From: Rhodanobacter sp. B04
Lineage (GTDB): Bacteria > Pseudomonadota > Gammaproteobacteria > Xanthomonadales > Rhodanobacteraceae
DNA length: 64,000 nucleotides
Assembly (NCBI RefSeq): GCF_002001125.1
Contig: NZ_MUNV01000011.1
Coordinates: 62,001-126,000 of the forward strand
Direction: 5' to 3'
Positions within the stretch are counted from its first letter, which is position 1; each line of letters starts with the position of its first letter. The translations under genes were made by a program, and so were the position numbers. This document shows, piece by piece, positions 1-64,000 of this stretch. Below the pieces are notes generated by a model that had not been told where the DNA came from, did no database searches, and saw nothing but the letters and a program-made list of their open reading frames with translations.

Positions 1-1022
1 GCCGCGGCGCGCAGAACGGCGTGTTGTTCAGGGATGCCAGCGCGATCGAGGCCATGCGCGAGATCGATACGCTGGTTTTGGACAAGACCGGCACGCTGAC
101 GATCGGCAAGCCGGCATTGACCGAGCTGGTCAGCCTTGGCGACCTGCCGCGCGAGCGCTTGCTGGCATGGGCCGCTGCGCTGGAGCGGCCGAGCGAACAT
201 CCACTGGCGCGGGCAATCGTCACGGCAGCGGCAGCTGAGGGTGTGGCCGTGCCGGTGGCGACGGCTTTCCGTTCGCTGAGCGGCCGCGGTGTTCACGCGA
301 CCGTGGATGGCGGCGAAGTGGCGCTGGGCAATGCGAAGCTGATGGACGAGTTGCATGTCGCCATCGGCGACGACGCGACTGCCCGCGCCGAGGCATGGCG
401 CGAACGGGGTGCGACGGTGATGTTCCTTGCCGTCGGCGGAGCACTCGCCGCCGTGTTGGCGGTGGCCGACCGGATCAAGCCGGATACGCCGGCAGCGCTG
501 GAGTCGCTGCGCAAGGCTGGCCTGCACATCGTGATGCTGACGGGTGACAGCGCCACAACCGCGCAGGCGGTGGCACGCGAGCTGGGCATTGACGAGGTGC
601 ATGCCGACGTGTCGCCGGCCGGCAAGGCTGCGGTGGTGAATCGGCTCAAGGCCGCCGGCCACCGTGTTGCGATGGCCGGCGACGGCATCAACGACGCGCC
701 GGCGCTGGCCTCGGCCGACATCGGCATCGCGATGGGCCACGGCACCGACGTGGCGATGGAGAGTGCGCAGGTGACGCTGGTGAAGGGCGAGCTTGGCGCG
801 ATCGTGCGGGCGCGTGTGTTGTCGCAGGCGACCGTGCGCAACATCCGGCAGAACCTGTTCTTCGCCTTCGTCTACAACGCCGTCGGCGTGCCGCTGGCGG
901 CCGGTGCGCTATACCCGTGGCTCGGCATCACGCTGTCGCCGATGATCGCCGCGCTGGCGATGAGCCTGTCGTCGGTTTCGGTGGTGAGCAACGCGCTGCG
1001 GCTGCGGCAGGTACGGCTGTGA
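1..1022 (+). CDS. copA: Copper-translocating P-type ATPase, C-terminal part (5' end outside window)
   Basis: P1B-type ATPase that couples ATP hydrolysis to export of Cu(I) across the inner membrane. The reading frame is open to the left edge, so only the second half of the protein is present. Visible in order: the phosphorylation motif DKTGTLT (nt 81-101), the SEHPLA motif of the nucleotide-binding domain typical of heavy-metal ATPases, TGD in the actuator/hinge region, GDGINDAPAL in the P domain, and two C-terminal membrane helices. The last helices carry YN and MSLSS, the residues that mark the copper (P1B-1) subclass. The N-terminal metal-binding domains and CPC helix lie outside the window. 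Two very small membrane-protein genes follow on the same strand. A silver or other monovalent substrate cannot be excluded. Confidence 0.93.
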   Translation, partial: RGAQNGVLFRDASAIEAMREIDTLVLDKTGTLTIGKPALTELVSLGDLPRERLLAWAAALERPSEHPLARAIVTAAAAEGVAVPVATAFRSLSGRGVHATVDGGEVALGNAKLMDELHVAIGDDATARAEAWRERGATVMFLAVGGALAAVLAVADRIKPDTPAALESLRKAGLHIVMLTGDSATTAQAVARELGIDEVHADVSPAGKAAVVNRLKAAGHRVAMAGDGINDAPALASADIGIAMGHGTDVAMESAQVTLVKGELGAIVRARVLSQATVRNIRQNLFFAFVYNAVGVPLAAGALYPWLGITLSPMIAALAMSLSSVSVVSNALRLRQVRL

Positions 1023-1119
1023 CGACTGTCACCAGCGATCGCTGACGACTGCGCCTGTCGCCAGCCGGGCGATCTGCCGATCATTTCTCCCGCACCACGA
1101 CGGTGCGCGGAGAACCGAC

Positions 1120-1239
1120 ATGAAGGCCTTCATCAAGTACCCGGTCCTGGACAAGTGCCTCGCACTGTTGGTCGCGCTGGCGGCAACGGCGATGGTGGTG
1201 TTCGCGCTTTGCCACGCCAGCATTGCACTGCCGGTCTGA
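1120..1239 (+). CDS. Small 39-residue membrane protein, function unknown
   Basis: An ATG-started reading frame of 39 codons, about 100 bp downstream of the copper ATPase and preceded by a GGAG Shine-Dalgarno sequence 7 bases upstream of the start. The product starts with MKAFIKYPVLDK and then has a single hydrophobic stretch (residues about 13-38) long enough for one membrane helix. It contains two cysteines and one histidine. No family is recognised. It could be a small accessory protein of the copper exporter or an unrelated membrane peptide. The ribosome binding site and the hydrophobic profile are the only support. Confidence 0.5.
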   Translation: MKAFIKYPVLDKCLALLVALAATAMVVFALCHASIALPV

Positions 1240-1320
1240 GCGTCTCGACAGCGTCGCCATCTTTCCATCCTTCTTCGTCATCGACACCGGCCTGCATCGG
1301 GCCTGGTACGGGAGATCACC

Positions 1321-1485
1321 ATGAACGTCATCAACGACACCCGCAGCACCCTGGAAAAGCATATGCCGCTGCTGCTTGGTTTGCTGGTAGCCCTGCTGGC
1401 CGGCAAGGCGCTCAAGAAAATGTTCTGGACGGTGTTCGGCATGTACATGGCGCTGCATTACAGCGGCATCCATCCGTTCGGTTGA
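1321..1485 (+). CDS. Small 54-residue membrane protein, function unknown
   Basis: An ATG-started frame of 54 codons with a GGAG ribosome binding site ending 6 bases before the start. The product has a charged N-terminus (MNVINDTRSTLEKH), a leucine-rich membrane segment at about residues 15-28, a KALKK basic stretch and a second hydrophobic patch ending HYSGIHPFG. It looks like a one- or two-pass inner-membrane miniprotein. It lies between the copper ATPase and folC with another small membrane ORF just upstream, so the two may be co-transcribed. No homologous family is recognised. Confidence 0.55.
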   Translation: MNVINDTRSTLEKHMPLLLGLLVALLAGKALKKMFWTVFGMYMALHYSGIHPFG

Positions 1486-1573
1486 TGTGATGCTTTAGAC
1501 TTTGCGCATGTACATCCATGCGATGCGCCGGTAGCGCTGGGTGCCGATCCACCCCCAGGCACAAAGTCACTGC

Positions 1574-2854
1574 ATGACCCGAACTCTCGCCGAATGGCTG
1601 GCTTATCAGGAACACACCAACGTGCACGGCATCGAGCTGGGACTCGATCGCGTGCATGAGGTATGGCAACGGATGGATGCGCCCGCGCCGGCACGACGCG
1701 TGATCACGGTCGGCGGCACCAATGGCAAGGGTTCCACCGTGGCCATGCTCGAGGCCATGCTGAAGGCGGCAGCCCTGCGCGTGGGCAGCTTCACCTCGCC
1801 ACATCTGCGGGATTACAACGAACGGGTGCGCATCGACGCCGCGAATGTCGACGACGCCAGCCTGATCGCCTCGTTCGAACGGATCGAGGCGGCGCGTGGC
1901 GGCACGCCGCTGACCTATTTCGAGTTCGGTACGCTGGCCGCGCTGGATCTGTTCGCCCGCGCCGACCTCGATGTGGCGGTGCTGGAAGTGGGCCTGGGCG
2001 GTCGGCTGGACGCGGTGAACATCGTCGACGCAGACGTCGCGATCATCACCACGGTGGATCTGGACCACATGGATTGGCTCGGGCCGGATCGCGACAGCAT
2101 CGGTCGCGAGAAGGCCGGCATTGCCCGCGCCGGGCGGCCGGTCATTGTCGGCGAGCTCGATCCGCCAGCCGGCTTGCTGGATGCGTTGGCCGCACGTAAG
2201 GCACGGGTCGAGCGTGCCGGCCTCGATTTTCTGGTCGAGCGTCATACCGACGGCTGGCGCTGGCTCCATCGCGATGGCAGCGCGATGGAGCTGCCCGATC
2301 CAGCGCTGGCTGCGCCGGTGCAGTTCGCCAACGCCGCGGCGGCGATTGCCGCGTTGCATGCGCTATGGGCCGGCGACGCGTCGTTTGCGCCCAAGGATGT
2401 CTTTGCCGCAGTCAGCGCCGGCTTGCATGAAGTACGGGTGCCGGCGCGCTTGCAGTCGCTTGGCGGCGACCCAGTGCTGGTCGTGGACGTGGGTCACAAT
2501 CCGCAGGCGGCGCGTGCGCTGGCCGAGTGGCTGGATGCGCGGCCGGCTGTTCGCGTGCACGCGGTATACGGTGCGCTGGCGGACAAGGACGTGTCCGGCG
2601 TGATCGGCGCGCTGGGTACGCGCATCGCTTGCTGGCATCTCGCCGGGCTGGATCACGTCACGCCACGCGGCCTGGCTGTGACGGCGCTGGCCGGGACGCT
2701 CCGGCAAACCTTGCCGCAGGCGGCATTCGATAGCCATGGCGACGTGGCCAGCGCCTTGGCAGCTGCGCATGCAGCAGCGCAGCCTGGCGAACTCATCCTG
2801 GCATTCGGCTCCTTTTTCGTGGCCAGTGCTGTGCTTGCGGAAGCGGCCGCCTGA
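1574..2854 (+). CDS. folC: Bifunctional dihydrofolate synthase / folylpolyglutamate synthase
   Basis: Cytoplasmic Mur-ligase-family enzyme that adds L-glutamate to dihydropteroate, and further glutamates to tetrahydrofolate, using ATP. The 426-residue product has the P-loop GGTNGKGS at residues 47-54, the TSPHL block that follows it, and the EVGLGGRLDAVN and HMDWLG (central ligase) motifs. The C-terminal domain carries VDVGHNPQAA. The ATG at 1574 is preferred over a GTG 33 bases upstream because family proteins begin MTRTLAEWL. It is the first gene of the conserved gammaproteobacterial cluster folC-SPOR-cvpA-purF. Folate one-carbon units feed the purine pathway that purF starts. Confidence 0.93.
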   Translation: MTRTLAEWLAYQEHTNVHGIELGLDRVHEVWQRMDAPAPARRVITVGGTNGKGSTVAMLEAMLKAAALRVGSFTSPHLRDYNERVRIDAANVDDASLIASFERIEAARGGTPLTYFEFGTLAALDLFARADLDVAVLEVGLGGRLDAVNIVDADVAIITTVDLDHMDWLGPDRDSIGREKAGIARAGRPVIVGELDPPAGLLDALAARKARVERAGLDFLVERHTDGWRWLHRDGSAMELPDPALAAPVQFANAAAAIAALHALWAGDASFAPKDVFAAVSAGLHEVRVPARLQSLGGDPVLVVDVGHNPQAARALAEWLDARPAVRVHAVYGALADKDVSGVIGALGTRIACWHLAGLDHVTPRGLAVTALAGTLRQTLPQAAFDSHGDVASALAAAHAAAQPGELILAFGSFFVASAVLAEAAA

Positions 2855-2907
2855 ACGCAGAAACCCGGTCGCGCGAGTGGTCAGCCATGGCGCCTGGCGC
2901 AGACAGG

Positions 2908-2913
2908 TATAAT
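2908..2913 (+). promoter_or_regulatory. Candidate -10 element upstream of the SPOR gene
   Basis: A perfect TATAAT lies between the folC stop and the TTG start at 2955. No good -35 hexamer is seen 16-18 bases upstream, so the promoter assignment is tentative. It would give the SPOR-cvpA-purF genes a promoter independent of folC. Confidence 0.4.
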
Positions 2914-2954
2914 CACCTCGTTACGCGCCATGTTTGCCGCCTCGGAGTGAAGTC

Positions 2955-3983
2955 TTGAATACACGCCTGCTGGGTGCTGCCGTCCTGATTGGCTTGGCGG
3001 TTCTGTTTGTGCCGATGTTCTTTTCCGGCAAGCCGCCGGCCGCCGGTGGCGACCAGTCGGTGAGCCTGGCGATTCCGCCGGCACCGGATCGCGACCTGCA
3101 AACCAAGACCATGAGCCTGAACCCGAATGCGCCGGCAGCCACATCGAGTGCAGTGGCTCCTTCGGGCGCCGCACCCGCAATTGCGTCGGCAGCCACTTCG
3201 GTGGCGCCGGCTGCGGGCGACCGGCTGGCGACGGTGAACATCGGCTCCACCCGTCCGCGTGACGTGGAAACCGATCCCGCTGCCGGCAAGGCGCCGACGC
3301 CGACGACGGTGACCACGGGTAGCGGTGCCTCGCCGAGCCAGCCGGTCATTCCGATGCAGACCAGGCAGGCGGCGAGTGTGCCGGCAAGCCGGCCGCAGCC
3401 GGTAGCCGCGGCTGCCCAGCCGCCGGCGGCTGCCCCGGAAACTCCTGCGGTGCTCGGACGCGGCAATTACCGCTTGAACCTCAGTGCGTATGCCAGCGCA
3501 GCCAGCGTCGCGAGCCTGGAGCGCCGCGTGCGCGCGCTGGGTTATCCGGTAAGCAGCCACCCCATCACCCAGGCCGGCCAGCCACGCACCCTGGTGATGG
3601 CCGGACCGTTCGATACGCGCGCTGCCGCCGAGGCGGCACGGTTGAAAGTCATCCAGTCGATTCCCGGCGTGCCGGCACGGCTGGAGCAGGACGCCAGCCA
3701 TGAAGACGCTGCCGCAGCAAACCCGGTGTCGCCCGCGACATCGAGGGCAGGGGGCTGGGCGGTGCAACTGGCCGCGATGAGCAACCAGGCCGACGCGAAT
3801 GCATTGCGCGACAAATTGCGTGCGAACGGTTTCGATGGCTTCGTGGATACCGTGCAGGCCGGCGGCAAGCAGCTGTGGCGCGTGCGCGCCGGCCCGCAGA
3901 CGCAACGCGCCGATGCATTGCGCCTGCGCGAGCAGATCAAGGCCAAGCTGGGCACCGATGGCAACGTCGTCCCGGTGCCCTGA
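2955..3983 (+). CDS. dedD: SPOR-domain membrane protein (DedD-like)
   Basis: Inner-membrane protein with periplasmic peptidoglycan-binding SPOR domains; family members localise to the division septum by binding denuded glycan strands. The 342-residue product starts MNTRLLGAAVLIGLAVLFVP, an N-terminal anchor (about residues 5-20), followed by a long Ala/Pro-rich linker. Two SPOR repeats are seen rather than the usual one: about residues 165-245 (starting YRLNLSAYAS) and 255-342 (starting GWAVQLAAMS). The start is a TTG, chosen because a GGAG sequence sits 8 bases upstream and because the anchor begins there. Position between folC and cvpA matches dedD of enterobacteria. Confidence 0.85.
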   Translation: MNTRLLGAAVLIGLAVLFVPMFFSGKPPAAGGDQSVSLAIPPAPDRDLQTKTMSLNPNAPAATSSAVAPSGAAPAIASAATSVAPAAGDRLATVNIGSTRPRDVETDPAAGKAPTPTTVTTGSGASPSQPVIPMQTRQAASVPASRPQPVAAAAQPPAAAPETPAVLGRGNYRLNLSAYASAASVASLERRVRALGYPVSSHPITQAGQPRTLVMAGPFDTRAAAEAARLKVIQSIPGVPARLEQDASHEDAAAANPVSPATSRAGGWAVQLAAMSNQADANALRDKLRANGFDGFVDTVQAGGKQLWRVRAGPQTQRADALRLREQIKAKLGTDGNVVPVP

Positions 3984-4022
3984 GCATGCACGCAACAGCA
4001 CACGGGTCGGGCAGGTGAGCGG

Positions 4023-4649
4023 ATGAACTGGACCGATTACATCATCATCGGCGTGCTTGCCTTGTCGGTCCTGATCGGATTGTGGCGTGGCCTGGTGTCC
4101 GAGGTGCTGGCGCTGGCGATCTGGATCGCGGCGTTCTGGGTGGCCTGGACATTCGGCCCGGCGGTGGCGGCGCATTTCGACCACATCATCGAGCTGCCGT
4201 CGGCGCGGATCATCGTCGGCTACGGCCTCTGTTTCGTGGCCGTGCTGATACTCGGCGCGCTGCTGCGTTTCGTGATCCACAAGCTGATCGAAACCACCGG
4301 CTTGTCCGGAACCGATCGCCTGCTCGGCATGCTGTTCGGCTTTGCGCGTGGCGTGCTGCTGGTGAGCCTGCTGGTGTTCCTGGTCGGCTTCACCGCATTC
4401 ACGCGCGACCCGTGGTGGCAGCAATCGGTCCTGTTGCCGCAGTTCCAGCGTGTGGCAGCGTGGCTGGAGCAACGGGTGCCACCCAGCGTGGCCGGGCATC
4501 TGCACCCGTCGGCCGTACTCGATCACCTGCCCAGCTTGCCAGCCGCGCTGTCGAACCCCATATCCGGTGCGATGCCGGCTCCGGCGGCGACGAACACGCT
4601 TGCACCGGCGGCTGCCGCCAGCGCAGCCGGCCACCCCAAGAATCCTTGA
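4023..4649 (+). CDS. cvpA: CvpA family membrane protein
   Basis: Integral inner-membrane protein of the CvpA family, first described as needed for colicin V production; in other gammaproteobacteria it affects envelope stress and bile tolerance, and its molecular activity is unsettled. The 208-residue product has four hydrophobic segments at about residues 5-25, 30-50, 65-85 and 100-125, then a soluble proline/alanine-rich C-terminal tail. It starts MNWTDYIIIGVLALSVLIG, typical of the family. It lies 39 bp after the SPOR gene and 29 bp before purF, the standard order, so it is almost certainly co-transcribed with purF. Confidence 0.9.
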   Translation: MNWTDYIIIGVLALSVLIGLWRGLVSEVLALAIWIAAFWVAWTFGPAVAAHFDHIIELPSARIIVGYGLCFVAVLILGALLRFVIHKLIETTGLSGTDRLLGMLFGFARGVLLVSLLVFLVGFTAFTRDPWWQQSVLLPQFQRVAAWLEQRVPPSVAGHLHPSAVLDHLPSLPAALSNPISGAMPAPAATNTLAPAAAASAAGHPKNP

Positions 4650-4678
4650 ACGCGACTTCCTGAAGCAGGCAACACACC

Positions 4679-6154
4679 ATGTGCGGAATCATCGGCATTG
4701 TCGGTACCACCGAAGTGGCATCGGCGCTTTATGACGGACTGACGGTGCTGCAGCACCGCGGTCAGGACGCCGCCGGCATCGCCACGGTGGACGGTTCGCG
4801 ACTACGCCTGCACAAGGGCAACGGGCTGGTGCGCGACGTGTTCGGCCAGGCGGCGATGAGTGGCCTGCGCGGGCGCATCGGCATCGGCCACTGCCGTTAT
4901 CCCACCGCCGGTTCCGAAGGCTCGGCCGAAGCTCAGCCGTTCTACGTCAACTCGCCTTACGGCATCGCGTTCGCGCACAACGGCAACCTGGTGAACACCG
5001 ACGTTTTGCGCCGCGAGATGTTCGAGGACGACCGCCGCCACATCAACACCGAGTCCGATTCCGAAGTGCTGCTCAACGTGCTGGCGCACGAACTGCAGAT
5101 CCAGGACCGGATGGAGCTGACGCCTGACCATATCTTCAAGGCCGTGGCCGGCGTGCACGCGCGCGCCAGCGGCGGCTACGCCTGCGTGGCGCTGGTACTC
5201 GGCTACGGCCTGGTCGCGTTCCGCGATCCGCATGGCATCCGCCCGCTGGTGCTGGGCGAGCGGGTCACCGCGGAAGGCCGCGAATATGCGGTGGCCTCGG
5301 AGTCGGTCGCGTTCGACGTGCTCGGCTTCAAGCGCATCCGCGACATCATGCCGGGCGAGGCGGTGATCATCACCGACCAGGGTCAACTGCACAGCCGCCG
5401 CTGCGCCGAGGGCGTGGCACATACACCGTGCATCTTCGAATACGTCTATCTGGCGCGGCCCGACTCGATGATGGAGGACGTGTCGGTGTACAAGGCGCGC
5501 CTGCGCATGGGCGAGAAGCTGGCCGAGAAGATCCTGCGCGAGCGGCCCGACCATGGCATCGACGCGGTGATCCCGATTCCCGACACCGCGCGTACCGCGG
5601 CCAGCGCGCTGGCCGAGGCGCTCGGCGTGCCGTTCCGCGAGGGCTTCGTCAAGAACCGCTACATCGGCCGCACCTTCATCATGCCGGGGCAGGGCGAGCG
5701 GGTGAAGTCGGTGCGCCGCAAGCTCAATCCGGTCGAGCTGGAGTTCCGCAAGAAGAACGTGCTGTTGGTGGACGACTCGATCGTGCGTGGCACCACTTCG
5801 AAGCAGATCATCCAGATGGCTCGCGATGCCGGTGCGAAGAATGTCTATTTCGCCTCGGCCGCGCCGCCGGTGCGCTACCCGAACGTCTATGGCATCGACA
5901 TGCCGTCGGCCTCGGAGCTGGTCGCCGCCGGCCATACCGAGCAGGAAGTGGAGACGATGCTCGGCGCCGACTGGCTGATCTACCAGGATCTCAAGGACCT
6001 GATCTGGGCCGTGCAGGACGGCAACGAGGAATTGAAGCAGTTCGACACCTCGTGCTTCTCCGGCGAATACGTCACCGGCCTCGACCAGCGCTATCTGGAG
6101 CAGATCCAGATGCTGCGCTCGGACGATGCCAAGGCTGCCCGTCGTAGTGTGTAA
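4679..6154 (+). CDS. purF: Amidophosphoribosyltransferase
   Basis: First committed enzyme of purine synthesis: PRPP plus glutamine gives 5-phosphoribosylamine. The 491-residue product begins MCGIIGIVG, so Cys2 is exposed as the N-terminal nucleophile of the Ntn glutaminase domain after methionine removal; no propeptide is seen. Other glutaminase motifs are [21 protein letters not shown] and the AHNGNLVN oxyanion loop. The phosphoribosyltransferase domain has the PRPP loop [13 protein letters not shown] at residues about 361-373. No CxxC cluster motif expected of the iron-sulfur class is seen. It closes the folC-dedD-cvpA-purF unit and is followed by a REP-like palindrome. Confidence 0.97.
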
Positions 6155-6169
6155 TCGCGAGCGCCCCGA

Positions 6170-6234
6170 GTAGGGGCCCGCCCTGTGGGCGATGCTTCAG
6201 ACCGCAAAGCATCGCCCACAAGGTGGGCTCCTGC
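6170..6234. repeat. REP-like inverted repeat pair
   Basis: Two 28-base arms (6170-6197 and 6207-6234) are near-perfect reverse complements around a 9-base spacer. Each arm contains the block TGTGGGCGATGCTT preceded by a variant of GTAGG-GCCC. This is the layout of the repetitive extragenic palindromes scattered through Xanthomonadales and Pseudomonas genomes. It lies between purF and the next gene and could form a stable hairpin at the end of the purF transcript. No transposase is nearby. Confidence 0.7.
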
Positions 6235-6243
6235 AGAAACGCC

Positions 6244-7065
6244 ATGACCGATCTCCACGCTGCCGCCAAGCGCTGCCTCGACGCCACCGATCCGGCCGAA
6301 AAACTGCGCCTGACCCACGAAGCCTGGCAGGCGCTTCTCGCAGGCGAGCTGCGTGCCGATCCGGCCTCGCCATCGCCTGAACCGATCGGCGCACCGGGTC
6401 GCCCTGCGAAACCGCAACTGGTCAATGCGCGCCAGGTGCCGCAGCGCGGACTCGGCAGCGCCGAGGGGCGTGCTGCCCTGGTGCACGCGGTGGCGCATAT
6501 CGAATTCAATGCGATCAACCTGGCGTGGGACGCGGTCTACCGCTACCGCGGCAAGCCGGAGGCGTACTACCGCGACTGGGCCAGCTGCGCCAACGACGAG
6601 GCACGCCACTTCGCGATGCTGTCCGGGCGGCTGGCCGAACTGGGGCATGCCTACGGCGACTTCGACGCGCACGACGGCCTGTGGGCGATGGCCGAGAAAA
6701 CCGCCGACAACGACACCGCACGCATGGCGCTGGTGCCGCGCGTGCTGGAGGCGCGCGGGCTGGATGTCACGCCTGGCATGATCGAGCGCCTGCGCCATCT
6801 TGGCGATACCGCCACGGTGGCGATTCTCGAAGTGATCCTGCGTGAGGAGGTCGCTCATGTCGCCGCCGGCACCCGCTGGTATCACCACTGCTGCGGGCGT
6901 GACGGCGTCGATCCGGTCGACACGTTCTTCGAATTGCTGCGCGACTACATGGGCGTCAGCCTGCGTGGCCCGTTCAACCTGACGGCCCGACGCGAGGCAG
7001 GCTTTGTCGAAGAGGAGCTTGACCGGCTCACGGCGCTGGCATTGGAAAGCCGCGCAGCCCTGTAA
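6244..7065 (+). CDS. DUF455 family ferritin-like protein
   Basis: Soluble protein of the DUF455 family, which adopts a ferritin-like four-helix bundle; the reaction is not established. The 273-residue product has metal-ligand-like motifs in helices: [12 protein letters not shown], the block around [13 protein letters not shown], and the [14 protein letters not shown] segment with a following HHCC. These Glu/His residues fit a di-iron or other dinuclear site, as inferred from the fold. The ATG at 6244 is used because the in-frame GTG at 6223 lies inside the palindromic repeat. It lies between purF and a convergent tRNA gene and appears to be transcribed alone. Confidence 0.85.
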
Positions 7066-7082
7066 GGGGCATCTGCAGGCAC

Positions 7083-7105
7083 AAAAAAACCGGCGCAAGG
7101 CCGGC
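7083..7105 (-). terminator. Rho-independent terminator of the tRNA-Pro gene
   Basis: Read on the minus strand, a CCGGC/GCCGG stem with a 5-base loop is followed directly by seven T residues. It begins 16 bases downstream of the tRNA 3' end. On the plus strand the same hairpin has only a weak T tract, so it may also slow readthrough from the convergent DUF455 gene. Confidence 0.8.
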
Positions 7106-7120
7106 TTCTTCATCGAATTT

Positions 7121-7197
<77 letters not shown>

Positions 7198-7210
7198 TGG
7201 GAAGCCGCGT

Positions 7211-7239
7211 ATCTTAATCGTCGGGCGGGGGCTTGGCAA
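7211..7239 (-). promoter_or_regulatory. Sigma-70-type promoter of tRNA-Pro
   Basis: On the minus strand TTGCCA (7234-7239) and TAAGAT (7211-7216) are separated by exactly 17 bases, and the -10 ends 14 bases before the tRNA. This fits a strong stable-RNA promoter. Confidence 0.65.
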
Positions 7240-7364
7240 CTGGTTCGATGCATTTTGTTGTCGCGCCGCCTGCGGGAGGCGCATGGCGTTCTGCTAATCT
7301 TGACGGCTGCCGTCGCGCGGTCAGCGGTCAGACGGAATGTTCCCCATTGTCAGTAGAGGATTCC

Positions 7365-8750
7365 ATGGCGCTTACCCCGGCCCGCACCATGCCCGGCGTG
7401 CTCGAGCTGCTGCCGCTCGACCAGATCGCGTTCCAGCGCATGCTCGACGTGATCCGCCGCAATTACGAGCGCTTCGGCTTCCTGCCGATCGAGACGCCGG
7501 TGATCGAATATTCCGACGTGCTGCTGACCAAGACCGGCGGCGAGACCGAGCGGCAGGTGTATTTCGTGCAGTCGACCGGCGCACTGAGCGCCGCCAGGGA
7601 CGACGAAGGCATGCCCGAGCTGGCGCTGCGCTTCGACCTCACCGTGCCGCTGGCGCGCTATGTGGCCGAACACGAGCGCGACCTGAGCTTCCCGTTCCGC
7701 CGCTACCAGATGCAGAAGGTGTATCGCGGCGAGCGTGCCCAGCGCGGTCGTTTCCGCGAGTTCTACCAGTGCGACATCGACGTGATCGGCAAGGATGCGC
7801 TGTCGGTGCGTTACGACGCCGAGATTCCGGCGGTGATCTACAGCGTGTTCCGCGAACTGAACATCGGCGCGTTCACCATCCAGCTCAACAACCGCAAGCT
7901 GATGCGCGGCTATTTCGAGAGCCTCGGCATCGTCGACGGCGAGCAGCAGATGCTGGTGCTGCGCGAAGTGGACAAGCTGGACAAGCGCGGCGCCGATTAC
8001 GTGCGCGACACGCTGACCGGCGAGACGTTCGGCCTGAGTGCCGAGGTGGCGCAGAAGATCCTCGCCTTCGTGCAGGTGCGCTCGACCTCGCTGCAGGATG
8101 CGTGCGACAAGCTCGATGCGCTGGGCGCCGGCCCGGAGGCGATGGAGCAGGGCCGCCACGAGCTGAAGGAAGTGCTTGGCCTGATCCATGCGTTCGGCGT
8201 GCCGGAAACGCACTACGCGCTGAACCTGTCGATTGCGCGTGGCCTCGACTATTACACCGGCACGGTCTACGAGACGACCTTGAACGATCATCCGCAGATC
8301 GGCTCGATCTGCTCCGGTGGCCGCTACGAGAACCTGGCCAGCCAGTACACCAAGTCGCAGCTGCCCGGCGTCGGCATCTCGATCGGCCTCACCCGCCTGT
8401 ACTGGCAGCTGCGCGATGCCGGCCTGATCAATACCGCGACCAGCACGGTCGATGTGCTGGTGACCCAGATGGACGCGGCACAGCTGCCGGCCTATCTCGC
8501 GCTGGCCGGCGAGCTGCGCGGCGCCGGCATCGCCACCGAAGTGGTGCTGGAGGGCGGCAAGCTGGGCAAGCAGTTCAAGTACGCCGACCGCGCCGGCATC
8601 CGTTTCGTGATCGTGCTGGGCGAAGAGGAGATCGCCAAGGGTGTGGTGACGGTCAAGGATTTGCGCCGCGAAGATCAGTTCGAGGTCGCGCGCAGCGAGT
8701 TGATCAAGACGCTGCGGGTGGAGCTGGAACAGGCAGCGGCGATGGGCTGA
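7365..8750 (+). CDS. hisS: Histidyl-tRNA synthetase
   Basis: Class II aminoacyl-tRNA synthetase that charges tRNA-His. The 461-residue product has class II motif 1 in the N-terminal third, motif 2 around [21 protein letters not shown], the histidine-specific block [14 protein letters not shown], and motif 3 near the [11 protein letters not shown] segment. The C-terminal anticodon-binding domain (about residues 365-461) carries [21 protein letters not shown]. The ATG at 7365 is chosen because AGAGGA lies 5 bases upstream and family proteins begin close to this point; longer in-frame upstream sequence overlaps the tRNA promoter region. Confidence 0.96.
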
Positions 8751-8806
8751 AAACATGCGGCTCGGTGATCAGGGACTCCACGACGTAATTCTTCAGTGAG
8801 GCAGCA

Positions 8807-10723
8807 GTGAGCAAATCCGACACCATCGTTCTCGACGGCAACAGCCTCACCCGCGCCCAGCTGGTGGCGGTGGCACGCAACGGCAACAAGGTTTCACTGG
8901 ACCCGGCCGGGCTCAAGCGCGTGCAGCGCGCGGCCGATTTCCTCGCCGAGAAAGTCAGCTGCGGCGAGCCGACCTATGGCGTCACCACCGGTTTCGGCAG
9001 CAACGCGGACAAGCTGCTCGGTGCGCATCGGTTGCGCGACGAATTGCCGGGAGCCGCTCTGATCAAAGATGGGCCGCACAAGCCCGAAGGCACGCTGCTG
9101 GAAGAGCTGCAGCACAACCTGATCACCACCCACGCGGTGTGCGTGGGCAAGCCGTTCGGCGAGGACGTGGTGCGGGCGATGCTGCTGATCCGCATCAATA
9201 CGCTGATGCGCGGGCATTCCGGCATCCGCGTGAGCACGCTCGAAGCGTTGACCGCGATGCTCAACGCCGGTGTGGTGCCGGTGGTGCCGGAGAAGGGCTC
9301 GGTCGGCGCCAGTGGCGACCTCGCGCCGTTGTCGCATCTGGCGATCGTGCTGCTCGGTGGCGGCGAAGCGTTCTATCGAGGCGAGCGCGTCCCGGGCGCG
9401 GAAGCGCTGGAGCGCGCTGGCCTCGCGCCGATCCGCCTGTCGTTCAAGGAAGGCTTGGCGCTGAACAACGGCACCGCACAGATGCTGGCGACGGGCGTGC
9501 TCGCGCTGGATACGCTGGAGCAACTGCTGGACACCGCCGACCTGGCCGCGTCGATGACGCTGGATGCGTTCGCCGGTCGCAGCGGCGCACTGCGCCCCGA
9601 AGTGCATGCGCTGCGTCCGCATCCTGGTCAGGTCGAAACGGCCGCGCATGTGCGCGACCTGCTGGCCGGTTCGACCCTGGTCGACATTCCGTATCACCTG
9701 GTGCCGCGCTTCAAGGCGTGGAGTGCCGAGGCGTGGAGCGAACCGGACGATCAGGCGCTCAGCTTCGACATCGGCTGGGACTGGGTGCCGGCCAACCAGC
9801 GGCATGGCCGCGAGGCGTTCTACAGCCGCTTCCTGCCGTTCAAGGGCGGCAAGAAGCATCAGCCGCAGGATGCCTACAGCCTGCGCTGCATGCCGCAGGT
9901 ACATGGCGCGGTGCGCGATGCCTGGGCGCAGGCTTGCCGCGTGTTCGACATCGAACTGAACTCGGTCACCGACAATCCGCTGATCTTCCCGGACAACGAG
10001 GACGCGCAGTTCATCGAGGAGCAGGTGATCTCGGCCGGCCACTTCCACGGCATGCCGCTGGCGCTGGCGATGAGTTACGTGAAGGCGGCGATCCCGGTGC
10101 TGGCATCGATCTCCGAGCGCCGGCTAAACAAGCTGGTCGATTCGGCCACCAACGATGGCCTGCCGGCCTTTCTCACCGGCAACGAAGACGGCACCGATTC
10201 AGGCTTCATGATCGTGCAGTACACCGCGGCGGCGCTGGTCAACGACCTGGCCACCCGCGCGCATCCGGCCAGCGTGTACTCGGTGCCGACCAGCGCGAAC
10301 GCCGAGGATCACGTGTCGATGGGCGCCAACGAAGCGCGCCACGTGCTGGAGATGACCGAGGATCTTGGTCATGTACTCGCCTTGGAGCTGTACACCGCAG
10401 CGCAGGCGTTGGACTACCGTCAGGCGATGCTGAATGCCGCACGCCGGCTGGCCAGCCGTGGCGGCTGGCAGGCGCTGGCCGCCAAGATTTCCAACGCGCC
10501 ACGCGAGGATCAGCCGCACTACGCTCAATTCGTCGCCGAAGTGCAGCAGCTCGCCGCTGCGCTGGCCCATGCCGGGGATTTCCACGCCGGTGCCAGCGTG
10601 CGCGATGCGCATGCGATCCTGCGCCGGCACATCGGCTTCATGCATCGCGATCGTGCGATGGATGGCGAGGTGCGTACCGTGTGCACGCTGGTGCAGCAGG
10701 GCGCATTTCGTTCCGCGGCATGA
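8807..10723 (+). CDS. Histidine/aromatic amino acid ammonia-lyase with an internal insertion
   Basis: Member of the MIO-cofactor lyase family that removes ammonia from histidine or an aromatic amino acid. The Ala-Ser-Gly triad that cyclises to the MIO group is at residues 168-170 (GSVGASGDLAPLSH), and the catalytic tyrosine is Tyr57 in YGVTTGFG. The residue pair preceding AVCVGKPF is Thr-His, closer to the Ser-His of histidine lyases than to the selectivity pairs of tyrosine or phenylalanine lyases. At 638 residues it is over 100 longer than HutH. About 55 extra residues (290-350, rich in W, F and P) separate the LRPHPGQ and QDAYSLRC blocks, and the C-terminus is extended. No other hut gene is nearby, so the substrate is uncertain. 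The start is GTG. Confidence 0.8.
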   Translation: MSKSDTIVLDGNSLTRAQLVAVARNGNKVSLDPAGLKRVQRAADFLAEKVSCGEPTYGVTTGFGSNADKLLGAHRLRDELPGAALIKDGPHKPEGTLLEELQHNLITTHAVCVGKPFGEDVVRAMLLIRINTLMRGHSGIRVSTLEALTAMLNAGVVPVVPEKGSVGASGDLAPLSHLAIVLLGGGEAFYRGERVPGAEALERAGLAPIRLSFKEGLALNNGTAQMLATGVLALDTLEQLLDTADLAASMTLDAFAGRSGALRPEVHALRPHPGQVETAAHVRDLLAGSTLVDIPYHLVPRFKAWSAEAWSEPDDQALSFDIGWDWVPANQRHGREAFYSRFLPFKGGKKHQPQDAYSLRCMPQVHGAVRDAWAQACRVFDIELNSVTDNPLIFPDNEDAQFIEEQVISAGHFHGMPLALAMSYVKAAIPVLASISERRLNKLVDSATNDGLPAFLTGNEDGTDSGFMIVQYTAAALVNDLATRAHPASVYSVPTSANAEDHVSMGANEARHVLEMTEDLGHVLALELYTAAQALDYRQAMLNAARRLASRGGWQALAAKISNAPREDQPHYAQFVAEVQQLAAALAHAGDFHAGASVRDAHAILRRHIGFMHRDRAMDGEVRTVCTLVQQGAFRSAA

Positions 10724-10750
10724 ACCATCATTTTTAATGGAAGCAAATCC

Positions 10751-11143
10751 ATGAGCCTGATCCAAACCCCGGTGTCCTACGGCGAGCTGATCGACAAGAT
10801 CACCATCCTCGAGATCAAGTCGCGGCGGATTGCCGACGATGCCAAGCTCGCCAACGTGCGCAACGAACTGGACCTGCTCAATGCGACCTGGGCCAACGAT
10901 CCTGCCTCGCACACGGACATCGGCGACGAGCGCGCGCGCCTGCTGGCAGTGAACGAACTGCTGTGGGACATCGAGGACAGGATCCGCCTGAAGGAGCGCG
11001 CCCAGGCATTCGACCAGGAGTTCATCGAGCTGGCGCGTGCGGTCTATTTCCGCAACGACGAGCGCGCGGCGTTCAAGCGCGAGATCAACCTCAAGCTCGG
11101 TTCGCAGCTGGTCGAGGAAAAGTCCTACCAGGATTACCGCTAG
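10751..11143 (+). CDS. DUF6165 family protein, 3' end altered by element insertion
   Basis: Small soluble protein (130 residues) of the DUF6165 family; the function is unknown. It begins MSLIQTPVSYGELIDKITIL and is largely helical, with a charged central region (EDRIRLKERAQAFDQEF). It lies 27 bp after the ammonia-lyase gene and is followed, across the inserted element, by lipopolysaccharide core genes, where relatives of this gene are often placed. The last codons lie inside attL: the frame ends GAT TAC CGC TAG, where CGC TAG comes from the element. At the other end of the element the same core continues CGG CAG CAG AAC TGA, so the uninterrupted gene would encode three further residues (QQN). 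Confidence 0.8.
   Translation: MSLIQTPVSYGELIDKITILEIKSRRIADDAKLANVRNELDLLNATWANDPASHTDIGDERARLLAVNELLWDIEDRIRLKERAQAFDQEFIELARAVYFRNDERAAFKREINLKLGSQLVEEKSYQDYR
11121..11139. other. attL core site in the 3' end of the DUF6165 gene
   Basis: AGTCCTACCAGGATTACCG, identical to the copy at 17363-17381. It contains the dyad TCCT-ACC-AGGA (11123-11133), a plausible centre for tyrosine-recombinase strand exchange. Bases on either side differ between the two copies, which defines the 19-bp limit. Confidence 0.88.
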
Positions 11144-11191
11144 AGGGCCGAGCGCGTCCGCTGGCGTCCGTAGATGATTCCTAAGTGATTG

Positions 11192-11213
11192 AAAATACGT
11201 TGTTCTGTATTTT
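11192..11213. repeat. Inverted repeat upstream of the integrase
   Basis: AAAATAC and GTATTTT form a perfect 7-base inverted repeat with an 8-base spacer, in an AT-rich stretch about 90 bp before the integrase start. It may be a regulator or excisionase binding site; nothing further supports a specific role. Confidence 0.4.
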
Positions 11214-11251
11214 GTCGGCTTAACGCGGAATCGCTCGGACGCTTGCAAAAT

Positions 11252-11287
11252 GGGTAGCTAGACGGGTAGCTTTCGCTCTAGCTACCC
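11252..11287. repeat. Left arm-type integrase sites (GGGTAGCT)
   Basis: GGGTAGCT occurs at 11252-11259 and 11264-11271, a 12-bp period, and in inverted orientation at 11280-11287 (AGCTACCC). The same pair with the same 12-bp period is present inside attR. The inverted copy lies 14 bp before the integrase ATG, which would allow integrase to repress its own gene. Confidence 0.7.
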
Positions 11288-11301
11288 AACGAAATGCCGC
11301 C

Positions 11302-12537
11302 ATGCCGAAGCGTCAGACCAAGTTGCTCACCGATCCGCAGCTGCGCCGTCTGGCTGCCGCTGGCACCCCTGTCGCGGTATCCGATGGAGATGGGCTGACC
11401 TTCACCCTGTCCGCTGCTGGCACCGCCGCATGGGCGCTGCGCTACCGCATCGGTGGACGTCGCCGTGAACTCACGCTGGGCAGGTATCCCGACCTGAAGC
11501 TGGTAGATGCACGCAAGGCGGCAGCGAAGGCGCGTGTGCAAGTCGAGTCCGGCGTGGACGTGGCCGTTGAGAAACAGCGCCGCAAGACAGCCGATGCGCT
11601 GGCATGGACGGTGCGCGAATTGCTCCGCGACTTTGAAACCCGTGTTGCACCGGGTCTGGCTGCCAGTACGGCCTTTGGCCTGCTGAATTACATGCGCACG
11701 GACATACTGCCGGCACTGGGATCGCGTGTCGCCCGCGACGTGACTCCGGATGATGCGCAAGCCACGGTCGAGCGTGCCGCCGAGCGCAGCTATTGGGCTG
11801 GTGCGAACGCGCGCAAGGCGGGCATTGCCCTGTTCAAGCATGCCCGCGCACGTCGCATCGTCGTGGCGAACCCGTTTCGTGCAGTGAACATGCCGAGCAT
11901 TGTCGCCCAACCTGCCAAGCGCCAGCGCGTCGCGTTGAAAGCTGAGCAGATACGCGCCTTCATGCTGGGGCTGTCCGCGCTCGCACCTGTCGACGCCGCG
12001 CTGGCCGAGCTGCTGCTACGCACCGGCGTGCGCATCGGTGAAGCCCTGAGTGCGGAATGGTTGGACGTCCATGCCGACGAGTGGCGCATACCACGCGAGA
12101 AAATCAAAACTCGCAAACGCATGGCCGATCCGGCGTTCGTGATCCGGCTGCATCCTTCGACGATTACAGTTTTCGAGCAGTTGCGGAGCTTGTCCGCCGG
12201 CTCGCGATGGGTATTCCCCGCACTGGCTGGCGGACAGGGCCGCAGCATGGATCACGAACGCGCGCTGGATCGGCTCAAGGATTACGCAGCTACGCTGCCG
12301 AACTTCCCGGCCATCGTCTTTCACGATCTGCGCAGCACCGTGCGCAGCGGCATGCGTGCGCTGAATATCCGGGTGGAAGTGTGCGAACGTGCCTTGAACC
12401 ATAGCCTGCCGGGCTTGCCCGGTGTCTATGACATTGTGCAGCCTGAGCAAGTAGCCGATGCGTTCTCGCAGTGGGGCGACTATCTGGACGTGTTGCGCAA
12501 AGGTGCTGACATTGTGCCAATCAAGCGGATGAAGTGA
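11302..12537 (+). CDS. int: Tyrosine recombinase (integrase) of the element
   Basis: Site-specific recombinase expected to integrate and excise the element at the 19-bp core. The 411-residue product has an N-terminal arm-DNA-binding domain of the P4-integrase type (residues 1-95, with GGRRRELTLGRYPDLKLVDAR), a core-binding domain (about 100-205) and a C-terminal catalytic domain. The active-site residues are all visible: Arg244 in TGVRIGEAL, His341 and Arg344 in FHDLRS, His367 in LNHSLPG and the nucleophile Tyr376 in GVYDIV. It lies next to attL and reads inward, as in most such elements. Start ATG at 11302; the GGGTAGCT sites lie just upstream. Confidence 0.95.
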   Translation: MPKRQTKLLTDPQLRRLAAAGTPVAVSDGDGLTFTLSAAGTAAWALRYRIGGRRRELTLGRYPDLKLVDARKAAAKARVQVESGVDVAVEKQRRKTADALAWTVRELLRDFETRVAPGLAASTAFGLLNYMRTDILPALGSRVARDVTPDDAQATVERAAERSYWAGANARKAGIALFKHARARRIVVANPFRAVNMPSIVAQPAKRQRVALKAEQIRAFMLGLSALAPVDAALAELLLRTGVRIGEALSAEWLDVHADEWRIPREKIKTRKRMADPAFVIRLHPSTITVFEQLRSLSAGSRWVFPALAGGQGRSMDHERALDRLKDYAATLPNFPAIVFHDLRSTVRSGMRALNIRVEVCERALNHSLPGLPGVYDIVQPEQVADAFSQWGDYLDVLRKGADIVPIKRMK

Positions 12538-12538
12538 C

Positions 12539-12949
12539 ATGCGCAAAGGAACGCCGCCGGGCGTCACGTTCGACGTACCCCATGAGTTGCTGCTGGCACA
12601 GTTTGAGAAATTATGCGAAGGCTGGCTGGAACTGGCCGCGCGTCTTGAGCGTGGTGAAGCGCTGGGCGCTTTCGATCGAGAAACCATCGCCATTGGGATA
12701 CGGCAGTATGTGAAAGGCATGAAGCCACCCCCACGTTCGCGTGGAAACAAGCCGAAGTTTGATGCGGGTGTTGAGGCGATGCGTTATGGCCATTTGGTGA
12801 ATAGCGGAGTCGAGCCTTCCGAAGCTATCGGCCAGATTGCCGACAAGCTCGGTGTGAGCGAAGAAGCAGTACGCCGCGCTATAGCGCCGATGCGCAAAGA
12901 TGCGCTGTATATAGCGAGCTTGGGGATGTTTAAGCCAAAAGACGATTGA
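12539..12949 (+). CDS. Hypothetical protein of the element, possible HTH segment
   Basis: A 136-residue soluble protein, unrecognised as a family. Its ATG lies one base after the integrase stop, so it is probably co-transcribed. The C-terminal half contains EAIGQIADKLGVSEEAVRRAI (shortened here by overlap of helices), which has the spacing of a helix-turn-helix, preceded by a basic proline-rich linker PPPRSRGNKPKF. A DNA-binding or regulatory role is possible by inference only. Its stop codon overlaps the left arm of a perfect 12-bp inverted repeat. Confidence 0.65.
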   Translation: MRKGTPPGVTFDVPHELLLAQFEKLCEGWLELAARLERGEALGAFDRETIAIGIRQYVKGMKPPPRSRGNKPKFDAGVEAMRYGHLVNSGVEPSEAIGQIADKLGVSEEAVRRAIAPMRKDALYIASLGMFKPKDD

Positions 12950-12975
12950 AAACCTTTTCCAGCGAAAAGGTTTTC
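12948..12975. repeat. Perfect 12-bp inverted repeat before the AlpA-like gene
   Basis: GAAAACCTTTTC (12948-12959) and GAAAAGGTTTTC (12964-12975) are exact reverse complements with a 4-base CAGC spacer. There is no T tract after it, so an operator or an mRNA hairpin is more likely than a simple terminator. A weaker related inverted repeat, GCGTTTTC/GAAAATGC, follows at about 12982-13003. Confidence 0.7.
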
Positions 12976-13044
12976 GACAGCGCGTTTTCTGTGTGGAAAA
13001 TGCATTTCCGAACCCAGCAATTCCGCACGGGTTCGGAGACGTCC

Positions 13045-13302
13045 ATGCACACCACCCAAGAACCATTCCGCAGTCAGGCCGCGCCGAAGTCCGGCACGGT
13101 TGAAATCAAACCCGTCCGGCTGATCCGCCTGCCCGAAGTCATGCGCCAGAGCGGTCATGCGCGTAGCTCCATCTACGATGGCATCCGCGACGGCACGTTT
13201 CCAAAACCTGTCCCGCTGTGCGGTCGCAGCGTGGCATGGGTCGAGTCCGAAGTGCAGCAGTGGATTGCCGAGCGCATCGCCGCGTCGCGGGGTGTGGCAT
13301 GA
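13045..13302 (+). CDS. alpA: AlpA-like transcriptional regulator / excisionase
   Basis: Small DNA-binding protein of the MerR-superfamily AlpA group, which in P4-like elements activates the integrase or acts as excisionase. The 85-residue product has the diagnostic core LIRLPEVMRQSGHARSSIYD followed by GTFPKPVPLCGRSVAW and VQQWIAER, the usual helix-turn-helix and wing. The ATG at 13045 has a GGAG sequence 6 bases upstream; a longer frame would need a TTG at 12946 inside the preceding gene. It begins about 70 bp after the perfect inverted repeat, a likely regulatory site. Its stop overlaps the next start (ATGA). Confidence 0.88.
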   Translation: MHTTQEPFRSQAAPKSGTVEIKPVRLIRLPEVMRQSGHARSSIYDGIRDGTFPKPVPLCGRSVAWVESEVQQWIAERIAASRGVA

Positions 13303-13457
13303 ACCTGATAACTCTGGCCATCGGAGCCACCGACGATAGCCGCAACCACCTGCGCGACTACGCCGACGCCACGGACGCTCCTGCATGGGAAGTAGTCGAA
13401 GCTGCCGACTTGCTGGATAGGGTCGCCGATCTTCTGAATAAGGCGGCGCAGTCATGA
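13299..13457 (+). CDS. Small acidic protein of the element
   Basis: A 52-codon frame whose start overlaps the AlpA-like stop as ATGA and whose stop overlaps the next start the same way. This double coupling is the main support for its being a gene. The product starts MNLITLAIGATDDSR and is acidic and helical (EVVEAADLLDRVADLLNKAA), with no recognised domain. Confidence 0.65.
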   Translation: MNLITLAIGATDDSRNHLRDYADATDAPAWEVVEAADLLDRVADLLNKAAQS

Positions 13458-13915
13458 CTGCCATTGCGAACCAGAGTCCGTCTTCACTGCTGTTGTCACG
13501 TCTTGAAGGTGTCATCAAGACCTGCAAAGGCTGGCGCGCACGTTGCCCGCACTGTGGCGGCAAGGGACAAAAGCTGGCCATTGCCGAGGGCGATAACGGC
13601 ACGCTGCTGGTGACTTGTTTCAGTTGCCACGACACGTATGCGGTACTAGCCGCCGTGGGCCTGACCGTCGCCGACCTGTTCATCCGGAAAGACCTGCGCA
13701 GCATGACGCCATCGGAACGGAGCCAGCTCCGACAGGCGGCATTGATCCCGCGCTGGCACGCGGCATTGAATGTGCTGGTGACTGAGGCCAACGTGGTCTT
13801 GGCTGCATCCAATCAGCTCGGCGACAACCGGCCCTTGAATGATGCTGACCTGACGCGCGTTCGCCTGTGCGCCCTTCGGATTTTCGACGCGGCGGAGGTG
13901 CTTCATGGAAACTGA
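13454..13915 (+). CDS. Zinc-finger protein, CHC2-primase-like
   Basis: A 153-residue protein with a four-cysteine zinc-binding motif, Cys31-Pro-His-Cys34 and Cys55-Phe-Ser-Cys58, separated by a beta-rich stretch (KLAIAEGDNGTLLVTC). This resembles the CHC2 zinc ribbon of DnaG-type primases and of P4-alpha-type replication proteins, here as a separate polypeptide without a visible Toprim domain. The C-terminal part is helical. It lies directly before the P-loop ATPase gene and overlaps it by 11 bp, so the two probably act together in replication of the element. That role is inferred from motif and position. Confidence 0.75.
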   Translation: MTAIANQSPSSLLLSRLEGVIKTCKGWRARCPHCGGKGQKLAIAEGDNGTLLVTCFSCHDTYAVLAAVGLTVADLFIRKDLRSMTPSERSQLRQAALIPRWHAALNVLVTEANVVLAASNQLGDNRPLNDADLTRVRLCALRIFDAAEVLHGN

Positions 13916-15536
13916 AACCTTCAGCGGCGGCCCCGACGATATGGCAGCCCGGGAGGAAGCATTGCAGCCGGCCGCCGGCCGCATCGCCCTGTTCGATTGC
14001 AACGGCCAGCGCAAGGCGCAAGCCACGGTGCTCACCGAGATAGGCCAGCAGCACCACTTGTTTCACGATCCAGACAGCGGAGCGTTTGCACGGGTAGCGG
14101 TCGCCGATCATGCCGAGGTCTTCCGTATTGCTGGCAGCGAGTACCGCGACCTACTGGGCCGGGCCTACTACCTGCTAACCGGCGCGGGAGCGAACCGCAA
14201 CGCGATTACTGATGCCGTTGCCACGCTCACCGCGACCGCGCGTTATGCAGGCCCGGAGGAACCCGTCCACCTGCGCGTCGGTGCCAGCGGTGACGGCATC
14301 GTGATCGACACCGGCGGCAGCAACTGGGCCGTGATCCAGGTTGACTCTTACGGATGGCGGATAGCGCACCAGCACAGCGCAAACTTCCGGCGCACCACGA
14401 AAGCGGCTGCCTTGCCTGTAGCCAGTAGCGCTGACTTCAATCTGATCTGGAAGTACGTCAACGTGGAACGGGCTGACCGTGTGCTGGTGGCTGGCTGGGC
14501 ACTGGCAGCAATGCGCCCGCATGGCCCGTTCCCGATCCTGCTGCTACTCGGGGAACAGGGCACTGGCAAGTCCAATTCCAGCCGCACCATGAAGTCGCTC
14601 ACCGATCCGTCCGGCGTGCCATTGCGACCACCTCCGCGCGATGACCGTGACTTGCTGGTGGCCGCGCTCAATTCGTGGGTGCTGGCATTGGACAATCTGA
14701 GCGGAGCAACGCCACAACTGTCCGATGCTCTGTGCCGCCTTGCCACCGGCGGAGCACTGGCCGGACGCAAGCTCTACACCGACATAGAAGAATCGGCGCA
14801 CAACATCCAGCGCCCCGTCATCTTGAACGGCATTGACGATCTGGCGTCACGTCCCGATCTGGCCGAGCGATGCATCCACCTGACCCTGCCTCCGCTCACC
14901 ACACGCGCCACCGAGGCCGATCTGGCGGCACAGTTCAAGGTGGACGCGCCGAAGATTATGGCGGCCCTGCTGGACGGCTTGGCGTTGGCACTGAGCGAGG
15001 TGGATACCGTCAACATTGGCCCGTTGCCCCGTATGGCTGACTTCGCGAAGTGGGCCGCTGCCGGCGTGCCTGCACTTGGCTTCACCAGCGAACAGTTCAT
15101 TACCGCGTACCGGAGCAATCAGGCCGATGCCGTGGCGCTGGGGCTGGGATCGTCCACCGTGGCCTGCACCATCCGCAGCTTTGCCGAGCGACAAGGCCGA
15201 TGGAAGGGTACGGCCCGCGAGCTGTTATCACGGTTGAATCAGGAAGCCGAAGCTGACCGGAACGTGCCCGGTTGGCCGCACTCACCGAAGGGCTTGCAGA
15301 CGATCCTCCGTCGGCTGGGGCCATCTCTACGCAGTGTCGGCATCCACGTCGAGCACGACAAGAAGGCGGACAACCAGTACCTGACCCTATCGTGCAAGCC
15401 CCGTGGGGAACTGCCACAAGTGCCACAACTGCCAGCCGAACCGGTCGACGATGGCAGATTGGCAGTTGTGGCAGATGCCCGCGAGGTTTGCACGGTGCCC
15501 TCGCGATCCAGTGACAAGGAGGTCACGACGATATGA
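13905..15536 (+). CDS. P-loop ATPase, putative replication helicase of the element
   Basis: A 543-residue protein with Walker A GEQGTGKS at residues 216-223 and a probable Walker B strand WVLALDNLS ending at Asp263. A conserved-looking CRLATGGALAGRKLY segment follows, as in DUF927/SF3-like ATPases of mobile elements. The N-terminal 200 residues hold no recognised domain; the C-terminal region (about 400-500, with a GLQTILRRLGPSLRSVGI block) resembles a winged helix. It overlaps the zinc-finger gene upstream and the TubC_N-like gene downstream (ATGA). A role as replicative helicase is inferred from its place beside a CHC2-like protein. Its last 60 codons contain a cluster of TGCCA repeats. Confidence 0.75.
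   Translation: METETFSGGPDDMAAREEALQPAAGRIALFDCNGQRKAQATVLTEIGQQHHLFHDPDSGAFARVAVADHAEVFRIAGSEYRDLLGRAYYLLTGAGANRNAITDAVATLTATARYAGPEEPVHLRVGASGDGIVIDTGGSNWAVIQVDSYGWRIAHQHSANFRRTTKAAALPVASSADFNLIWKYVNVERADRVLVAGWALAAMRPHGPFPILLLLGEQGTGKSNSSRTMKSLTDPSGVPLRPPPRDDRDLLVAALNSWVLALDNLSGATPQLSDALCRLATGGALAGRKLYTDIEESAHNIQRPVILNGIDDLASRPDLAERCIHLTLPPLTTRATEADLAAQFKVDAPKIMAALLDGLALALSEVDTVNIGPLPRMADFAKWAAAGVPALGFTSEQFITAYRSNQADAVALGLGSSTVACTIRSFAERQGRWKGTARELLSRLNQEAEADRNVPGWPHSPKGLQTILRRLGPSLRSVGIHVEHDKKADNQYLTLSCKPRGELPQVPQLPAEPVDDGRLAVVADAREVCTVPSRSSDKEVTTI
15412..15474. repeat. Symmetric iteron-like cluster (TGCCA / TGGCA), candidate origin
   Basis: TGCCA starts at 15412, 15421 and 15430 (9-bp period) and the reverse complement TGGCAG starts at 15452, 15460 and 15469 (8- and 9-bp spacing). 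Within this, TGCCACAACTGCCA (15421-15434) and TGGCAGTTGTGGCA (15460-15473) form a perfect 14-bp inverted repeat. It lies inside the 3' end of the putative helicase gene, encoding a QVPQLPAEP-type low-complexity tail. Iterons inside or next to a replication gene are common in satellites and plasmids; function here is inferred. Confidence 0.5.
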
Positions 15537-15748
15537 ACCCGAACCCGCTGCAAACCTTGCTGCTGGTGTGGGCTGCTGGCGGTGTGCTCACCCGCGACGG
15601 CGACAACCTTCACGTTGAAGCACCGAAGGGAGCGATACCGCCGCAACTGGTGGATGCCCTGCGCGCGAACAAGATGGAGTTGCTGGCCACCTTGCCTGTC
15701 CGTGATTCCGGAATAACTACAGCCCCTAAAAGGGAGCCAGCCGCATGA
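15533..15748 (+). CDS. TubC N-terminal docking domain-like small protein
   Basis: A 71-residue protein matching the TubC_N pattern: an N-terminal helix LQTLLLVWAAGGVLT, a short beta hairpin GDNLHVEAPKG, then a helix PQLVDALRANKMELLATL. In modular megasynthases this fold docks subunits, but free-standing copies occur in mobile elements beside replication genes, where the role is unknown. The start overlaps the helicase stop and the stop overlaps the next start (both ATGA), which points to translational coupling. Confidence 0.75.
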   Translation: MNPNPLQTLLLVWAAGGVLTRDGDNLHVEAPKGAIPPQLVDALRANKMELLATLPVRDSGITTAPKREPAA

Positions 15749-16053
15749 CATGGCAACCCGGACGGCCTGTATTGAGCGCCAGTGACCGTGTCGACTGGCA
15801 GGCATGGCGTAAGGCCCGCAAGCTGGAGCAGCAGCGCCATCGTCGCGGCATGCATCCAAGAATCGACTACTACCCCTCCGAGGATGTGCTGGCACTGATC
15901 CGCGAACGCACGCATGGCCGCGTCGGCGGCGACCAGTCGAGTGTCATTGACGAGCTGGTGCGGACGGCCTTCCGGAATAAAATAGGACGATTTAGAAACG
16001 GCGGGAAGGGCGAGACCGTGAGCACTTCCGGAATTACCGATGCCATCGCGTAG
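15745..16053 (+). CDS. Hypothetical small protein, possible ribbon-helix-helix fold
   Basis: A 102-residue basic protein coupled to the preceding gene by ATGA. After an arginine-rich N-terminus (RKARKLEQQRHRRG), the block RIDYYPSEDVLALIRERT and SSVIDELVRTAFRNKIG has a strand-helix-helix pattern like ribbon-helix-helix DNA-binding proteins. This is a pattern judgement without a recognised family. It may regulate element genes or partition or replicate with the upstream module. Confidence 0.6.
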   Translation: MTWQPGRPVLSASDRVDWQAWRKARKLEQQRHRRGMHPRIDYYPSEDVLALIRERTHGRVGGDQSSVIDELVRTAFRNKIGRFRNGGKGETVSTSGITDAIA

Positions 16054-16063
16054 GCGCGCGCGC

Positions 16064-16291
16064 ATGAATGACTCTGCAAAACAGGTTGCGATGGAGCGAC
16101 AGCGCCAAGGTCAGATGAAGCACGACAACCGCGTGGTGTGCGATGCGCGTCGGCGGCACGACGGCCAACCCTGCCAAGCGCTGAGTGTGCCGGGCAAGAA
16201 ACGATGCAAGTGGCACGGCGGGTGCTCTACCGGCCCGCGCACGGTGGCTGGCAAGCTCAAGTGTGCGGCAAACCTGCCGATCCGGCATTGA
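16064..16291 (+). CDS. HGGxSTGPRT-motif small protein
   Basis: A 75-residue basic protein with Cys-rich and HGG motifs: CDARRRHDGQPCQAL, then CKWHGGCSTGPRT. Small proteins with this HGG-x-STGP-R/K-T signature are frequent in phages and genomic islands of proteobacteria; their function is unknown, and the Cys/His pattern suggests metal binding. The ATG at 16064 is used; an alternative ATG at 16040 overlaps the preceding gene by 14 bp and neither has a decisive ribosome binding site. It ends the coupled gene run that starts with the AlpA-like gene. Confidence 0.7.
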   Translation: MNDSAKQVAMERQRQGQMKHDNRVVCDARRRHDGQPCQALSVPGKKRCKWHGGCSTGPRTVAGKLKCAANLPIRH

Positions 16292-16464
16292 GAGCAAGTC
16301 GTTAACAATGACATTCGGTCCCTATGCGGGCGTGGGCAATCGCTTGCACCTAACCTCAATGTCGCCATAAGGACGGGAACGGTACGTGCGTGTAGCGCGC
16401 GACCCCAAGCGTAGAATGCCAACTTCCATATTGATATTCGCGGAGTGACGAAAATGGAGAGCTT

Positions 16465-17166
16465 GTGAAGTTCATAAAGACGATAGGGCTACTCATGCTG
16501 GTTGCGGCTCTCACCGCGTGCAATGGTGGGGCACCCGAGAATGATGTTGGATCGGATGATGCAACGGCTTCGCCGCCCATTGAGGCGCCTGCCACCACGC
16601 GGAGTCCAGCCTTGCCTGAAAAAGAACAACAGCTAGTTGCGCTCACACCTTTGTTTCGCCGCGAGTGGAAGCTCGCCAATGAATCCAATCCGATTGCGTC
16701 TGATCAGAAAGTTGATGCGGTCAATAAGCAATTTGATGCGGAGATTTGCAAGTTCGCCAACACCCCTCATGTGGCTCATTGGGTAGGAACCGTCTACCAA
16801 CTTGGGCTTGCAGACGACGACTCCAAGAGCGCATATCTCCGATTGGTTCTTACTGCGCGCGGTACTGCTGCCGTGAGTATTTCGTCCATGCTCGGCACCG
16901 ACTACGTCACGCTATCGAGCTGGATGACCGACCGGGGAGACAACGACGCAAGTCTCCTTGCTAAGCCCGGAACGCCGCTCATAAAAAGCCTTTCGACACT
17001 GCAAGCGGGCGATGTTGTCGTTTTTGATGGCGACTTCCAGAAAATAGACGGTCCTGGATGCCTGCGCACTAACAGCAATATCGAAACACCAGCCGACAAC
17101 GCGCGGGCGAACGATGATCGACCGGACTATATGTTTAAATTCACGAAGGTTTCCAAGTCCGAATAG
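16465..17166 (+). CDS. Putative lipoprotein, cargo gene of the element
   Basis: A 233-residue secreted protein with a signal peptide (MKFIKTIGLLMLVAALTAC) ending in a lipobox, so Cys19 would be lipidated. The mature part begins with a Pro/Thr/Glu-rich linker and continues with a soluble domain containing VGTVYQLGLADDDSKSAYLRL and GDVVVFDGDFQ, a beta-rich pattern. No family is recognised. The start is GTG with GGAG 6 bases upstream. Its codon use and base composition are less GC-rich than those of the replication genes, and 173 bp separate it from them, so it looks like an independently expressed passenger (moron). A surface role such as exclusion is only a guess. Confidence 0.75.
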   Translation: MKFIKTIGLLMLVAALTACNGGAPENDVGSDDATASPPIEAPATTRSPALPEKEQQLVALTPLFRREWKLANESNPIASDQKVDAVNKQFDAEICKFANTPHVAHWVGTVYQLGLADDDSKSAYLRLVLTARGTAAVSISSMLGTDYVTLSSWMTDRGDNDASLLAKPGTPLIKSLSTLQAGDVVVFDGDFQKIDGPGCLRTNSNIETPADNARANDDRPDYMFKFTKVSKSE

Positions 17167-17296
17167 TTCAGCGGTTTTAGCCGCGGCTCATTGCTAACAG
17201 TGCGGAACAATGCCGACTGGATGTCGCAAATTGCGATGGAATGCGATGAACGGCGCGGTCTCGATCCGAGCGAGTTTCGGTCCGCGTGACACAATT

Positions 17297-17316
17297 GGGT
17301 AGCTCTATGGGTAGCT
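17297..17316. repeat. Right arm-type integrase sites (GGGTAGCT)
   Basis: GGGTAGCT at 17297-17304 and 17309-17316, with the same 12-bp period as the left-end pair and 47 bp before the attR core. The only sites of this kind noticed in the element are at its two ends. Confidence 0.7.
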
Positions 17317-17362
17317 AAAACGTAAATTGCCTTCGAAAGCTATGCTCGGCAACGTATTCGAT

Positions 17363-17381
17363 AGTCCTACCAGGATTACCG
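17363..17381. other. attR core site
   Basis: Second copy of the 19-bp core. Reading on from it, the frame CGG CAG CAG AAC TGA is the displaced original 3' end of the DUF6165 gene, which shows that the pre-insertion site was intragenic and that the element replaced the last codons. Confidence 0.88.
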
Positions 17382-17390
17382 GCAGCAGAA

Positions 17391-17485
17391 CTGAGGAAAG
17401 AGGAGTGAGAAACGAGAGAAGAGCCACGGATTGCGAGTCTTTCTATCGTCCCCCACTGCTCTCCGCTCACTCCTCGCTCTTCGCT
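17391..17485. repeat. Purine-rich imperfect inverted repeat near the convergent gene ends
   Basis: AGAGGAGTGAG on the left and its complement CTCACTCCTC on the right (which runs into the 3' end of the glycosyltransferase) form an imperfect inverted repeat. The original DUF6165 gene and the glycosyltransferase converge here, so it could act as a terminator for both. The motif resembles the GTGAG-type repeat at 22527-22609. Confidence 0.45.
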
Positions 17486-18519
17486 GCGGCTTCATAGCGC
17501 TCGATCACCTCGTCGACGCCAATCAGGTCCATCACGCCGGGTTTCTCGATCTTGCTGCCCCACGGAATGTCGCTGGCTGGCTTGCCCAGATACTTGCGCG
17601 CGGCCTCGTCGTACTTGTTCACGCACCAGCGGCGGTCGGAGTAGGGGCCGGATCGGTCCGGATTGCTCGCGGCGTGCAGGCCCAGCACCTTGGTGCCGAC
17701 CGCGTTGGCCATGTGCATCGGCCCGGAGTCGGGTGTCAGCAGCAATTGCGCGCGATCGAGCAGGGCCAGCAGTTTCTTCAGCGTGTCCTTGCCGGTGAGG
17801 TCCAGTGGCGCGCGCTGGCAGGCGGCCAGCACTGCGTCGGCCATCGTGCGCTCACCGCTGGAAGGGCCGCCGACCATTACCACGCGCCAACCGCGTGCGG
17901 CGGCGTGATCCATCACGGCGGCGTAGCGCTCCGGTCGCCAGTTGCGCAACGCATGGCTGGAACTGGGGCTGACCAGCAGGGTGGGTGTATCGCCGGGTAG
18001 TTGTTCGACGGCCCAGGCATGCGCCTCGTCGGGAATCGGGATGTCCCAGCGCACCGCCGTCTGCCGCAACCCAAGCGGCTCGCAGAAGCTGCCGATCGCA
18101 TCGAGCACATGTTCGCCGCTGCGCGCAGGTATGCGTTGGTTGATGACCAGTCCATGCAGGTCCCTTGCGCGTGCACGGTCATAGCCGATGCGGCGAACGG
18201 CCTTGATGCCAAGGCTCAGCAGGTTCGAGCGCATCGCCACCTGCATCTGCAGCAGCGCATCGAAGCGTCGTTCGCGCAATGCGTCACGTACGGCGCGCAT
18301 GCCGTTCCAGCCGGCCGCCTTGTCGAACGTGACGAACTCCACGCCGGGCAGGTCACCGACCAGCTTGCGTTCCAGCTTGCCAACGACCCATGTCAGTGCG
18401 GTTTCCGGCCACGCCTGTTGCAGGGTGCGCACCAGCGGCACCACATGGGTGACGTCGCCGATGGCGGAGGTGCGCAGCAGGCAGATCGAGGCAGCGGCAG
18501 TCATCGGGTTCGAGGTCAT
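17467..18519 (-). CDS. Glycosyltransferase family 9 (lipopolysaccharide heptosyltransferase type)
   Basis: Cytoplasmic-face GT9 transferase that adds heptose or a related sugar to the lipopolysaccharide inner core. The 350-residue product has the N-terminal ICLLRTSAIGDVTHVVPLVR motif, where the Gly-Asp is conserved in WaaC/WaaF, and the C-terminal nucleotide-sugar motif LLTPDSGPMHMANAVGTKVLGL, where the Asp-Ser-Gly-Pro-His-like block is typical. The linkage it makes cannot be told from sequence. The first ATG (18519) is given; a second in-frame ATG at 18504 is equally likely. It is divergent from the Kdo kinase gene with only 33 bp between starts. Confidence 0.88.
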   Translation of the reverse strand: MTSNPMTAAASICLLRTSAIGDVTHVVPLVRTLQQAWPETALTWVVGKLERKLVGDLPGVEFVTFDKAAGWNGMRAVRDALRERRFDALLQMQVAMRSNLLSLGIKAVRRIGYDRARARDLHGLVINQRIPARSGEHVLDAIGSFCEPLGLRQTAVRWDIPIPDEAHAWAVEQLPGDTPTLLVSPSSSHALRNWRPERYAAVMDHAAARGWRVVMVGGPSSGERTMADAVLAACQRAPLDLTGKDTLKKLLALLDRAQLLLTPDSGPMHMANAVGTKVLGLHAASNPDRSGPYSDRRWCVNKYDEAARKYLGKPASDIPWGSKIEKPGVMDLIGVDEVIERYEAAAKSEE

Positions 18520-18552
18520 GGGCCTGGGTTAGAATCGGGGCAATCACTGGGC

Positions 18553-19284
18553 ATGATGATGCAGGAACGGATATACAAAAGTGCTGCCGGCGCGATTCTG
18601 TTTGACGCCGCCGTATCGCCACAAGTCGGGCCGGACTGGTTTGTACCGGATTACTGGCGCCGACAGGGCGCCCTGCGCACGCAGGCCGGCGGGCGTGGCG
18701 GCGTGGCGGTCATTGCGACTCAGGCCGGCGAATGCGTATTGCGGCATTATCGGCGCGGCGGCATGGTCGCCGCATGGATGGGCGATCGCTATCTGTGGAC
18801 GGGGAGTAAGCGCACGCGTCCGTTTGCGGAGTTCCGCCTGCTCGGCGAGATCGCCAGGCTCGGCCTGCCCGGACCGGTGGCCGTGGCCGCGCGCTATGTC
18901 CGGCACGGCCTGTTTTACAGCGCCGACCTGATCACCCGCCGCATCGCCGATGCGCAGACCCTGGCCGAATGTCTGGCGGCAGGGCAACTTGATGGCGAGC
19001 TGGCGGAAAAGGTCGGGGCACTCGTGGCGCGCTTTCATCGTGCCGGTATCTGGCATGCCGATCTGAATGCGCACAATGTGCTGGTGACGCCGGACGGGCT
19101 TTACCTGATCGACTTCGATCGTGGCCGCTTGCGCAAGCCGGCGACTGCCTGGCGGCAGGCCAACCTGCAGCGCCTGCGTCGTTCGCTGCTCAAGCTGGGG
19201 GCTGCCGGTCACGGTGAGGCAGTCTTCGAGAAAGACATCTGGCAACCGCTACTTGGCCGATACGGGCGTACGCTGACTCCATGA
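18553..19284 (+). CDS. kdkA: 3-deoxy-D-manno-octulosonic acid (Kdo) kinase
   Basis: Membrane-associated kinase of the WaaP/KdkA family that phosphorylates Kdo of the lipid A inner core with ATP. The 243-residue product has RHYRRGG, a DRYLW motif, and the kinase catalytic loop WHADLNAHNVLV with the metal-binding DFDRGR. Three consecutive ATG codons begin the frame (18553, 18556, 18559); any may be used. The open frame continues far upstream but there it is antisense to the glycosyltransferase and is not coding. A TAGAAT at 18530-18535 could be its -10. It overlaps the next gene by ATGA. Confidence 0.9.
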   Translation: MMMQERIYKSAAGAILFDAAVSPQVGPDWFVPDYWRRQGALRTQAGGRGGVAVIATQAGECVLRHYRRGGMVAAWMGDRYLWTGSKRTRPFAEFRLLGEIARLGLPGPVAVAARYVRHGLFYSADLITRRIADAQTLAECLAAGQLDGELAEKVGALVARFHRAGIWHADLNAHNVLVTPDGLYLIDFDRGRLRKPATAWRQANLQRLRRSLLKLGAAGHGEAVFEKDIWQPLLGRYGRTLTP

Positions 19285-20042
19285 ACTGGCATCTGCATTT
19301 TCTCGGCGTGGGCGCCGCGCACGCGGTGGAACTCGGCTCCTCGGCCGTGGTGCTGGAGCGCGCCGGCGTGCCGCAGCTGCTGATCGACTGCGGCCCGGAC
19401 ACGCTGGATCGGTACATGGCCGCCTACGACGCCTTGCCGCCGGCGCTATACATCACGCATACCCACATGGATCACGTGGCCGGGTTGGAGCGGTTGTTCT
19501 TCCGGTTGTGGTTCGATCCGCACCTGCGCGGCACCACCCGGTTGTTTGCCCATGCCGGGTTGATTCCCTGGCTGCAGGCGCGCGTGGCGGATTACCCCGG
19601 TGCCCTTGCCGAGGGTGGCGTCAACTTCTGGGAGGCGTTCCGCCTGGTGCCGTGCACGCGCGGCTTCTGGCTGGACGGACTGTGGTTCGACGTGTTCGCC
19701 ACCCGGCATCACGTGCCGGGCACGTCGTATGGACTCGCGCTGGACGGCAGCTTCGTCTATACCGGCGATACCCGGCCGATCCCCGAAGCTTTGGCGCGTT
19801 ATGCCGGCGGCAATGAAGTGATCGCGCACGATTGCAGCCTGGTCGGCAATCCGTCGCATACCGGCATCGACGATATCGAGCGTGAATATCCGGGCGAAGC
19901 GATGCGCTCGCGGCTGCTGCTGTACCACTACGGCAGTGTGGCCGATGGCACCGCACTGGCTGCACTCGGCTACCGCGTCGCGGCCATGGGTGACCGGGTA
20001 GCCGTGGGTGAACCGTCCGCACCGCGGGCCGATGCGGGCTGA
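19281..20042 (+). CDS. MBL-fold metallo-hydrolase
   Basis: Cytoplasmic metallo-beta-lactamase-fold hydrolase of 253 residues; the substrate is unknown. The zinc-ligand motif THTHMDH is present, with later ligands expected at TRHHVPG, the Asp of YTGDTRP and the His of LLLYHYGS. The overall form is like the RNase Z/phosphodiesterase branch rather than an antibiotic lactamase. It is coupled to kdkA by a 4-bp overlap and so is co-expressed with it; whether it acts in envelope metabolism is not shown. Confidence 0.85.
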   Translation: MNWHLHFLGVGAAHAVELGSSAVVLERAGVPQLLIDCGPDTLDRYMAAYDALPPALYITHTHMDHVAGLERLFFRLWFDPHLRGTTRLFAHAGLIPWLQARVADYPGALAEGGVNFWEAFRLVPCTRGFWLDGLWFDVFATRHHVPGTSYGLALDGSFVYTGDTRPIPEALARYAGGNEVIAHDCSLVGNPSHTGIDDIEREYPGEAMRSRLLLYHYGSVADGTALAALGYRVAAMGDRVAVGEPSAPRADAG

Positions 20043-20058
20043 ATCCAGACGCATCTGC

Positions 20059-20087
20059 TTGCCTGTAACCGGGGCTGACGTTATCCT
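20059..20087 (+). promoter_or_regulatory. Promoter of tRNA-Ser (and possibly the SRP RNA)
   Basis: TTGCCT (20059-20064) and TATCCT (20082-20087) are separated by 17 bases; the tRNA begins 46 bases after the -10. Confidence 0.55.
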
Positions 20088-20133
20088 TCCGCTTCTTTGC
20101 CGGGCCGGATGCCCGACCAAGAGGGTTTCCTGC

Positions 20134-20223
20134 GGAGAGGTGTCCGAGTGGTTGAAGGAGCACGCCTGGAAAGTGTGTATACGGTAAAACGTATCGCGGG
20201 TTCGAATCCCGCTCTCTCCGCCA
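20134..20223 (+). tRNA. tRNA-Ser (anticodon GGA)
   Basis: A 90-nt class II tRNA with an encoded CCA end and discriminator G. The acceptor stem is GGAGAGG paired with the 3' strand, the anticodon loop CTGGAAA gives GGA, the long variable arm (TATACGGTAAAACGTAT region) is the serine mark, and the T loop is TTCGAAT. Confidence 0.95.
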
Positions 20224-20269
20224 ACTTCTAGTTTCATGTGAGTTCCAGGGCTCAGCAGCCCACGTCTAT

Positions 20270-20381
20270 GGTGGCCCCGTCGGTCCCCCCGCGACGATAG
20301 TTCGCAAACTCCGCCAGGTCCGGAAGGAAGCAACGGTAGCGAATGATTCGGGTGCCGGGGTGTGGCTGGCGGGGCCGCCGC
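20270..20381 (+). ncRNA. ffs: Signal recognition particle RNA (4.5S)
   Basis: Short bacterial SRP RNA of about 112 nt that binds Ffh and directs membrane-protein translation. The conserved apical loop GGTCCGGAAGGAAGCA is present at 20318-20333, with the symmetric internal loop on the 3' side (GGTGCCGGGGTG). The terminal helix pairs GGTGGCCCCG (20270-20279) with CGGGGCCGCC (20370-20379). A TTTT tract follows the helix and may end transcription. Its position directly upstream of dnaX is a common proteobacterial arrangement. Confidence 0.95.
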
Positions 20382-20470
20382 CTTTTCGGGGTGACTGATT
20401 CCCCGTTCTCCTTTACTGACTTACCCCGCCCGACTTGGCACAATCACTGTTCGCCCCAAGGTAGTCAGGC

Positions 20471-22165
20471 ATGTCTTATCAGGTACTCGCTCGCAAGTGG
20501 CGCCCGCGCAAGTTCGCCGAGCTGGTCGGGCAGGAACATGTGGTGCGCGCGCTCACCAATGCGCTCGAGACCGGACGCATGCATCACGCCTACCTGTTCA
20601 CCGGCACCCGCGGTGTCGGCAAGACCACGATCGCGCGGATCTTCGCCAAGTCGCTGAACTGCGAGCGCGGGCAGTCGGCCGATCCCTGTGGCGAGTGCGC
20701 GGTGTGCACGGCGGTGGACGAGGGGCGCTTTGTCGACCTCTTGGAGATCGACGCGGCCAGCAATACCGGCGTGGACGATGTGCGCGAGGTGATCGAGAAC
20801 GCGCAGTACGCGCCGTCGCGTGGTCGCTTCAAGGTGTACCTGGTCGACGAGGTGCACATGCTGTCGAAGAACGCGTTCAACGCGTTGCTGAAGACACTGG
20901 AAGAACCGCCGCCGCACGTGAAGTTCCTGCTCGCCACCACCGACCCGCAGAAGCTGCCGGTGACGGTGTTGTCGCGCTGCCTGAAGTTCAACCTGAAGCG
21001 CTTGCTGCCGGAGCAGATCTCCGGCCAGATGCGGCATATCCTCGCTGCGGAAAACATTGCCTACGAAGACGGCGCCATCGGCGAACTCGCGCGTGCTGCC
21101 GACGGCTCCTTGCGCGACGGCCTGTCGCTACTTGACCAGGCGATTGCCTACGGCGGCGGTGCGCTGCATGTCGACGACGTGCGCACCATGCTTGGCAGCG
21201 TCGCGCGCGGGCAGGTGCTGGGTGTGCTCGATGCGCTGTCCGCGGGTGATGGCGAGCGGCTGCTGGCCGAGTGCACCCAGATTGCCTCGTATTCGCCGGA
21301 TTTCGGCGGCGTGCTGGACGATCTGGCCGGCGTGCTGCACCAGTTGCAGCTGATCCAGCTGATTCCCGATTACCGGCCCGAAGAAGGCGGTGATGACGCT
21401 GCATTGGTCACACTGGCCGAGCGGATGACGCCGGAAGACGTGCAGCTGTATTACCAGATTGCCACCTCCGGTCGGCGTGATCTGGTGCTGGCGCCGGATG
21501 CACGCACCGGCTTCGAGATGGCGATGCTGCGCATGCTCGCGTTCCGGCCTGGCGATGGTTCACCGGCGGTGCGCACCGAAAGACCGGCTGCCGCAGAAAA
21601 CCTGGTGTCGCCGGCAGTGCCCGCACGATCAAATACGTCGCCACCGTCGCGTCCCGCCGCGGTGGCCGAGCGCCAGCAGGATTACCCGCCACCGCCGCGC
21701 GCGGAATCGGCAACGCGACCGGCGCCAGTGCCTGCAGTGACGGCGACGCCGGCTCCGGTGGCGCGTGATGCCAACGGCCTGCCGAATTGGGATGCCTTGA
21801 TCGAGCAGGCCGGCTTGCGTGGTCCGTTCGGCTTGCTGGCGCAGAATGCCGTGTTGCGTGAACGCGATGGCCAGACCCTGGTACTCGCGCTGCAGCCGGC
21901 GCACATGAATCTCGCGGTGGAGCCGATGGTCAGCCAGATGGAAGAGCGCATCGGCCAGGTCCTTGGCGAGCGCATCCGGCTGCGTTTTGTCAGCAACACC
22001 CCGGAAGCGGGGGTGCAGACGCCGGCAGCACGCGCGGCGCAGGCACGCGATGCGGCTCAGGCAGCTGCCGAGCAGGCCATCGAAGGCGATCCGCTGGTGC
22101 AGTCGCTGAAGCGCGAATTCGGCGCACGCGTGGTGCCGCAATCCATCAAACCCCTTGATAGTTGA
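20471..22165 (+). CDS. dnaX: DNA polymerase III subunit gamma/tau
   Basis: Clamp-loader ATPase of the replisome. The 564-residue product has the AAA+ domain with Walker A GTRGVGKTT (residues 45-53), the four-cysteine zinc module (CERGQSADPCGECAVC), Walker B VYLVDEVHML, sensor 1 around LLATTDPQKL and the SRC arginine-finger motif. The variable proline/alanine-rich linker (about 375-435) is followed by the tau-specific C-terminal domain (from LPNWDALIEQAGL). No A-rich slippery heptamer is seen near the end of the clamp-loader part, so a short gamma form made by frameshifting is not supported. Confidence 0.96.
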   Translation: MSYQVLARKWRPRKFAELVGQEHVVRALTNALETGRMHHAYLFTGTRGVGKTTIARIFAKSLNCERGQSADPCGECAVCTAVDEGRFVDLLEIDAASNTGVDDVREVIENAQYAPSRGRFKVYLVDEVHMLSKNAFNALLKTLEEPPPHVKFLLATTDPQKLPVTVLSRCLKFNLKRLLPEQISGQMRHILAAENIAYEDGAIGELARAADGSLRDGLSLLDQAIAYGGGALHVDDVRTMLGSVARGQVLGVLDALSAGDGERLLAECTQIASYSPDFGGVLDDLAGVLHQLQLIQLIPDYRPEEGGDDAALVTLAERMTPEDVQLYYQIATSGRRDLVLAPDARTGFEMAMLRMLAFRPGDGSPAVRTERPAAAENLVSPAVPARSNTSPPSRPAAVAERQQDYPPPPRAESATRPAPVPAVTATPAPVARDANGLPNWDALIEQAGLRGPFGLLAQNAVLRERDGQTLVLALQPAHMNLAVEPMVSQMEERIGQVLGERIRLRFVSNTPEAGVQTPAARAAQARDAAQAAAEQAIEGDPLVQSLKREFGARVVPQSIKPLDS

Positions 22166-22194
22166 ATCCTGAAAGTTGAAGCCGGAGCAGTGAG

Positions 22195-22518
22195 ATGAGA
22201 GGACAGATCGGTCAGCTGATGCAGCAGGCCCAGCGCATGCAGGAAGACATGAAGCGTGCGCAGGAAGAGATCGCCAAGCTGGAAGTCACCGGCAGCGCCG
22301 GTGGTGGCCTGGTCAGCGTGGTGATGACCGGCGCGCATGAGGTACGCCGTGTGCAGATCGACCGGCAGACGTTCGCCGACGATCCGGAAATGGCCGAGGA
22401 CCTGGTCGCTGCCGCAATCAACGATGCCGTGAACAAGGTGGCCGAGGTCAGCAAGAACAAGCTCGGCGGCGTCACCGCCGGGATGAATCTGCCGGCTGGC
22501 TTCAAGATGCCGTTCTGA
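22195..22518 (+). CDS. ybaB: Nucleoid-associated protein, YbaB/EbfC family
   Basis: Small DNA-binding dimer that coats the nucleoid. The 107-residue product has the family pattern: an N-terminal amphipathic helix (IGQLMQQAQRMQEDMKRAQE), the VTGSAGGGLVSVVMTG strand, and a C-terminal helix. It lies 29 bp after dnaX and upstream of recR, the conserved dnaX-ybaB-recR order. Confidence 0.95.
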   Translation: MRGQIGQLMQQAQRMQEDMKRAQEEIAKLEVTGSAGGGLVSVVMTGAHEVRRVQIDRQTFADDPEMAEDLVAAAINDAVNKVAEVSKNKLGGVTAGMNLPAGFKMPF

Positions 22519-22526
22519 AAACAGGG

Positions 22527-22609
22527 GTGAGTGAAGAGGGGTGAGAAGTGACAGAGCATCAGCTGACCGCTTCCCGCCTTTCTCTCACTTCTCACCCCTC
22601 TTCACTCAC
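22527..22609. repeat. Perfect 25-bp inverted repeat between ybaB and recR
   Basis: Arms 22527-22551 and 22585-22609 are exact reverse complements with a 33-base spacer. The arm is purine-rich (GTGAGTGAAGAGG then GGTGAGAAGTGA). In RNA it would form a long hairpin without a T tract. It probably belongs to a dispersed intergenic repeat family; a related but degenerate repeat lies at 17391-17485. Confidence 0.8.
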
Positions 22610-22623
22610 TACTCGAATCATCC

Positions 22624-23226
22624 ATGTCATCCGGTTCCCCCCTTCTCGCTGACTTGATCGAAGCGCTGCGCTGCCTGCCCGGCGTGGGCGGCAAGAGTGC
22701 GCAGCGGATGGCTTTCCATCTGCTGGAGCGCGAGCGCGAGCGTGGACTGAAGCTGGCTGCCGTGCTGGAGCAGGCGATGCAGCGCATCGGCCATTGCAAG
22801 CAGTGCCGCAACTTCAGCGAGGAGCCGCTGTGCGCACTCTGCGCCAGCGGCAGTCGCGACCGGCAGGTGCTGTGCGTGGTGGAATCGCCGACCGACCTGG
22901 CGGCGATCGAGCAGGCCACCGGTTATCGCGGGCAGTACTTCGTGCTGATGGGACGTTTGTCGCCACTGGACGGCCTCGGGCCGGAGGAGCTGGGGCTGGC
23001 GCAGCTCACCCAGCGACTGGGCGAGGGCGAGATCGAGGAGTTGATCATTGCCACCAATCCCACGGTGGAGGGCGAAGCCACCGCGCATTACCTTGCGCAG
23101 CTGGCGCGTGCCGGCGGCGTGCGGCCGACCCGGCTGGCGCACGGCGTGCCGCTGGGCGGCGAGCTGGAATACGTCGACCGCAGCACGCTGGCGCATGCGT
23201 TCGGCGGGCGGCAGTTGCTGGACTGA
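22624..23226 (+). CDS. recR: Recombination mediator RecR
   Basis: RecFOR-pathway protein that helps load RecA on gapped DNA. The 200-residue product has the helix-hairpin-helix segment [17 protein letters not shown], the zinc-finger [16 protein letters not shown], and the Toprim domain with [13 protein letters not shown] and the [12 protein letters not shown] block. It follows ybaB as usual. The ATG is 15 bp beyond the long inverted repeat. Confidence 0.96.
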
Positions 23227-23246
23227 CTCATACGGAGCAAGCGGGC

Positions 23247-23591
23247 ATGGGCGACACCATATTCAGCAAGATCATCCGCCGCGAGATACCGGCTGACATC
23301 GTCTACGAGAACGACGAGGTGCTGGCCTTTCGCGATCTGAATCCGCAGGCACCGGTGCACGTGCTGTTCATTCCCAAGCGGGCGCTGGCCACGCTCAATG
23401 ACGCCGTCGCGAGTGAAGCCGAATTGCTGGGCAAGCTATTGCTGGCCGCCGCCGATTACGCCAAGCAGGAAGGTTTCGCCGAGCAGGGTTATCGCACGGT
23501 GATCAACTGCAACGAGGACGGCGGGCAGACGGTCTTCCATCTGCATGTGCACCTGCTTGCCGGCCGTCGCCTGCATTGGCCGCCAGGCTGA
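23247..23591 (+). CDS. HIT family protein (HinT-like)
   Basis: Purine-nucleotide phosphoramidase of the histidine-triad family. The 114-residue product starts MGDTIFSKIIRREIPADIVY and carries the triad HLHVHLLAG near its C-terminus, with the QTVFHLHVH context typical of HinT. The ATG at 23247 has GGAG 10 bases upstream. It is 20 bp after recR and may share its transcript. Confidence 0.93.
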   Translation: MGDTIFSKIIRREIPADIVYENDEVLAFRDLNPQAPVHVLFIPKRALATLNDAVASEAELLGKLLLAAADYAKQEGFAEQGYRTVINCNEDGGQTVFHLHVHLLAGRRLHWPPG

Positions 23592-23635
23592 GCGCAATCG
23601 CTGCAATGCGCATGTACGCGCACATATAAAATAAA

Positions 23636-23664
23636 AGAACGCCGGCTCGATGCCGGCGTTCTTG
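23636..23664. terminator. Bidirectional rho-independent terminator
   Basis: AAGAACGCCGGC and GCCGGCGTTCTT form a perfect 12-bp stem around a 5-base loop. It separates the convergent HIT and Slp genes. On the minus strand it is followed by a TTTTATTTTATA tract, so it is strongest for the Slp transcript. Confidence 0.85.
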
Positions 23665-23671
23665 TCGGTGA

Positions 23672-24250
23672 TTACTTGGCCGGCGGCGGTGGCGGTCGCA
23701 CCACGATCACGCGCGGGCCACCGTAGTAGGGATAACCGCCCCACGGGCCCCAGTACGGGCCGAAACCAGGTCCCCAGAACGGGTCGTAGTAACCCGGCGG
23801 ATAGGCGGCATAGCGCGGACGCTTCGGCCACAGATAGACCACGTCGGCCTCGACACGCGGATAGGCATAGTCAAAATCGCCCACCTTCTGCGACACCGTC
23901 CCGTGCAGGGTGCCGGTGATCGTCAACTCACGCCCGCGGGTAAACACTTCCGGGTCGTAGAAGCCTGCATGGCAGGCAACGAAGCGCCCCTGGTTGTCAC
24001 CCGCGTTGCCCGCTGCCGGGCGCGCCTCGCTGTCCAGCGGGCGCGACAGCAGGTAGAAGCAGGTCTCCTGCTGGCCCGGTTCGGTCTTGATGATCTCGCC
24101 ACCCCAGCGTACGCGGGCGCCGCCACCGCCCTGCTGGGCGCTGGCAGTGGAGATATCGGTGTAATTGCCTTGCAGTGGTTGGGGAACCGTCGCGCATCCA
24201 CCCAGCAGGGCGATGGCGGCGACGAGACTGAGGGGGCGGTACAGGGACAT
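23672..24250 (-). CDS. Slp family outer-membrane lipoprotein
   Basis: A 192-residue lipoprotein of the Slp family (starvation/stationary-phase-inducible in enterobacteria). It has a signal peptide with lipobox LLGGC (Cys19), the conserved block RVRWGGEIIKTEP, and FVACHAGFYDPEVFTRGRELTI. The C-terminus is unusually rich in Pro, Tyr and Gly (about residues 150-192), ending in a polyproline run. The ATG at 24250 is used because GGAG precedes it and the signal peptide starts there; an upstream in-frame ATG at 24301 overlaps the transglutaminase gene. The gene is downstream of, and may be co-transcribed with, that operon. Confidence 0.88.
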   Translation of the reverse strand: MSLYRPLSLVAAIALLGGCATVPQPLQGNYTDISTASAQQGGGGARVRWGGEIIKTEPGQQETCFYLLSRPLDSEARPAAGNAGDNQGRFVACHAGFYDPEVFTRGRELTITGTLHGTVSQKVGDFDYAYPRVEADVVYLWPKRPRYAAYPPGYYDPFWGPGFGPYWGPWGGYPYYGGPRVIVVRPPPPPAK

Positions 24251-24297
24251 GGCAGTTTCTCCATCATGGGCGGTGGCATGCGCCATCGCGTCGGCTT

Positions 24298-26271
24298 TCA
24301 TTTGACCATGCGAGCGGTCCGAAAATCCCGCACCGCACGCTGAAAGTCATGCAACGATTCAGGCGGCGGTTCGTCATGGGCATAACGCAGTTCCAGATAA
24401 CACTTCATCAATAACGCAAGTTCATCACGCTGGCCAGGTAGCGCGCGGGCTGCGCGGCTCAGGTAATGCTGCGGGCCTTCACTGGGCCGGCGCACGATAC
24501 CCATGCGTGCCAGCTTGTGCTCAAGCTCGCGCAGCGCGGTACGCAAGGGGTCGCGTACCTGCCGCCGCAACAATGCCCAACCCAGGCCGACCGCAATGAA
24601 CAGCACGCAGCTGATCGCGAGCAGCACGCCCAGCGTCGCCGTATCGGCATCGCGAATGCCGAACGGGGTCAGCAGGCCGCGCTGGCGCAGTGCATCGAAA
24701 CCGATAACGCCTTGCCCCCACCAGCGGTTGACGATGTCCCAGCGATTGCGCAGCGATTGCAGCCAGCCGTTCTCGTACCAAGGCAGTTGGCCGTCTGCCG
24801 CTGCCGCTGCGCCGAGGCTGACGCGTTGCGGTCGCACCGCTCCCGTCGGGTCGACGCGCACCCAGCCACGACCACTCAGCCACACTTCGCTCCAGGCATG
24901 GGCATCGGAATAACGTACCAGCAGGTACTTGCCCAACGTGTTCCAGTAACCGCCCTGGTAGCCGGTGACGACCCGCGAAGGGATGCCGGCTGCGCGCATC
25001 AGCACGGTGAATGCCGACGAGTACTGCTCGCAGAAGCCTTCACGGGTATCGAACAGAAAATCGTCCATCGCATCGCGACCCAGCGGTGCCGGGGACAACG
25101 TGTAGCGGAAACCGCCATTGTGGAAGAGTGCAAGCGCGGCCTGCACGATCGCGGCATCGTCGGTGCCATGGCGCTGACGCCACGATTGCCCTAGCGCGAG
25201 GGTGCGCGGGTTGAAACCGGCGGGCAGGGATAGTCCACGCTGGCGCATCCCGATGCCCAGCTCCGGTTGCAGGCGGTATTGGATGGCCGACCGTCCCGCA
25301 TAGGCGAGCAGGTCGTTGACTGGCTTGTCGGCCATGACGACACGGTCCTGGCGAAGTCCCGCATTGGCAGGAGCATCCAGCGGCACGTCCAGCATCGGCA
25401 GCACGTATTGATGCGTCGGCTCCATGCTGACCTGATACCCGACAGTGCGGGATGCCTGCAGCTCCACCGGTTCGCGGTTGACGATGTCGACGTACTTCCA
25501 GCGTGAGCCGTCGTAGTCCCACATGACATAGGCGCGGAAATAGCGCTGGTCCGGTGGCGGAGGCGCCCCCTCGAAACTCACCCGCATTGCCGGGTGGTCG
25601 TCGATCAGCAGGTCGGTAAAGTCGCCTGGCGACATGTTGTCGCTCAGTCCCGTACGCGCATCGCGCGGTGACGGCGCGCCCCATAGCGGCGAGCTCAGGC
25701 GTGGCACCAGCAGGAACCCGAGCAGGGCCAGCGGTAGTGCGGCGGCCAGCAGGCCGAGGCCGGGCAGCAGGGAGCGCTGCAGCGTGACCTGCGCCTGTGC
25801 GGGCTCCAGGGCACGCAGAGTTGCCAGTGCCGGCAGCAAACCAAGCGCCACGGTGACGGTGACGATGAGTCCCTGGTCGAAAAGCAGCGCGGCCATCAGG
25901 GCAAAGCAGGCGAAACTGACACCGACGCGGACATCGCGTGCGGATTCGGTCTCCAGCAGTTTCAGGACCAGCAGGCCGATAGCCAATGCCGTTCCCGGCT
26001 CGCGTCCGAAAATATTTCCGTAGTGGGCAATGACCGCGAGCGTAAGCAGCACCAGCAGGGGCAGCTTGAGCCAGCGCGGCACGCGGCCGATGTGCCGGCG
26101 ACGTTGCCACCAGCGCCAGCCCAGGGTCAGTGCCAGCGCAATGCCGAGCCACCACGGCAGATGTGCTGCGTGCAGGCCGAGCACGAGAGCCATGGTCAGG
26201 CCCAGCAGATCGAACGCGCGGGTATCGATCGGTGATTCGACGCGCGCCTTGCGCGATGGCAGCGCGATCAT
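24298..26271 (-). CDS. Transglutaminase-like membrane protein, TgpA family
   Basis: Inner-membrane protein with a periplasmic transglutaminase/protease-like domain, of the TgpA type described in Pseudomonas as a growth-related protein. The 657-residue product has an N-terminal region of 5-6 membrane helices (about residues 20-190), a TgpA N-domain, and the papain-like core with Cys414 (EGFCEQYSSAF), His458 (DAHAWSEVW) and Asp474 (RVDPTGAV). A further helix (about 545-570) precedes a cytoplasmic DUF4129-like tail. The ATG at 26271 overlaps the DUF58 stop (ATGA). It forms an operon with DUF58 and MoxR genes, a standard association. Confidence 0.92.
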   Translation of the reverse strand: MIALPSRKARVESPIDTRAFDLLGLTMALVLGLHAAHLPWWLGIALALTLGWRWWQRRRHIGRVPRWLKLPLLVLLTLAVIAHYGNIFGREPGTALAIGLLVLKLLETESARDVRVGVSFACFALMAALLFDQGLIVTVTVALGLLPALATLRALEPAQAQVTLQRSLLPGLGLLAAALPLALLGFLLVPRLSSPLWGAPSPRDARTGLSDNMSPGDFTDLLIDDHPAMRVSFEGAPPPPDQRYFRAYVMWDYDGSRWKYVDIVNREPVELQASRTVGYQVSMEPTHQYVLPMLDVPLDAPANAGLRQDRVVMADKPVNDLLAYAGRSAIQYRLQPELGIGMRQRGLSLPAGFNPRTLALGQSWRQRHGTDDAAIVQAALALFHNGGFRYTLSPAPLGRDAMDDFLFDTREGFCEQYSSAFTVLMRAAGIPSRVVTGYQGGYWNTLGKYLLVRYSDAHAWSEVWLSGRGWVRVDPTGAVRPQRVSLGAAAAADGQLPWYENGWLQSLRNRWDIVNRWWGQGVIGFDALRQRGLLTPFGIRDADTATLGVLLAISCVLFIAVGLGWALLRRQVRDPLRTALRELEHKLARMGIVRRPSEGPQHYLSRAARALPGQRDELALLMKCYLELRYAHDEPPPESLHDFQRAVRDFRTARMVK

Positions 26272-27221
26272 GGCAGTTGCGCCAGGGCGCTCATGCAGTG
26301 GGCGTAATGCAGCGGGCCACTGCCGCTGGCGATCTGCTTGTCCGGCAGCCACAGGCTGTAATTGCGCCGCTGGGCCTGTGCCTCGCCCAGCCAGCGGGCG
26401 AGGCGGGCGATGCGGGCCTCCTCGTCCAGCCCAGGCAGCTGGCGCCAGTCCAGTTGCCAGTTCGGACGGTTTTGCGGTTGTTCGAAGTCCTTCACCAGCA
26501 GGTTGATGTGGCGGGCGCTGGCCTTCCATGCGATGTGCCGCTGCGGGTCGCCTGCGCGATAGTCGCGCAGCGCGGCCAGCTCGTCACCCAGGTGCAGGCG
26601 CATGTGGCGAGCGTCGTCCGCGGCAGCGTGTGGCGGCGGTCCGGCGATTTCCGGGCGCGGCCATACCAGGACCGATTGCTCCGGGTGCAGCCAGCTCCAT
26701 GCGCGAAACAAGCCCAGCGGCCAACTGCTCCACAGACGCAAGCGCGGCAAAGGCTGCCAGCCGCGTCGCAGGGTTGGCAAGTGCAGCACCACCAGGGTGA
26801 CGCCGGTCGCATCGATCGCAAAGGCGGTGGAGTCGTGACCCAGGTCGACGCGGATCGCATGGCGACAGCGCCGCGACTCCAGTGCCAGCGTGAGTTCGAT
26901 CGGTTCGCCTGCAATGGCATGGCCTGCGCGTACATGGGCAAGACGCAGCCCGTCGAGGCTGCGAAACGCCACCAGCATGCTGGCTGCACTGGCCGCACCG
27001 AGCAGGCAAGTGAGCAGCAGCGCGGCATTGTTGGTGTAGTTCAACGCGCCGACCATCATCACCAGCAACAACACCGAAAAGCCCAGGCCGAAGCCGGTCG
27101 GCACGATATATATGCGTCGCCGGTGCAACTCGATCGGCAGGCTCTCGGGCCGTCGGTAGCGGGTAAGCGCAGGCAACCGGCGTTCGGCCCAGGTCTGTAC
27201 GTGCTGCAGGATCCCGCGCAT
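26268..27221 (-). CDS. DUF58 family membrane protein
   Basis: A 317-residue protein with two N-terminal membrane helices (within IYIVPTGFGLGFSVLLLVMM and the following NNAALLLTCLLG) and the DUF58 core (LRDYRAGDPQRHIAWKASAR), a vWA-like region that commonly pairs with MoxR ATPases. The function is not established; with MoxR and the transglutaminase it probably forms a chaperone-assisted envelope module. The start at 27221 overlaps the MoxR stop by one base (TGATG). Confidence 0.9.
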   Translation of the reverse strand: MRGILQHVQTWAERRLPALTRYRRPESLPIELHRRRIYIVPTGFGLGFSVLLLVMMVGALNYTNNAALLLTCLLGAASAASMLVAFRSLDGLRLAHVRAGHAIAGEPIELTLALESRRCRHAIRVDLGHDSTAFAIDATGVTLVVLHLPTLRRGWQPLPRLRLWSSWPLGLFRAWSWLHPEQSVLVWPRPEIAGPPPHAAADDARHMRLHLGDELAALRDYRAGDPQRHIAWKASARHINLLVKDFEQPQNRPNWQLDWRQLPGLDEEARIARLARWLGEAQAQRRNYSLWLPDKQIASGSGPLHYAHCMSALAQLP

Positions 27222-28162
27222 CAATCCACCGCCACCTCGGCCAGCAGCTGCCGCGCCAGCGTGTCGCCACCGGCCCCGCGCGCCGGCAGCAGGCGATGGG
27301 CGGCCAGCGGCACGAACAGCGCCTGGATGTCTTCCGGCAGCACGTGCGTACGACCGCTGAGCAGCGCCCATGCACGTGCCGCACTCAGCAAGGCCAGCCC
27401 GGCGCGCGGTGACAGGCCCACGCGGATCTCGGCATGCCGGCGGCTGGCGGCGAGCAGGGCCTGCAGATAGTCGAGCAGGGCGGTGCTGGCGGTGATGGCC
27501 TGTGCCTGCCGGTGCAGCGCGAGCAGGGCGGCGCCGTCGAGCTGCGGGGTCAGCTGAGCGAGCAGGTCGCGGCGATCGCTGCCGGTAAGCAGGGCGCGCT
27601 CGGCGGCGGCATCGGGGTAATCCAGCGACAGCCGCAGCATGAAGCGGTCGAGCTGCGAGTCGGGCAGCGGGAAGGTGCCGTTGAGGTCGAGCGGATTCTG
27701 CGTGGCGACGACGAAGAACGGTTGCGCCAGCAGGTGGGTCTGGCCATCCACGGTGACCTGATGTTCGGCCATCGCCTCCAGCAGCGCGCTCTGCGTCTTC
27801 GGGCTGGCGCGATTGATCTCGTCGGCCAGCAACAGGCCGGTGAAGATCGGGCCGGGATGGAAGCGGAACTGGCCGGTTTCGCGTTCATAGACGCTGACGC
27901 CGATGATGTCCGACGGCAGCAGGTCGCTGGTGAACTGCACGCGCTGGAAGTCGAGCGCGAAGGTGGCCGCCAGCGCGTGCGCGAGGGTGGTCTTGCCCAC
28001 TCCGGGTACGTCTTCCAGCAGCAGATGGCCACCGGCAATCAGGCCGGTGAAAGCCAGCTTCACCTGGCGTGGCTTGCCCAGCAATACCTGGTTGACCTGG
28101 GCCATGGCGGCGTCCAGGCGTTGCTGCAGTCCTTCATCGCGAAGCGTGGTGATGGCTGACAT
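27221..28162 (-). CDS. MoxR family AAA+ ATPase
   Basis: A 313-residue AAA+ chaperone-like ATPase. Walker A is DVPGVGKTT, Walker B LLADEINRA, and the sensor region has the ATQNPLDLNGTFPLPDSQLDRF block typical of MoxR. It is the first gene of the minus-strand MoxR-DUF58-transglutaminase operon. MoxR proteins assist maturation of complexes containing vWA-domain partners. Confidence 0.94.
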   Translation of the reverse strand: MSAITTLRDEGLQQRLDAAMAQVNQVLLGKPRQVKLAFTGLIAGGHLLLEDVPGVGKTTLAHALAATFALDFQRVQFTSDLLPSDIIGVSVYERETGQFRFHPGPIFTGLLLADEINRASPKTQSALLEAMAEHQVTVDGQTHLLAQPFFVVATQNPLDLNGTFPLPDSQLDRFMLRLSLDYPDAAAERALLTGSDRRDLLAQLTPQLDGAALLALHRQAQAITASTALLDYLQALLAASRRHAEIRVGLSPRAGLALLSAARAWALLSGRTHVLPEDIQALFVPLAAHRLLPARGAGGDTLARQLLAEVAVD

Positions 28163-28231
28163 GATCCCTTCGGCGCTGGGCGGGTTGTGGGGGCAGGTAG
28201 GCAGTGTAGCGATTGTCCGGCACAGCCGATC

Positions 28232-28831
28232 CTATGGCAGTTCGATGCCGGTCTCGCGCAGCAGTCGCGACAGTGCGATCAACGGCAGCCCGATCAGCGC
28301 ACTCGGGTCATGATTGTCGATAGCCGCGAACAGGCTGATGCCCAGACCTTCGCACTTGAAGCTGCCTGCACAGTCGAGCGGCTGCTCGCGTTCGACATAG
28401 CGTTCGATTTCCGCCGCGTTCAGGACGCGGAAGCGCACGCGGGTGTGATCGACGTAGGTATGCCGGCGGCCGTCACGGGTATCGAGCAGGCACAGCGCGG
28501 TGTGAAAGTGCACCTCGCGGCCCGAGCTTGCGCCGAGCTGGGCACGGGCGTGTTCGGCCGTGCCGGGTTTGTCGAGGGTGAGCCCGTCGAGTTCGGCTAC
28601 CTGGTCGGAGCCGATCACCAGTGCGTCGCGCAGCCCATGTGCCGCCGCTTCGGCCTTGGCGATCGCCAGGCGAAGTGCGCGCGCTGCCGGAGGCTCGCCA
28701 GGCAACGCGGATTCGTCGGTGCCGGGTGCGCACTGCTCGAAATCGGGTGTCAGTCGGCGCAACAACTCGGCGCGATAACGCGAGGTGGAGCCCAGCACCA
28801 GCCGGGGCGCTGTCCGTGTCGGTAGTGTCAT
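28232..28831 (-). CDS. Maf/YceF nucleotide pyrophosphatase
   Basis: Hydrolyses a non-canonical nucleotide; the YceF branch prefers 7-methyl-GTP. The 199-residue product has LVLGSTSRYR at the N-terminus, the GSDQVAELDG metal-binding block and the YceF-type signature CAGSFKCEGLGI. It lies beside yceD and rpmF in divergent orientation, as does yceF in enterobacteria. It overlaps the upstream small membrane-protein gene by ATGA. Confidence 0.92.
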   Translation of the reverse strand: MTLPTRTAPRLVLGSTSRYRAELLRRLTPDFEQCAPGTDESALPGEPPAARALRLAIAKAEAAAHGLRDALVIGSDQVAELDGLTLDKPGTAEHARAQLGASSGREVHFHTALCLLDTRDGRRHTYVDHTRVRFRVLNAAEIERYVEREQPLDCAGSFKCEGLGISLFAAIDNHDPSALIGLPLIALSRLLRETGIELP

Positions 28832-29283
28832 GTGTCGGATTCGCGCCGGATGTGTTCACGCATGGCGCTGTTCAGGTCACGCTGCGCCTGGGTAAGCGCC
28901 TGCAGCAGGGGTTGCAGGCGGTCGCGTGTGCTGCGCATGGAGTCGGCAGCCTCGTTCAGCTCCTGCTGGCTGGCTTGCGCCGATTGATCACGGATCCACA
29001 GCCGCTGCTGCAGCAAGGCGCGCAACCCTCCATCGATGGCATGCCTGGCCTCCTGTTCGCTGGCGGCTGGCAGGTCGGGATTGAGCGACATCACGGCATG
29101 CGCCTGCTGCAGGCCGGAACGGCAAGTCTTGAGGTCTGTTTCGAGTCGGTCGGCCAGATCGAGCAGGGTCTGCAGGCTGCGGCTGCGCCGTGCCTGGCGC
29201 CGGCGCATGAAGAGGGTCCAGCTCACGCCGGCGACCAGCAGCAACAGCAGTACGGCGACGCCGGGGGTCAGATAGTCATTCAC
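28828..29283 (-). CDS. Small membrane protein with coiled coil
   Basis: A 151-residue protein with one N-terminal membrane helix (VAVLLLLLVAGVSWTLFM), a short basic stop-transfer (RRRQARRSR), and a long hydrophilic helical region with heptad-like leucines, probably a cytoplasmic coiled coil. No family is recognised. It is translationally coupled to maf and divergent from the yceD operon. Confidence 0.75.
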   Translation of the reverse strand: MNDYLTPGVAVLLLLLVAGVSWTLFMRRRQARRSRSLQTLLDLADRLETDLKTCRSGLQQAHAVMSLNPDLPAASEQEARHAIDGGLRALLQQRLWIRDQSAQASQQELNEAADSMRSTRDRLQPLLQALTQAQRDLNSAMREHIRRESDT

Positions 29284-29389
29284 GAATGGCAGTTCAGGCG
29301 ACGAAGGGATTCAGTCTGCCGCATTGGGGCCAGATCAGGCAAAATAAGCCACGTAGCAGCCGTTTCATGGGTTTGGATAGCCTTGCCAG

Positions 29390-29418
29390 TTGACTTGAGG
29401 CGGCTTCATACCTAATAT
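29390..29418 (+). promoter_or_regulatory. Promoter of the yceD-rpmF-fab operon, predicting a leaderless mRNA
   Basis: TTGACT (29390-29395) and TAATAT (29413-29418) are 17 bases apart. A start site about 7 bases after the -10 would be near 29425, and the yceD ATG is at 29428, so the transcript would have almost no 5' leader. No Shine-Dalgarno sequence is present before this ATG. Confidence 0.7.
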
Positions 29419-29427
29419 TTCGCGATT

Positions 29428-29946
29428 ATGTCCGTGACACTGCCAGAGTCCGTGGACGCTTGGCGCATGGTCTCGGCGCGGCGTTCGTTTGAGGGAACGC
29501 TACCCATCGCGACCATGTCCCGCCTGTGCGATGCACTGGCGGGCACCGACGGGGTGGTGCGATTCGAGCTGGATTTCGGGCGCGACAGCCTGGGTACGGA
29601 TTATCTCGATGTTCGCGCGCAGGCTTCGCTCACGCTGGTCTGCCAACGTACGCTGGAACCGTTTGTACTGCCCGTGGTGGTGAGCACGCGGCTTGGCCTG
29701 ATCAAGCTGGAGCGCGATGAGGCTGGCTTGCCGCCTGACTGCGAACCGCTGTTGGTGGCCGAGGATGGCCGGTTGAAGCCGGCCGATGTCATCGAGGACG
29801 AATTGCTGTTGGCGCTGCCGCTGATCCCGATCAATCCGGACAGCAGCTTGCCCGACGAAGTGACAGGTCACGAGCCGGAAAACGATTCCACCGGCGAGGG
29901 GCGCTCCGAGAATCCGTTCGCGGTGTTGCGCGAACTGAAGAAGTAA
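29428..29946 (+). CDS. yceD: DUF177 family protein YceD
   Basis: A 172-residue protein of the YceD/DUF177 family, always found beside rpmF and linked in other bacteria to 23S rRNA accumulation. It starts [23 protein letters not shown]; the first cysteine lies in [12 protein letters not shown], and the usual second cysteine of a paired motif is not seen. The C-terminal [15 protein letters not shown] block is typical. The ATG appears to be at or within a few bases of the transcription start. rpmF follows 70 bp downstream. Confidence 0.9.
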
Positions 29947-30016
29947 CCACCGACCCGGATCATCTCGATCCTGGTTTTGTCGAAACAGATCATCAAGTTT
30001 CAGTTGGAGAACTACC

Positions 30017-30211
30017 ATGGCAGTTGCCAAGAGCCGCCGTACCCCGTCCACCCGCGGCATGCGTCGTTCGCACGACGCGCTGAAGACCGTGCAGCTGTCC
30101 ACCGATCCGACCAGTGGCGAAGTGCATCTGCGCCATCACGTCACCAAGGATGGCTACTACCGCGGCAAGAAAGTGATCGAAACCAAGGGTGCGGTGTCGG
30201 TCGAGGATTGA
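30017..30211 (+). CDS. rpmF: 50S ribosomal protein L32
   Basis: A 64-residue basic ribosomal protein starting [20 protein letters not shown]. It has no zinc-binding cysteine set, so it belongs to the Cys-minus form of L32. GGAG lies 7 bases before the ATG. A terminator follows, so fabH and later genes are probably reached by readthrough or a separate promoter. Confidence 0.97.
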
Positions 30212-30255
30212 TCGGTTCGCGGGATCCCTCGGGATTCCACGATGCGATCATGCGG

Positions 30256-30285
30256 AACGGCGCGGCGACGCGCCGTTTTGCGTTT
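30256..30285 (+). terminator. Terminator or attenuator after rpmF
   Basis: AACGGCGCG and CGCGCCGTT form a 9-bp stem with a GCGA loop, followed by TTTTGCGTTT. It lies between rpmF and fabH. Confidence 0.65.
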
Positions 30286-30368
30286 ATGTCCGCCGGAACG
30301 TAACGTTGCGGTGTCGTGCAGGCGCCGCCAAGGCGTTCAATCCTCTGTTTCCATTGATGGATAGCTGA

Positions 30369-31343
30369 ATGTCCCAGATCTACTCCCGCATCATCGCCAC
30401 CGGCAGCGCCTTACCCGAGCGCGTGGTTACCAATGCCGATCTGGAAAAGATCGTCGACACCAGTGACGAGTGGATCCATACCCGCACTGGCATTCGTCAA
30501 CGCCATATCGCCGCCGATGGCGAGACCACCGGCGACCTGGCCTTCCTTGCCGCGCAGCGCGCGCTGGAAGCGGCCGGCATCAAGGCGTCCGAACTCGACC
30601 TGATCGTGCTCGGCACCACCACGCCGGACATCATCTTTCCGTCCACCGCCTGCCTGGTACAGCACCGACTCGGTGCGAACGGCTGCGCCGCGTTCGACGT
30701 CAATGCCGCCTGTTCGGGCTTCGTCTACGCGCTGGGTATCGCCGACAAGTTCATCAAGAGCGGGCAGTCCAAGAAGGTGCTGGTGATCGGGGCCGAGACA
30801 TTGACCCGGATGGTCGACTGGACCGAGCGCGAAAGTTGCGTGCTGTTCGGTGATGGCGCGGGTGCCGTCGTGCTGGAGGCTTCCAGCGAGCCGGGCATCT
30901 ATGCCACCTGCCTGCATGCCGACGGCGGCTTCAAGCATCTCCTGTACAACCCGGTGGGCGTCTCGGTCGGTTTCAAGGACGAGCCCAACCACGGTGTGCG
31001 CATCAAGATGTCCGGCCGCGAAGTGTTCAAGGTCGCGGTGAAGACGCTCGACTCGCTGGTCGACGAAACCCTGCAGGCCGCCAACATGGTGGAGTCGGAC
31101 ATCGATTGGCTGATCCCGCATCAGGCGAACCTGCGCATCATCGAGGCGACCGCCAAGCGACTGAAGATGTCGATGGAGCGCGTCATCGTGACGGTCGACA
31201 AGCACGCCAATACCTCGTCCGGTTCGGTGCCGCTGGCGCTCGATTACGCGGTACGTTCGGGCAAGGTGCAGCGTGGCCAGAACCTGTTGCTGGAAGCGTT
31301 CGGCGGTGGCTTCACCTGGGCTTCGGCGTTGCTGCGCTACTGA
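30369..31343 (+). CDS. fabH: Beta-ketoacyl-ACP synthase III
   Basis: Starts type II fatty acid synthesis by condensing acetyl-CoA (or another acyl-CoA) with malonyl-ACP. The 324-residue product has the catalytic triad Cys115 (AACSGF), His251 (PHQANLRI) and Asn281 (NTSSGSVP). It heads the fatty-acid gene set fabH-fabD-fabG-acpP-fabF. The phosphate acyltransferase gene plsX, which lies between rpmF and fabH in enterobacteria, is absent here. Confidence 0.96.
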   Translation: MSQIYSRIIATGSALPERVVTNADLEKIVDTSDEWIHTRTGIRQRHIAADGETTGDLAFLAAQRALEAAGIKASELDLIVLGTTTPDIIFPSTACLVQHRLGANGCAAFDVNAACSGFVYALGIADKFIKSGQSKKVLVIGAETLTRMVDWTERESCVLFGDGAGAVVLEASSEPGIYATCLHADGGFKHLLYNPVGVSVGFKDEPNHGVRIKMSGREVFKVAVKTLDSLVDETLQAANMVESDIDWLIPHQANLRIIEATAKRLKMSMERVIVTVDKHANTSSGSVPLALDYAVRSGKVQRGQNLLLEAFGGGFTWASALLRY

Positions 31344-31367
31344 GTCGCCGTGGTTCAAGTTTCCCGA

Positions 31368-31390
31368 CGATGCCGCCCATGGCGGCATCG
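31368..31390 (+). other. Perfect 10-bp hairpin between fabH and fabD
   Basis: CGATGCCGCC and GGCGGCATCG with a 3-base CAT loop. There is no real T tract after it (TGTCTTTC), so it may be an attenuator, an mRNA-stability element or a weak terminator. Confidence 0.5.
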
Positions 31391-31479
31391 TGTCTTTCGG
31401 CCGGCACGACCAAATACAGCTGCGTATGGGCGGCGATGCTGGCACCATGGCGGTTTTCGCCGACGGGATCTGCGCATCC

Positions 31480-32427
31480 ATGAGTTCAACTTCCGCTTCG
31501 CTCGCTTTCGTTTTCCCAGGTCAGGGTTCGCAGTCGGTTGGCATGCTGGTCGAACTGGCTGCTGCGCATGCCGAAGTGCAGGCGACGTTTGCAGAGGCCT
31601 CGCAAGGCGCCGGGCTCGATCTGTGGAACTTGAGCTCACAGGGGCCGGAAGACCAGCTCAACCGCACCGAAAACACCCAGCCGGCGCTGCTTGCCGCCAG
31701 TGTGGCCGTGTGGCGGGTATGGCAGAAGCTGGGTGGCGTGCAACCGGCGCAGTTGGCCGGTCACAGTCTGGGCGAGTACAGCGCCTTGGTTTGTGCCGGC
31801 GCTTTGTCGCTGCATGATGCGGCGGCGCTGGTGGCCGAGCGCGGTCGTTTGATGCAGGCGGCCGTGCCGGCCGGCGTTGGCGCGATGGCGGCGATCCTTG
31901 GTGGCGATGACGCGCAGATTGCTGCAGTGTGCGACGAGGTGGCGCAGGGGCAGGTGGTGTCGCCGGCGAACTTCAATTCGCCCGGCCAGCTGGTGATTGC
32001 CGGCCATGCCGAGGCGGTGGATCGTGCGCTGGCGCGGCTGGCCGAGCTGGGCGTGAAGAAGGCGATCAAGCTCGCTGTCTCGGTACCCTCGCATTGCGCC
32101 TTGATGCGCGAGGCTGCCGACAAGCTCGGTGAGCGCATGGGCTCGATCAACTGGCAGCTGCCAACGGTCCCGGTGGTGCAGAACGCCGAAGCGCGCAGCT
32201 ATGGCACCCTTGATGAAATTCGCGGCGCGCTGCAGCGCCAGCTGTACCTGCCGGTGCGCTGGACTGAATGCGTGCAGGCACTGGCTGCTGGTGGTGCCAC
32301 GCGTATTGCCGAATGTGGTCCTGGCAAGGTACTGAGCGGCCTGATCAAGCGCATCGACAAGACGATCGAGGCTCGCGCGATCGGTGCGCCGGCCGAAATG
32401 GATGCCGCCCGCGCCGAATGGGCGTAA
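31480..32427 (+). CDS. fabD: Malonyl-CoA:ACP transacylase
   Basis: Moves malonyl from CoA to acyl carrier protein. The 315-residue product starts MSSTSASLAFVFPGQGSQS; the nucleophile is Ser96 in GHSLGEYSAL and the catalytic His205 is in SVPSHCAL. The ATG at 31480 gives the usual family length; an upstream in-frame ATG at 31447 would add a tail with no family match. It is 136 bp after fabH and 61 bp before fabG. Confidence 0.96.
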   Translation: MSSTSASLAFVFPGQGSQSVGMLVELAAAHAEVQATFAEASQGAGLDLWNLSSQGPEDQLNRTENTQPALLAASVAVWRVWQKLGGVQPAQLAGHSLGEYSALVCAGALSLHDAAALVAERGRLMQAAVPAGVGAMAAILGGDDAQIAAVCDEVAQGQVVSPANFNSPGQLVIAGHAEAVDRALARLAELGVKKAIKLAVSVPSHCALMREAADKLGERMGSINWQLPTVPVVQNAEARSYGTLDEIRGALQRQLYLPVRWTECVQALAAGGATRIAECGPGKVLSGLIKRIDKTIEARAIGAPAEMDAARAEWA

Positions 32428-32488
32428 ATGACCTCCCTTGGCCGGGCCTGCAGGTCTCAGCCATCCTGATTTCCCAAGGAACCGACAG

Positions 32489-33232
32489 ATGAGCAACCCA
32501 CTGCAAGGTGACATTGCCCTCGTTACCGGCGCAAGCCGCGGCATCGGTGCGGCCATTGCCGACGAACTGGCTGCGATGGGCGCCACGGTGATCGGCACGG
32601 CGACCAGCGAAAGCGGCGCTGCCGCGATTGGTGCGCGGCTGGCGGCGCATGGTGGCCACGGCCGGGTGCTGAACGTCACCGACAGCGCCGCGGTCGACGC
32701 ACTGGTCGACAGCATTGCCAAGGAATTCGGTGCGGTGTCGATCCTGGTCAACAACGCCGGCATCACCCGCGACCAGCTGCTGATGCGCATGCGCGAAGAG
32801 GACTGGAACGTCATCCTCGACACCAACCTCAGCTCGGTCTACCGCACCTCCAAGGCGGTCATGCGCGGCATGATGAAGGCGCGCAAGGGCCGCATCATCT
32901 CGATCGCCTCGGTGATCGGGCTTACCGGCAATCCGGGCCAGGCGAACTACGCGGCGGCGAAGGCCGGCATCATCGCGTTCTCCAAGTCGCTGGCGCGCGA
33001 AATCGGCACGCGCGGCATCACGGTCAACGTGGTGGCACCGGGCTTCATTGATACCGACATGACCCGCGCCTTGCCCGAAGAATCGAAACAGGCGCTGCTC
33101 GGCCAGATCGCGCTGGGCCGGCTCGGTGAGGTGGCTGACATCGCCAAGGCGGTGGGTTTCCTGGCCTCGCCGGCGGCGGCCTACATCACCGGCGAGACCC
33201 TGCACGTCAACGGCGGCATGTACATGCCGTAA
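32489..33232 (+). CDS. fabG: 3-oxoacyl-ACP reductase
   Basis: NADPH-dependent short-chain dehydrogenase that reduces beta-ketoacyl-ACP. The 247-residue product has TGASRGIG (cofactor loop), NNAG, and the catalytic Ser141, Tyr154 and Lys158 (YAAAK). It ends in HVNGGMYMP as expected. An AAGGA sequence precedes the ATG at 32489. Confidence 0.96.
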   Translation: MSNPLQGDIALVTGASRGIGAAIADELAAMGATVIGTATSESGAAAIGARLAAHGGHGRVLNVTDSAAVDALVDSIAKEFGAVSILVNNAGITRDQLLMRMREEDWNVILDTNLSSVYRTSKAVMRGMMKARKGRIISIASVIGLTGNPGQANYAAAKAGIIAFSKSLAREIGTRGITVNVVAPGFIDTDMTRALPEESKQALLGQIALGRLGEVADIAKAVGFLASPAAAYITGETLHVNGGMYMP

Positions 33233-33429
33233 GGCATGCGCAGGCAGTTGTCGCCAGCGGGCTCGTTTTAGGCGACAATTGCGTTTTCGCGTCGGTCCAT
33301 TCGGGGCGCGTCATGGCATCACCGGTGGATCGTGGCGGCCTGGCGGTTTAGCCACTACAATGCCGCCGGCCTTTTGCGGGCACTACGCCGGCACAGACAA
33401 ACATTTACTCCTTGAGAGGTATGGGCAAC

Positions 33430-33669
33430 ATGAGCACCATCGAAGAGCGCGTCAAGAAAATCGTCATCGAGCAGTTGGGCGTGAAGGAAGATGAAGTCAC
33501 GGCGAACGCTTCGTTCGTGGACGATCTGGGCGCAGATTCGCTGGACACGGTGGAACTGGTGATGGCGCTCGAGGAAGAGTTCGAGACCGAGATTCCCGAC
33601 GAAGACGCCGAGAAGATCACCACCGTGCAGCAGGCCGTCGATTACATCAAGGCCCACTCCAAGGATTGA
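33430..33669 (+). CDS. acpP: Acyl carrier protein
   Basis: A 79-residue acidic carrier of growing acyl chains. The phosphopantetheine attachment site is Ser37 in [18 protein letters not shown]. The ATG at 33430 is preferred to the ATG at 33421 because the GAGAGG sequence (33414-33419) would otherwise be one base from the start. A TACAAT at 33356-33361 upstream may be the -10 of a separate acpP promoter. An 8-bp inverted repeat TTGTCGCC/GGCGACAA (33248-33278) lies in the gap after fabG. Confidence 0.97.
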
Positions 33670-33747
33670 TCGGTACGCCACTTGATCGCTGTGCGCCTGA
33701 CTGGTCTGCACTCCGCGAGCCAGCCGGTTACACAGCGATACCGAATG

Positions 33748-33775
33748 CTGCGCCTTCTTGGCGCAGTTTTCGTTT
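33748..33775 (+). terminator. Terminator after acpP
   Basis: CTGCGCC and GGCGCAG form a 7-bp stem with a TTCTT loop, followed by TTTTCGTTT. It lies in the 237-bp gap between acpP and fabF and would adjust acpP expression relative to fabF. Confidence 0.75.
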
Positions 33776-33906
33776 CTGCATTTTGTAACGTCCGACCCCG
33801 TATGGTGGACAGGATGCGTCCCGGCCGAGGCCGGTGACGTATCTACGATCCGTGCTGCGAGGCATCTGCCCGCGGCGGGTTTACGGAATCACGAAGGAAG
33901 ATCAGC

Positions 33907-35145
33907 ATGAGCAAGCGACGTGTGGTAGTGACCGGCATGGGCATCATCTCGCCGGTCGGCAACGAACTCGCCAGCGCCTGGGAGCGTGTCCTCAAAGGCG
34001 TCAGCGGGATCGGCCCGGTCACCCATTTCGACACTTCCGCTTATTCCACGCGCATCGCTGGCCAGGTCAGCGGTTTCGAGCCGTCGCAGTGGATGCCGCT
34101 GAAGGACGTCAAGAAGATGGATCCGTTCATCCACTATGGCGTGGCGGCGGGTACCCAGGCCTTGCGTGATTCCGGGCTGGAAGTGACCGAGGCGAACGCA
34201 CCTCGCATCGGCGTGGCCGTCGGTGCCGGCATCGGCGGCCTGTACACGATCGAAGCGACCACGCTCGAACTGGCCGCCAAAGGCCCGCGCCGGGTCTCGC
34301 CGTTCTACGTGCCCAGCTCGATCATCAACATGGTCTCGGGCCAGCTGTCGATCATGTTCGGCCTGAAGGGGCCGAATATCGCCTGCGTCACGGCCTGCAC
34401 CACGGCGACCCACAACATCGGCCTGGCCGCGCGGATGATCCAGTACGGCGACGCCGACGCGATGATCGCCGGCGGCGCCGAGTTCGCCACCACCGGCACC
34501 GCGATGGCCGGCTTCTGCTCGGCCAAGGCGATGTCCACCCGCAACGACGATCCGACCCGGGCCAGCCGTCCGTGGGACAAGGACCGCGACGGGTTCGTGT
34601 TGTCCGATGGCGCCGGTGTGCTGATGCTGGAAGAGTACGAACACGCCAAGGCGCGCGGCGCCCGGATCTACGCCGAACTGGCGGGCTTCGGCATGAGCGG
34701 CGATGCCTTCCACATGACCGCACCGAGCGAGGGTGGCGAAGGTGCGGCGCGCTGCATGCAGAGCGCGTTGAACGATGCCCAACTTGCTCCGTCCGACGTG
34801 CAGTACATCAACGCGCATGGCACCTCCACGCCGCTCGGCGACCTGGGTGAGGTGATGGCGGCGAAGAAGGTGTTCGGCGATCACGCCTACAAGCTGGCGA
34901 TGAGCTCGACCAAGTCGACCACCGGCCATCTGCTCGGTGCCGCCGGCGGGGTCGAGGCGATCTTCACCATCCTGGCGTTGCGCGACCAGGTGCTGCCGCC
35001 GACGATCAACCTGGATGAGGCTAGCGAAGGCTGCGATCTGGACTTCGTGCCGCACACGGCGCGCGAAGCGAAGCTGGACGTGGCGATCTCCAACTCGTTC
35101 GGTTTTGGCGGCACCAACGGCACGCTGGCATTCCGTCGCGTTTGA
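33907..35145 (+). CDS. fabF: Beta-ketoacyl-ACP synthase II
   Basis: Elongating condensing enzyme of fatty acid synthesis. The 412-residue product starts [18 protein letters not shown] and has Cys164 ([12 protein letters not shown]), His304 ([11 protein letters not shown]) and His341 ([13 protein letters not shown]), the complete Cys-His-His set. An AAGGAAG sequence lies 6 bases before the ATG. It is followed directly by pabB, whose possible TTG start overlaps the fabF stop. Confidence 0.97.
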
Positions 35146-36506
35146 CTGATCGATCAGGCGTGACCTGCCATCGGCGCACCCTGGCCGGCCGGCGCGATTT
35201 GCTCGCGCCGGCCGCTTCGTTTCCGCAGCGCTATCCGTGCCTGCTGGAAAGCGCGGTGCGCGGGACCGCGCAGTCGCGTTACGACATCCTGTTCGCGTTT
35301 CCGGGCGACCGGCTCACGCTGCATGCGGACGGTCGGCTTTGTGATGGCGCGGGCAACGCACGTGCAGGGCGCTTCCTCGATGCACTGGACGCAGCCTGGC
35401 AAGCCGAGCGATTGCCGCCAGATGACGACGAGCTGCCATTCCATGGCGGCTGGGTCCTGCTGCTCGCATACGAACTGGCTGGCGAGATCGAGCCGAGGCT
35501 GAAGCTGCGGCCGCCGTCGGCATTGCCGGTGGCACTGGCCATGCGCTGCCCGGCGGCGCTGATCGTCGATCACGCGCGCGACTGCACGATCCTGCTGGCC
35601 GAGGCCGGTCATGAGGAACTGCTCGATGCGCTGGAGTCGGATCTCGCTGCCGCACCGCCGATCCCATCACTGCCGGAGCTCGTCGCCTGGGGTGAGGATG
35701 CGCCGCAGCGCTTCCTCGACGGCGTGACCCGCATCCACGAGCACTTGTACGCCGGCGATATTTTCCAGGTAAACCTGTCGCGGGCGTGGCGCGCGCGTTA
35801 TGCGCGGGCGCCTACGCCAGCAGCGTTGCATGACGTGCTGCGCCAGGCCAACCCGGCGCCGTTTGCCGGCTTGTTGCAGCAGCCAGGGTGGGCCGTGGTG
35901 AGTTCCTCGCCGGAGCGGCTGGTCGAGGTGCGCCGTGGCGTGGCGCAGACCCGGCCGATCGCCGGCACGCGGCCCAGGCTGCCCGGCGATGACGAGCTGG
36001 CACGCATCCGCGAATTGAGCGCGCACCCGAAGGAGCGTGCCGAACATGTGATGCTGATCGACCTGGAGCGCAACGACCTCGGTCGCGTCTGCATACCCGG
36101 TACGGTCGAGGTCGACGAGCTGATGGCGGTGGAGAGTTACGCCCACGTTCACCACATTGTCTCCAATGTAAGGGGCCATCTGCGTGCCGAAGTGACGCCC
36201 GGTGAACTGATCGCCGCCACGTTTCCCGGTGGCACCATCACCGGCTGTCCCAAGGTGCGCTGCATGGAAATCATCGCCGCCCTGGAAGATGCGCCGCGTG
36301 GTGCCTATACGGGTGCGCTGGGCTATCTCGATCGCAACGGTGACCTCGACTTGAACATCCTGATCCGCACCCTGACCCTGGCCGGCGATGAAGTCTGCTT
36401 GCGTGCCGGAGCCGGCATCGTTGCCGATTCGGTGGCTGCGCTGGAGCTGGATGAAACCCGCGCCAAGGCCCGTGGCCTGCTGCGTGCGTTGGGAGTGCCA
36501 GGCTGA
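35142..36506 (+). CDS. pabB: Aminodeoxychorismate synthase component I
   Basis: Chorismate-utilising enzyme that makes 4-amino-4-deoxychorismate for folate synthesis. The 454-residue product has the family blocks [59 protein letters not shown] and GAGIVADS. The motif before them reads PIAGTRPR, where the E. coli enzyme has a catalytic Lys (PIKGT); the Ala form also occurs in anthranilate synthase, but adjacency to pabC supports PabB. The glutaminase partner PabA is not in the window. The start is uncertain: TTG at 35142 (overlapping the fabF stop) or GTG at 35160. Confidence 0.9.
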
Positions 36507-37333
36507 TGATGGCGCGGATGTTGATCAACGGCGCAGCAGCCGACCGGGTGCATGCACTGGATCGGGGTCTGAGCTATGGGGATGGCCTGTTCGAGAGCAT
36601 CCGTTTCGTCGACGCCGTGGCGCCGCTGTGGTCCCGCCACATGCAACGGCTGGGCGAAAGCTGCGAACGCCTGCGGATACCGGCGCCTGATCCGGTGGAA
36701 CTGTGGCGAGAGGCATTGGCAGTCACCCGTGGCCTGCCGCAAGCGGTGGTACGCGTCACCGTGACCCGTGGTGTCGGCGAACGTGGTTACGCGTTGCCGA
36801 TGGCGCCGCAACCGACGCGTGTGGTGGCAGCCTTCGCACCGCCGCAGGTCGCGGATTCGGCGTATGTGCACGGTGTGCGCATGCGTGTCTGCGATCTCCG
36901 TCTGGCCGAGCAGCCGCTGCTGGCCGGCATGAAACATCTGAACCGGCTGGAACAGGTGCTGGCGCGCGCCGAATGGGACGATTCGGCGATCGCCGAGGGC
37001 GTGCTCCGCGATAGCCATGGCCGCGTGATTTCGGCGACCATGGCCAACCTGTTTGCGGTGGTCGACGGCGTGCTGTTGACACCGGCGCTGGACCGCTGCG
37101 GCGTGGCTGGCGTGGCTCGCGCCGAAGTGCTGGCGGCGTGCCCGCAGGCGCAGGTCGGTGAACTGATGCTGGATGCCTTGCTTGGCGCGAGCGAGATATT
37201 TCTCAGTTCGGGCGTGCGCGGCATCCTGCCGGTACATTCACTGGGTGAGCGCTCGTATGCACCGGGCGCACTCACGCGCCAGCTGCAACGGCACTGGCAC
37301 AATCTCGGTTTTTCGATGGAGCAGGACGGATGA
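36506..37333 (+). CDS. pabC: Aminodeoxychorismate lyase
   Basis: PLP enzyme that releases pyruvate from aminodeoxychorismate to give 4-aminobenzoate. The 275-residue product is a class IV aminotransferase-fold protein with RGLSYGDGLFES at the N-terminus, the PLP lysine in GMKHLNRLEQV, and the ISATMANLF and LGASEIFLSSGVRGI blocks. Two adjacent ATG codons begin the frame; the first overlaps the pabB stop (TGATG). Confidence 0.94.
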   Translation: MMARMLINGAAADRVHALDRGLSYGDGLFESIRFVDAVAPLWSRHMQRLGESCERLRIPAPDPVELWREALAVTRGLPQAVVRVTVTRGVGERGYALPMAPQPTRVVAAFAPPQVADSAYVHGVRMRVCDLRLAEQPLLAGMKHLNRLEQVLARAEWDDSAIAEGVLRDSHGRVISATMANLFAVVDGVLLTPALDRCGVAGVARAEVLAACPQAQVGELMLDALLGASEIFLSSGVRGILPVHSLGERSYAPGALTRQLQRHWHNLGFSMEQDG

Positions 37334-38361
37334 GTCACCAACCGATGCGCGGACGCGCATGGCCATGGATGCTGCTCGTGCTGCTGGCGATCGCCGGTGC
37401 GCTGCTGTATGGCTGGAACGACTTCAACCGTTTCAGCAACACGCCGTTGCAGGTGACCACGCGGGGCGACAGCATCGACATCGGTCGCGGCACCAGCTTC
37501 AGGAACATCGTCGGCGAACTGAACCAGCGCCAGCTGAGCACGGCGAACCAGCTGTACTGGCGACTGCTGGCCGAGCAGATGCGCGTGGCCGGCAAACTGC
37601 ACGCCGGCGAGTACGCGCTGGCCGTTGGCACCACGCCGCGCCAGCTGCTCGCCAACATGGCGTCCGGCAAGGTATTGCAGCGTCTGTTCACCATCGTCGA
37701 CGGCTGGACCTTCGCCGATCTGCGCCAGGCGCTGGCCAAGGCTGACAAGCTCGATCACGACAGTGCCAGCCTGGACGATGCAGCGATCATGCAGAAGATC
37801 GGCGCGCCCGGCGAGGCGCCGGAAGGGCGCTTCCTGCCGGAGACCTATGCCTATGTGAAAGGCGACAGTGATCTGGACATCCTGAAACGCGCGCATATGG
37901 ACATGGTCAAGACGCTGGATGCGCTGTGGCCCGGGCGCGACAAGGATTTGCCTTTGGCCACGCCGTACGACGCGCTGATCCTGGCCTCGATCGTGGAAAA
38001 GGAAACCGGTCGTGCCGATGAGCGGGCGCGGATCGCCGGTGTGTTCGTGCGGCGCCTGGAGAGTCACATGCTGCTGCAGACCGACCCCAGCGTGATCTAC
38101 GGCATGGGTGCGAACTACACCGGCAACATCCACAAGAGCGACCTCAGCACCGACACGCCGTACAACACCTATACCCGGCCTGGCCTGCCGCCCACGCCGA
38201 TCGCGCTACCCGGCAAGCCGGCGCTGCTGGCGGCCCTGCACCCGGCGCCGGGCAGCGAGCTCTACTTCGTCGCACGCGGCGACGGCGCCCATGCGTTTTC
38301 CAGCACGCTGGAGGAACACAATCGCAACGTCGACTGTTACCAGCGGAAGCATTGCCAATGA
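37330..38361 (+). CDS. mltG: Endolytic peptidoglycan transglycosylase MltG
   Basis: Inner-membrane enzyme that cuts nascent glycan strands and sets their length. The 343-residue product has one N-terminal membrane helix (about residues 11-27), a LysM-like region, and the YceG domain with ASIVEKETG (containing the catalytic Glu, residues about 219-226) and LQTDPSVIYGMG. It overlaps pabC by ATGA and tmk in the same way. Confidence 0.95.
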   Translation: MSHQPMRGRAWPWMLLVLLAIAGALLYGWNDFNRFSNTPLQVTTRGDSIDIGRGTSFRNIVGELNQRQLSTANQLYWRLLAEQMRVAGKLHAGEYALAVGTTPRQLLANMASGKVLQRLFTIVDGWTFADLRQALAKADKLDHDSASLDDAAIMQKIGAPGEAPEGRFLPETYAYVKGDSDLDILKRAHMDMVKTLDALWPGRDKDLPLATPYDALILASIVEKETGRADERARIAGVFVRRLESHMLLQTDPSVIYGMGANYTGNIHKSDLSTDTPYNTYTRPGLPPTPIALPGKPALLAALHPAPGSELYFVARGDGAHAFSSTLEEHNRNVDCYQRKHCQ

Positions 38362-39011
38362 GCGCATCATCCATCGACGCCGCGCGCGGAAAATTCGTCA
38401 GCCTCGAAGGCGGCGAGGGTGCCGGCAAGAGCACCTTGCTGGCCGGGTTGCGCGCATGCATCGAACAGCACGGCATCGCCCTGGTGCAGACGCGTGAGCC
38501 GGGTGGCACCCGGGTCGGTGAAGCCGTGCGCGCCATCGTGCTCGATCCGGCACAACACGAGCTGGCCGCCGAGACCGAATTGCTGCTGATGTTTGCCTCG
38601 CGCGCGCAACTGGTGCGCGAAGTGATCGAGCCCGCGTTGAGCGCAGGGCGATGGGTGCTGTGCGACCGGTTTGCCGATGCCAGTTACGCCTATCAGGGCG
38701 GCGGCCGCGGTCAGCCGGAGTCGCGCATTGCCGAGCTTGAGCATTGGGCCTGTGCCGGCATCAGGCCGGACCTGACGTTGTTGCTCGATCTGCCGGTGGC
38801 GACCGGTCGCGCCCGCGCGGCCGGTCGCGGCGATGCCGATCGCATCGAGATCGAAGCGGACAGCTTCTTCGAACGCGTGCGCGCCACGTACCGCCTTCGT
38901 GCGGCTGCCGAACCGGATCGTTTCCGCATGATCGATGCCAGCCAGTCACCGTCTGATGTACTGCAGGTGGCGGTCGCTGCGATGGCTCATCTGTTCGAGG
39001 CGGCCGCATGA
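38358..39011 (+). CDS. tmk: Thymidylate kinase
   Basis: Phosphorylates dTMP to dTDP. The 217-residue product has the P-loop GGEGAGKST at residues 18-26, the DR-containing CDRFADASYAYQGGGRG block, and the TREPGGT motif. The ATG at 38358 overlaps the mltG stop (ATGA); the TTG two codons upstream is less likely. Confidence 0.96.
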   Translation: MSASSIDAARGKFVSLEGGEGAGKSTLLAGLRACIEQHGIALVQTREPGGTRVGEAVRAIVLDPAQHELAAETELLLMFASRAQLVREVIEPALSAGRWVLCDRFADASYAYQGGGRGQPESRIAELEHWACAGIRPDLTLLLDLPVATGRARAAGRGDADRIEIEADSFFERVRATYRLRAAAEPDRFRMIDASQSPSDVLQVAVAAMAHLFEAAA

Positions 39012-39943
39012 ACAGCATGCCCTGGCATGCGGAGCACTGGCTGCGACTGCAGGCGCGCCGCCAGCGCGACGCGCTGCCGCATGCGCTGTTGCTTTGCGGT
39101 CCGGCAGGTCTCGGCAAGCGCGCGTTCGCGCAACGCTTCGTGCAGGGTTTGCTGTGCGAGCGGCCGATCGAAGGCGAGGCCTGCGGCGGTTGCCGCAGCT
39201 GCCTGCTGCTGGCGGCTGGCTCGCACCCGGATCTGGTCGCTCTGAGTTTCGGCCTGCGCAAGGATGGCGTGCAGCGCAGCGAGATCGTGGTCGAACAGAT
39301 CCGCGAGCTGTCGGCGCGGCTGGCCATGCGCAGCCAGTTCGGCGGTTGGCAGGTGGCCATGATCGACCCGGCCGACGCGATGAATACCGCGGCTGCCAAC
39401 GCCTTGCTGAAGACGCTGGAGGAGCCATCCGAACAGACCATGCTGGTCCTGCTGGCCGATGCGCCGTGGCGGATGCCGCAAACCATCCGCAGCCGCTGTC
39501 AGCGGATCGAGTTTCAGTTGCCGGCCGCCGCCGACGCCCTGGCGTGGTTGCAGGCCGAAGGCGTGCGGGATGCGGCGGCAGCGCTCACCGCAGCCAGCGG
39601 CAATCCCGGTCAGGCAGCCCTATGGGCACAACAAGGCGCGCTGGAACGACGGCTGGAAGTGCGCAAGGATCTGGCCGCGCTGGCGGCCGGTCGCGGACAG
39701 GCGACGGAAGTGATCAGGCGCTGGCTGGACAGCGAGCCGGCGCAGCGATTGTGGTTTGCCGCCCAGGCCACGGCTGATGAAATCAAGGCCCGCGCGGCCG
39801 GTCGCGTTGGACCGTTGGCCAGCGCGATGGACGTCGAGGCGCTGGGACACTGGTATGACGCCCTCAATCGCACTCGTGAGGGCCTGCGTGGCCCGTTGCG
39901 TGGGGACCTGCTGCTGCTGGAGCTGCTGGCGCAGTGGCGTTGA
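39008..39943 (+). CDS. holB: DNA polymerase III subunit delta'
   Basis: Stator subunit of the clamp loader. The 311-residue product has the AAA+ fold with a P-loop-like GPAGLGKRAF, the zinc module CERPIEGEACGGCRSC, and the SRC motif near TIRSRCQRIEF. It overlaps tmk by ATGA, the standard mltG-tmk-holB order. Confidence 0.94.
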   Translation: MNSMPWHAEHWLRLQARRQRDALPHALLLCGPAGLGKRAFAQRFVQGLLCERPIEGEACGGCRSCLLLAAGSHPDLVALSFGLRKDGVQRSEIVVEQIRELSARLAMRSQFGGWQVAMIDPADAMNTAAANALLKTLEEPSEQTMLVLLADAPWRMPQTIRSRCQRIEFQLPAAADALAWLQAEGVRDAAAALTAASGNPGQAALWAQQGALERRLEVRKDLAALAAGRGQATEVIRRWLDSEPAQRLWFAAQATADEIKARAAGRVGPLASAMDVEALGHWYDALNRTREGLRGPLRGDLLLLELLAQWR

Positions 39944-40914
39944 CGGGCACTGCCGCCAGCATACGGCCTGCGGCGGCGCCCGGTCTGCCGGTGTTTTCCA
40001 CGCAGACCCGATTGTTGGTGGTGGCCCCCCATCCGGATGACGAGACCATCGCCACCGGCCTGCTGATCCAGCAGGTACGGGCGGCTGGCGGCAAAGTTCG
40101 AATCCTGCTGTTGACTGCGGGCGACAACAATCCGTGGCCACAACGCTGGCTGGAGCAGCGGGTGTGGATCCGCGACGCGGACAGGCGGCGCTGGGGAGAT
40201 CGCCGCCGGGAGGAAATGCGGCATGCAATGCAAAAGCTTGATCTGCCTGCGTCGGCATTGGAATGCATGGGTTGGCCGGACATGGGACTCAATGCCTGCC
40301 TGTTGCAGCCTGAAAGCATGGCGGTATCGCTGCTGGCCGCGGCGATCGACCGGTTCGGGCCCAACCTGATCGCATTGCCATCGATCGCCGACGGGCACCC
40401 TGATCATGGTGCGGCACATGTGCTGGTGCGGCTGGCGTTGGCGAGCCGGTCGGCTGCCCCGCAGCTGTTGACCTATCTGGTGCATGGTCAAGCCGGACAT
40501 GCCGGTTTCATCGAGTTGGAAGGTTCGCGCCGGCAGGTGGTGAAAAAGCAGGCGGCGCTGGCCGAGCATGCCAGCCAGATGGCTTTGAGCGGCCGGCGCA
40601 TGCGTCGGCTCGCCATGCGAGCCGAACGTTACTTCGCGGTGCGGGCCGTGTCGTCTGTCGTGCTGCCCTGGCAGCCACCCGTATTATTGCGGCCGTGGTT
40701 GCGTTTGAGCCTGGTCAGTTCGGCGGGCGCACAGAGCTGGAGCTGGCACAAGGCTCCCCTGCGTGACCTTGCAGATGGTGGTTATCAGTTGTCGCCGACG
40801 GGCGGAATGGCAGGGCGGCCATGGTTCGCCAGATTGGCCACCACCCTGCCATCGCCATGGATTTTCGACCATTGGGGCTGGTGCGAGCTGCCAGGCGACC
40901 TGCCACTGTCATAG
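39934..40914 (+). CDS. PIG-L family deacetylase
   Basis: Zinc-dependent N-deacetylase of the PIG-L/LmbE family, acting on N-acetylglucosamine-type substrates; the target is unknown. The 326-residue product has the metal site PHPDDE in VVAPHPDDETIATG and the second site GHPDHGAAH. The C-terminal third is not part of the usual domain. The GTG start at 39934 lies inside the end of holB (10-bp overlap). In Xanthomonas holB is followed by pilZ; here this gene and a GGDEF-EAL gene intervene. Confidence 0.87.
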   Translation: MALTGTAASIRPAAAPGLPVFSTQTRLLVVAPHPDDETIATGLLIQQVRAAGGKVRILLLTAGDNNPWPQRWLEQRVWIRDADRRRWGDRRREEMRHAMQKLDLPASALECMGWPDMGLNACLLQPESMAVSLLAAAIDRFGPNLIALPSIADGHPDHGAAHVLVRLALASRSAAPQLLTYLVHGQAGHAGFIELEGSRRQVVKKQAALAEHASQMALSGRRMRRLAMRAERYFAVRAVSSVVLPWQPPVLLRPWLRLSLVSSAGAQSWSWHKAPLRDLADGGYQLSPTGGMAGRPWFARLATTLPSPWIFDHWGWCELPGDLPLS

Positions 40915-41122
40915 TGCCGCCCTTGCATAGGTCGGTTGACAGGGCTAGCTTGGTGACAAGGGGAGCCGGGGGGCAATGACAATGATGGCGAATCATCACG
41001 GCATGACTGCGTGCCAGCCCGGGTGTCAGGCTATGCTCCCTTGTCGGCGATCGTTTCAGCCGATGGCTCATGCATCAGGTCTAGACACTAGCGGCGATTC
41101 CATCCATTGACTGGTCACGTGA

Positions 41123-44002
41123 ATGCACAATCCGGATCAGAACTCGATGCAGGTCGATACGGAAACGGTCGTCGCGACCAGCGAGAGCTTTTACGCGGCG
41201 CTGTCCGAAATTGGCCAGTTGCTGGTCCGTTCGCTGGCACCGTCGGTGCTTTACGAGGCCGTCATCGAGGTCCTTGAACGCCGGATCGGCGCACGCTTTG
41301 CGATGGTGGGCGAGCTGGATCGCGGCAGCGGCCGGTTCCGGCGCATAGCGCCGGCACGGGTGGCTTCTGGCATGGCGGATATCTATCCCGAAAGCATGTC
41401 GTTCTCCGTGGCGCGACCGGCGTTCTGGCAGGGCGCACCGCAACTGGAAGCCGATATCCGGCATACCCCGGGCCTGGAGATGTTCCGCCCGGCTTACGTG
41501 CGGCATGGCGTCACATCCGTTGTTGCCGTGCCGGTGCTGAAATTTGGTGAAGTCTGTGCCGGGCTGGTGATACGGTCATCGCACGCCAGCTTCTTTTCCC
41601 CGCAGATGATCGAGTTGCTGCAGCAGGTCGCGGCAAGCATCGGGCTGGGGCTGGAGGCGGATGCGCAGCGAACGCGGTTGCTGCAATCGGTGCAGGATGA
41701 GGCTCGCCAGCGCTGCGCGTTGAGATTGCTCAGCGAGATGATCAAGCTGGCCACGCACAGCGTGGACGAGCAGGTGCTGCTGGTCGATGCATGCCGTGTG
41801 GCGAGGCGTATCGGTGGTTATCAGGCGGCGTGGATCGGCCTGTTGCAGAAGGGCTCCAGCGCCACTCTGCAGTTGGCTGCCCACGACGGTCTGGATGCCG
41901 ATATCGGCACCGATGTCCAGCTCGATCTGAGTGCCCCCGAGCATGTTGACGACGCGGCCGTGGTGGCCATCGCGACGGGGCAGGCCCATATCCGCCACCG
42001 GCTGTCGTCGGATCGCATGGACTGGCCGTCGGGAGCGGGCATGGCAGCCCTGCATGCGATGCTGGCACTGCCGCTGCGGGTGGATGGGGCAATCATCGGT
42101 GTGTTCGTGATTGGCGCGGTCGGGGCGGATGCCTTCAATGCCGTGGAGGTTCAGGTCTTCTCGGAAATGACCGTCGAGCTAGGTCTGGGTATCCAGATGC
42201 AGCGTGCACGCACGGCCCGGGTCGAGGCCGAGAAAAACCTGCGGCTCAACCTGTTGCATTTCCGTACCATCCTGTCGAACCAGTACACCGGCATTCTGGT
42301 GATTTCCGAAGACAATCGGGTGAAGTTTGCCAATGAGGCTTTCTGCACCCTGTTCGGCCTGCCCGAAACACCGGCCGAGCTGGAAAACCAGTCGACGGCC
42401 ACGATCTATGACCGCCTCAGGCAGGCGTATGAGGATCCCGAACGAGAGTGGGCCAGGATCCAGCAGATCCTGGCCCGTGGCGAGCCGGTCGAGGCCGAGG
42501 AAATCTCGATGCGGGGCGGGCGCATTTTCCTGCGCGACTTCGTGCCGATCAGGATTGATGGCGTACCGCAGGGGCGGTTGTGGCAGCAACGCGACATCAC
42601 CGAACAGAAGATGCACGAGGCCAGGGTCGAGCAGTTGGCCTTTTACGATGTGGTCACCGGCCTGCCGAACCGGCGCCTGCTGTTCGAGCTGCTGGAGCAG
42701 GCGCGGGCACGGGCCGGCAGAGAGCAGTCCCAGCTCGCGGTCGGCGTGCTCGATCTGGACCGCTTCAAGAGCGTAAATGACACGATCGGGCATGGCGGCG
42801 GGGATCGTGTGCTGGCGGAGGCTGCGGCGCGGATCCTGGGCATGCTGCGCGAGGCCGATGTGCTGGCCCGCTTCGGTGGCGACGAGTTTGCGCTGGTGAT
42901 CTCCGGCCTCGACAGCCGGGAACAGCTCGATGTGATCAGCCGCTGCATCCTGCAGGCATTGCGTGCTCCATTCAACGTCATGGGCGAACAGCTGTATCTG
43001 TCGGCCAGCATCGGCTGGACCTTGTTTCCGCTGGATGGGTCCGATGCCGAAGGACTGGTGCGGCACGCCGATCTGGCGATGTATGCGGCGAAGGAGGAAG
43101 GCAAGGACCGGGGCTCGCTGTACGAGCCCGTGATGGAGCTGGAGCAACTACGCCTGCAGGCGATGCGCGAACGGATCGCGCAGGCGCTGCAGCAATCGCG
43201 CCTGGTGTTGCTGTTTCAGCCGATCGTGTTCATCGATGGCTTGCCGGGGTTGCACGGCGTGGCTGGGATGGAAGCCCTGTTGCGCTTGAACGACAACGAA
43301 CAGGGGTTGATCGAACCTGCCAACTTCATGCATGTGCTGGACGACCCTCAGCTGGCCAGGCCGATCGGTCGCTACGTGCTGGACGAGGCATTGCGGCGCT
43401 GTCAGGCCTGGATGCGTGAGGGCATCTCGATTCCGGTGTCGATCAACATCAGTACGCGCCATTTGCTGCATCCGGCGTTCTTCAGCGACATCGATGCCGT
43501 GCTCGACACGTATCCTGACGTGATGGATGTGGGTTTCGGCATCGAGGTGACCGAGACCGGCCCATCGATGGATCATTCCCACGCGAAAACCGTGATCGAG
43601 GAATGCCGGCGTCGCGGCATCCGCGTCGGCCTCGACGATTTCGGCACGGGCAGCGCGTCGCTCAGCCATATCCAGAAACTGGATATCGAGCACATCAAGC
43701 TGGACCAGAGCTTCGTGCGCAACATCCTCAGCGACGAGCGCAACATGGCGATTGCGGCCGGCGTCATCACCACCGCGCGCATGTTGGCCAAGACGGTGAT
43801 CGCCGAAGGGGTCGAGACGGCGGAGCAGGGTGATCTGCTCGCCTCGCTGGGTTGCCACCAGCTGCAGGGTTTTTCGATTTCACGGCCGATGAGGGCCGAC
43901 GCAGTGCCGGCCTGGGTTGCCGGCTGGGTGCCACCGGCTTCGTGGGGTCGACTCGTGAACGAGCGGCAGTCGCTGCTGTCCAGTCAATCCGATAATGGGT
44001 AA
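41123..44002 (+). CDS. Cyclic-di-GMP signalling protein, GAF-GAF-PAS-GGDEF-EAL
   Basis: A 959-residue sensor/regulator that may make and degrade cyclic-di-GMP. Order: GAF-like domain (about 20-185), second GAF-like (about 200-360), PAS (about 370-490), GGDEF (about 505-665) and EAL (about 690-940). The cyclase motif GGDEF is intact at residues 585-589, with the product-inhibition site READ at 576-579. The phosphodiesterase motif EAL is at 717-719, and DDFGTG, the IKLDQSFV lysine and EGVET are present, so both activities are plausible. No membrane helix is seen, so it is cytoplasmic. A PilZ gene follows 96 bp downstream. Confidence 0.93.
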   Translation: MHNPDQNSMQVDTETVVATSESFYAALSEIGQLLVRSLAPSVLYEAVIEVLERRIGARFAMVGELDRGSGRFRRIAPARVASGMADIYPESMSFSVARPAFWQGAPQLEADIRHTPGLEMFRPAYVRHGVTSVVAVPVLKFGEVCAGLVIRSSHASFFSPQMIELLQQVAASIGLGLEADAQRTRLLQSVQDEARQRCALRLLSEMIKLATHSVDEQVLLVDACRVARRIGGYQAAWIGLLQKGSSATLQLAAHDGLDADIGTDVQLDLSAPEHVDDAAVVAIATGQAHIRHRLSSDRMDWPSGAGMAALHAMLALPLRVDGAIIGVFVIGAVGADAFNAVEVQVFSEMTVELGLGIQMQRARTARVEAEKNLRLNLLHFRTILSNQYTGILVISEDNRVKFANEAFCTLFGLPETPAELENQSTATIYDRLRQAYEDPEREWARIQQILARGEPVEAEEISMRGGRIFLRDFVPIRIDGVPQGRLWQQRDITEQKMHEARVEQLAFYDVVTGLPNRRLLFELLEQARARAGREQSQLAVGVLDLDRFKSVNDTIGHGGGDRVLAEAAARILGMLREADVLARFGGDEFALVISGLDSREQLDVISRCILQALRAPFNVMGEQLYLSASIGWTLFPLDGSDAEGLVRHADLAMYAAKEEGKDRGSLYEPVMELEQLRLQAMRERIAQALQQSRLVLLFQPIVFIDGLPGLHGVAGMEALLRLNDNEQGLIEPANFMHVLDDPQLARPIGRYVLDEALRRCQAWMREGISIPVSINISTRHLLHPAFFSDIDAVLDTYPDVMDVGFGIEVTETGPSMDHSHAKTVIEECRRRGIRVGLDDFGTGSASLSHIQKLDIEHIKLDQSFVRNILSDERNMAIAAGVITTARMLAKTVIAEGVETAEQGDLLASLGCHQLQGFSISRPMRADAVPAWVAGWVPPASWGRLVNERQSLLSSQSDNG

Positions 44003-44098
44003 TGTCGTGGCTGTGTCGCCGCGGTGGTGCCGGCCGGTCGCAGCGTCTAAGATCAGTGTCATCGACCGGGCGGCAGGATCGCCTGGCAGGAGTCCAGC

Positions 44099-44452
44099 AT
44101 GAAACCCATGGCTGCCCGTCAGGGCATCATTTCACTGAAAATCAAGGATGCGGCGTCGCTGTACAACGCGTACATGCCGTTCCTCAAGCATGGTGGCCTG
44201 TTCGCGCCGACCGCGCAGGCCTATTCACTGGGCGACGAGGTGGTGCTACTGGTGACCCTGGCCGAGGAGACCGAGCGGCTGTCGGTGGTTGGCAAGGTGG
44301 TCTGGATCAGTCCGCTGGGCGCACAGGGCAACCGCACCGCAGGCATCGGCATCCACTTCAACGAGTCGAGCGATGCCGAGGCCGCACGCAGCCGCATCGA
44401 GAATATTCTTGCCGGCACGCTGAACTCCGAGCGTCCCACTCACACCATGTAA
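44099..44452 (+). CDS. pilZ: Type IV pilus PilZ-domain protein
   Basis: A 117-residue single-domain PilZ protein needed for type IV pilus assembly in relatives. It starts MKPMAARQGIISLKIKD and contains the DEVVLLVTL and GNRTAGIGIHF strands. The RxxxR arginines and the D/NxSxxG motif that bind cyclic-di-GMP are missing, as in the Xanthomonas PilZ that works by protein contact. It is separated from holB here by two genes but keeps the general position. Confidence 0.9.
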   Translation: MKPMAARQGIISLKIKDAASLYNAYMPFLKHGGLFAPTAQAYSLGDEVVLLVTLAEETERLSVVGKVVWISPLGAQGNRTAGIGIHFNESSDAEAARSRIENILAGTLNSERPTHTM

Positions 44453-44515
44453 GGACGCTATCGCGTCATCATCGCAATCCGTGGCGATAATCCGCATGGC
44501 ATCGGCCGTCAAGGC

Positions 44516-44546
44516 TTGTCGTTGTACCCATGCGCGCTGATACAAT
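44516..44546 (+). promoter_or_regulatory. Candidate promoter of the nuo operon
   Basis: TACAAT (44541-44546) is a good -10; TTGTCG (44516-44521) would be a -35 with a long 19-base spacer. The 272-bp pilZ-nuoA gap otherwise holds an inverted repeat GCGAGAT/ATCTCGC (44548-44571) just after the -10 and no gene. Confidence 0.35.
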
Positions 44547-44724
44547 GGCGAGATTCGCGAACTCATCTCGCGGAACATCGGACGTCTGCGGCTTCATGCC
44601 TGCATGCGTGGCTGAGCAGCCCATGGCCTCACGGCCTTGCCGAACCGAAGTCGCCGGACCGTGAGTCGCTGGATCAAGCTCCACGGTCACTGATGCGCCT
44701 GTTGGCGCGGAGGTAAGTTGCATC

Positions 44725-45081
44725 GTGCTTGCCGAATATTGGCCCGTTCTGTTGTTCATCGGCGTTGCCACCGGCCTCGGCCTGGTGCTGCTGGCCGTCG
44801 GCCTGCTGGCTGGCCCGCGCCGTCCCGAGGCGGAAAAACTTGCGCCCTACGAGTGCGGCTTCGAGGCATTCGAGGACGCACGCATGCGCTTCGACGTGCG
44901 CTATTACCTGCTCGCCATCCTGTTCATCATTTTCGATCTGGAAATCGCCTTCCTGTTTCCGTGGGCGGTGGTGTTCCAGCAGATCGGCATCGTCGCGCTG
45001 ATCGAGATGGCGTTGTTCCTGCTGCTGCTGGTGATCGGTTTTGCCTACGTGTGGAAGAAGGGAGCACTGGAATGGGAGTGA
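44725..45081 (+). CDS. nuoA: NADH-quinone oxidoreductase subunit A
   Basis: Membrane subunit of respiratory complex I, 118 residues with three membrane helices and the conserved loop [21 protein letters not shown], which forms part of the quinone-site link. The GTG start at 44725 is preceded by GGAGG 11 bases upstream. It heads the 14-gene nuo operon running to 59387. Confidence 0.96.
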
Positions 45082-45629
45082 TCTCCTCCATCGACAAGGT
45101 GATGCATAACCCGCAGCCGTTGAACCTTGTCGACGATATCCTGCGGCCGGCCGGCGACAACCCGGTGGTGCAGCGCGGCTTTGCCACCACCAGTGTCGAT
45201 GCGCTGATGAACTGGGCGCGCACCGGCTCGATGTGGCCGATGACGTTCGGTTTGGCCTGCTGCGCGGTCGAGATGATGCATGCCGGCGCGGCGCGACTGG
45301 ATCTGGACCGCTACGGCGTGATCTTCCGTCCCAGCCCGCGCCAGTCCGACGTGATGATCGTGGCCGGCACCCTGGTCAACAAGATGGCCCCGGCGCTGCG
45401 CAAGGTCTACGACCAGATGCCCGAGCCGAAATGGGTGATCTCGATGGGCAGCTGCGCGAACGGCGGCGGTTATTACCACTATTCCTACTCGGTGGTGCGC
45501 GGCTGCGATCGCATCGTGCCGGTGGACATCTATGTGCCGGGCTGCCCGCCCACGGCCGAAGCATTGATCCACGGCATCCTGCAGTTGCAGAAGAAGATCC
45601 GCCGCACCAGCACCATCGCGCGTTCGTGA
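45072..45629 (+). CDS. nuoB: NADH-quinone oxidoreductase subunit B
   Basis: Peripheral-arm subunit holding cluster N2, 185 residues. Ligand cysteines are in [10 protein letters not shown] (tandem Cys), [11 protein letters not shown] and VPGCPPTAE. It overlaps nuoA by 10 bp. Confidence 0.97.
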
Positions 45630-45638
45630 GGCCCTGAT

Positions 45639-46367
45639 ATGTCCGACACACCTGCGACCTCGCTGGCCGAACGCCTCGCTGCGCGATTCGGCGACACGCT
45701 GACCGTCAGCACCCAGCGCAACGAAATCACCGCCGAGCTGGCCGCTGCCGACCTGATCGCGGTGGCCACCGCGCTGCGCGACGAACCGGGCTTCCGCTTC
45801 AGCGAGCTGATCGACCTGTGCGGCGTCGACTACCTCGGTTACGGCCAGACCGAGTGGGATACGACCGATATCTCATGGACCGGCTTCTCGCGTGGCGTGG
45901 AAGGCCAGGCGATGGGTCGCTTCGACTGGGCCCAGCGTCCGCGCGGCGACAACGAGCCGCGCCGCTTTGCCTCGGTGGTCCACCTGCTGTCGATCGAACA
46001 CAACCGCCGCCTGCGCCTGCGCGTGTTCTGCGCGGACGACAGCATGCCGGTGGTGCCGTCGCTGACCTCGGTATGGCCGGGCGTGAACTGGTTCGAGCGC
46101 GAGGCGTTCGACCTGTACGGCATCCTCTACGATGGCCACCCGGACCTGCGCCGCATCCTGACCGACTACGGTTTCGTCGGCCATCCGTTCCGCAAGGATT
46201 TCCCGCTGATCGGCAATGTCGAGGTGCGTTACGACGCCGAGCAGAAGCGGGTGATCTACGAGCCGGTGTCGATCCAGCCGCGCGTGCTGGTGCCGCGCAC
46301 CATCCGCAACGACGCCGACCTGATGCAGGCCAAGGCCGAAGCCGCCGACCACTGGCGGGAGAATTGA
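45639..46367 (+). CDS. nuoC: NADH-quinone oxidoreductase subunit C
   Basis: The 30-kDa-type peripheral subunit, 242 residues, with the signature [27 protein letters not shown] (written here across its core ERE-FDLYGI) and a C-terminal [16 protein letters not shown] tail. It is separate from nuoD, unlike the fused NuoCD of enterobacteria. Confidence 0.96.
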
Positions 46368-46369
46368 GC

Positions 46370-47623
46370 ATGCAGGAAATCCGCAACTACACGATGAACT
46401 TCGGTCCCCAGCATCCGGCCGCGCACGGCGTGCTGCGCCTGATCATGGAGATGGACGGCGAGACCATCGTACGCGCCGATCCGCACGTGGGTCTGCTGCA
46501 TCGTGGCACCGAGAAGCTGGCCGAGTCCAAGCCGTTCAACCAGTCGATCGGTTACATGGACCGGCTCGACTACGTCTCGATGATGTGCAACGAGCACGCC
46601 TATGTGAAGGCGATCGAGAACCTGCTGGGGATCGAGGCGCCGGAACGTGCGCAGTACATCCGCACCATGTTCGACGAGATCACCCGCATCCTGAACCACC
46701 TGATGTGGATCGGCTCGAACGCACTCGATCTCGGTGCGATGGCGGTGTTCCTCTATGCGTTCCGCGAACGCGAGGAACTGATGGACGTGTACGAGGCGGT
46801 GTCGGGCGCGCGCATGCACGCGACGTATTACCGTCCCGGTGGTGTCTACCGCGACCTGCCGGCGCAGATGTCGCAGTACCGCGAGTCGCCGTGGCACAAG
46901 GGCAACGACCTCAAGCGCCTGAACAGCTGGCGCGAAGGTTCGATGCTGGATTATCTCGAGGCGTTCACCAGCGACTTCCCGTCGAAGGTGGACGAGTACG
47001 AAGACCTGCTGACGAACAACCGCATCTGGAAGCAGCGCACCGTCGGTATCGGCGTGATCAGCCCGGAGCTGGCCCAGCAGTGGGGCATGACCGGCGTGAT
47101 GCTGCGCGGTTCGGGCGTCGCCTGGGACCTGCGCAAGAAGCAGCCGTACGCGAAGTATGCCGAGATGGATTTCGACATCCCGGTCGGCGTCGGCGGCGAC
47201 TGCTACGACCGTTACCTGTGCCGCGTCGAAGAGATGCGCCAGTCGAACCGGATCATCCAGCAGTGCGTGAAGTGGCTGAAGGCGAATCCCGGCCCGGTGA
47301 TGGTCGAGAACTTCAAGGTTGCGCCCCCGTCGCGGGTCGAGATGAAGGAGGACATGGAAGCCATGATCCATCACTTCAAACTGTTCACCGAGGGCTATTG
47401 CGTGCCGGCCGGCGAGACCTATGCCGCGGTCGAGGCGCCGAAGGGCGAGTTCGGCTGCTATCTGGTTTCCGATGGCGCCAACAAGCCGTTCCGCGTGCAC
47501 CTGCGCGCACCGGGTTTTGCCCACCTGTCATCCATGGACACCATCGTGCGCGGCCACATGCTCGCCGACGTGGTGGCCATGATCGGTACCTATGACCTCG
47601 TGTTCGGCGAAGTGGATCGCTGA
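46370..47623 (+). CDS. nuoD: NADH-quinone oxidoreductase subunit D
   Basis: The 49-kDa-type subunit (417 residues) that forms the quinone site with NuoB. It starts [20 protein letters not shown]; the HGVLRL segment bears the catalytic-site His, and the LHRGTEKL and [11 protein letters not shown] blocks are conserved. Two bp separate it from nuoC. Confidence 0.97.
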
Positions 47624-47644
47624 GCCGGCACGACGGAGAAACGC

Positions 47645-48172
47645 ATGAAAGCCACCGGACATTTCGAGCAGGTCAGGAACGTCGATCCGCTCGTCGTACT
47701 CACCGACCATACCCGCCATCACATCGACGAGTGGGTGGCCAAGTTCCCGCCGGATCGCAAGCGCTCGGCGCTGATCCAGGCTTTGTTTGCCGCGCAGGAG
47801 CAGAACCAGGGCTTCCTCACCGACGAACTGATCACTGCGGTCGCCAAGTACCTCGACCTGCCGGCGGTGTGGGCGTATGAGGTTTCCAGCTTCTACTCGA
47901 TGCTGGAGACCAAGCCGGTCGGCCGCAACAACGTGGCGATCTGCACCAACATCTCGTGCTGGCTCAACGGCGCCGAAGGGCTGGTGCGTCACTGCGAGAA
48001 GAAGCTCGGCATCAAGACCGGCGAGAGCACGCCGGACGGCCGCATCTATCTGAAGCAGGAAGAGGAATGCATCGCCGCTTGCGTGTACGCGCCGGCGATG
48101 ACGGTGAATGGGCATTACCACGAGCGTCTCACCACCGAGAAGCTCGACGAAATTCTGGATGGGTTGAAATAA
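47645..48172 (+). CDS. nuoE: NADH-quinone oxidoreductase subunit E
   Basis: The 24-kDa thioredoxin-like subunit (175 residues) with the binuclear cluster N1a. Ligand cysteines lie in CTNISC and [10 protein letters not shown]. The stop overlaps the start of nuoF (TAATG). Confidence 0.96.
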
Positions 48173-49497
48173 TGGCCGTCGGACCCGCCCCGCAGGAACA
48201 CCAGGTCGTCTACACGACGCTGCATTTCGACACGCCGTGGTCGATGGACAGCTATCTGCAGGTCGATGGCTACAAGGCGTGGAAGAAGATCCTCGCCGAG
48301 AAGCCCGACCCAGCCGCGCTGATCGAGGAAATCAAGAAAAGCAGCCTGCGCGGTCGCGGCGGCGCGGGTTTCCCGACCGGGCTGAAGTGGTCGTTCATGC
48401 CGAAGGGCACGATGCAGAAGTACATCCTGTGCAACTCGGACGAATCCGAGCCGGGCACGGCGAAGGATCGCGACATCCTGCGCTACAACCCGCATGCGGT
48501 GATCGAAGGTCTGGCGATCGCGTGCTACTGCACCGGTTCGACCGTGGCCTACAACTACCTGCGTGGCGAATTCCATCACGAGCCGTTCGAGCATCTCGAA
48601 GCGGCACTGAAGGAGGCTTACGCCGCCGGCTTGCTCGGCAAGAACATCCAGGGCACCGGGTTGGACGTGGACATCCACAACGCGCTCGGCGCGGGTGCTT
48701 ACATCTGCGGTGAGGAAACCGCGTTGATGGAGTCGCTGGAAGGCAAGAAGGGCCAGCCGCGCTTCAAGCCGCCGTTCCCGGCCAACTTCGGCCTGTACGG
48801 CAAGCCGACGACGATCAACAACACCGAGACCTATGCCTCGGTACCGGCGATCCTGCGCAACGGCGCCGACTGGTTCCTCAACTTGGGTAAGCCGAACAAT
48901 GGCGGCCCGAAGATCTTCTCGGTGTCCGGTCATGTCAATAACCCGGGCAACTTCGAGATCCGTCTCGGCACGTCGTTCAAGGACTTGCTGGAAATGGCCG
49001 GCGGCGTGCGCAACGGCCACAAGCTGAAGGCAGTGATTCCCGGTGGTTCCTCGATGAAGGTGCTGCCGGCCGACATCATGCTCGAGAGCACGATGGACTA
49101 CGACTGCCTGCAGAAGGCGGGTTCGGGTCTTGGTTCCGGCGCCGTGATCGTGATGGACGACACCACTTGCATGGTCAAGGTCTGCCATCGCATCTCGCGC
49201 TTCTACATGGCCGAGTCCTGTGGTCAGTGCACGCCGTGCCGCGAAGGCACCGGCTGGATGTATCGCGTGCTGACGCGCATCGTGGAAGGCAAGGGCACCC
49301 AGGACGACCTGCATCGCCTGAAGGCGATTGCCGGGCAGATCGAGGGCCACACCATCTGCGCATTCGGCGAAGCCGCGGCGTGGCCGGTGCAGGGTTTCCT
49401 CGCGCGTTTCTGGAATGAATTCGAATATTTCGTGCAGCACGGGCGCTCGATGGTTGATGACCAGCTGGCCGAAGCCAACCAGGGAGTTGCCGCATGA
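48172..49497 (+). CDS. nuoF: NADH-quinone oxidoreductase subunit F
   Basis: NADH-oxidising subunit (441 residues) that holds FMN and cluster N3. Visible are the NADH/FMN loop [13 protein letters not shown], the [20 protein letters not shown] block, and the cluster ligands [15 protein letters not shown] with a further Cys in HTICAFGE. It overlaps nuoG by ATGA. Confidence 0.97.
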
Positions 49498-51821
49498 GTG
49501 CGCAGCCCAGCAATAACACCGCGCCCGACCTGATCAACATCGAGGTCGACGGCAAGCCCACGCAGATCCGCAAGGGCGCGATGATCATCGAGGCGGCCGA
49601 CGCGATCGGCGTCGCGATCCCGCGTTTCTGCTATCACCGCAAGCTGCCGATCGCCGCGAACTGCCGCATGTGCCTGGTCGACGTGGAGATGGGCGGCAAG
49701 CTGATGCCCAAGCCGCAGCCGGCGTGTGCTACTCCAGTAGCGGAAGGCATGAAGGTGACGACGCGCTCGGACAAGGCGCTGAAGTTCCAGAAAGACGTGA
49801 TGGAGTTCCTGCTGATCAACCATCCGCTCGACTGCCCGATCTGCGATCAGGGCGGCGAGTGCGAGCTGCAGGACGTGGCGCTCGGCTACGGCCGCAGCGT
49901 GTCGCGCTACACCGAGCGCAAGCGCACCATCGCCGACGAGAACCTCGGGCCGCTGGTCGCCACCGAGATGACCCGCTGCATCCAGTGCACGCGCTGCGTG
50001 CGCTTCACCAGCGAGATTGCCGGCACCTACGAACTGGGCGGAATGAGCCGCGGCGAGAACCTGCAGATCGGCACCTATATCGGCAAGACGCTCGAGACGG
50101 AGCTGTCGGGCAATATCGTCGACGTCTGCCCGGTCGGCGCGCTGACCAACAAACCGTTCCAGTTCCAGGCGCGTGCCTGGGAGCTGATCGCCAAGCCGTC
50201 GATCGCCTATCACGACGCGCTCGGCTCCAACCTGTGGCTGCATACGCGCCGCGGCGACGTGCTGCGCACGGTCCCGCGCGACAACGAGACGATCAACGAA
50301 TGCTGGCTGTCCGATCGCGACCGCTACAGTCACCAGGGCCTGTACGCAGCCGACCGACTCCATGCACCGGAAGTGAAGCGCAATGGCCAGTGGCAGACGA
50401 CCACCTGGGAAGATGCGCTGCAGTTTGCCGGTGAGGCGCTGAAGAAGGCGCCTGGCAGCGAGCTGGGCATCCTGGTGCATCCGGCCAGCTCGAACGAGGA
50501 GGGCGATCTGCTGATGCGTCTGGCTCGTGGTCTGGGCAGCGCACACGTCGATCACCGTCTGCGTCAGCTCGACTTTGCCGACAATGCCGTGGCCAGCAGT
50601 TTCGCGTTGCCGGTTAACGACGTCGCGCAGGTCAAGGCTGCGTTGCTGGTCGGCTCCGATCTGCGTCACGAAATGCCGCTGCTCAACCATCGCCTGCATC
50701 AGGCGGTGAAGAAGGGCGCCAAGGTCTACACGGTCAACCCGGCCAGCTTCGATTTCAATTACAGCGTGGCCGGTGAGTCGATCGTCGCGCCACAGGTGTT
50801 GGTCGATGCGCTATTGGCGCTGGCCAAGGCGGCCGTGGCCGCCGGCGCGACGGCACCGGCGCCGCTGGTCGATGCGATCGACGCCGCGACTGGCGATCAG
50901 GGCGACAGCGATGCCATCGCTGCGCTGAAGTCGGGCAGTGCGGTAGTGATTCTCGGCGAAGCCGCGGTCACCCACCCGCAGGCTTCGTGGCTGCGTGCGC
51001 TGGCCCGCTTCATCGCCGACGCTACCGGCGCCGGCTACAACGAACTGCCGGTCGGTGCGAATGCCATCGGTCTGGCCAAACTCGGCGTGCTGCCGGGTAA
51101 TGGCGGACTCGACGCGCAGGCGATGCTGGCGCAGCCGCGCAAGAGCTACGTGCTGTATGGCGTCGAGCCGCCGCACGATTTCGCCGATGGCGCGGCAGCC
51201 CTGAAGGCATTGCGCAGTGCGGAGCAGGTGGTGGCGTTCAGCGCCTACGCCAGCGCCGTGTTGCGCGAAGTGGCCGACGTGATCCTGCCGATCGCGCTGC
51301 TGCCGGAAATCGACGCGACCCTGGTCAATGTCGATGGTCTGGCGCAGGGCGTCAGCGCCGGTGCCACGGCACCCGGTCAGGCCCGTCCGGGCTGGAAGGT
51401 GTTGCGTGCGCTGGGTGGTGTGCTGAAGTTGGCCGGTTTCGAGTTCGACGACCTGGCCGGCCTGCGTGATGGCATCAACGAACGTGCCGTGGTGCCGCGC
51501 AGCGGTCTGGCCGCACGTGCAGTCGCCGCCGGCCTGACCCGTCTCGCCACCTGGCCGATCTATCGTGGCGATGCGGTGTTGCGTCGTGCCACCGCGTTGA
51601 ATGCACATCCGCTCAATCGCGCCCCGGCGGTGCGCCTGAATGCGGCTGAGGCACAGCGGCTCGGTCTGGCCGATGGTGCGCAGGTGCGCATCGGCGACGT
51701 GCAGTTGCCGCTGGTCGTCGATGTGGCCGTACCGGATGGCGCGGCATGGATCGAGGCTGCCCAGGATCTCACCGCCACGCTGCCGCCGTATGGCGCGGCC
51801 ATCACCTTGAGCAAGGCATAA
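49494..51821 (+). CDS. nuoG: NADH-quinone oxidoreductase subunit G
   Basis: The 75-kDa-type subunit (775 residues) that carries several iron-sulfur clusters. The N-terminal ferredoxin region has [15 protein letters not shown] and [20 protein letters not shown], then [10 protein letters not shown] and VDVCPVGAL supply the other clusters. After these the sequence continues [15 protein letters not shown], without the extra CxxCxxxC that binds cluster N7 in E. coli. The C-terminal molybdopterin-oxidoreductase-like half has no cofactor motif. Confidence 0.96.
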
Positions 51822-51826
51822 GCATC

Positions 51827-52855
51827 ATGGCTGATCAACTTATCCATCAGCTCCTGATCCCGGTGCTGTACATCGTGGCCATCGTGTTGCCGCTGATCAT
51901 CGCGGTGGCGATGTTCGTGTACTGGGAGCGCAAGGTCATCGGCTGGATGCACGTGCGCATGGGGCCGAACAAGATCGGTCCGTTCGGCCTGCTGCAGGCG
52001 TTCGCCGACGTGGTCAAGCTGCTGATCAAGGAAGTGATCCTGCCGACCAAGGCGAACCGGGCGCTGTATTACCTGGCGCCGTTGCTGGCGCTGATCCCGG
52101 CGCTGGCGGCATGGGCGGTGGTGCCGTTCAGCAGCAAGATGGTGCTGTCCAACGCGAATGCCGGCGTGCTGTACCTGCTGGCGATGACCTCGATGGGCGT
52201 GTACGGCATCATCCTGGCCGGCTGGGCCTCCAACTCGCGCTACGCACTGCTCGGTGCGATGCGTTCGGCCGCGCAGGTGATCTCGTATGAACTGGCGATG
52301 GGTCTGTGCCTGGTCTGCGTGCTGGTGCTGGCCGGTTCGTTGAACCTCACCGACATCGTCAACGCACAGGCGGGCCACAAGGGCCTGTTCGGCTGGTTCT
52401 GGCTGCCGCTGCTGCCGGTGTTCGTGATCTATTTCATCTCCGGCGTGGCCGAGACCAACCGCGCGCCGTTCGACGTGGCCGAGGGCGAGTCGGAAATCGT
52501 CGCCGGTTTCCACGTGGAGTACTCCGGTTCGGCCTTCGCGATCTTCTTCCTGGCCGAATACGCCAACATGATCCTGGTCAGCTTCCTGGCCGCGATCCTG
52601 TTCATGGGCGGCTGGCTGTCGCCATTCCCCGATACGTGGGGCTTCATCGGCCAGGGCGGCTTCATCTGGCTGTTCATCAAGGCGTTCCTGTTCGCCTTCC
52701 TGTTCCTGTGGTTCCGCGCCACCTTTCCGCGCTACCGCTATGACCAGATCATGCGGCTGGGCTGGAAGGTGTTCATCCCCATCGCCATCGTGTGGGTTCT
52801 CGTGGCCGGCTGCATGAAGTACTACGGCCTGGTCAGCATCGGCACGGGGGTCTGA
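51827..52855 (+). CDS. nuoH: NADH-quinone oxidoreductase subunit H
   Basis: Membrane subunit (342 residues, eight predicted helices) at the junction with the peripheral arm. Conserved loops are [41 protein letters not shown] (both with quinone-channel acidic residues) and [13 protein letters not shown]. The ATG at 51827 follows nuoG by 5 bp. Confidence 0.96.
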
Positions 52856-52863
52856 AGAAAGCC

Positions 52864-53355
52864 ATGTCCCGCATTACCCATTATTTCAAGAGCCTGCTGC
52901 TGGTCGAGCTGTTCCAGGGCATGGGCCTGACCCTGCGTTACATGTTCAAGCCGAAGTACACCGTGCGCTATCCGATGGAGCACATCCCGAAGTCGAACCG
53001 CTTCCGCGGCCTGCATGCGCTGCGCCGCTATGCGAACGGCGAGGAACGCTGCATCGCGTGCAAGCTGTGCGAGGCGGTGTGCCCGGCGCTGGCGATCACG
53101 ATCGACTCGGCACCGCGCGAGAGCGACGGCCAGCGCCGTACCACGCGCTACGACATCGACCTGTTCAAGTGCATCTTCTGCGGCTTCTGCGAAGAGAGCT
53201 GCCCGGTCGATTCGATCGTCGAGACCAGCATCCACGAGTATCACTTCGAGCATCGCGGCGAGAACGTGGTGACCAAGCAGCAGCTGCTGGCCATCGGCGA
53301 CCGCTTCGAGCAGCAGATTGCCGCCGACCGTGCGCAAGACGCGGCGTACCGCTGA
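52864..53355 (+). CDS. nuoI: NADH-quinone oxidoreductase subunit I
   Basis: Ferredoxin-like subunit (163 residues) with two [4Fe-4S] motifs, [12 protein letters not shown] and [12 protein letters not shown], holding clusters N6a and N6b. An N-terminal amphipathic helix region and YTVRYPMEH precede them. It lies 8 bp after nuoH. Confidence 0.97.
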
Positions 53356-53363
53356 GGCCAACG

Positions 53364-54014
53364 ATGAATCCCCAACTGTTGCAACTCATCTGTTTCTACG
53401 CCTTCGGCTTCGTCACCGTGGCCGCCGCGTTGTCGGTGATCACGCTGAAGAACACCGTGCATGCGGTGCTGGCGCTGGTGCTGACGTTCTTCAGTGCCGC
53501 CTGCCTGTGGATGCTGCTGGATGCCGAGTTCCTGGCGCTGGCGCTGATCGTGGTCTATGTCGGCGCGGTGATGGTGCTGTTCCTGTTCGTGGTGATGATG
53601 CTTGACCTCGACCAGGAGAAGTTGCGCGAGGGCTTCGTGAAGTTCCTGCCGGTCGGCCTGATCGTGGCAGCGGCGATGCTGGCGGAGATGCTCGGCCTGA
53701 TCGGCGTGCGCGCGATGCACCTGCAGGTCATGGGCGCGGACCCGGCCGCCGTGGCGGGAACCTCCAATACGGCATGGCTTGGTCGTGCGTTGTACACGCA
53801 ATACCTGCTGCCGTTCGAGGTCGCCGCACTGATCCTCACCGTGGGCGTGGTGGCGGCGGTGGCGCTGACCCTGCGCCAGCGCGGCGATGCGCGTTACGAG
53901 TCGGCCAGCCAGCAGGTCAAGGTCAACCCGCGTGACCGCGTCCGCATCGTGAAGATGGCGGCCGAGCGTCCCGTCGACGAAACGCCGGCCCCGCCGCAGG
54001 AGTCCAAGTCATGA
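53364..54014 (+). CDS. nuoJ: NADH-quinone oxidoreductase subunit J
   Basis: Membrane subunit (216 residues, five helices) with the conserved third-helix block [22 protein letters not shown], whose pi-bulge glycine is part of the proton path. The hydrophilic C-terminal tail is rich in Pro and Glu. It overlaps nuoK by ATGA. Confidence 0.95.
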
Positions 54015-54316
54015 TCACGCTCTCGCACTACATCGTGCTCGGCGCGGTGCTGTTCTGCATCGCCGTCGCCGGCCTGTTCATCAACCGCAAGAACGTGATC
54101 GTGCTGCTGATGTCGATCGAGCTGATGCTGCTTGCGGTGAACATGAACTTCGTGGCGTTCTCGCGCTTCCTCGGCGACGTGTCAGGGCAGGTGTTCGTGT
54201 TCTTCATCCTCACCGTGGCCGCGGCAGAAGCTGCCATCGGCCTGGCGATCCTGGTGCTGCTGTTCCGCAACCGCAGCACGATCAATATCGCCGACATCGA
54301 CAGCATGAAGGGCTGA
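54011..54316 (+). CDS. nuoK: NADH-quinone oxidoreductase subunit K
   Basis: Small membrane subunit (101 residues, three helices), with the two conserved helix glutamates visible in [11 protein letters not shown] and [13 protein letters not shown]. It is four bp from nuoL. Confidence 0.96.
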
Positions 54317-54320
54317 TCAC

Positions 54321-56396
54321 ATGGGTCTTTCGACATCCATTCTGCTGACGATCGCGCTGGCGCCGCTGGTCGGTTGCGTGCTGGCCGGCTTCCTGGGCAA
54401 GTTCCTCGGCCGCGCCGGATCGCATACGGTCACCATCCTCGGCGTAGCGATCTCCTGCGCATTGTCGTTCTACGTGCTGTACCAGCTCACCCTGGGCGGC
54501 GCCGAGACGTACAACCAGAACATCTACACCTGGTTCCAGATCGGCCACTTCAACGCCAGCGTCGGCTTCCTGGTCGACCGCCTGACCGCGATGATGCTGG
54601 TGGTGGTGAGCTTCGTGTCGCTGCTGGTGCACGTGTACACCATCGGCTACATGGCCGACGACGACGGCTACAAGCGCTTCTTCAGCTACATCTCGCTGTT
54701 CACCTTCTCGATGTTCATGCTGGTCATGAGCAACAACTTCATGCAGCTGTTCTTCGGCTGGGAAGCGGTGGGCCTGGTGTCGTACCTGCTGATCGGCTTC
54801 TGGTACAAGCGGCCGACCGCGATCTTCGCGAACCTGAAGGCGTTCCTGGTCAACCGCGTGGGCGATTTCGGCTTCCTGCTCGGCATCGCGGCGGTGCTGT
54901 ATTTCCTCGGCACGCTGGATTACGCCACGGTGTTCGGCTCGGCGCCGTCGCTGGTCGGCAAGACCCTGCAGATCACCGCGGGCACGCAGTGGGATGCCGC
55001 GACGGTGATCTGCATCTGCCTGTTCATCGGTGCGATGGGCAAGTCGGCGCAGGTGCCGCTGCACGTGTGGCTGCCCGACTCGATGGAAGGCCCGACCCCG
55101 ATCTCCGCGCTGATCCATGCGGCCACGATGGTGACCGCCGGCATCTTTATGGTGGCGCGCATGTCGCCGCTGTTCGAGCTGTCGCAGAGCGCGCTCAGCT
55201 TCGTGATGGTGATCGGCGCCACCACGGCGCTGTTCACCGGCCTGATTGGCATCGTGCAGAACGACATCAAGCGCGTGGTGGCGTATTCCACGCTGTCGCA
55301 GCTCGGCTACATGACGGTGGCGCTCGGCGTATCGGCCTACAGCGGCGCGGTGTACCACCTGATGACCCATGCGTTCTTCAAGGCGCTGCTGTTCCTCGGC
55401 GCCGGCTCGGTGATCATCGCGATGCACCACGAGCAGGACATGCGTTACATGGGCGGTCTGCGCAAGTACATGCCGATCACCTGGATCACCATGTGGATCG
55501 GTTCGCTGGCGCTCTGCGGCGTGCCGTTCTTCTCGGGCTTCTATTCGAAGGACGCGATCATCGAGGCGGTCGGCGAATCGCATCGCTGGGGTTCGGGCTA
55601 CGCTTATTTCTGCGTGATGGCCGGTGCGCTGGTGACGTCGCTTTACACCTTCCGCCAGATGTACCTGACGTTCCATGGCAAGGAGCGCTTCACCGTGGTC
55701 GCGCACCATGGTCATGCGCATCACGATGCGCATGAAGATCATCATGACGACCATGGCCACCACGAGCCGGGCGTGCTGGAGCATGCGCCGAAGGAATCGC
55801 CGTGGGTGGTGACGCTGCCGCTGGTGCTGCTGGCGATCCCGTCGCTGCTGGTCGGTTTCTTCACGGTCGGGCCGATGCTGTTCGGAGGTTGGTTTGGTCA
55901 GGCGATCCACGTCGATGAAGCCAACAATGTGCTTGGCGAGCTCGCAGGCGAATTCCATGGCGCGGTATCGATGGCGCTGCACGGGTTCAACCCGGTCGGT
56001 CCGTTCGGACTGGTGCTGCTCGCTTTCGTGATCCAGACCTACATCTACCTGTTCAACCCGGCCATGGCCGGCAAGATCAAGTCGGCGTTGAAGCCGTTGT
56101 GGACCGTGCTCGACCGCAAGTACTGGGTCGACGACGTCTACTTCGCGGTCTTCGCGCGCGGCGGCCTCAAGCTTGGCCGCCTGTTCTGGAAGGCAGGTGA
56201 CACGGCAGTGATCGACGACACCATGGTCAACGGCTCGGTGAGCCTCGTTCACCGGATCGCTGCCATGACACGCCGTCTGCAGTCGGGTTATCTCTATCAC
56301 TACGCCTTCGCGATGATTCTTGGCCTGATCCTGCTGCTGGGTGGGTACTGGTTCTTTGGTTCTGGGCCGATCGGTTCCGGCCTGGTCGGGCAATAA
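54321..56396 (+). CDS. nuoL: NADH-quinone oxidoreductase subunit L
   Basis: Largest antiporter-like membrane subunit (691 residues, about 16 helices plus the long lateral helix). Conserved features are the GWEAVGLVSYLLIGFW block with its Glu, GAMGKSAQVPLHVWLPDSMEGPTPISALIHAATMV (seen as its parts) and the VAYSTLSQLGYM motif. A histidine-rich loop occupies residues about 462-482 (11 His within 20 positions). Confidence 0.97.
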   Translation: MGLSTSILLTIALAPLVGCVLAGFLGKFLGRAGSHTVTILGVAISCALSFYVLYQLTLGGAETYNQNIYTWFQIGHFNASVGFLVDRLTAMMLVVVSFVSLLVHVYTIGYMADDDGYKRFFSYISLFTFSMFMLVMSNNFMQLFFGWEAVGLVSYLLIGFWYKRPTAIFANLKAFLVNRVGDFGFLLGIAAVLYFLGTLDYATVFGSAPSLVGKTLQITAGTQWDAATVICICLFIGAMGKSAQVPLHVWLPDSMEGPTPISALIHAATMVTAGIFMVARMSPLFELSQSALSFVMVIGATTALFTGLIGIVQNDIKRVVAYSTLSQLGYMTVALGVSAYSGAVYHLMTHAFFKALLFLGAGSVIIAMHHEQDMRYMGGLRKYMPITWITMWIGSLALCGVPFFSGFYSKDAIIEAVGESHRWGSGYAYFCVMAGALVTSLYTFRQMYLTFHGKERFTVVAHHGHAHHDAHEDHHDDHGHHEPGVLEHAPKESPWVVTLPLVLLAIPSLLVGFFTVGPMLFGGWFGQAIHVDEANNVLGELAGEFHGAVSMALHGFNPVGPFGLVLLAFVIQTYIYLFNPAMAGKIKSALKPLWTVLDRKYWVDDVYFAVFARGGLKLGRLFWKAGDTAVIDDTMVNGSVSLVHRIAAMTRRLQSGYLYHYAFAMILGLILLLGGYWFFGSGPIGSGLVGQ

Positions 56397-56411
56397 GGGA
56401 AGCAAGCACAC

Positions 56412-57920
56412 ATGTTCAATCACTTGCTCAGCCTGCTGATCTGGCTCCCCGTCGCCGGCGCCATCCCGGTACTGCTTGCCGGCTCCGCCCGGCCCAATCT
56501 GGCGCGCTGGTTGTCGCTGCTGGTGGCCGTGCTGACCTTCGCGGTCAGCCTGTTCCTGCTGGTGCAGTACAACCCCGATACCGGCGGCATGCAGCTGACC
56601 GAAAGCTATCTGTGGATCGCCTCGTGGGGCGTCCATTACGGGCTGGCGGTCGACGGCATCTCGGTGGCGCTGATCCTGATGACCACCTTCGTCGGCATCC
56701 TGGTGATCGCCGGTGCCTGGGAAGTGATCCAGGACAAGCCGCACCAGTACATGGCCGCGATGCTGATCCTCGAAGGCCTGCTGATCGGCGTGTTCTGCGC
56801 CACCGACGCGCTGCTGTTCTATGCGCTGTTCGAGGCGATCCTGATCCCGATGTTCATCCTGATCGGCATCTGGGGTGGTCCGCGACGGGTATACGCGACG
56901 CTGAAGTTCTTCATCTACACGTTCTTCGGCTCGGTCTTCATGCTGATCGCGCTGTTGTACCTGTACCAGAAGGCGCATACCTTCGACCTCGCCACGCTGG
57001 CGGCATTGCCGCTGACGATGAAGGAGCAGAGCTGGATCTTCTTCGCGTTCCTGATCGCGTTCGCGATCAAGGTGCCGATGGTGCCGGTGCATACATGGTT
57101 GCCGGACGCCCACGTGGAGGCGCCGACCGGCGGCTCGGTGGTGCTGGCGGCGGTGATGCTGAAGATCGGCGGATACGGCTTCCTGCGCTTCTCGCTGCCG
57201 ATCGTGCCGGACGCCTCCGAGCACTTCGCCTGGGTGGTGATCGCGCTTAGCCTGATCGCGGTGGTCTACATCGGCTACGTGGCGCTGGTGCAGGAGGACA
57301 TGAAGAAGCTGGTGGCGTATTCATCGGTGGCCCACATGGGCTTCGTCACCCTGGGCATCTTCATTGCGTTCATGCTGGTGCGTGGCTCGGCCAACATCGA
57401 CATGGCGCAGCTGGGCATGCAGGGCGCGATGGTGCAGATGATTTCGCACGGCTTCGTCTCAGGCGCGATGTTCACCTGCATCGGCGTGCTGTACGACCGC
57501 ATGCACACGCGCTCGATCAAGGATTACGGCGGCGTCATCAACGTGATGCCGTGGTTCGGCTTCTTCTACGTGCTGTTCGCGATGGCGAACTGCGGCCTGC
57601 CGGGCACCAGCGGTTTCGTCGGCGAGTTCATGGTGATCCTGGCCAGCTTTGCGGCGAATCCGTGGATCGCGCTCTTTGCGGCGTTCACCCTGATCATCGG
57701 CGCGGCCTACACGCTATGGCTGGTCAAGCGTGTGCTGTGGGGCGACATCACCAATCCGCACGTGGCCGAGATGAAGGAAATCAACGGCCGCGAAACGTTT
57801 GTGCTGGTGGCCTTCGCAGCCGCCGTACTGGCGCTGGGCATCTGGCCGCAGCCGCTGGTCCATCTGATGGACAGTTCGGTGTCGCAGCTGGTGCACCAGA
57901 TTGCCATTCACAAGATTTGA
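56412..57920 (+). CDS. nuoM: NADH-quinone oxidoreductase subunit M
   Basis: Antiporter-like membrane subunit (502 residues, about 14 helices). The proton-path Glu lies in ALFEAILIPMFILIG, the broken-helix lysine region in KVPMVPVHTWLPDAHVEAPT, and a second in KKLVAYSSVAHMGF. It follows nuoL by 15 bp. Confidence 0.97.
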   Translation: MFNHLLSLLIWLPVAGAIPVLLAGSARPNLARWLSLLVAVLTFAVSLFLLVQYNPDTGGMQLTESYLWIASWGVHYGLAVDGISVALILMTTFVGILVIAGAWEVIQDKPHQYMAAMLILEGLLIGVFCATDALLFYALFEAILIPMFILIGIWGGPRRVYATLKFFIYTFFGSVFMLIALLYLYQKAHTFDLATLAALPLTMKEQSWIFFAFLIAFAIKVPMVPVHTWLPDAHVEAPTGGSVVLAAVMLKIGGYGFLRFSLPIVPDASEHFAWVVIALSLIAVVYIGYVALVQEDMKKLVAYSSVAHMGFVTLGIFIAFMLVRGSANIDMAQLGMQGAMVQMISHGFVSGAMFTCIGVLYDRMHTRSIKDYGGVINVMPWFGFFYVLFAMANCGLPGTSGFVGEFMVILASFAANPWIALFAAFTLIIGAAYTLWLVKRVLWGDITNPHVAEMKEINGRETFVLVAFAAAVLALGIWPQPLVHLMDSSVSQLVHQIAIHKI

Positions 57921-57932
57921 TCGGGACCGAAC

Positions 57933-59387
57933 ATGCCGACTTTTATTGACATCCTGATCATGGCTCCAGAGTTCTATCTGGTGGCGGCGGCGTGCTTGCT
58001 GTTGCTGTTGGACGCCTTCATGAAACCCGAGCAGCGGCCCATGCTGCACTGGATTTCGATCGTCGTGCTGCTGGTCGCCATCTACATGCTGATTGCCGGC
58101 CAGTCGGAGCAGACGGTAACGGCTTTCGGCGACATGTTCGTGCGCGACCGGGTGGCGGATATCCTCAAGATCTTTGCGTTGCTGACCACCGTGCTGGTGA
58201 TGGTCTACGCGCGGCCATACCTGATCGATCGCAAGCTGCTGATCGGCGAGTTCTACACGCTGATGATCTTCGCGGTGATCGGCATCATGCTGCTGGTGTC
58301 GGCCGGCAACCTGGTCACCGTGTACCTGGGACTGGAGTTGCTGTCGCTGTCGTCGTATGCGCTGGTGGCGCTGAATCGCGATGCGCGGCTGCCGTCCGAG
58401 GCGGCGATCAAGTACTTCGTGCTGGGCGCGCTGGCCTCGGGCATGCTGCTGTATGGCATGTCGATGGTCTACGGCGCTTCCGGCATGGGCGGCACGCCGA
58501 GCCTGGACCTGGCCCAGCTTCACAACGTGGCGACGTACACCACGACACCTAAGCTGCTGCTGTTCGGACTGATCTTCATGATCGTCGGCATTGGCTTCAA
58601 GCTCGGTGCCGCGCCGTTCCACATGTGGATCCCTGACGTTTACCAGGGCGCACCGACGCCGGTCACCACCTTAATTGCCTCGGGCTCGAAGCTTGCCGCG
58701 TTCGGCATGGCGTACCGGCTGCTCAGTTCCGGCATGGGCGACCTGTCGCAGCACTGGCAGCTGATGCTGGCCGTGCTGGCGGTGGCGTCACTGGCGATCG
58801 GCAACCTGGTTGCGATCGTGCAGACCAATCTCAAGCGCATGCTGGCCTATTCGACGATCTCGCACATGGGCTACCTGCTGCTGGGTCTGGCGGCTGCCGG
58901 GCCGGAAGGTTATGCCGCGGCGATGTTCTATGCGATCTCTTATGCGTTGATGGGCGCGGCTGCCTTCGGCGTGATGCTGGCGCTGACCCGCGCGGGTTTC
59001 GAGTGCGAGGAAATTGCCGACCTGAAGGGGCTGAACCAGAAGTCGCCGTGGATGGCGTTCCTGATGCTGCTGGCGATGTTTTCGCTGGCCGGTGTGCCGC
59101 CGCTGTTCGGTTTCTGGGCCAAGGTCCTGGTGCTGGAAGCGGCAATCCACGCGAACATGCTGTGGCTGGCGATCGTCGGCATCGTGTTCGCCATCATCGG
59201 CCTGTACTACTACCTGCACGTGATCAAGGTGATGTACTTCGACAAGCCGGCTGAAGGCAGCGAGCTGCAGGCCAAGCCGGACGCGTCCCTGCGCGTGGTG
59301 TTGTCGTTGAACGCGCTGTCCTTGTTGGTACTGGGCCTCTACTGGGGGCCGTTGCTGGGCTGGTGCCGGTCAGCGTTCGGCCTTTGA
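57933..59387 (+). CDS. nuoN: NADH-quinone oxidoreductase subunit N
   Basis: Third antiporter-like subunit (484 residues, about 14 helices). Conserved blocks are LGLELLSLSSYALVAL, KLGAAPFHMWIPDVYQGAPTPVT and NLKRMLAYSTISHMGY. It ends the nuo operon; no clear intrinsic terminator is seen in the 125 bp before the initiator tRNA. Confidence 0.97.
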   Translation: MPTFIDILIMAPEFYLVAAACLLLLLDAFMKPEQRPMLHWISIVVLLVAIYMLIAGQSEQTVTAFGDMFVRDRVADILKIFALLTTVLVMVYARPYLIDRKLLIGEFYTLMIFAVIGIMLLVSAGNLVTVYLGLELLSLSSYALVALNRDARLPSEAAIKYFVLGALASGMLLYGMSMVYGASGMGGTPSLDLAQLHNVATYTTTPKLLLFGLIFMIVGIGFKLGAAPFHMWIPDVYQGAPTPVTTLIASGSKLAAFGMAYRLLSSGMGDLSQHWQLMLAVLAVASLAIGNLVAIVQTNLKRMLAYSTISHMGYLLLGLAAAGPEGYAAAMFYAISYALMGAAAFGVMLALTRAGFECEEIADLKGLNQKSPWMAFLMLLAMFSLAGVPPLFGFWAKVLVLEAAIHANMLWLAIVGIVFAIIGLYYYLHVIKVMYFDKPAEGSELQAKPDASLRVVLSLNALSLLVLGLYWGPLLGWCRSAFGL

Positions 59388-59470
59388 TTGGCGCAGGCGC
59401 GGACACCGTCGTGTCATGACACGATGGTTCACTGCATGTTGGCAATGCGATAGATTTGTTGAGTTGAGGC

Positions 59471-59499
59471 TTGCAAGAAGCTGGCCATCCCGATAAACT
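59471..59499 (+). promoter_or_regulatory. Promoter of the initiator tRNA gene
   Basis: TTGCAA (59471-59476) and TAAACT (59494-59499) are separated by 17 bases; the -10 ends 13 bases before the tRNA. Confidence 0.7.
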
Positions 59500-59512
59500 C
59501 TTCGGACTCTGA

Positions 59513-59589
<77 letters not shown>

Positions 59590-59593
59590 GATC

Positions 59594-59631
59594 TTTCTTG
59601 ATGCAAGAAAGCCTCCTCGTGAGGCTTTTTT
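59594..59631 (+). terminator. Terminator after the initiator tRNA
   Basis: A CTTTCTTG/CAAGAAAG hairpin overlaps a second, AAGCCTC/GAGGCTT (59609-59627), which runs into TTTTTT. Only one can form at a time; the second is the intrinsic terminator. Confidence 0.8.
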
Positions 59632-59719
59632 GTTGGGCGCATGGATGCGTCGCGCCGGATCATATGCAGGTCGGGTGCCGGAAGGAGCTGAGCAGGGAGG
59701 GACATCGGCGAGATAAGGA

Positions 59720-59744
59720 AATGGGCCGTTGGAGCCCATTTTTT
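59720..59744 (+). terminator. Terminator-like hairpin in the rimP leader
   Basis: AATGGGC and GCCCATT form a 7-bp stem followed by a run of six T including the stem end. It lies 42 bp before the rimP ATG, so transcripts entering rimP must pass it; attenuation by NusA is possible. Confidence 0.65.
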
Positions 59745-59785
59745 GTTTCTGCTGTTCTGAAAGAGTGAGCTGGGAAGGCGAATCC

Positions 59786-60331
59786 ATGGATACACAGGCA
59801 CTGGCACAACGCTTCACCGAGGTACTGGCCGATCTGGGCCTGGAATGCCTAGGCGTGGAGTTCACCCCGTCGCATGGACAGAGTACGCTGCGCGTTTACC
59901 TGGACCTGCTCGACAAGGGCGGTGCAGGCGAGGGCGAGCGTCGCGAGGTCGGTATCGAGGACTGCGAGAGCGCCAGCCGCGAGCTGTCCGCCCTGCTCGA
60001 TGTGGAGGATCCGATTCCGGGCCATTACGTGCTGGAAGTTTCCTCGCCCGGAATTGATCGGCCGTTGTTCACCGCGGAGCAGTTTGCGCGAGTCAGCGGG
60101 CAGGAAGTGAAACTGTTGCTGAAGGCGCCGCTGGAAGGTCGTCGTCGCCTGCGTGGCAAGCTGGTGTCGGTGGAAGGCGGGCAGATTACGCTGGAAGCCG
60201 AAGGCAAGACATTCGAATTCGAACACGCGCTGGTGGAAAGTGCGCGGGTGGTGCCGGACTGGGTGGCGCTGGGTTATGCGCCGCAACCCAAGCCCGGTGG
60301 CAAGACGCCTGGCAAGAAGCAGGCTGATTGA
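59786..60331 (+). CDS. rimP: Ribosome maturation factor RimP
   Basis: Assembly factor for the 30S subunit. The 181-residue product starts [20 protein letters not shown] and has the family motifs [37 protein letters not shown] and [14 protein letters not shown]. It ends in a basic tail. The ATG at 59786 has GGAAGG 8 bases upstream; an in-frame start farther upstream would read through the leader hairpin. Confidence 0.95.
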
Positions 60332-60343
60332 AAAATGAATAGT

Positions 60344-60366
60344 GCGGCCATGGATGGCCGCTTTTT
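60344..60366 (+). terminator. Terminator/attenuator between rimP and nusA
   Basis: GCGGCC and GGCCGC form the stem around ATGGAT, followed by TTTTT. A second hairpin, GCGCTC/GAGCGC, follows before nusA. Confidence 0.7.
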
Positions 60367-60438
60367 GATCCCCGCGCTCAGGGATGAGCGCAAAAGCTAA
60401 CGAGTTGGACGCCGCTGGGCGCCTATGGAGTTGCTGCA

Positions 60439-61944
60439 ATGAGCAAAGAGCTTTTGCTGGTCGTCGAGGCGGTTGCCAATGAAAAGGGTGTGCCGCTGGA
60501 TGTGATTTTCGAGGCGATGGAGGCCGCGCTGGCCTCGGCCGCGAAGAAGCGCTACCCGGAGGAGGAGCCGGATATCCGCGTGGCGATCAATCACGATACC
60601 GGTGATTATGAGACCTTCCGCCGCTGGGAAATCATTGCCGACGATGGCGAGATGGAATCGCCGTCCTATCAGCTGCGCCTGATGGATGCGCTGGACGAGC
60701 GCGCCGACGCCGAAGTGGGCGAGTACATCGAGCAGCAGGTCGAGAATGCCGAATTCGGCCGCATTGCCGCGCAGGCCGCCAAGCAGGTGATCGTGCAGCG
60801 CGTGCGCGAGGCCGAGCGACAGCAGGTGGTCGATGCCTTTGCCGACCGCGTCGGCGAACTGGTGACCGGCATCGTCAAGCGCGTCGAGCGCGGCAACATC
60901 TACCTCGACCTGGGCAGCAACGCCGAGGCGTTCATTCCGCGCGACAAGACGATTCCGCGCGAATCGGCCCGCGTCGGCGACCGCGTGCGCGGCTACCTTT
61001 ACGAAGTGAAGTCCGAAGCGCGTGGTCCGCAGCTGTTCGTGTCGCGTGCGGCGCCGGAATTCATGATCGAGCTGTTCAAGCTGGAAGTGCCGGAAGTCGG
61101 CCAGGGCCTGGTCGAGATCAAGGGCTGTGCCCGCGATCCGGGCGACCGCGCCAAGATCGCCGTGCTGGCGCATGACAGCCGTACCGATCCGATCGGCGCC
61201 TGCATCGGCATGCGCGGCTCGCGCGTGCAGGCGGTCTCCAACGACCTCAACGGCGAGCGCGTCGACATCATCCTGTGGCACGAGAACCAGGCGCAGTTCG
61301 TCATCAATGCGATGGCGCCGGCCGAAGTGCAGTCCATCATCATGGACGAGGAAAAGCACTCGATGGACATCGCGGTGGCCGAGGACAAGCTGTCCCAGGC
61401 GATCGGTCGCGGTGGCCAGAACGTGCGTCTGGCCAGCAAGCTCACCGGCTGGCAGCTCAACGTGATGACCCAGGATCAGGTCACCGCCAAGAGCGAATCC
61501 GAACAGGAGGCCGCGCGCCAGCTGTTCATGGACAAGCTCGAAGTGGATCAGGAGATTGCCGTCATCCTGGTGCAGGAAGGTTTCTCCAGCATCGAGGAAA
61601 TCGCCTACGTGCCCAGCGCCGAACTGCTGGCCGTGGAAGGTTTCGACGAGGATATCGTCGAGGAACTGCGCGCCCGCGCACGCGACGCCCTGCTGACCGA
61701 GGCACTGGCGGCGGAGGAGGGCGTAGACGAACATCAGCCTTCCGCCGAACTGCTTGCGCTGCCTGGCATGGACGAGTCGACGGCCTATGCGCTGGCTGCC
61801 CGCGAAGTGAGTACGGTCGATGATCTGGCCGATCTGGCGGTAGATGACCTGATTGATATCGAAGGCATGGACGAAGAGCGCGCTGCGGCACTGATCATGG
61901 CCGCGCGCGCACCGATGATCGAGCGGCTGGAGAAAGGCGGCTAA
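60439..61944 (+). CDS. nusA: Transcription termination/antitermination factor NusA
   Basis: RNA-polymerase-binding factor that modulates pausing, termination and antitermination. The 501-residue product has the N-terminal polymerase-binding domain (about 1-130), an S1 domain (about 135-200, [15 protein letters not shown]), two KH domains ([14 protein letters not shown] and [16 protein letters not shown]) and two acidic C-terminal repeats (about 360-495) as in E. coli. GGAG lies 9 bases before the ATG. Hairpins with T tracts upstream fit the autoregulation known for this operon. Confidence 0.97.
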
Positions 61945-61959
61945 CCGCGGACGGCAACA

Positions 61960-62000
61960 CCCTGGATGGGTGTGCCGAGAAAGGCTTTGCGAAGCCTTTC
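61960..62000 (+). other. Two hairpins between nusA and infB
   Basis: ACACCC/GGGTGT and then GAAAGGCTT/AAGCCTTTC (61979-62000, TGCG loop) with no T tract. They may be processing or stability elements in the operon mRNA. Confidence 0.45.
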
Positions 62001-62092
62001 ACCATGGACGGAGATGGCGGTGCCGGTAGGGCCGCACAGACGATAAGGGCCGAACAGGGCCCAAGCGCGGGAATGGCGGAGCAGAGAACACG

Positions 62093-64000
62093 ATGTCGGA
62101 CGTCACGATCAAACAACTAGCCCAGGTACTGGGCATGCCGGTCGACAAGCTGCTGTCGCAGCTTGGTGAGGCGGGCATGAAATTCTCCGATCAGGAGCAG
62201 GTCATCAGCAGCACCGAAAAGGTGAAGCTGCTCGGGTTCCTGCGCCGCACACACGGCAAGAACGAAGCCGCCGCCGAAGCCGAGGACAGCGCGCCGCGCC
62301 AGATCACGCTCAAGCGCCGCACGGTCGGCGAACTGAAAGTGGCCACCCCGGGCGGTCGCGGCGCAGCCGGTGCCGCCAAGACGGTCAACGTCGAAGTGCG
62401 CGCCAAGCGGACCTACGTCAAGCGCAGCGTGATCGCCGAGGAAGCCGGTGTCGACGGCGAGCGCGAGGATGCCGTGCGCAAGTTGCAGGAATCGCAGCAG
62501 CAGCGTGAGCAGGAAGAACGCGAGCGCATCGAGGCCGAGCAGCGCCGCCAGGAAGAGGCGCAGCAGCGCGCCCTGGACGAGCAGCAAGAACAGGAGCGGC
62601 GCCAGGCCGAGGCCAAGGTTGCCGACGAGGCCGACGTGGTTGCGGTCACGCCGGAGCCGGCTCCAGTGGCTGAAGCGGCCGCCCCTGCGGACAAGTTCGA
62701 GGACGAACCAACGGCCGTGCAGCGCATGGACCAGCGCGAGCTGGGCATGATCCTGCCGCGCATCCATGAGCCGCGCAAACGCGAAAAACTGGTCAAGCCG
62801 GTGGTGGTGCCAGCGCCGGCACCCGCAGCGCCCGTGGCAGCAGCGAAGCCGGCAGTTCGTCCGGGTATGGCCGGCAACGCGGCCGCGCCGGCGCCGGCCA
62901 GCGATGCTCGCGGCAAGCTCAAGCACGGCCGCGAACGCGATGAGGTCGGCAGCAAGGAAGAGCGCGATGGCAGCAAGCGTTTCGCTGGCGGCCAGATGCA
63001 CCTGAGCGACGCAGACCGTGCACGCCGTTCCTCCAGCAACAAGCGTGGCAAACCCGGTCGCGGCAATGTCCGCGAACTGTCGCGCGGCAGCAACAATGCA
63101 CCGTCCGGTCCGCACGGTTTCTCGCGCCCGACCGCACCGGTAGTGCGCGAAGTTGTCGTCGGTGACGCCAACATCGTCGCCGAGCTGGCGCAGAAGATGG
63201 CGGTCAAGGGCTCCGAGGTGGTCAAGGCGCTGTTCAAGATGGGCGTGATGGCGACCATCAACCAGACCATCGACCACGATACCGCCGTGCTGGTGGTCGA
63301 GGAGCTTGGCCATACACCGGTGGCCGACAACCAGAACAACGCCGAGGAAGCGCTGGCGGCACATACCCAGAACGTCGAACTGGAAGGCGAGAAGACCACG
63401 CGCCCGCCGGTGGTGACCATCATGGGCCATGTCGATCACGGCAAGACCTCGCTGCTCGACTACATCCGTCGCACCAAGGTGGCTGCCGGCGAAGCCGGTG
63501 GCATCACCCAGCATATCGGCGCGTACCATGTGGAAACGTCCAAGGGCGTGATCACGTTCCTGGATACCCCGGGCCACGCCGCGTTCACCTCGATGCGTGC
63601 CCGTGGCGCGCAGTCGACCGACATCGTGATCCTGGTCGTCGCTGCCGATGACGGCGTGATGCCGCAGACGGTGGAAGCGGTGAAGCATGCGCGCGCCGCC
63701 AAGGTGCCGCTGATCGTCGCGGTCAACAAGATGGACAAGGACGGCGCCAACCCCGACAACGTCAAGCAGGGCCTGGTGCAATACGAAGTGGTGCCGGAAG
63801 ACTGGGGTGGCGACGTGCAGTTCGTGCCGGTGTCGGCAAAGACCGGTGCAGGCGTCGAGGATCTGCTCGATGCGATCTCGGTGCAGGCCGAGATGATGGA
63901 ACTCAAGGCCGTGGCCGATGGCCGCGCCTCCGGTGTGGTGATCGAGTCCCGTCTGGATCGTGGCCGCGGTCCGGTCGCGACGGTGCTGGTGCAGCAGGGC
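62093..64000 (+). CDS. infB: Translation initiation factor IF-2 (3' end outside window)
   Basis: GTPase that positions initiator tRNA on the ribosome. 636 codons are present with no stop before the window ends. The start [20 protein letters not shown] begins the IF2_N domain; a second IF2_N-like copy and an Arg/Ala/Glu-rich linker follow (about residues 50-330). The G domain begins near [15 protein letters not shown] (G1), with the DTPGHAAF (G3) and NKMD (G4) motifs present. Domain II starts in the last residues. GGAG precedes the ATG. It completes tRNA-fMet-rimP-nusA-infB. Confidence 0.97.

Follow-up and report, generated by a model that had tools for sequence, protein, structure and literature searches.

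The source DNA is a 64-kb window (the whole stretch that was analysed) of the soil bacterium Rhodanobacter sp. B04 (GCF_002001125.1, NZ_MUNV01000011.1, positions 62,001 to 126,000, forward strand). It contains two perfect 19-bp direct repeats whose spacing, 6242 bp, is the size of the element they enclose. The earlier note had pointed to this pair of repeats with an integrase beside one of them; the copies are identical and the coordinates hold. The features, numbered from the first letter of the window, are as follows:

10751..11143, + strand: host gene of the DUF6165 family, the integration target (PF19662, 1.2e-11)
11121..11139, + strand: attL core, 19 bp, at the end of the DUF6165 gene and ending within its last sense codon
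11252..11287, no strand: left arm, with GGGTAGCT at 11252 and 11264 and an inverted copy at 11280
11302..12537, + strand: tyrosine integrase (PF00589, 2.2e-10; Arm-DNA-bind_3, PF13356, 1.1e-18)
12539..12949, + strand: 136-aa protein directly 3′ of the integrase (no Pfam family above the cut-off)
13045..13302, + strand: AlpA-type regulator or excisionase (PF05930, 1.5e-20; phrog_66; start picked by eye)
13299..13457, + strand: 52-aa protein
13454..13915, + strand: zinc-ribbon protein (phrog_6088, DNA primase, 4.4e-6; no Pfam family above the cut-off)
13905..15536, + strand: ATPase of 543 aa, a D5/SF3-type initiator helicase by predicted structure (Walker A GEQGTGKS)
15409..15480, no strand: candidate replication origin within the 3′ end of the ATPase gene
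15533..15748, + strand: small TubC_N-domain protein (PF18563, 1.3e-8)
15745..16053, + strand: 102-aa protein, RHH-like by eye only
16064..16291, + strand: HGGxSTG-domain protein (HGG_STG, NF041373, 4.2e-14)
16465..17166, + strand: lipoprotein-like cargo protein, 233 aa (lipobox by eye)
17297..17316, no strand: right arm, with GGGTAGCT at 17297 and 17309, 12 bp apart
17363..17381, + strand: attR core, 19 bp

The 3′-terminal part of the DUF6165 gene includes the left repeat, and the element contributes a new stop to this gene (..YQDYR*); native ends in relatives are two or three residues longer than the interrupted copy. The octamer GGGTAGCT is found only five times in the 64-kb window, counting both strands, and all five copies fall within the element ends, where they likely serve as arm sites of the integrase. 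Octamer order and element ends are conserved in the elements of two relatives, G017 and G009 (the right end, 17289 to 17381, is conserved at 90.3% in G017), and identical ends at the identical site delimit these elements at 7166 bp and 8032 bp, respectively. Among 39 Rhodanobacter genomes, the target site was empty in 29, occupied in 4 and uninformative in 6. The occupied sites hold the window's own element, the two relatives' elements and, in G015, a 1.4-kb remnant without an integrase. On visual comparison, the sequence that follows the empty sites of G026 and G031 corresponds to the window's right flank just beyond attR. Empty alleles, whose absence from all relatives the earlier note would have counted against its reading, do exist. 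Direct repeats, an integrase beside one end and empty sites in relatives place the island among integrative elements with a tyrosine integrase, and its site-specific integration at the end of the DUF6165 gene is well supported by these comparisons.

Between the ends, the run of AlpA, zinc-ribbon, ATPase and TubC_N genes proposed earlier is confirmed, and four gene junctions are ATGA overlaps (at 13299, 13454, 15533 and 15745). The RHH-like label proposed for the 102-aa protein is unproven: the protein has no informative family match, its AlphaFold model has a pLDDT of 47.6, and its only homologue among the loci searched is in G017. The 52-aa protein likewise has a homologue in G017, with none in G009, G011 or G023. 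The zinc-ribbon protein resembles the zinc domain of DnaG-type primases, judging from its profile match; no Toprim match was found in 13454 to 13915, and a longer homologue in locus L110 combines Toprim_3 (9.5e-22) with a CHC2 zinc finger (8.4e-4). A TubC_N family member follows the ATPase gene immediately on its 3′ side at 57 of the 123 loci with enough flanking sequence, and a name search of the literature for TubC_N, covering titles and the starts of abstracts, returned nothing on mobile elements. In the slot of the 136-aa protein, G017 encodes a different protein of 301 aa and G009 one of 168 aa, and tblastn found no match to the 136-aa protein in either element. The cargo gene matched no Pfam, NCBIfam or PADLOC family and, among PHROGs, only phrog_542 at 0.066; G017 carries a different putative exported protein in its place. 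The only PADLOC matches, to mad1 (4.5e-4 and 0.036), fell on helix-turn-helix stretches and were taken as chance.

The earlier note had also described the element as lacking packaging and transfer genes. Capsid, portal, TerL and relaxase families are indeed missing from the matches of its ten proteins. The HGGxSTG protein makes the absence of a packaging gene less certain, as it aligns with the N-terminal part of phage proteins annotated as terminase small subunit (TerS) and weakly matches phrog_10899, terminase small subunit (1.7e-4). It may be a TerS-related protein with a role in DNA binding or packaging.

Comparison with the relatives indicates mosaic exchange among Rhodanobacter species. 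From the zinc-ribbon gene through the 102-aa gene, the window and G017 share 96 to 98% DNA identity, compared with 90.0% for DUF6165 and 86.7% for the heptosyltransferase gene (the flanking genes) and 85.5% for the integrase, which suggests recent exchange of the core. The integrases at the shared site are 89% (G017) and 86% (G009) identical in amino acids to that of the window. In G011 and G023, the same core is carried by a different integrase at a tRNA-Val site.

The ATPase has no Pfam family above the cut-off, and the nearest PDB fold to its predicted structure is the D5/SF3 initiator helicase of the satellite SaPI5. Residues 20 to 489 of the 543-residue model align with residues 316 to 749 of the SaPI5 chain, its helicase part, a span that leaves no room for a primase domain; Pfam gave no primase match, and neither DUF3987 nor DUF5906 was matched at E values up to 1. 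The modelled fold is that of a SaPI5-type D5/SF3 initiator helicase with no primase domain seen. When the ATPase profile was searched against the sequences of solved structures, the matches were mainly P-loop transporters and GTPases aligned over the Walker region, and they were not used.

A new feature found here is an array of 9-bp repeats, forward and then inverted, within the 3′ end of the ATPase gene, which we regard as a candidate iteron replication origin. Forward units begin at 15409, 15418 and 15427, inverted copies follow from 15452 onward, and the array includes a perfect 14-bp inverted repeat (15421 to 15434 and 15460 to 15473) that is not conserved in G017, G011 or G023. Exact repeats at 9-bp spacing reached the threshold score of 2 at the ATPase gene end in 67 of 127 loci, which the window's own array barely does, and 60 loci missed it; the 98% relative G017 scored 0 because its repeat units have diverged. 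The same score was reached in 10 of 633 gene-body windows and in 13 of 1096 other gene ends, the latter being a later control, as the lag of 9 was chosen after the data had been seen. An initial score, based on whichever 7-mers recurred in both orientations, gave poor separation (75/126 versus 257/628) and was replaced by the lag-9 score. The loose forward/inverted layout was found at 94 of 126 loci in a motif search run without a control. An inverted-repeat scan showed a slight rise near the ATPase end and a maximum beyond the stop; its stop positions were those of the profile end, which for the window, at least, is incorrect. The spacer between forward and inverted arrays is richer in AT across loci (a mean AT of 0.43 against 0.37, with the higher value in the spacer at 60 of 81 loci), and for the window's own element (0.29 versus 0.36) an AT-rich spacer is not claimed. 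Loci L088 to L091 and L094 were left out as second copies (of L081, L079, L078, L080 and L083, respectively), as was L130, presumed to be a near duplicate of L128, and so were loci with N or too short for the window of a given analysis; these exclusions cover the iteron scores, motif search, gene-end control, inverted-copy test and TubC_N neighbor count, and the inverted-repeat scan retained L130.

The repeats could instead belong to the protein, as a short repetitive tail without any origin function. Of the 125 GACG cores in the lag-9 arrays, 119 share phase 0, so the protein tail may keep part of the repeat, and the C-terminal tail of the ATPase model has a pLDDT below 50. We nevertheless consider a purely protein-level repeat rather unlikely, as inverted copies fit the motif of their own locus (Wilcoxon p 1e-13; 81 loci, not independent of one another), with a perfect 8/8 reverse-complement copy at 59 of the 81 and a mean match of 7.67 within a locus versus 6.84 across loci; the match exceeds the 90th percentile of other loci at only 23 of 81. 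Moreover, six arrays lie entirely 3′ of the stop codon, and SaPI origins, in the part of the literature covered, occupy a similar relative position. With the SaPI5-type fold and the candidate iteron origin inside the ATPase gene, the earlier "perhaps replication" becomes "probably": the element probably replicates.

Several known systems resemble the element in part. P4-like satellites carry an integrase, an AlpA-type regulator and a helicase-type replication protein, as the element does, and are larger; P4 itself combines the alpha primase-helicase with sid, psu and delta genes. No P4-named family was among the element's matches, which says little, as the helicase itself escaped Pfam. Capsid-forming PICIs encode their own capsid, portal and terminase genes. 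In contrast, no such head genes are among the element's matches, although relatives of its helicase stand beside portal, protease, capsid, TerS and TerL genes in contigs of 14 to 15.6 kb. SCCmec uses a Ccr recombinase, unlike the tyrosine integrase found here. According to the sections of PMC7581432 covered, the SCCmec helicase Cch2 is SaPI5 Rep-like (D5_N), binds direct repeats downstream of its gene and is partnered by CCPol-MP, whereas a zinc ribbon and a TubC_N protein accompany the helicase here. The same sections describe SaPI Rep helicases whose C-terminal domain recognizes iterons directly downstream of their own gene (PMC7581432). The element shares the D5/SF3 fold. A candidate iteron-origin layout is present in sequence at the end of its helicase gene, with an array that is weak in the window and below threshold in G017. 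It differs in that SaPI5-type Rep joins primase and D5/SF3 helicase in one protein; here, the helicase is without a primase, the zinc ribbon is a separate protein, the candidate origin is inside coding sequence, and no SaPI capsid family or capsid-size gene was matched. PICIs are marked by a TerS gene or one that redirects capsid size, for which the element offers the weak TerS-family matches of its HGGxSTG protein. The capsid-forming PICI (cfPICI) family is named in the part of PMC11389934 covered. Charybdis elements, marine and without hallmark genes according to the part of PMC12324425 covered, were set aside.

The earlier premise that named satellites are larger and carry a capsid-size or packaging gene needs qualification, as satellites this reduced, with no capsid gene, have been described before: the phage-inducible chromosomal minimalist islands (PICMIs) of Vibrionaceae average 6.7 kb (PMC10803314). 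PICMIs are modelled in SatelliteFinder by co-located PF00589 and PF05930, encode a primase with DUF3987 (PF13148) or DUF5906 (PF19263), integrate at fis, and are induced and packaged as a concatemer by a virulent phage (PMC10803314). The element is similarly small, co-locates PF00589 and PF05930, combines integrase, AlpA and a replication gene without a capsid-remodelling gene, and has a variable gene beside int, as in most PICMI subfamilies, in which it overlaps or adjoins int. It departs from them in its site, the DUF6165 gene (PF19662), and in lacking a DUF3987 or DUF5906 match, which is the published sequence criterion and leaves room for distant fold kinship. We read it as working like a PICMI with a SaPI5-type replicon while belonging to neither family as defined.

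Relatives of the helicase, accompanied by some or all of the module, occur in other phyla in tRNA-bounded elements of 5.8 to 12 kb and next to portal, capsid and terminase genes in contigs of 10 to 16 kb, some from IMG/VR (head and terminase genes in L172, L185, L191 and L197). In several elements bounded by repeats, the module is incomplete. Plasmid records with ATPase relatives number 28 (24 are predicted non-mobilizable), and two records of one phage also contain such relatives, so the helicase by itself does not prove a satellite. The other outcome that would have undermined the initial proposal, a block linked in every case to full prophage genes, does not hold: the five Rhodanobacter elements had no match to the head-gene profiles used. 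G011 genes gave weak matches to tail phrog_31 (9.3e-6) and terminase phrog_13702 (5.5e-5), with no match in the phage collection.

On balance, we favor a minimal integrative element able to excise, replicate and re-integrate on its own but reliant on a helper, most likely a phage, for movement between cells. AlpA, acting with the integrase, would switch on excision; the helicase would bind its own iterons, melt them and recruit the host or helper replisome, with priming supplied from elsewhere because no primase domain was found. A helper phage would then package the multicopy DNA, perhaps in the concatemeric form described for PICMIs and perhaps with assistance from the HGGxSTG protein. Packaging by a phage, and with it satellite status, is inferred. 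The same genome carries a myovirus-type prophage (lambda-type portal PF05136), a possible helper; the terminase/portal families PF03354 and PF04860 had no match in this genome, nor did PF03237 in five genomes. No packaging site common to element and prophage was found: the two share 8 words of at least 14 bp over 42.3 kb (longest, 16), compared with 4 and 5 (longest, 17 and 15) for two 21-kb host controls.

The plasmid records would also suit a plasmid-like integrative replicon whose spread relies on transformation, conjugative mobilisation or passive generalized transduction, without a dedicated phage helper, as would the absence of any packaging family match other than the uncertain HGGxSTG protein. 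We think this unlikely, as no relaxase family was matched, and both the position of AlpA next to the replication block and the small contigs in which head and terminase genes neighbor the helicase point to dependence on phage. Still less probable is that the element is what remains, inactive or in decay, of a prophage or capsid-forming satellite stripped of its head genes. Related modules in other taxa do have head genes, and G015 retains a remnant at this very site, but the core frames of the element are open, its ends and octamers are conserved in three genomes, its core is 96 to 98% identical to that of another species with flanks at 87 to 90%, and repeat-bounded elements of similar size occur at tRNA genes in unrelated taxa.

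If a self-replicating, helper-dependent island is the right reading, it bears on how few genes a hitchhiking element requires: a few proteins and an origin inside coding sequence would suffice for integration and copying. More tentatively, and with slightly less than even confidence, we propose that a cassette of AlpA, zinc ribbon, SaPI5-type helicase without primase and TubC_N, with an iteron origin inside the helicase gene, is a shared engine of small integrative elements across phyla, from "engine only" islands of 5.8 to 8 kb to elements of 10 to 16 kb with their own capsid and terminase. Helicase and iterons would stay constant while small partner genes come and go, with origin recognition and packaging strategy evolving as separate modules. 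Minimal islands and the capsid-forming satellites of several phyla would then be connected by one type of replication engine. The satellite literature searched held no description of this cassette (AlpA, primase-type zinc ribbon, primase-less helicase and TubC_N). Its signature can be scanned for: a D5/SF3 helicase with 9-bp iterons at its 3′ end, often adjoining a TubC_N gene. Scanning viral contigs with the single ATPase sequence gave three pattern matches, none of them a relative; with the ATPase alignment, the scan recovered 51 relatives.

Judged by the sequence record, the element is real and mobile. We read the junction at the DUF6165 gene in 39 Rhodanobacter genomes and called a site empty when the converging heptosyltransferase gene lay within 144 bp. 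The empty-site allele that the earlier note had proposed looking for in relatives exists: 29 of the 39 genomes carry it, and in two of them (G026 and G031) the downstream DNA resembles, by eye, the right flank in the window. Four genomes (the window's own, G017, G009, and G015) have an element or a remnant at this site, and in six the heptosyltransferase gene was not found beyond DUF6165 within the stretch read. The two 19-bp repeats in the window are 100% alike and lie 6,242 bp apart, and the gene run that the note had listed is indeed present between them, with ATGA overlaps joining genes at four junctions and a drop in GC content to 0.54 to 0.57 at the right end. The elements of G017 and G009 measure 7,166 and 8,032 bp. 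In these two genomes and in the window's own, the two repeats agree within the genome, even at positions that differ between genomes (AGTCC, AGTCT, and AGTCG).

The 3′ end of the DUF6165 gene (PF19662, 1.2e-11) contains the left repeat, which stops within the last sense codon. The stop codon comes from the element, which makes the product two or three residues shorter than the native ends. No tRNA gene was found at the integration site, and no Rfam family matched positions 10500 to 18500 of the window. The sequence GGGTAGCT occurs five times in the 64 kb (both strands), always within the two ends of the element, as a pair spaced 12 bp at each end plus one inverted copy on the left. This layout is repeated in G017 and G009 and is as expected for tyrosine integrase arm sites. 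The G015 site (L087, 1068 to 2524, reverse complement) holds a 1.4-kb remnant without an integrase, with both ends retained and decayed arm sites.

The core has been exchanged between genomes. Between the window's element and that of G017, the stretch from the zinc gene (13454 to 13915) through the 102-aa gene (15745 to 16053) is 96.1 to 97.6% identical in DNA, higher than the flanking DUF6165 (90.0%) and heptosyltransferase (86.7%) genes, which argues that the exchange is more recent than the divergence of the chromosomes. The integrase (85.5%), AlpA (78.1%), and HGGxSTG (73.2%) genes are less similar than the core, and the cargo gene and the gene after int are both replaced. In G011 and G023, a comparable core (ATPase amino acid identity to ours, 83 and 82%) is joined to another integrase, and the site is tRNA-Val; the G023 element is 8,175 bp with a 50-bp direct repeat, and the G011 element is 7,988 bp with an interrupted direct repeat (longest exact part, 22 bp). 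Upstream of AlpA, the window has a perfect inverted repeat (12948 to 12975; 12-bp arms around a 4-base loop) that is absent, by eye, at the equivalent place in G017. Extra genes separate AlpA from the zinc gene in G011 (L080, 6780 to 7828) and G023 (L081, 6814 to 7862); the L080 copy, which was the one tested, encodes a 145-aa protein weakly similar to phage central tail fiber J (phrog_31, 9.3e-6). A second protein there, of 204 aa, has weak similarity to phrog_13702 (5.5e-5), a family labeled terminase large subunit. The G009 element carries toxin-antitoxin cargo (L079, 9855 to 10460), Gp49-like with an HI1420-type antidote.

Relatives of the ATPase occur in 9 of 149 genomes, our own included (weakest match, 5e-4); across the family Rhodanobacteraceae, 7 of 233 genomes have one (weakest match, 9e-4). 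Scans with an ATPase alignment yielded 267 loci in genomes, of which 80 were kept, and 51 in viral contigs. Counting neighbors on the same strand, with the TubC_N center at most 1.8 kb after the ATPase and loci with insufficient flank excluded, TubC_N follows the ATPase in 5/5 Rhodanobacter, 38/69 other genome, and 14/49 viral loci. Upstream, the zinc protein was found in 5/5, 28/68, and 6/37 and AlpA in 5/5, 21/57, and 6/33 of these classes, respectively. Six further repeat-bounded elements each have a tRNA gene at a repeat, and the module is incomplete in all six.

Repeat-bounded ATPase elements and their tRNA genes (taxa from record titles)
L092, 5,758 bp, tRNA-Ser, repeat only 16 bp; of the module, zinc protein
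L163, 8,683 bp, tRNA-Arg, Myxococcales; HGGxSTG
L114, 9,681 bp, tRNA-Gly at both ends, Tepidanaerobacteraceae; TubC_N
L172, 10,112 bp, tRNA-Val; of the module, AlpA
L094, 11,431 bp, tRNA-Pro; of the module, zinc protein and TubC_N
L095, 12,237 bp, tRNA-Thr, Pedosphaera; no match to the zinc, TubC_N, AlpA, or HGGxSTG profiles

L092 also carries toxin-antitoxin cargo (6573 to 7264), RelE with an HTH protein. This spread of the helicase across phyla is, together with a candidate origin embedded in the helicase gene, the most novel aspect of the element. The putative origin is a new candidate, an iteron array at the 3′ end of the ATPase gene (13905 to 15536).

15409, 15418, and 15427: forward 9-bp units in the last part of the ATPase gene
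From 15452: inverted copies of the unit, with a perfect 14-bp inverted repeat

The C-terminal domain of the SaPI Rep helicase recognizes iterons directly downstream of the rep gene, according to PMC7581432, whereas the array in the window lies within the ATPase gene, in a low-confidence tail (pLDDT of <50). Other elements have a different motif in a similar forward/inverted layout (from a search without a control). With a threshold of at least two exact 7-mer repeats spaced 9 bp in a 180-bp window at the stop codon, 67 of 127 ATPase loci scored, as did 10 of 633 gene-body windows, 8 of 236 downstream windows, and 13 of 1,096 ends of other genes; after ATPase clustering at 60% identity, 35 of 81 clusters scored. 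A perfect (8/8) inverted copy of the local motif is present in 59 of 81 loci, and the inverted-copy match averages 7.67 for the own locus versus 6.84 against other loci (P = 1e-13 by a Wilcoxon test), exceeding the 90th percentile of the other loci in only 23 of 81. Counted against an origin are the score of the window element, 2 (the threshold itself), and that of G017, 0 (G009, G011, and G023 score 5, 7, and 7); the 14-bp inverted repeat, which is not conserved in G017, G011, or G023; and the GACG core, which sits in a single frame in 119 of 125 cases.

The integration and replication design is well supported by the sequence, and dependence on a phage is inferred. PMC10803314 describes phage-inducible chromosomal minimalist islands (PICMIs) as carrying int, alpA, and prim, often with a variable gene overlapping or adjoining int and often a small gene, at a fis site and with no capsid-remodeling gene. 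The window element matches this architecture but has neither a match to the PICMI primase families nor the fis site and is therefore not a PICMI, although it probably works like one. Its replicon resembles that of the satellite SaPI5, minus the primase. PMC12595487 describes islands of larger size that lie downstream of tmRNA and have int and, in most cases, alpA; it reports one of them as mobilized by jumbo phages.

Head genes were searched for with profiles grown from L172, a 10.3-kb contig with a tRNA-Val-bounded 10.1-kb element encoding an integrase, helicase, terminase large subunit (TerL), fused protease-capsid, and portal (PF03354/PF20441, PF05065, and PF04860); we regard it as a satellite-like, very compact capsid-forming element. 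Relatives of the portal (12 loci) and TerL (15 loci) were all on viral contigs, and those of the capsid/protease were at 14 viral loci and genome loci L101 and L137. The portal profile had no match in the fetched genome stretches. This distribution indicates that the helicase occurs both with and without head genes. In loci L185, L191, and L197 (54 proteins), portal, protease, small terminase subunit (TerS), and TerL families had three matches each and head-protein families three or four, and no tail family was among the 25 of 75 matched families listed. A portal search of 39 genomes or records matched 17 (6/6 viral records and 11/33 genomes).

The HGGxSTG protein (16064 to 16291) best matches phrog_6177 (annotated as unknown) and also matches phrog_10899 (terminase small subunit) at 1.7e-4, the G017 homologue reaching the latter at 0.025 only. 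Its matches are named putative TerS in 7 of 12 phage records. In one such record, the match is gene 1 and TerL is gene 10; in a second phage record, an unnamed match lies five genes ahead of TerL, and two further records had no terminase-named feature in the inspected stretch. The protein could be packaging related or a general DNA-binding domain. A possible helper is a prophage on contig C22 of the same genome, placed at ∼200 to 243 kb from its gene content. Its families cover TerS and TerL, portal and protease, sheath, tape measure, and baseplate; no packaging site common to it and the element was found. The prophage (L231 to L234) is of the myovirus type with a lambda-type portal, and it carries in its left part a gene for a reverse transcriptase (PF00078, 9.7e-15; phrog_1423), possibly of the diversity-generating or defense kind.
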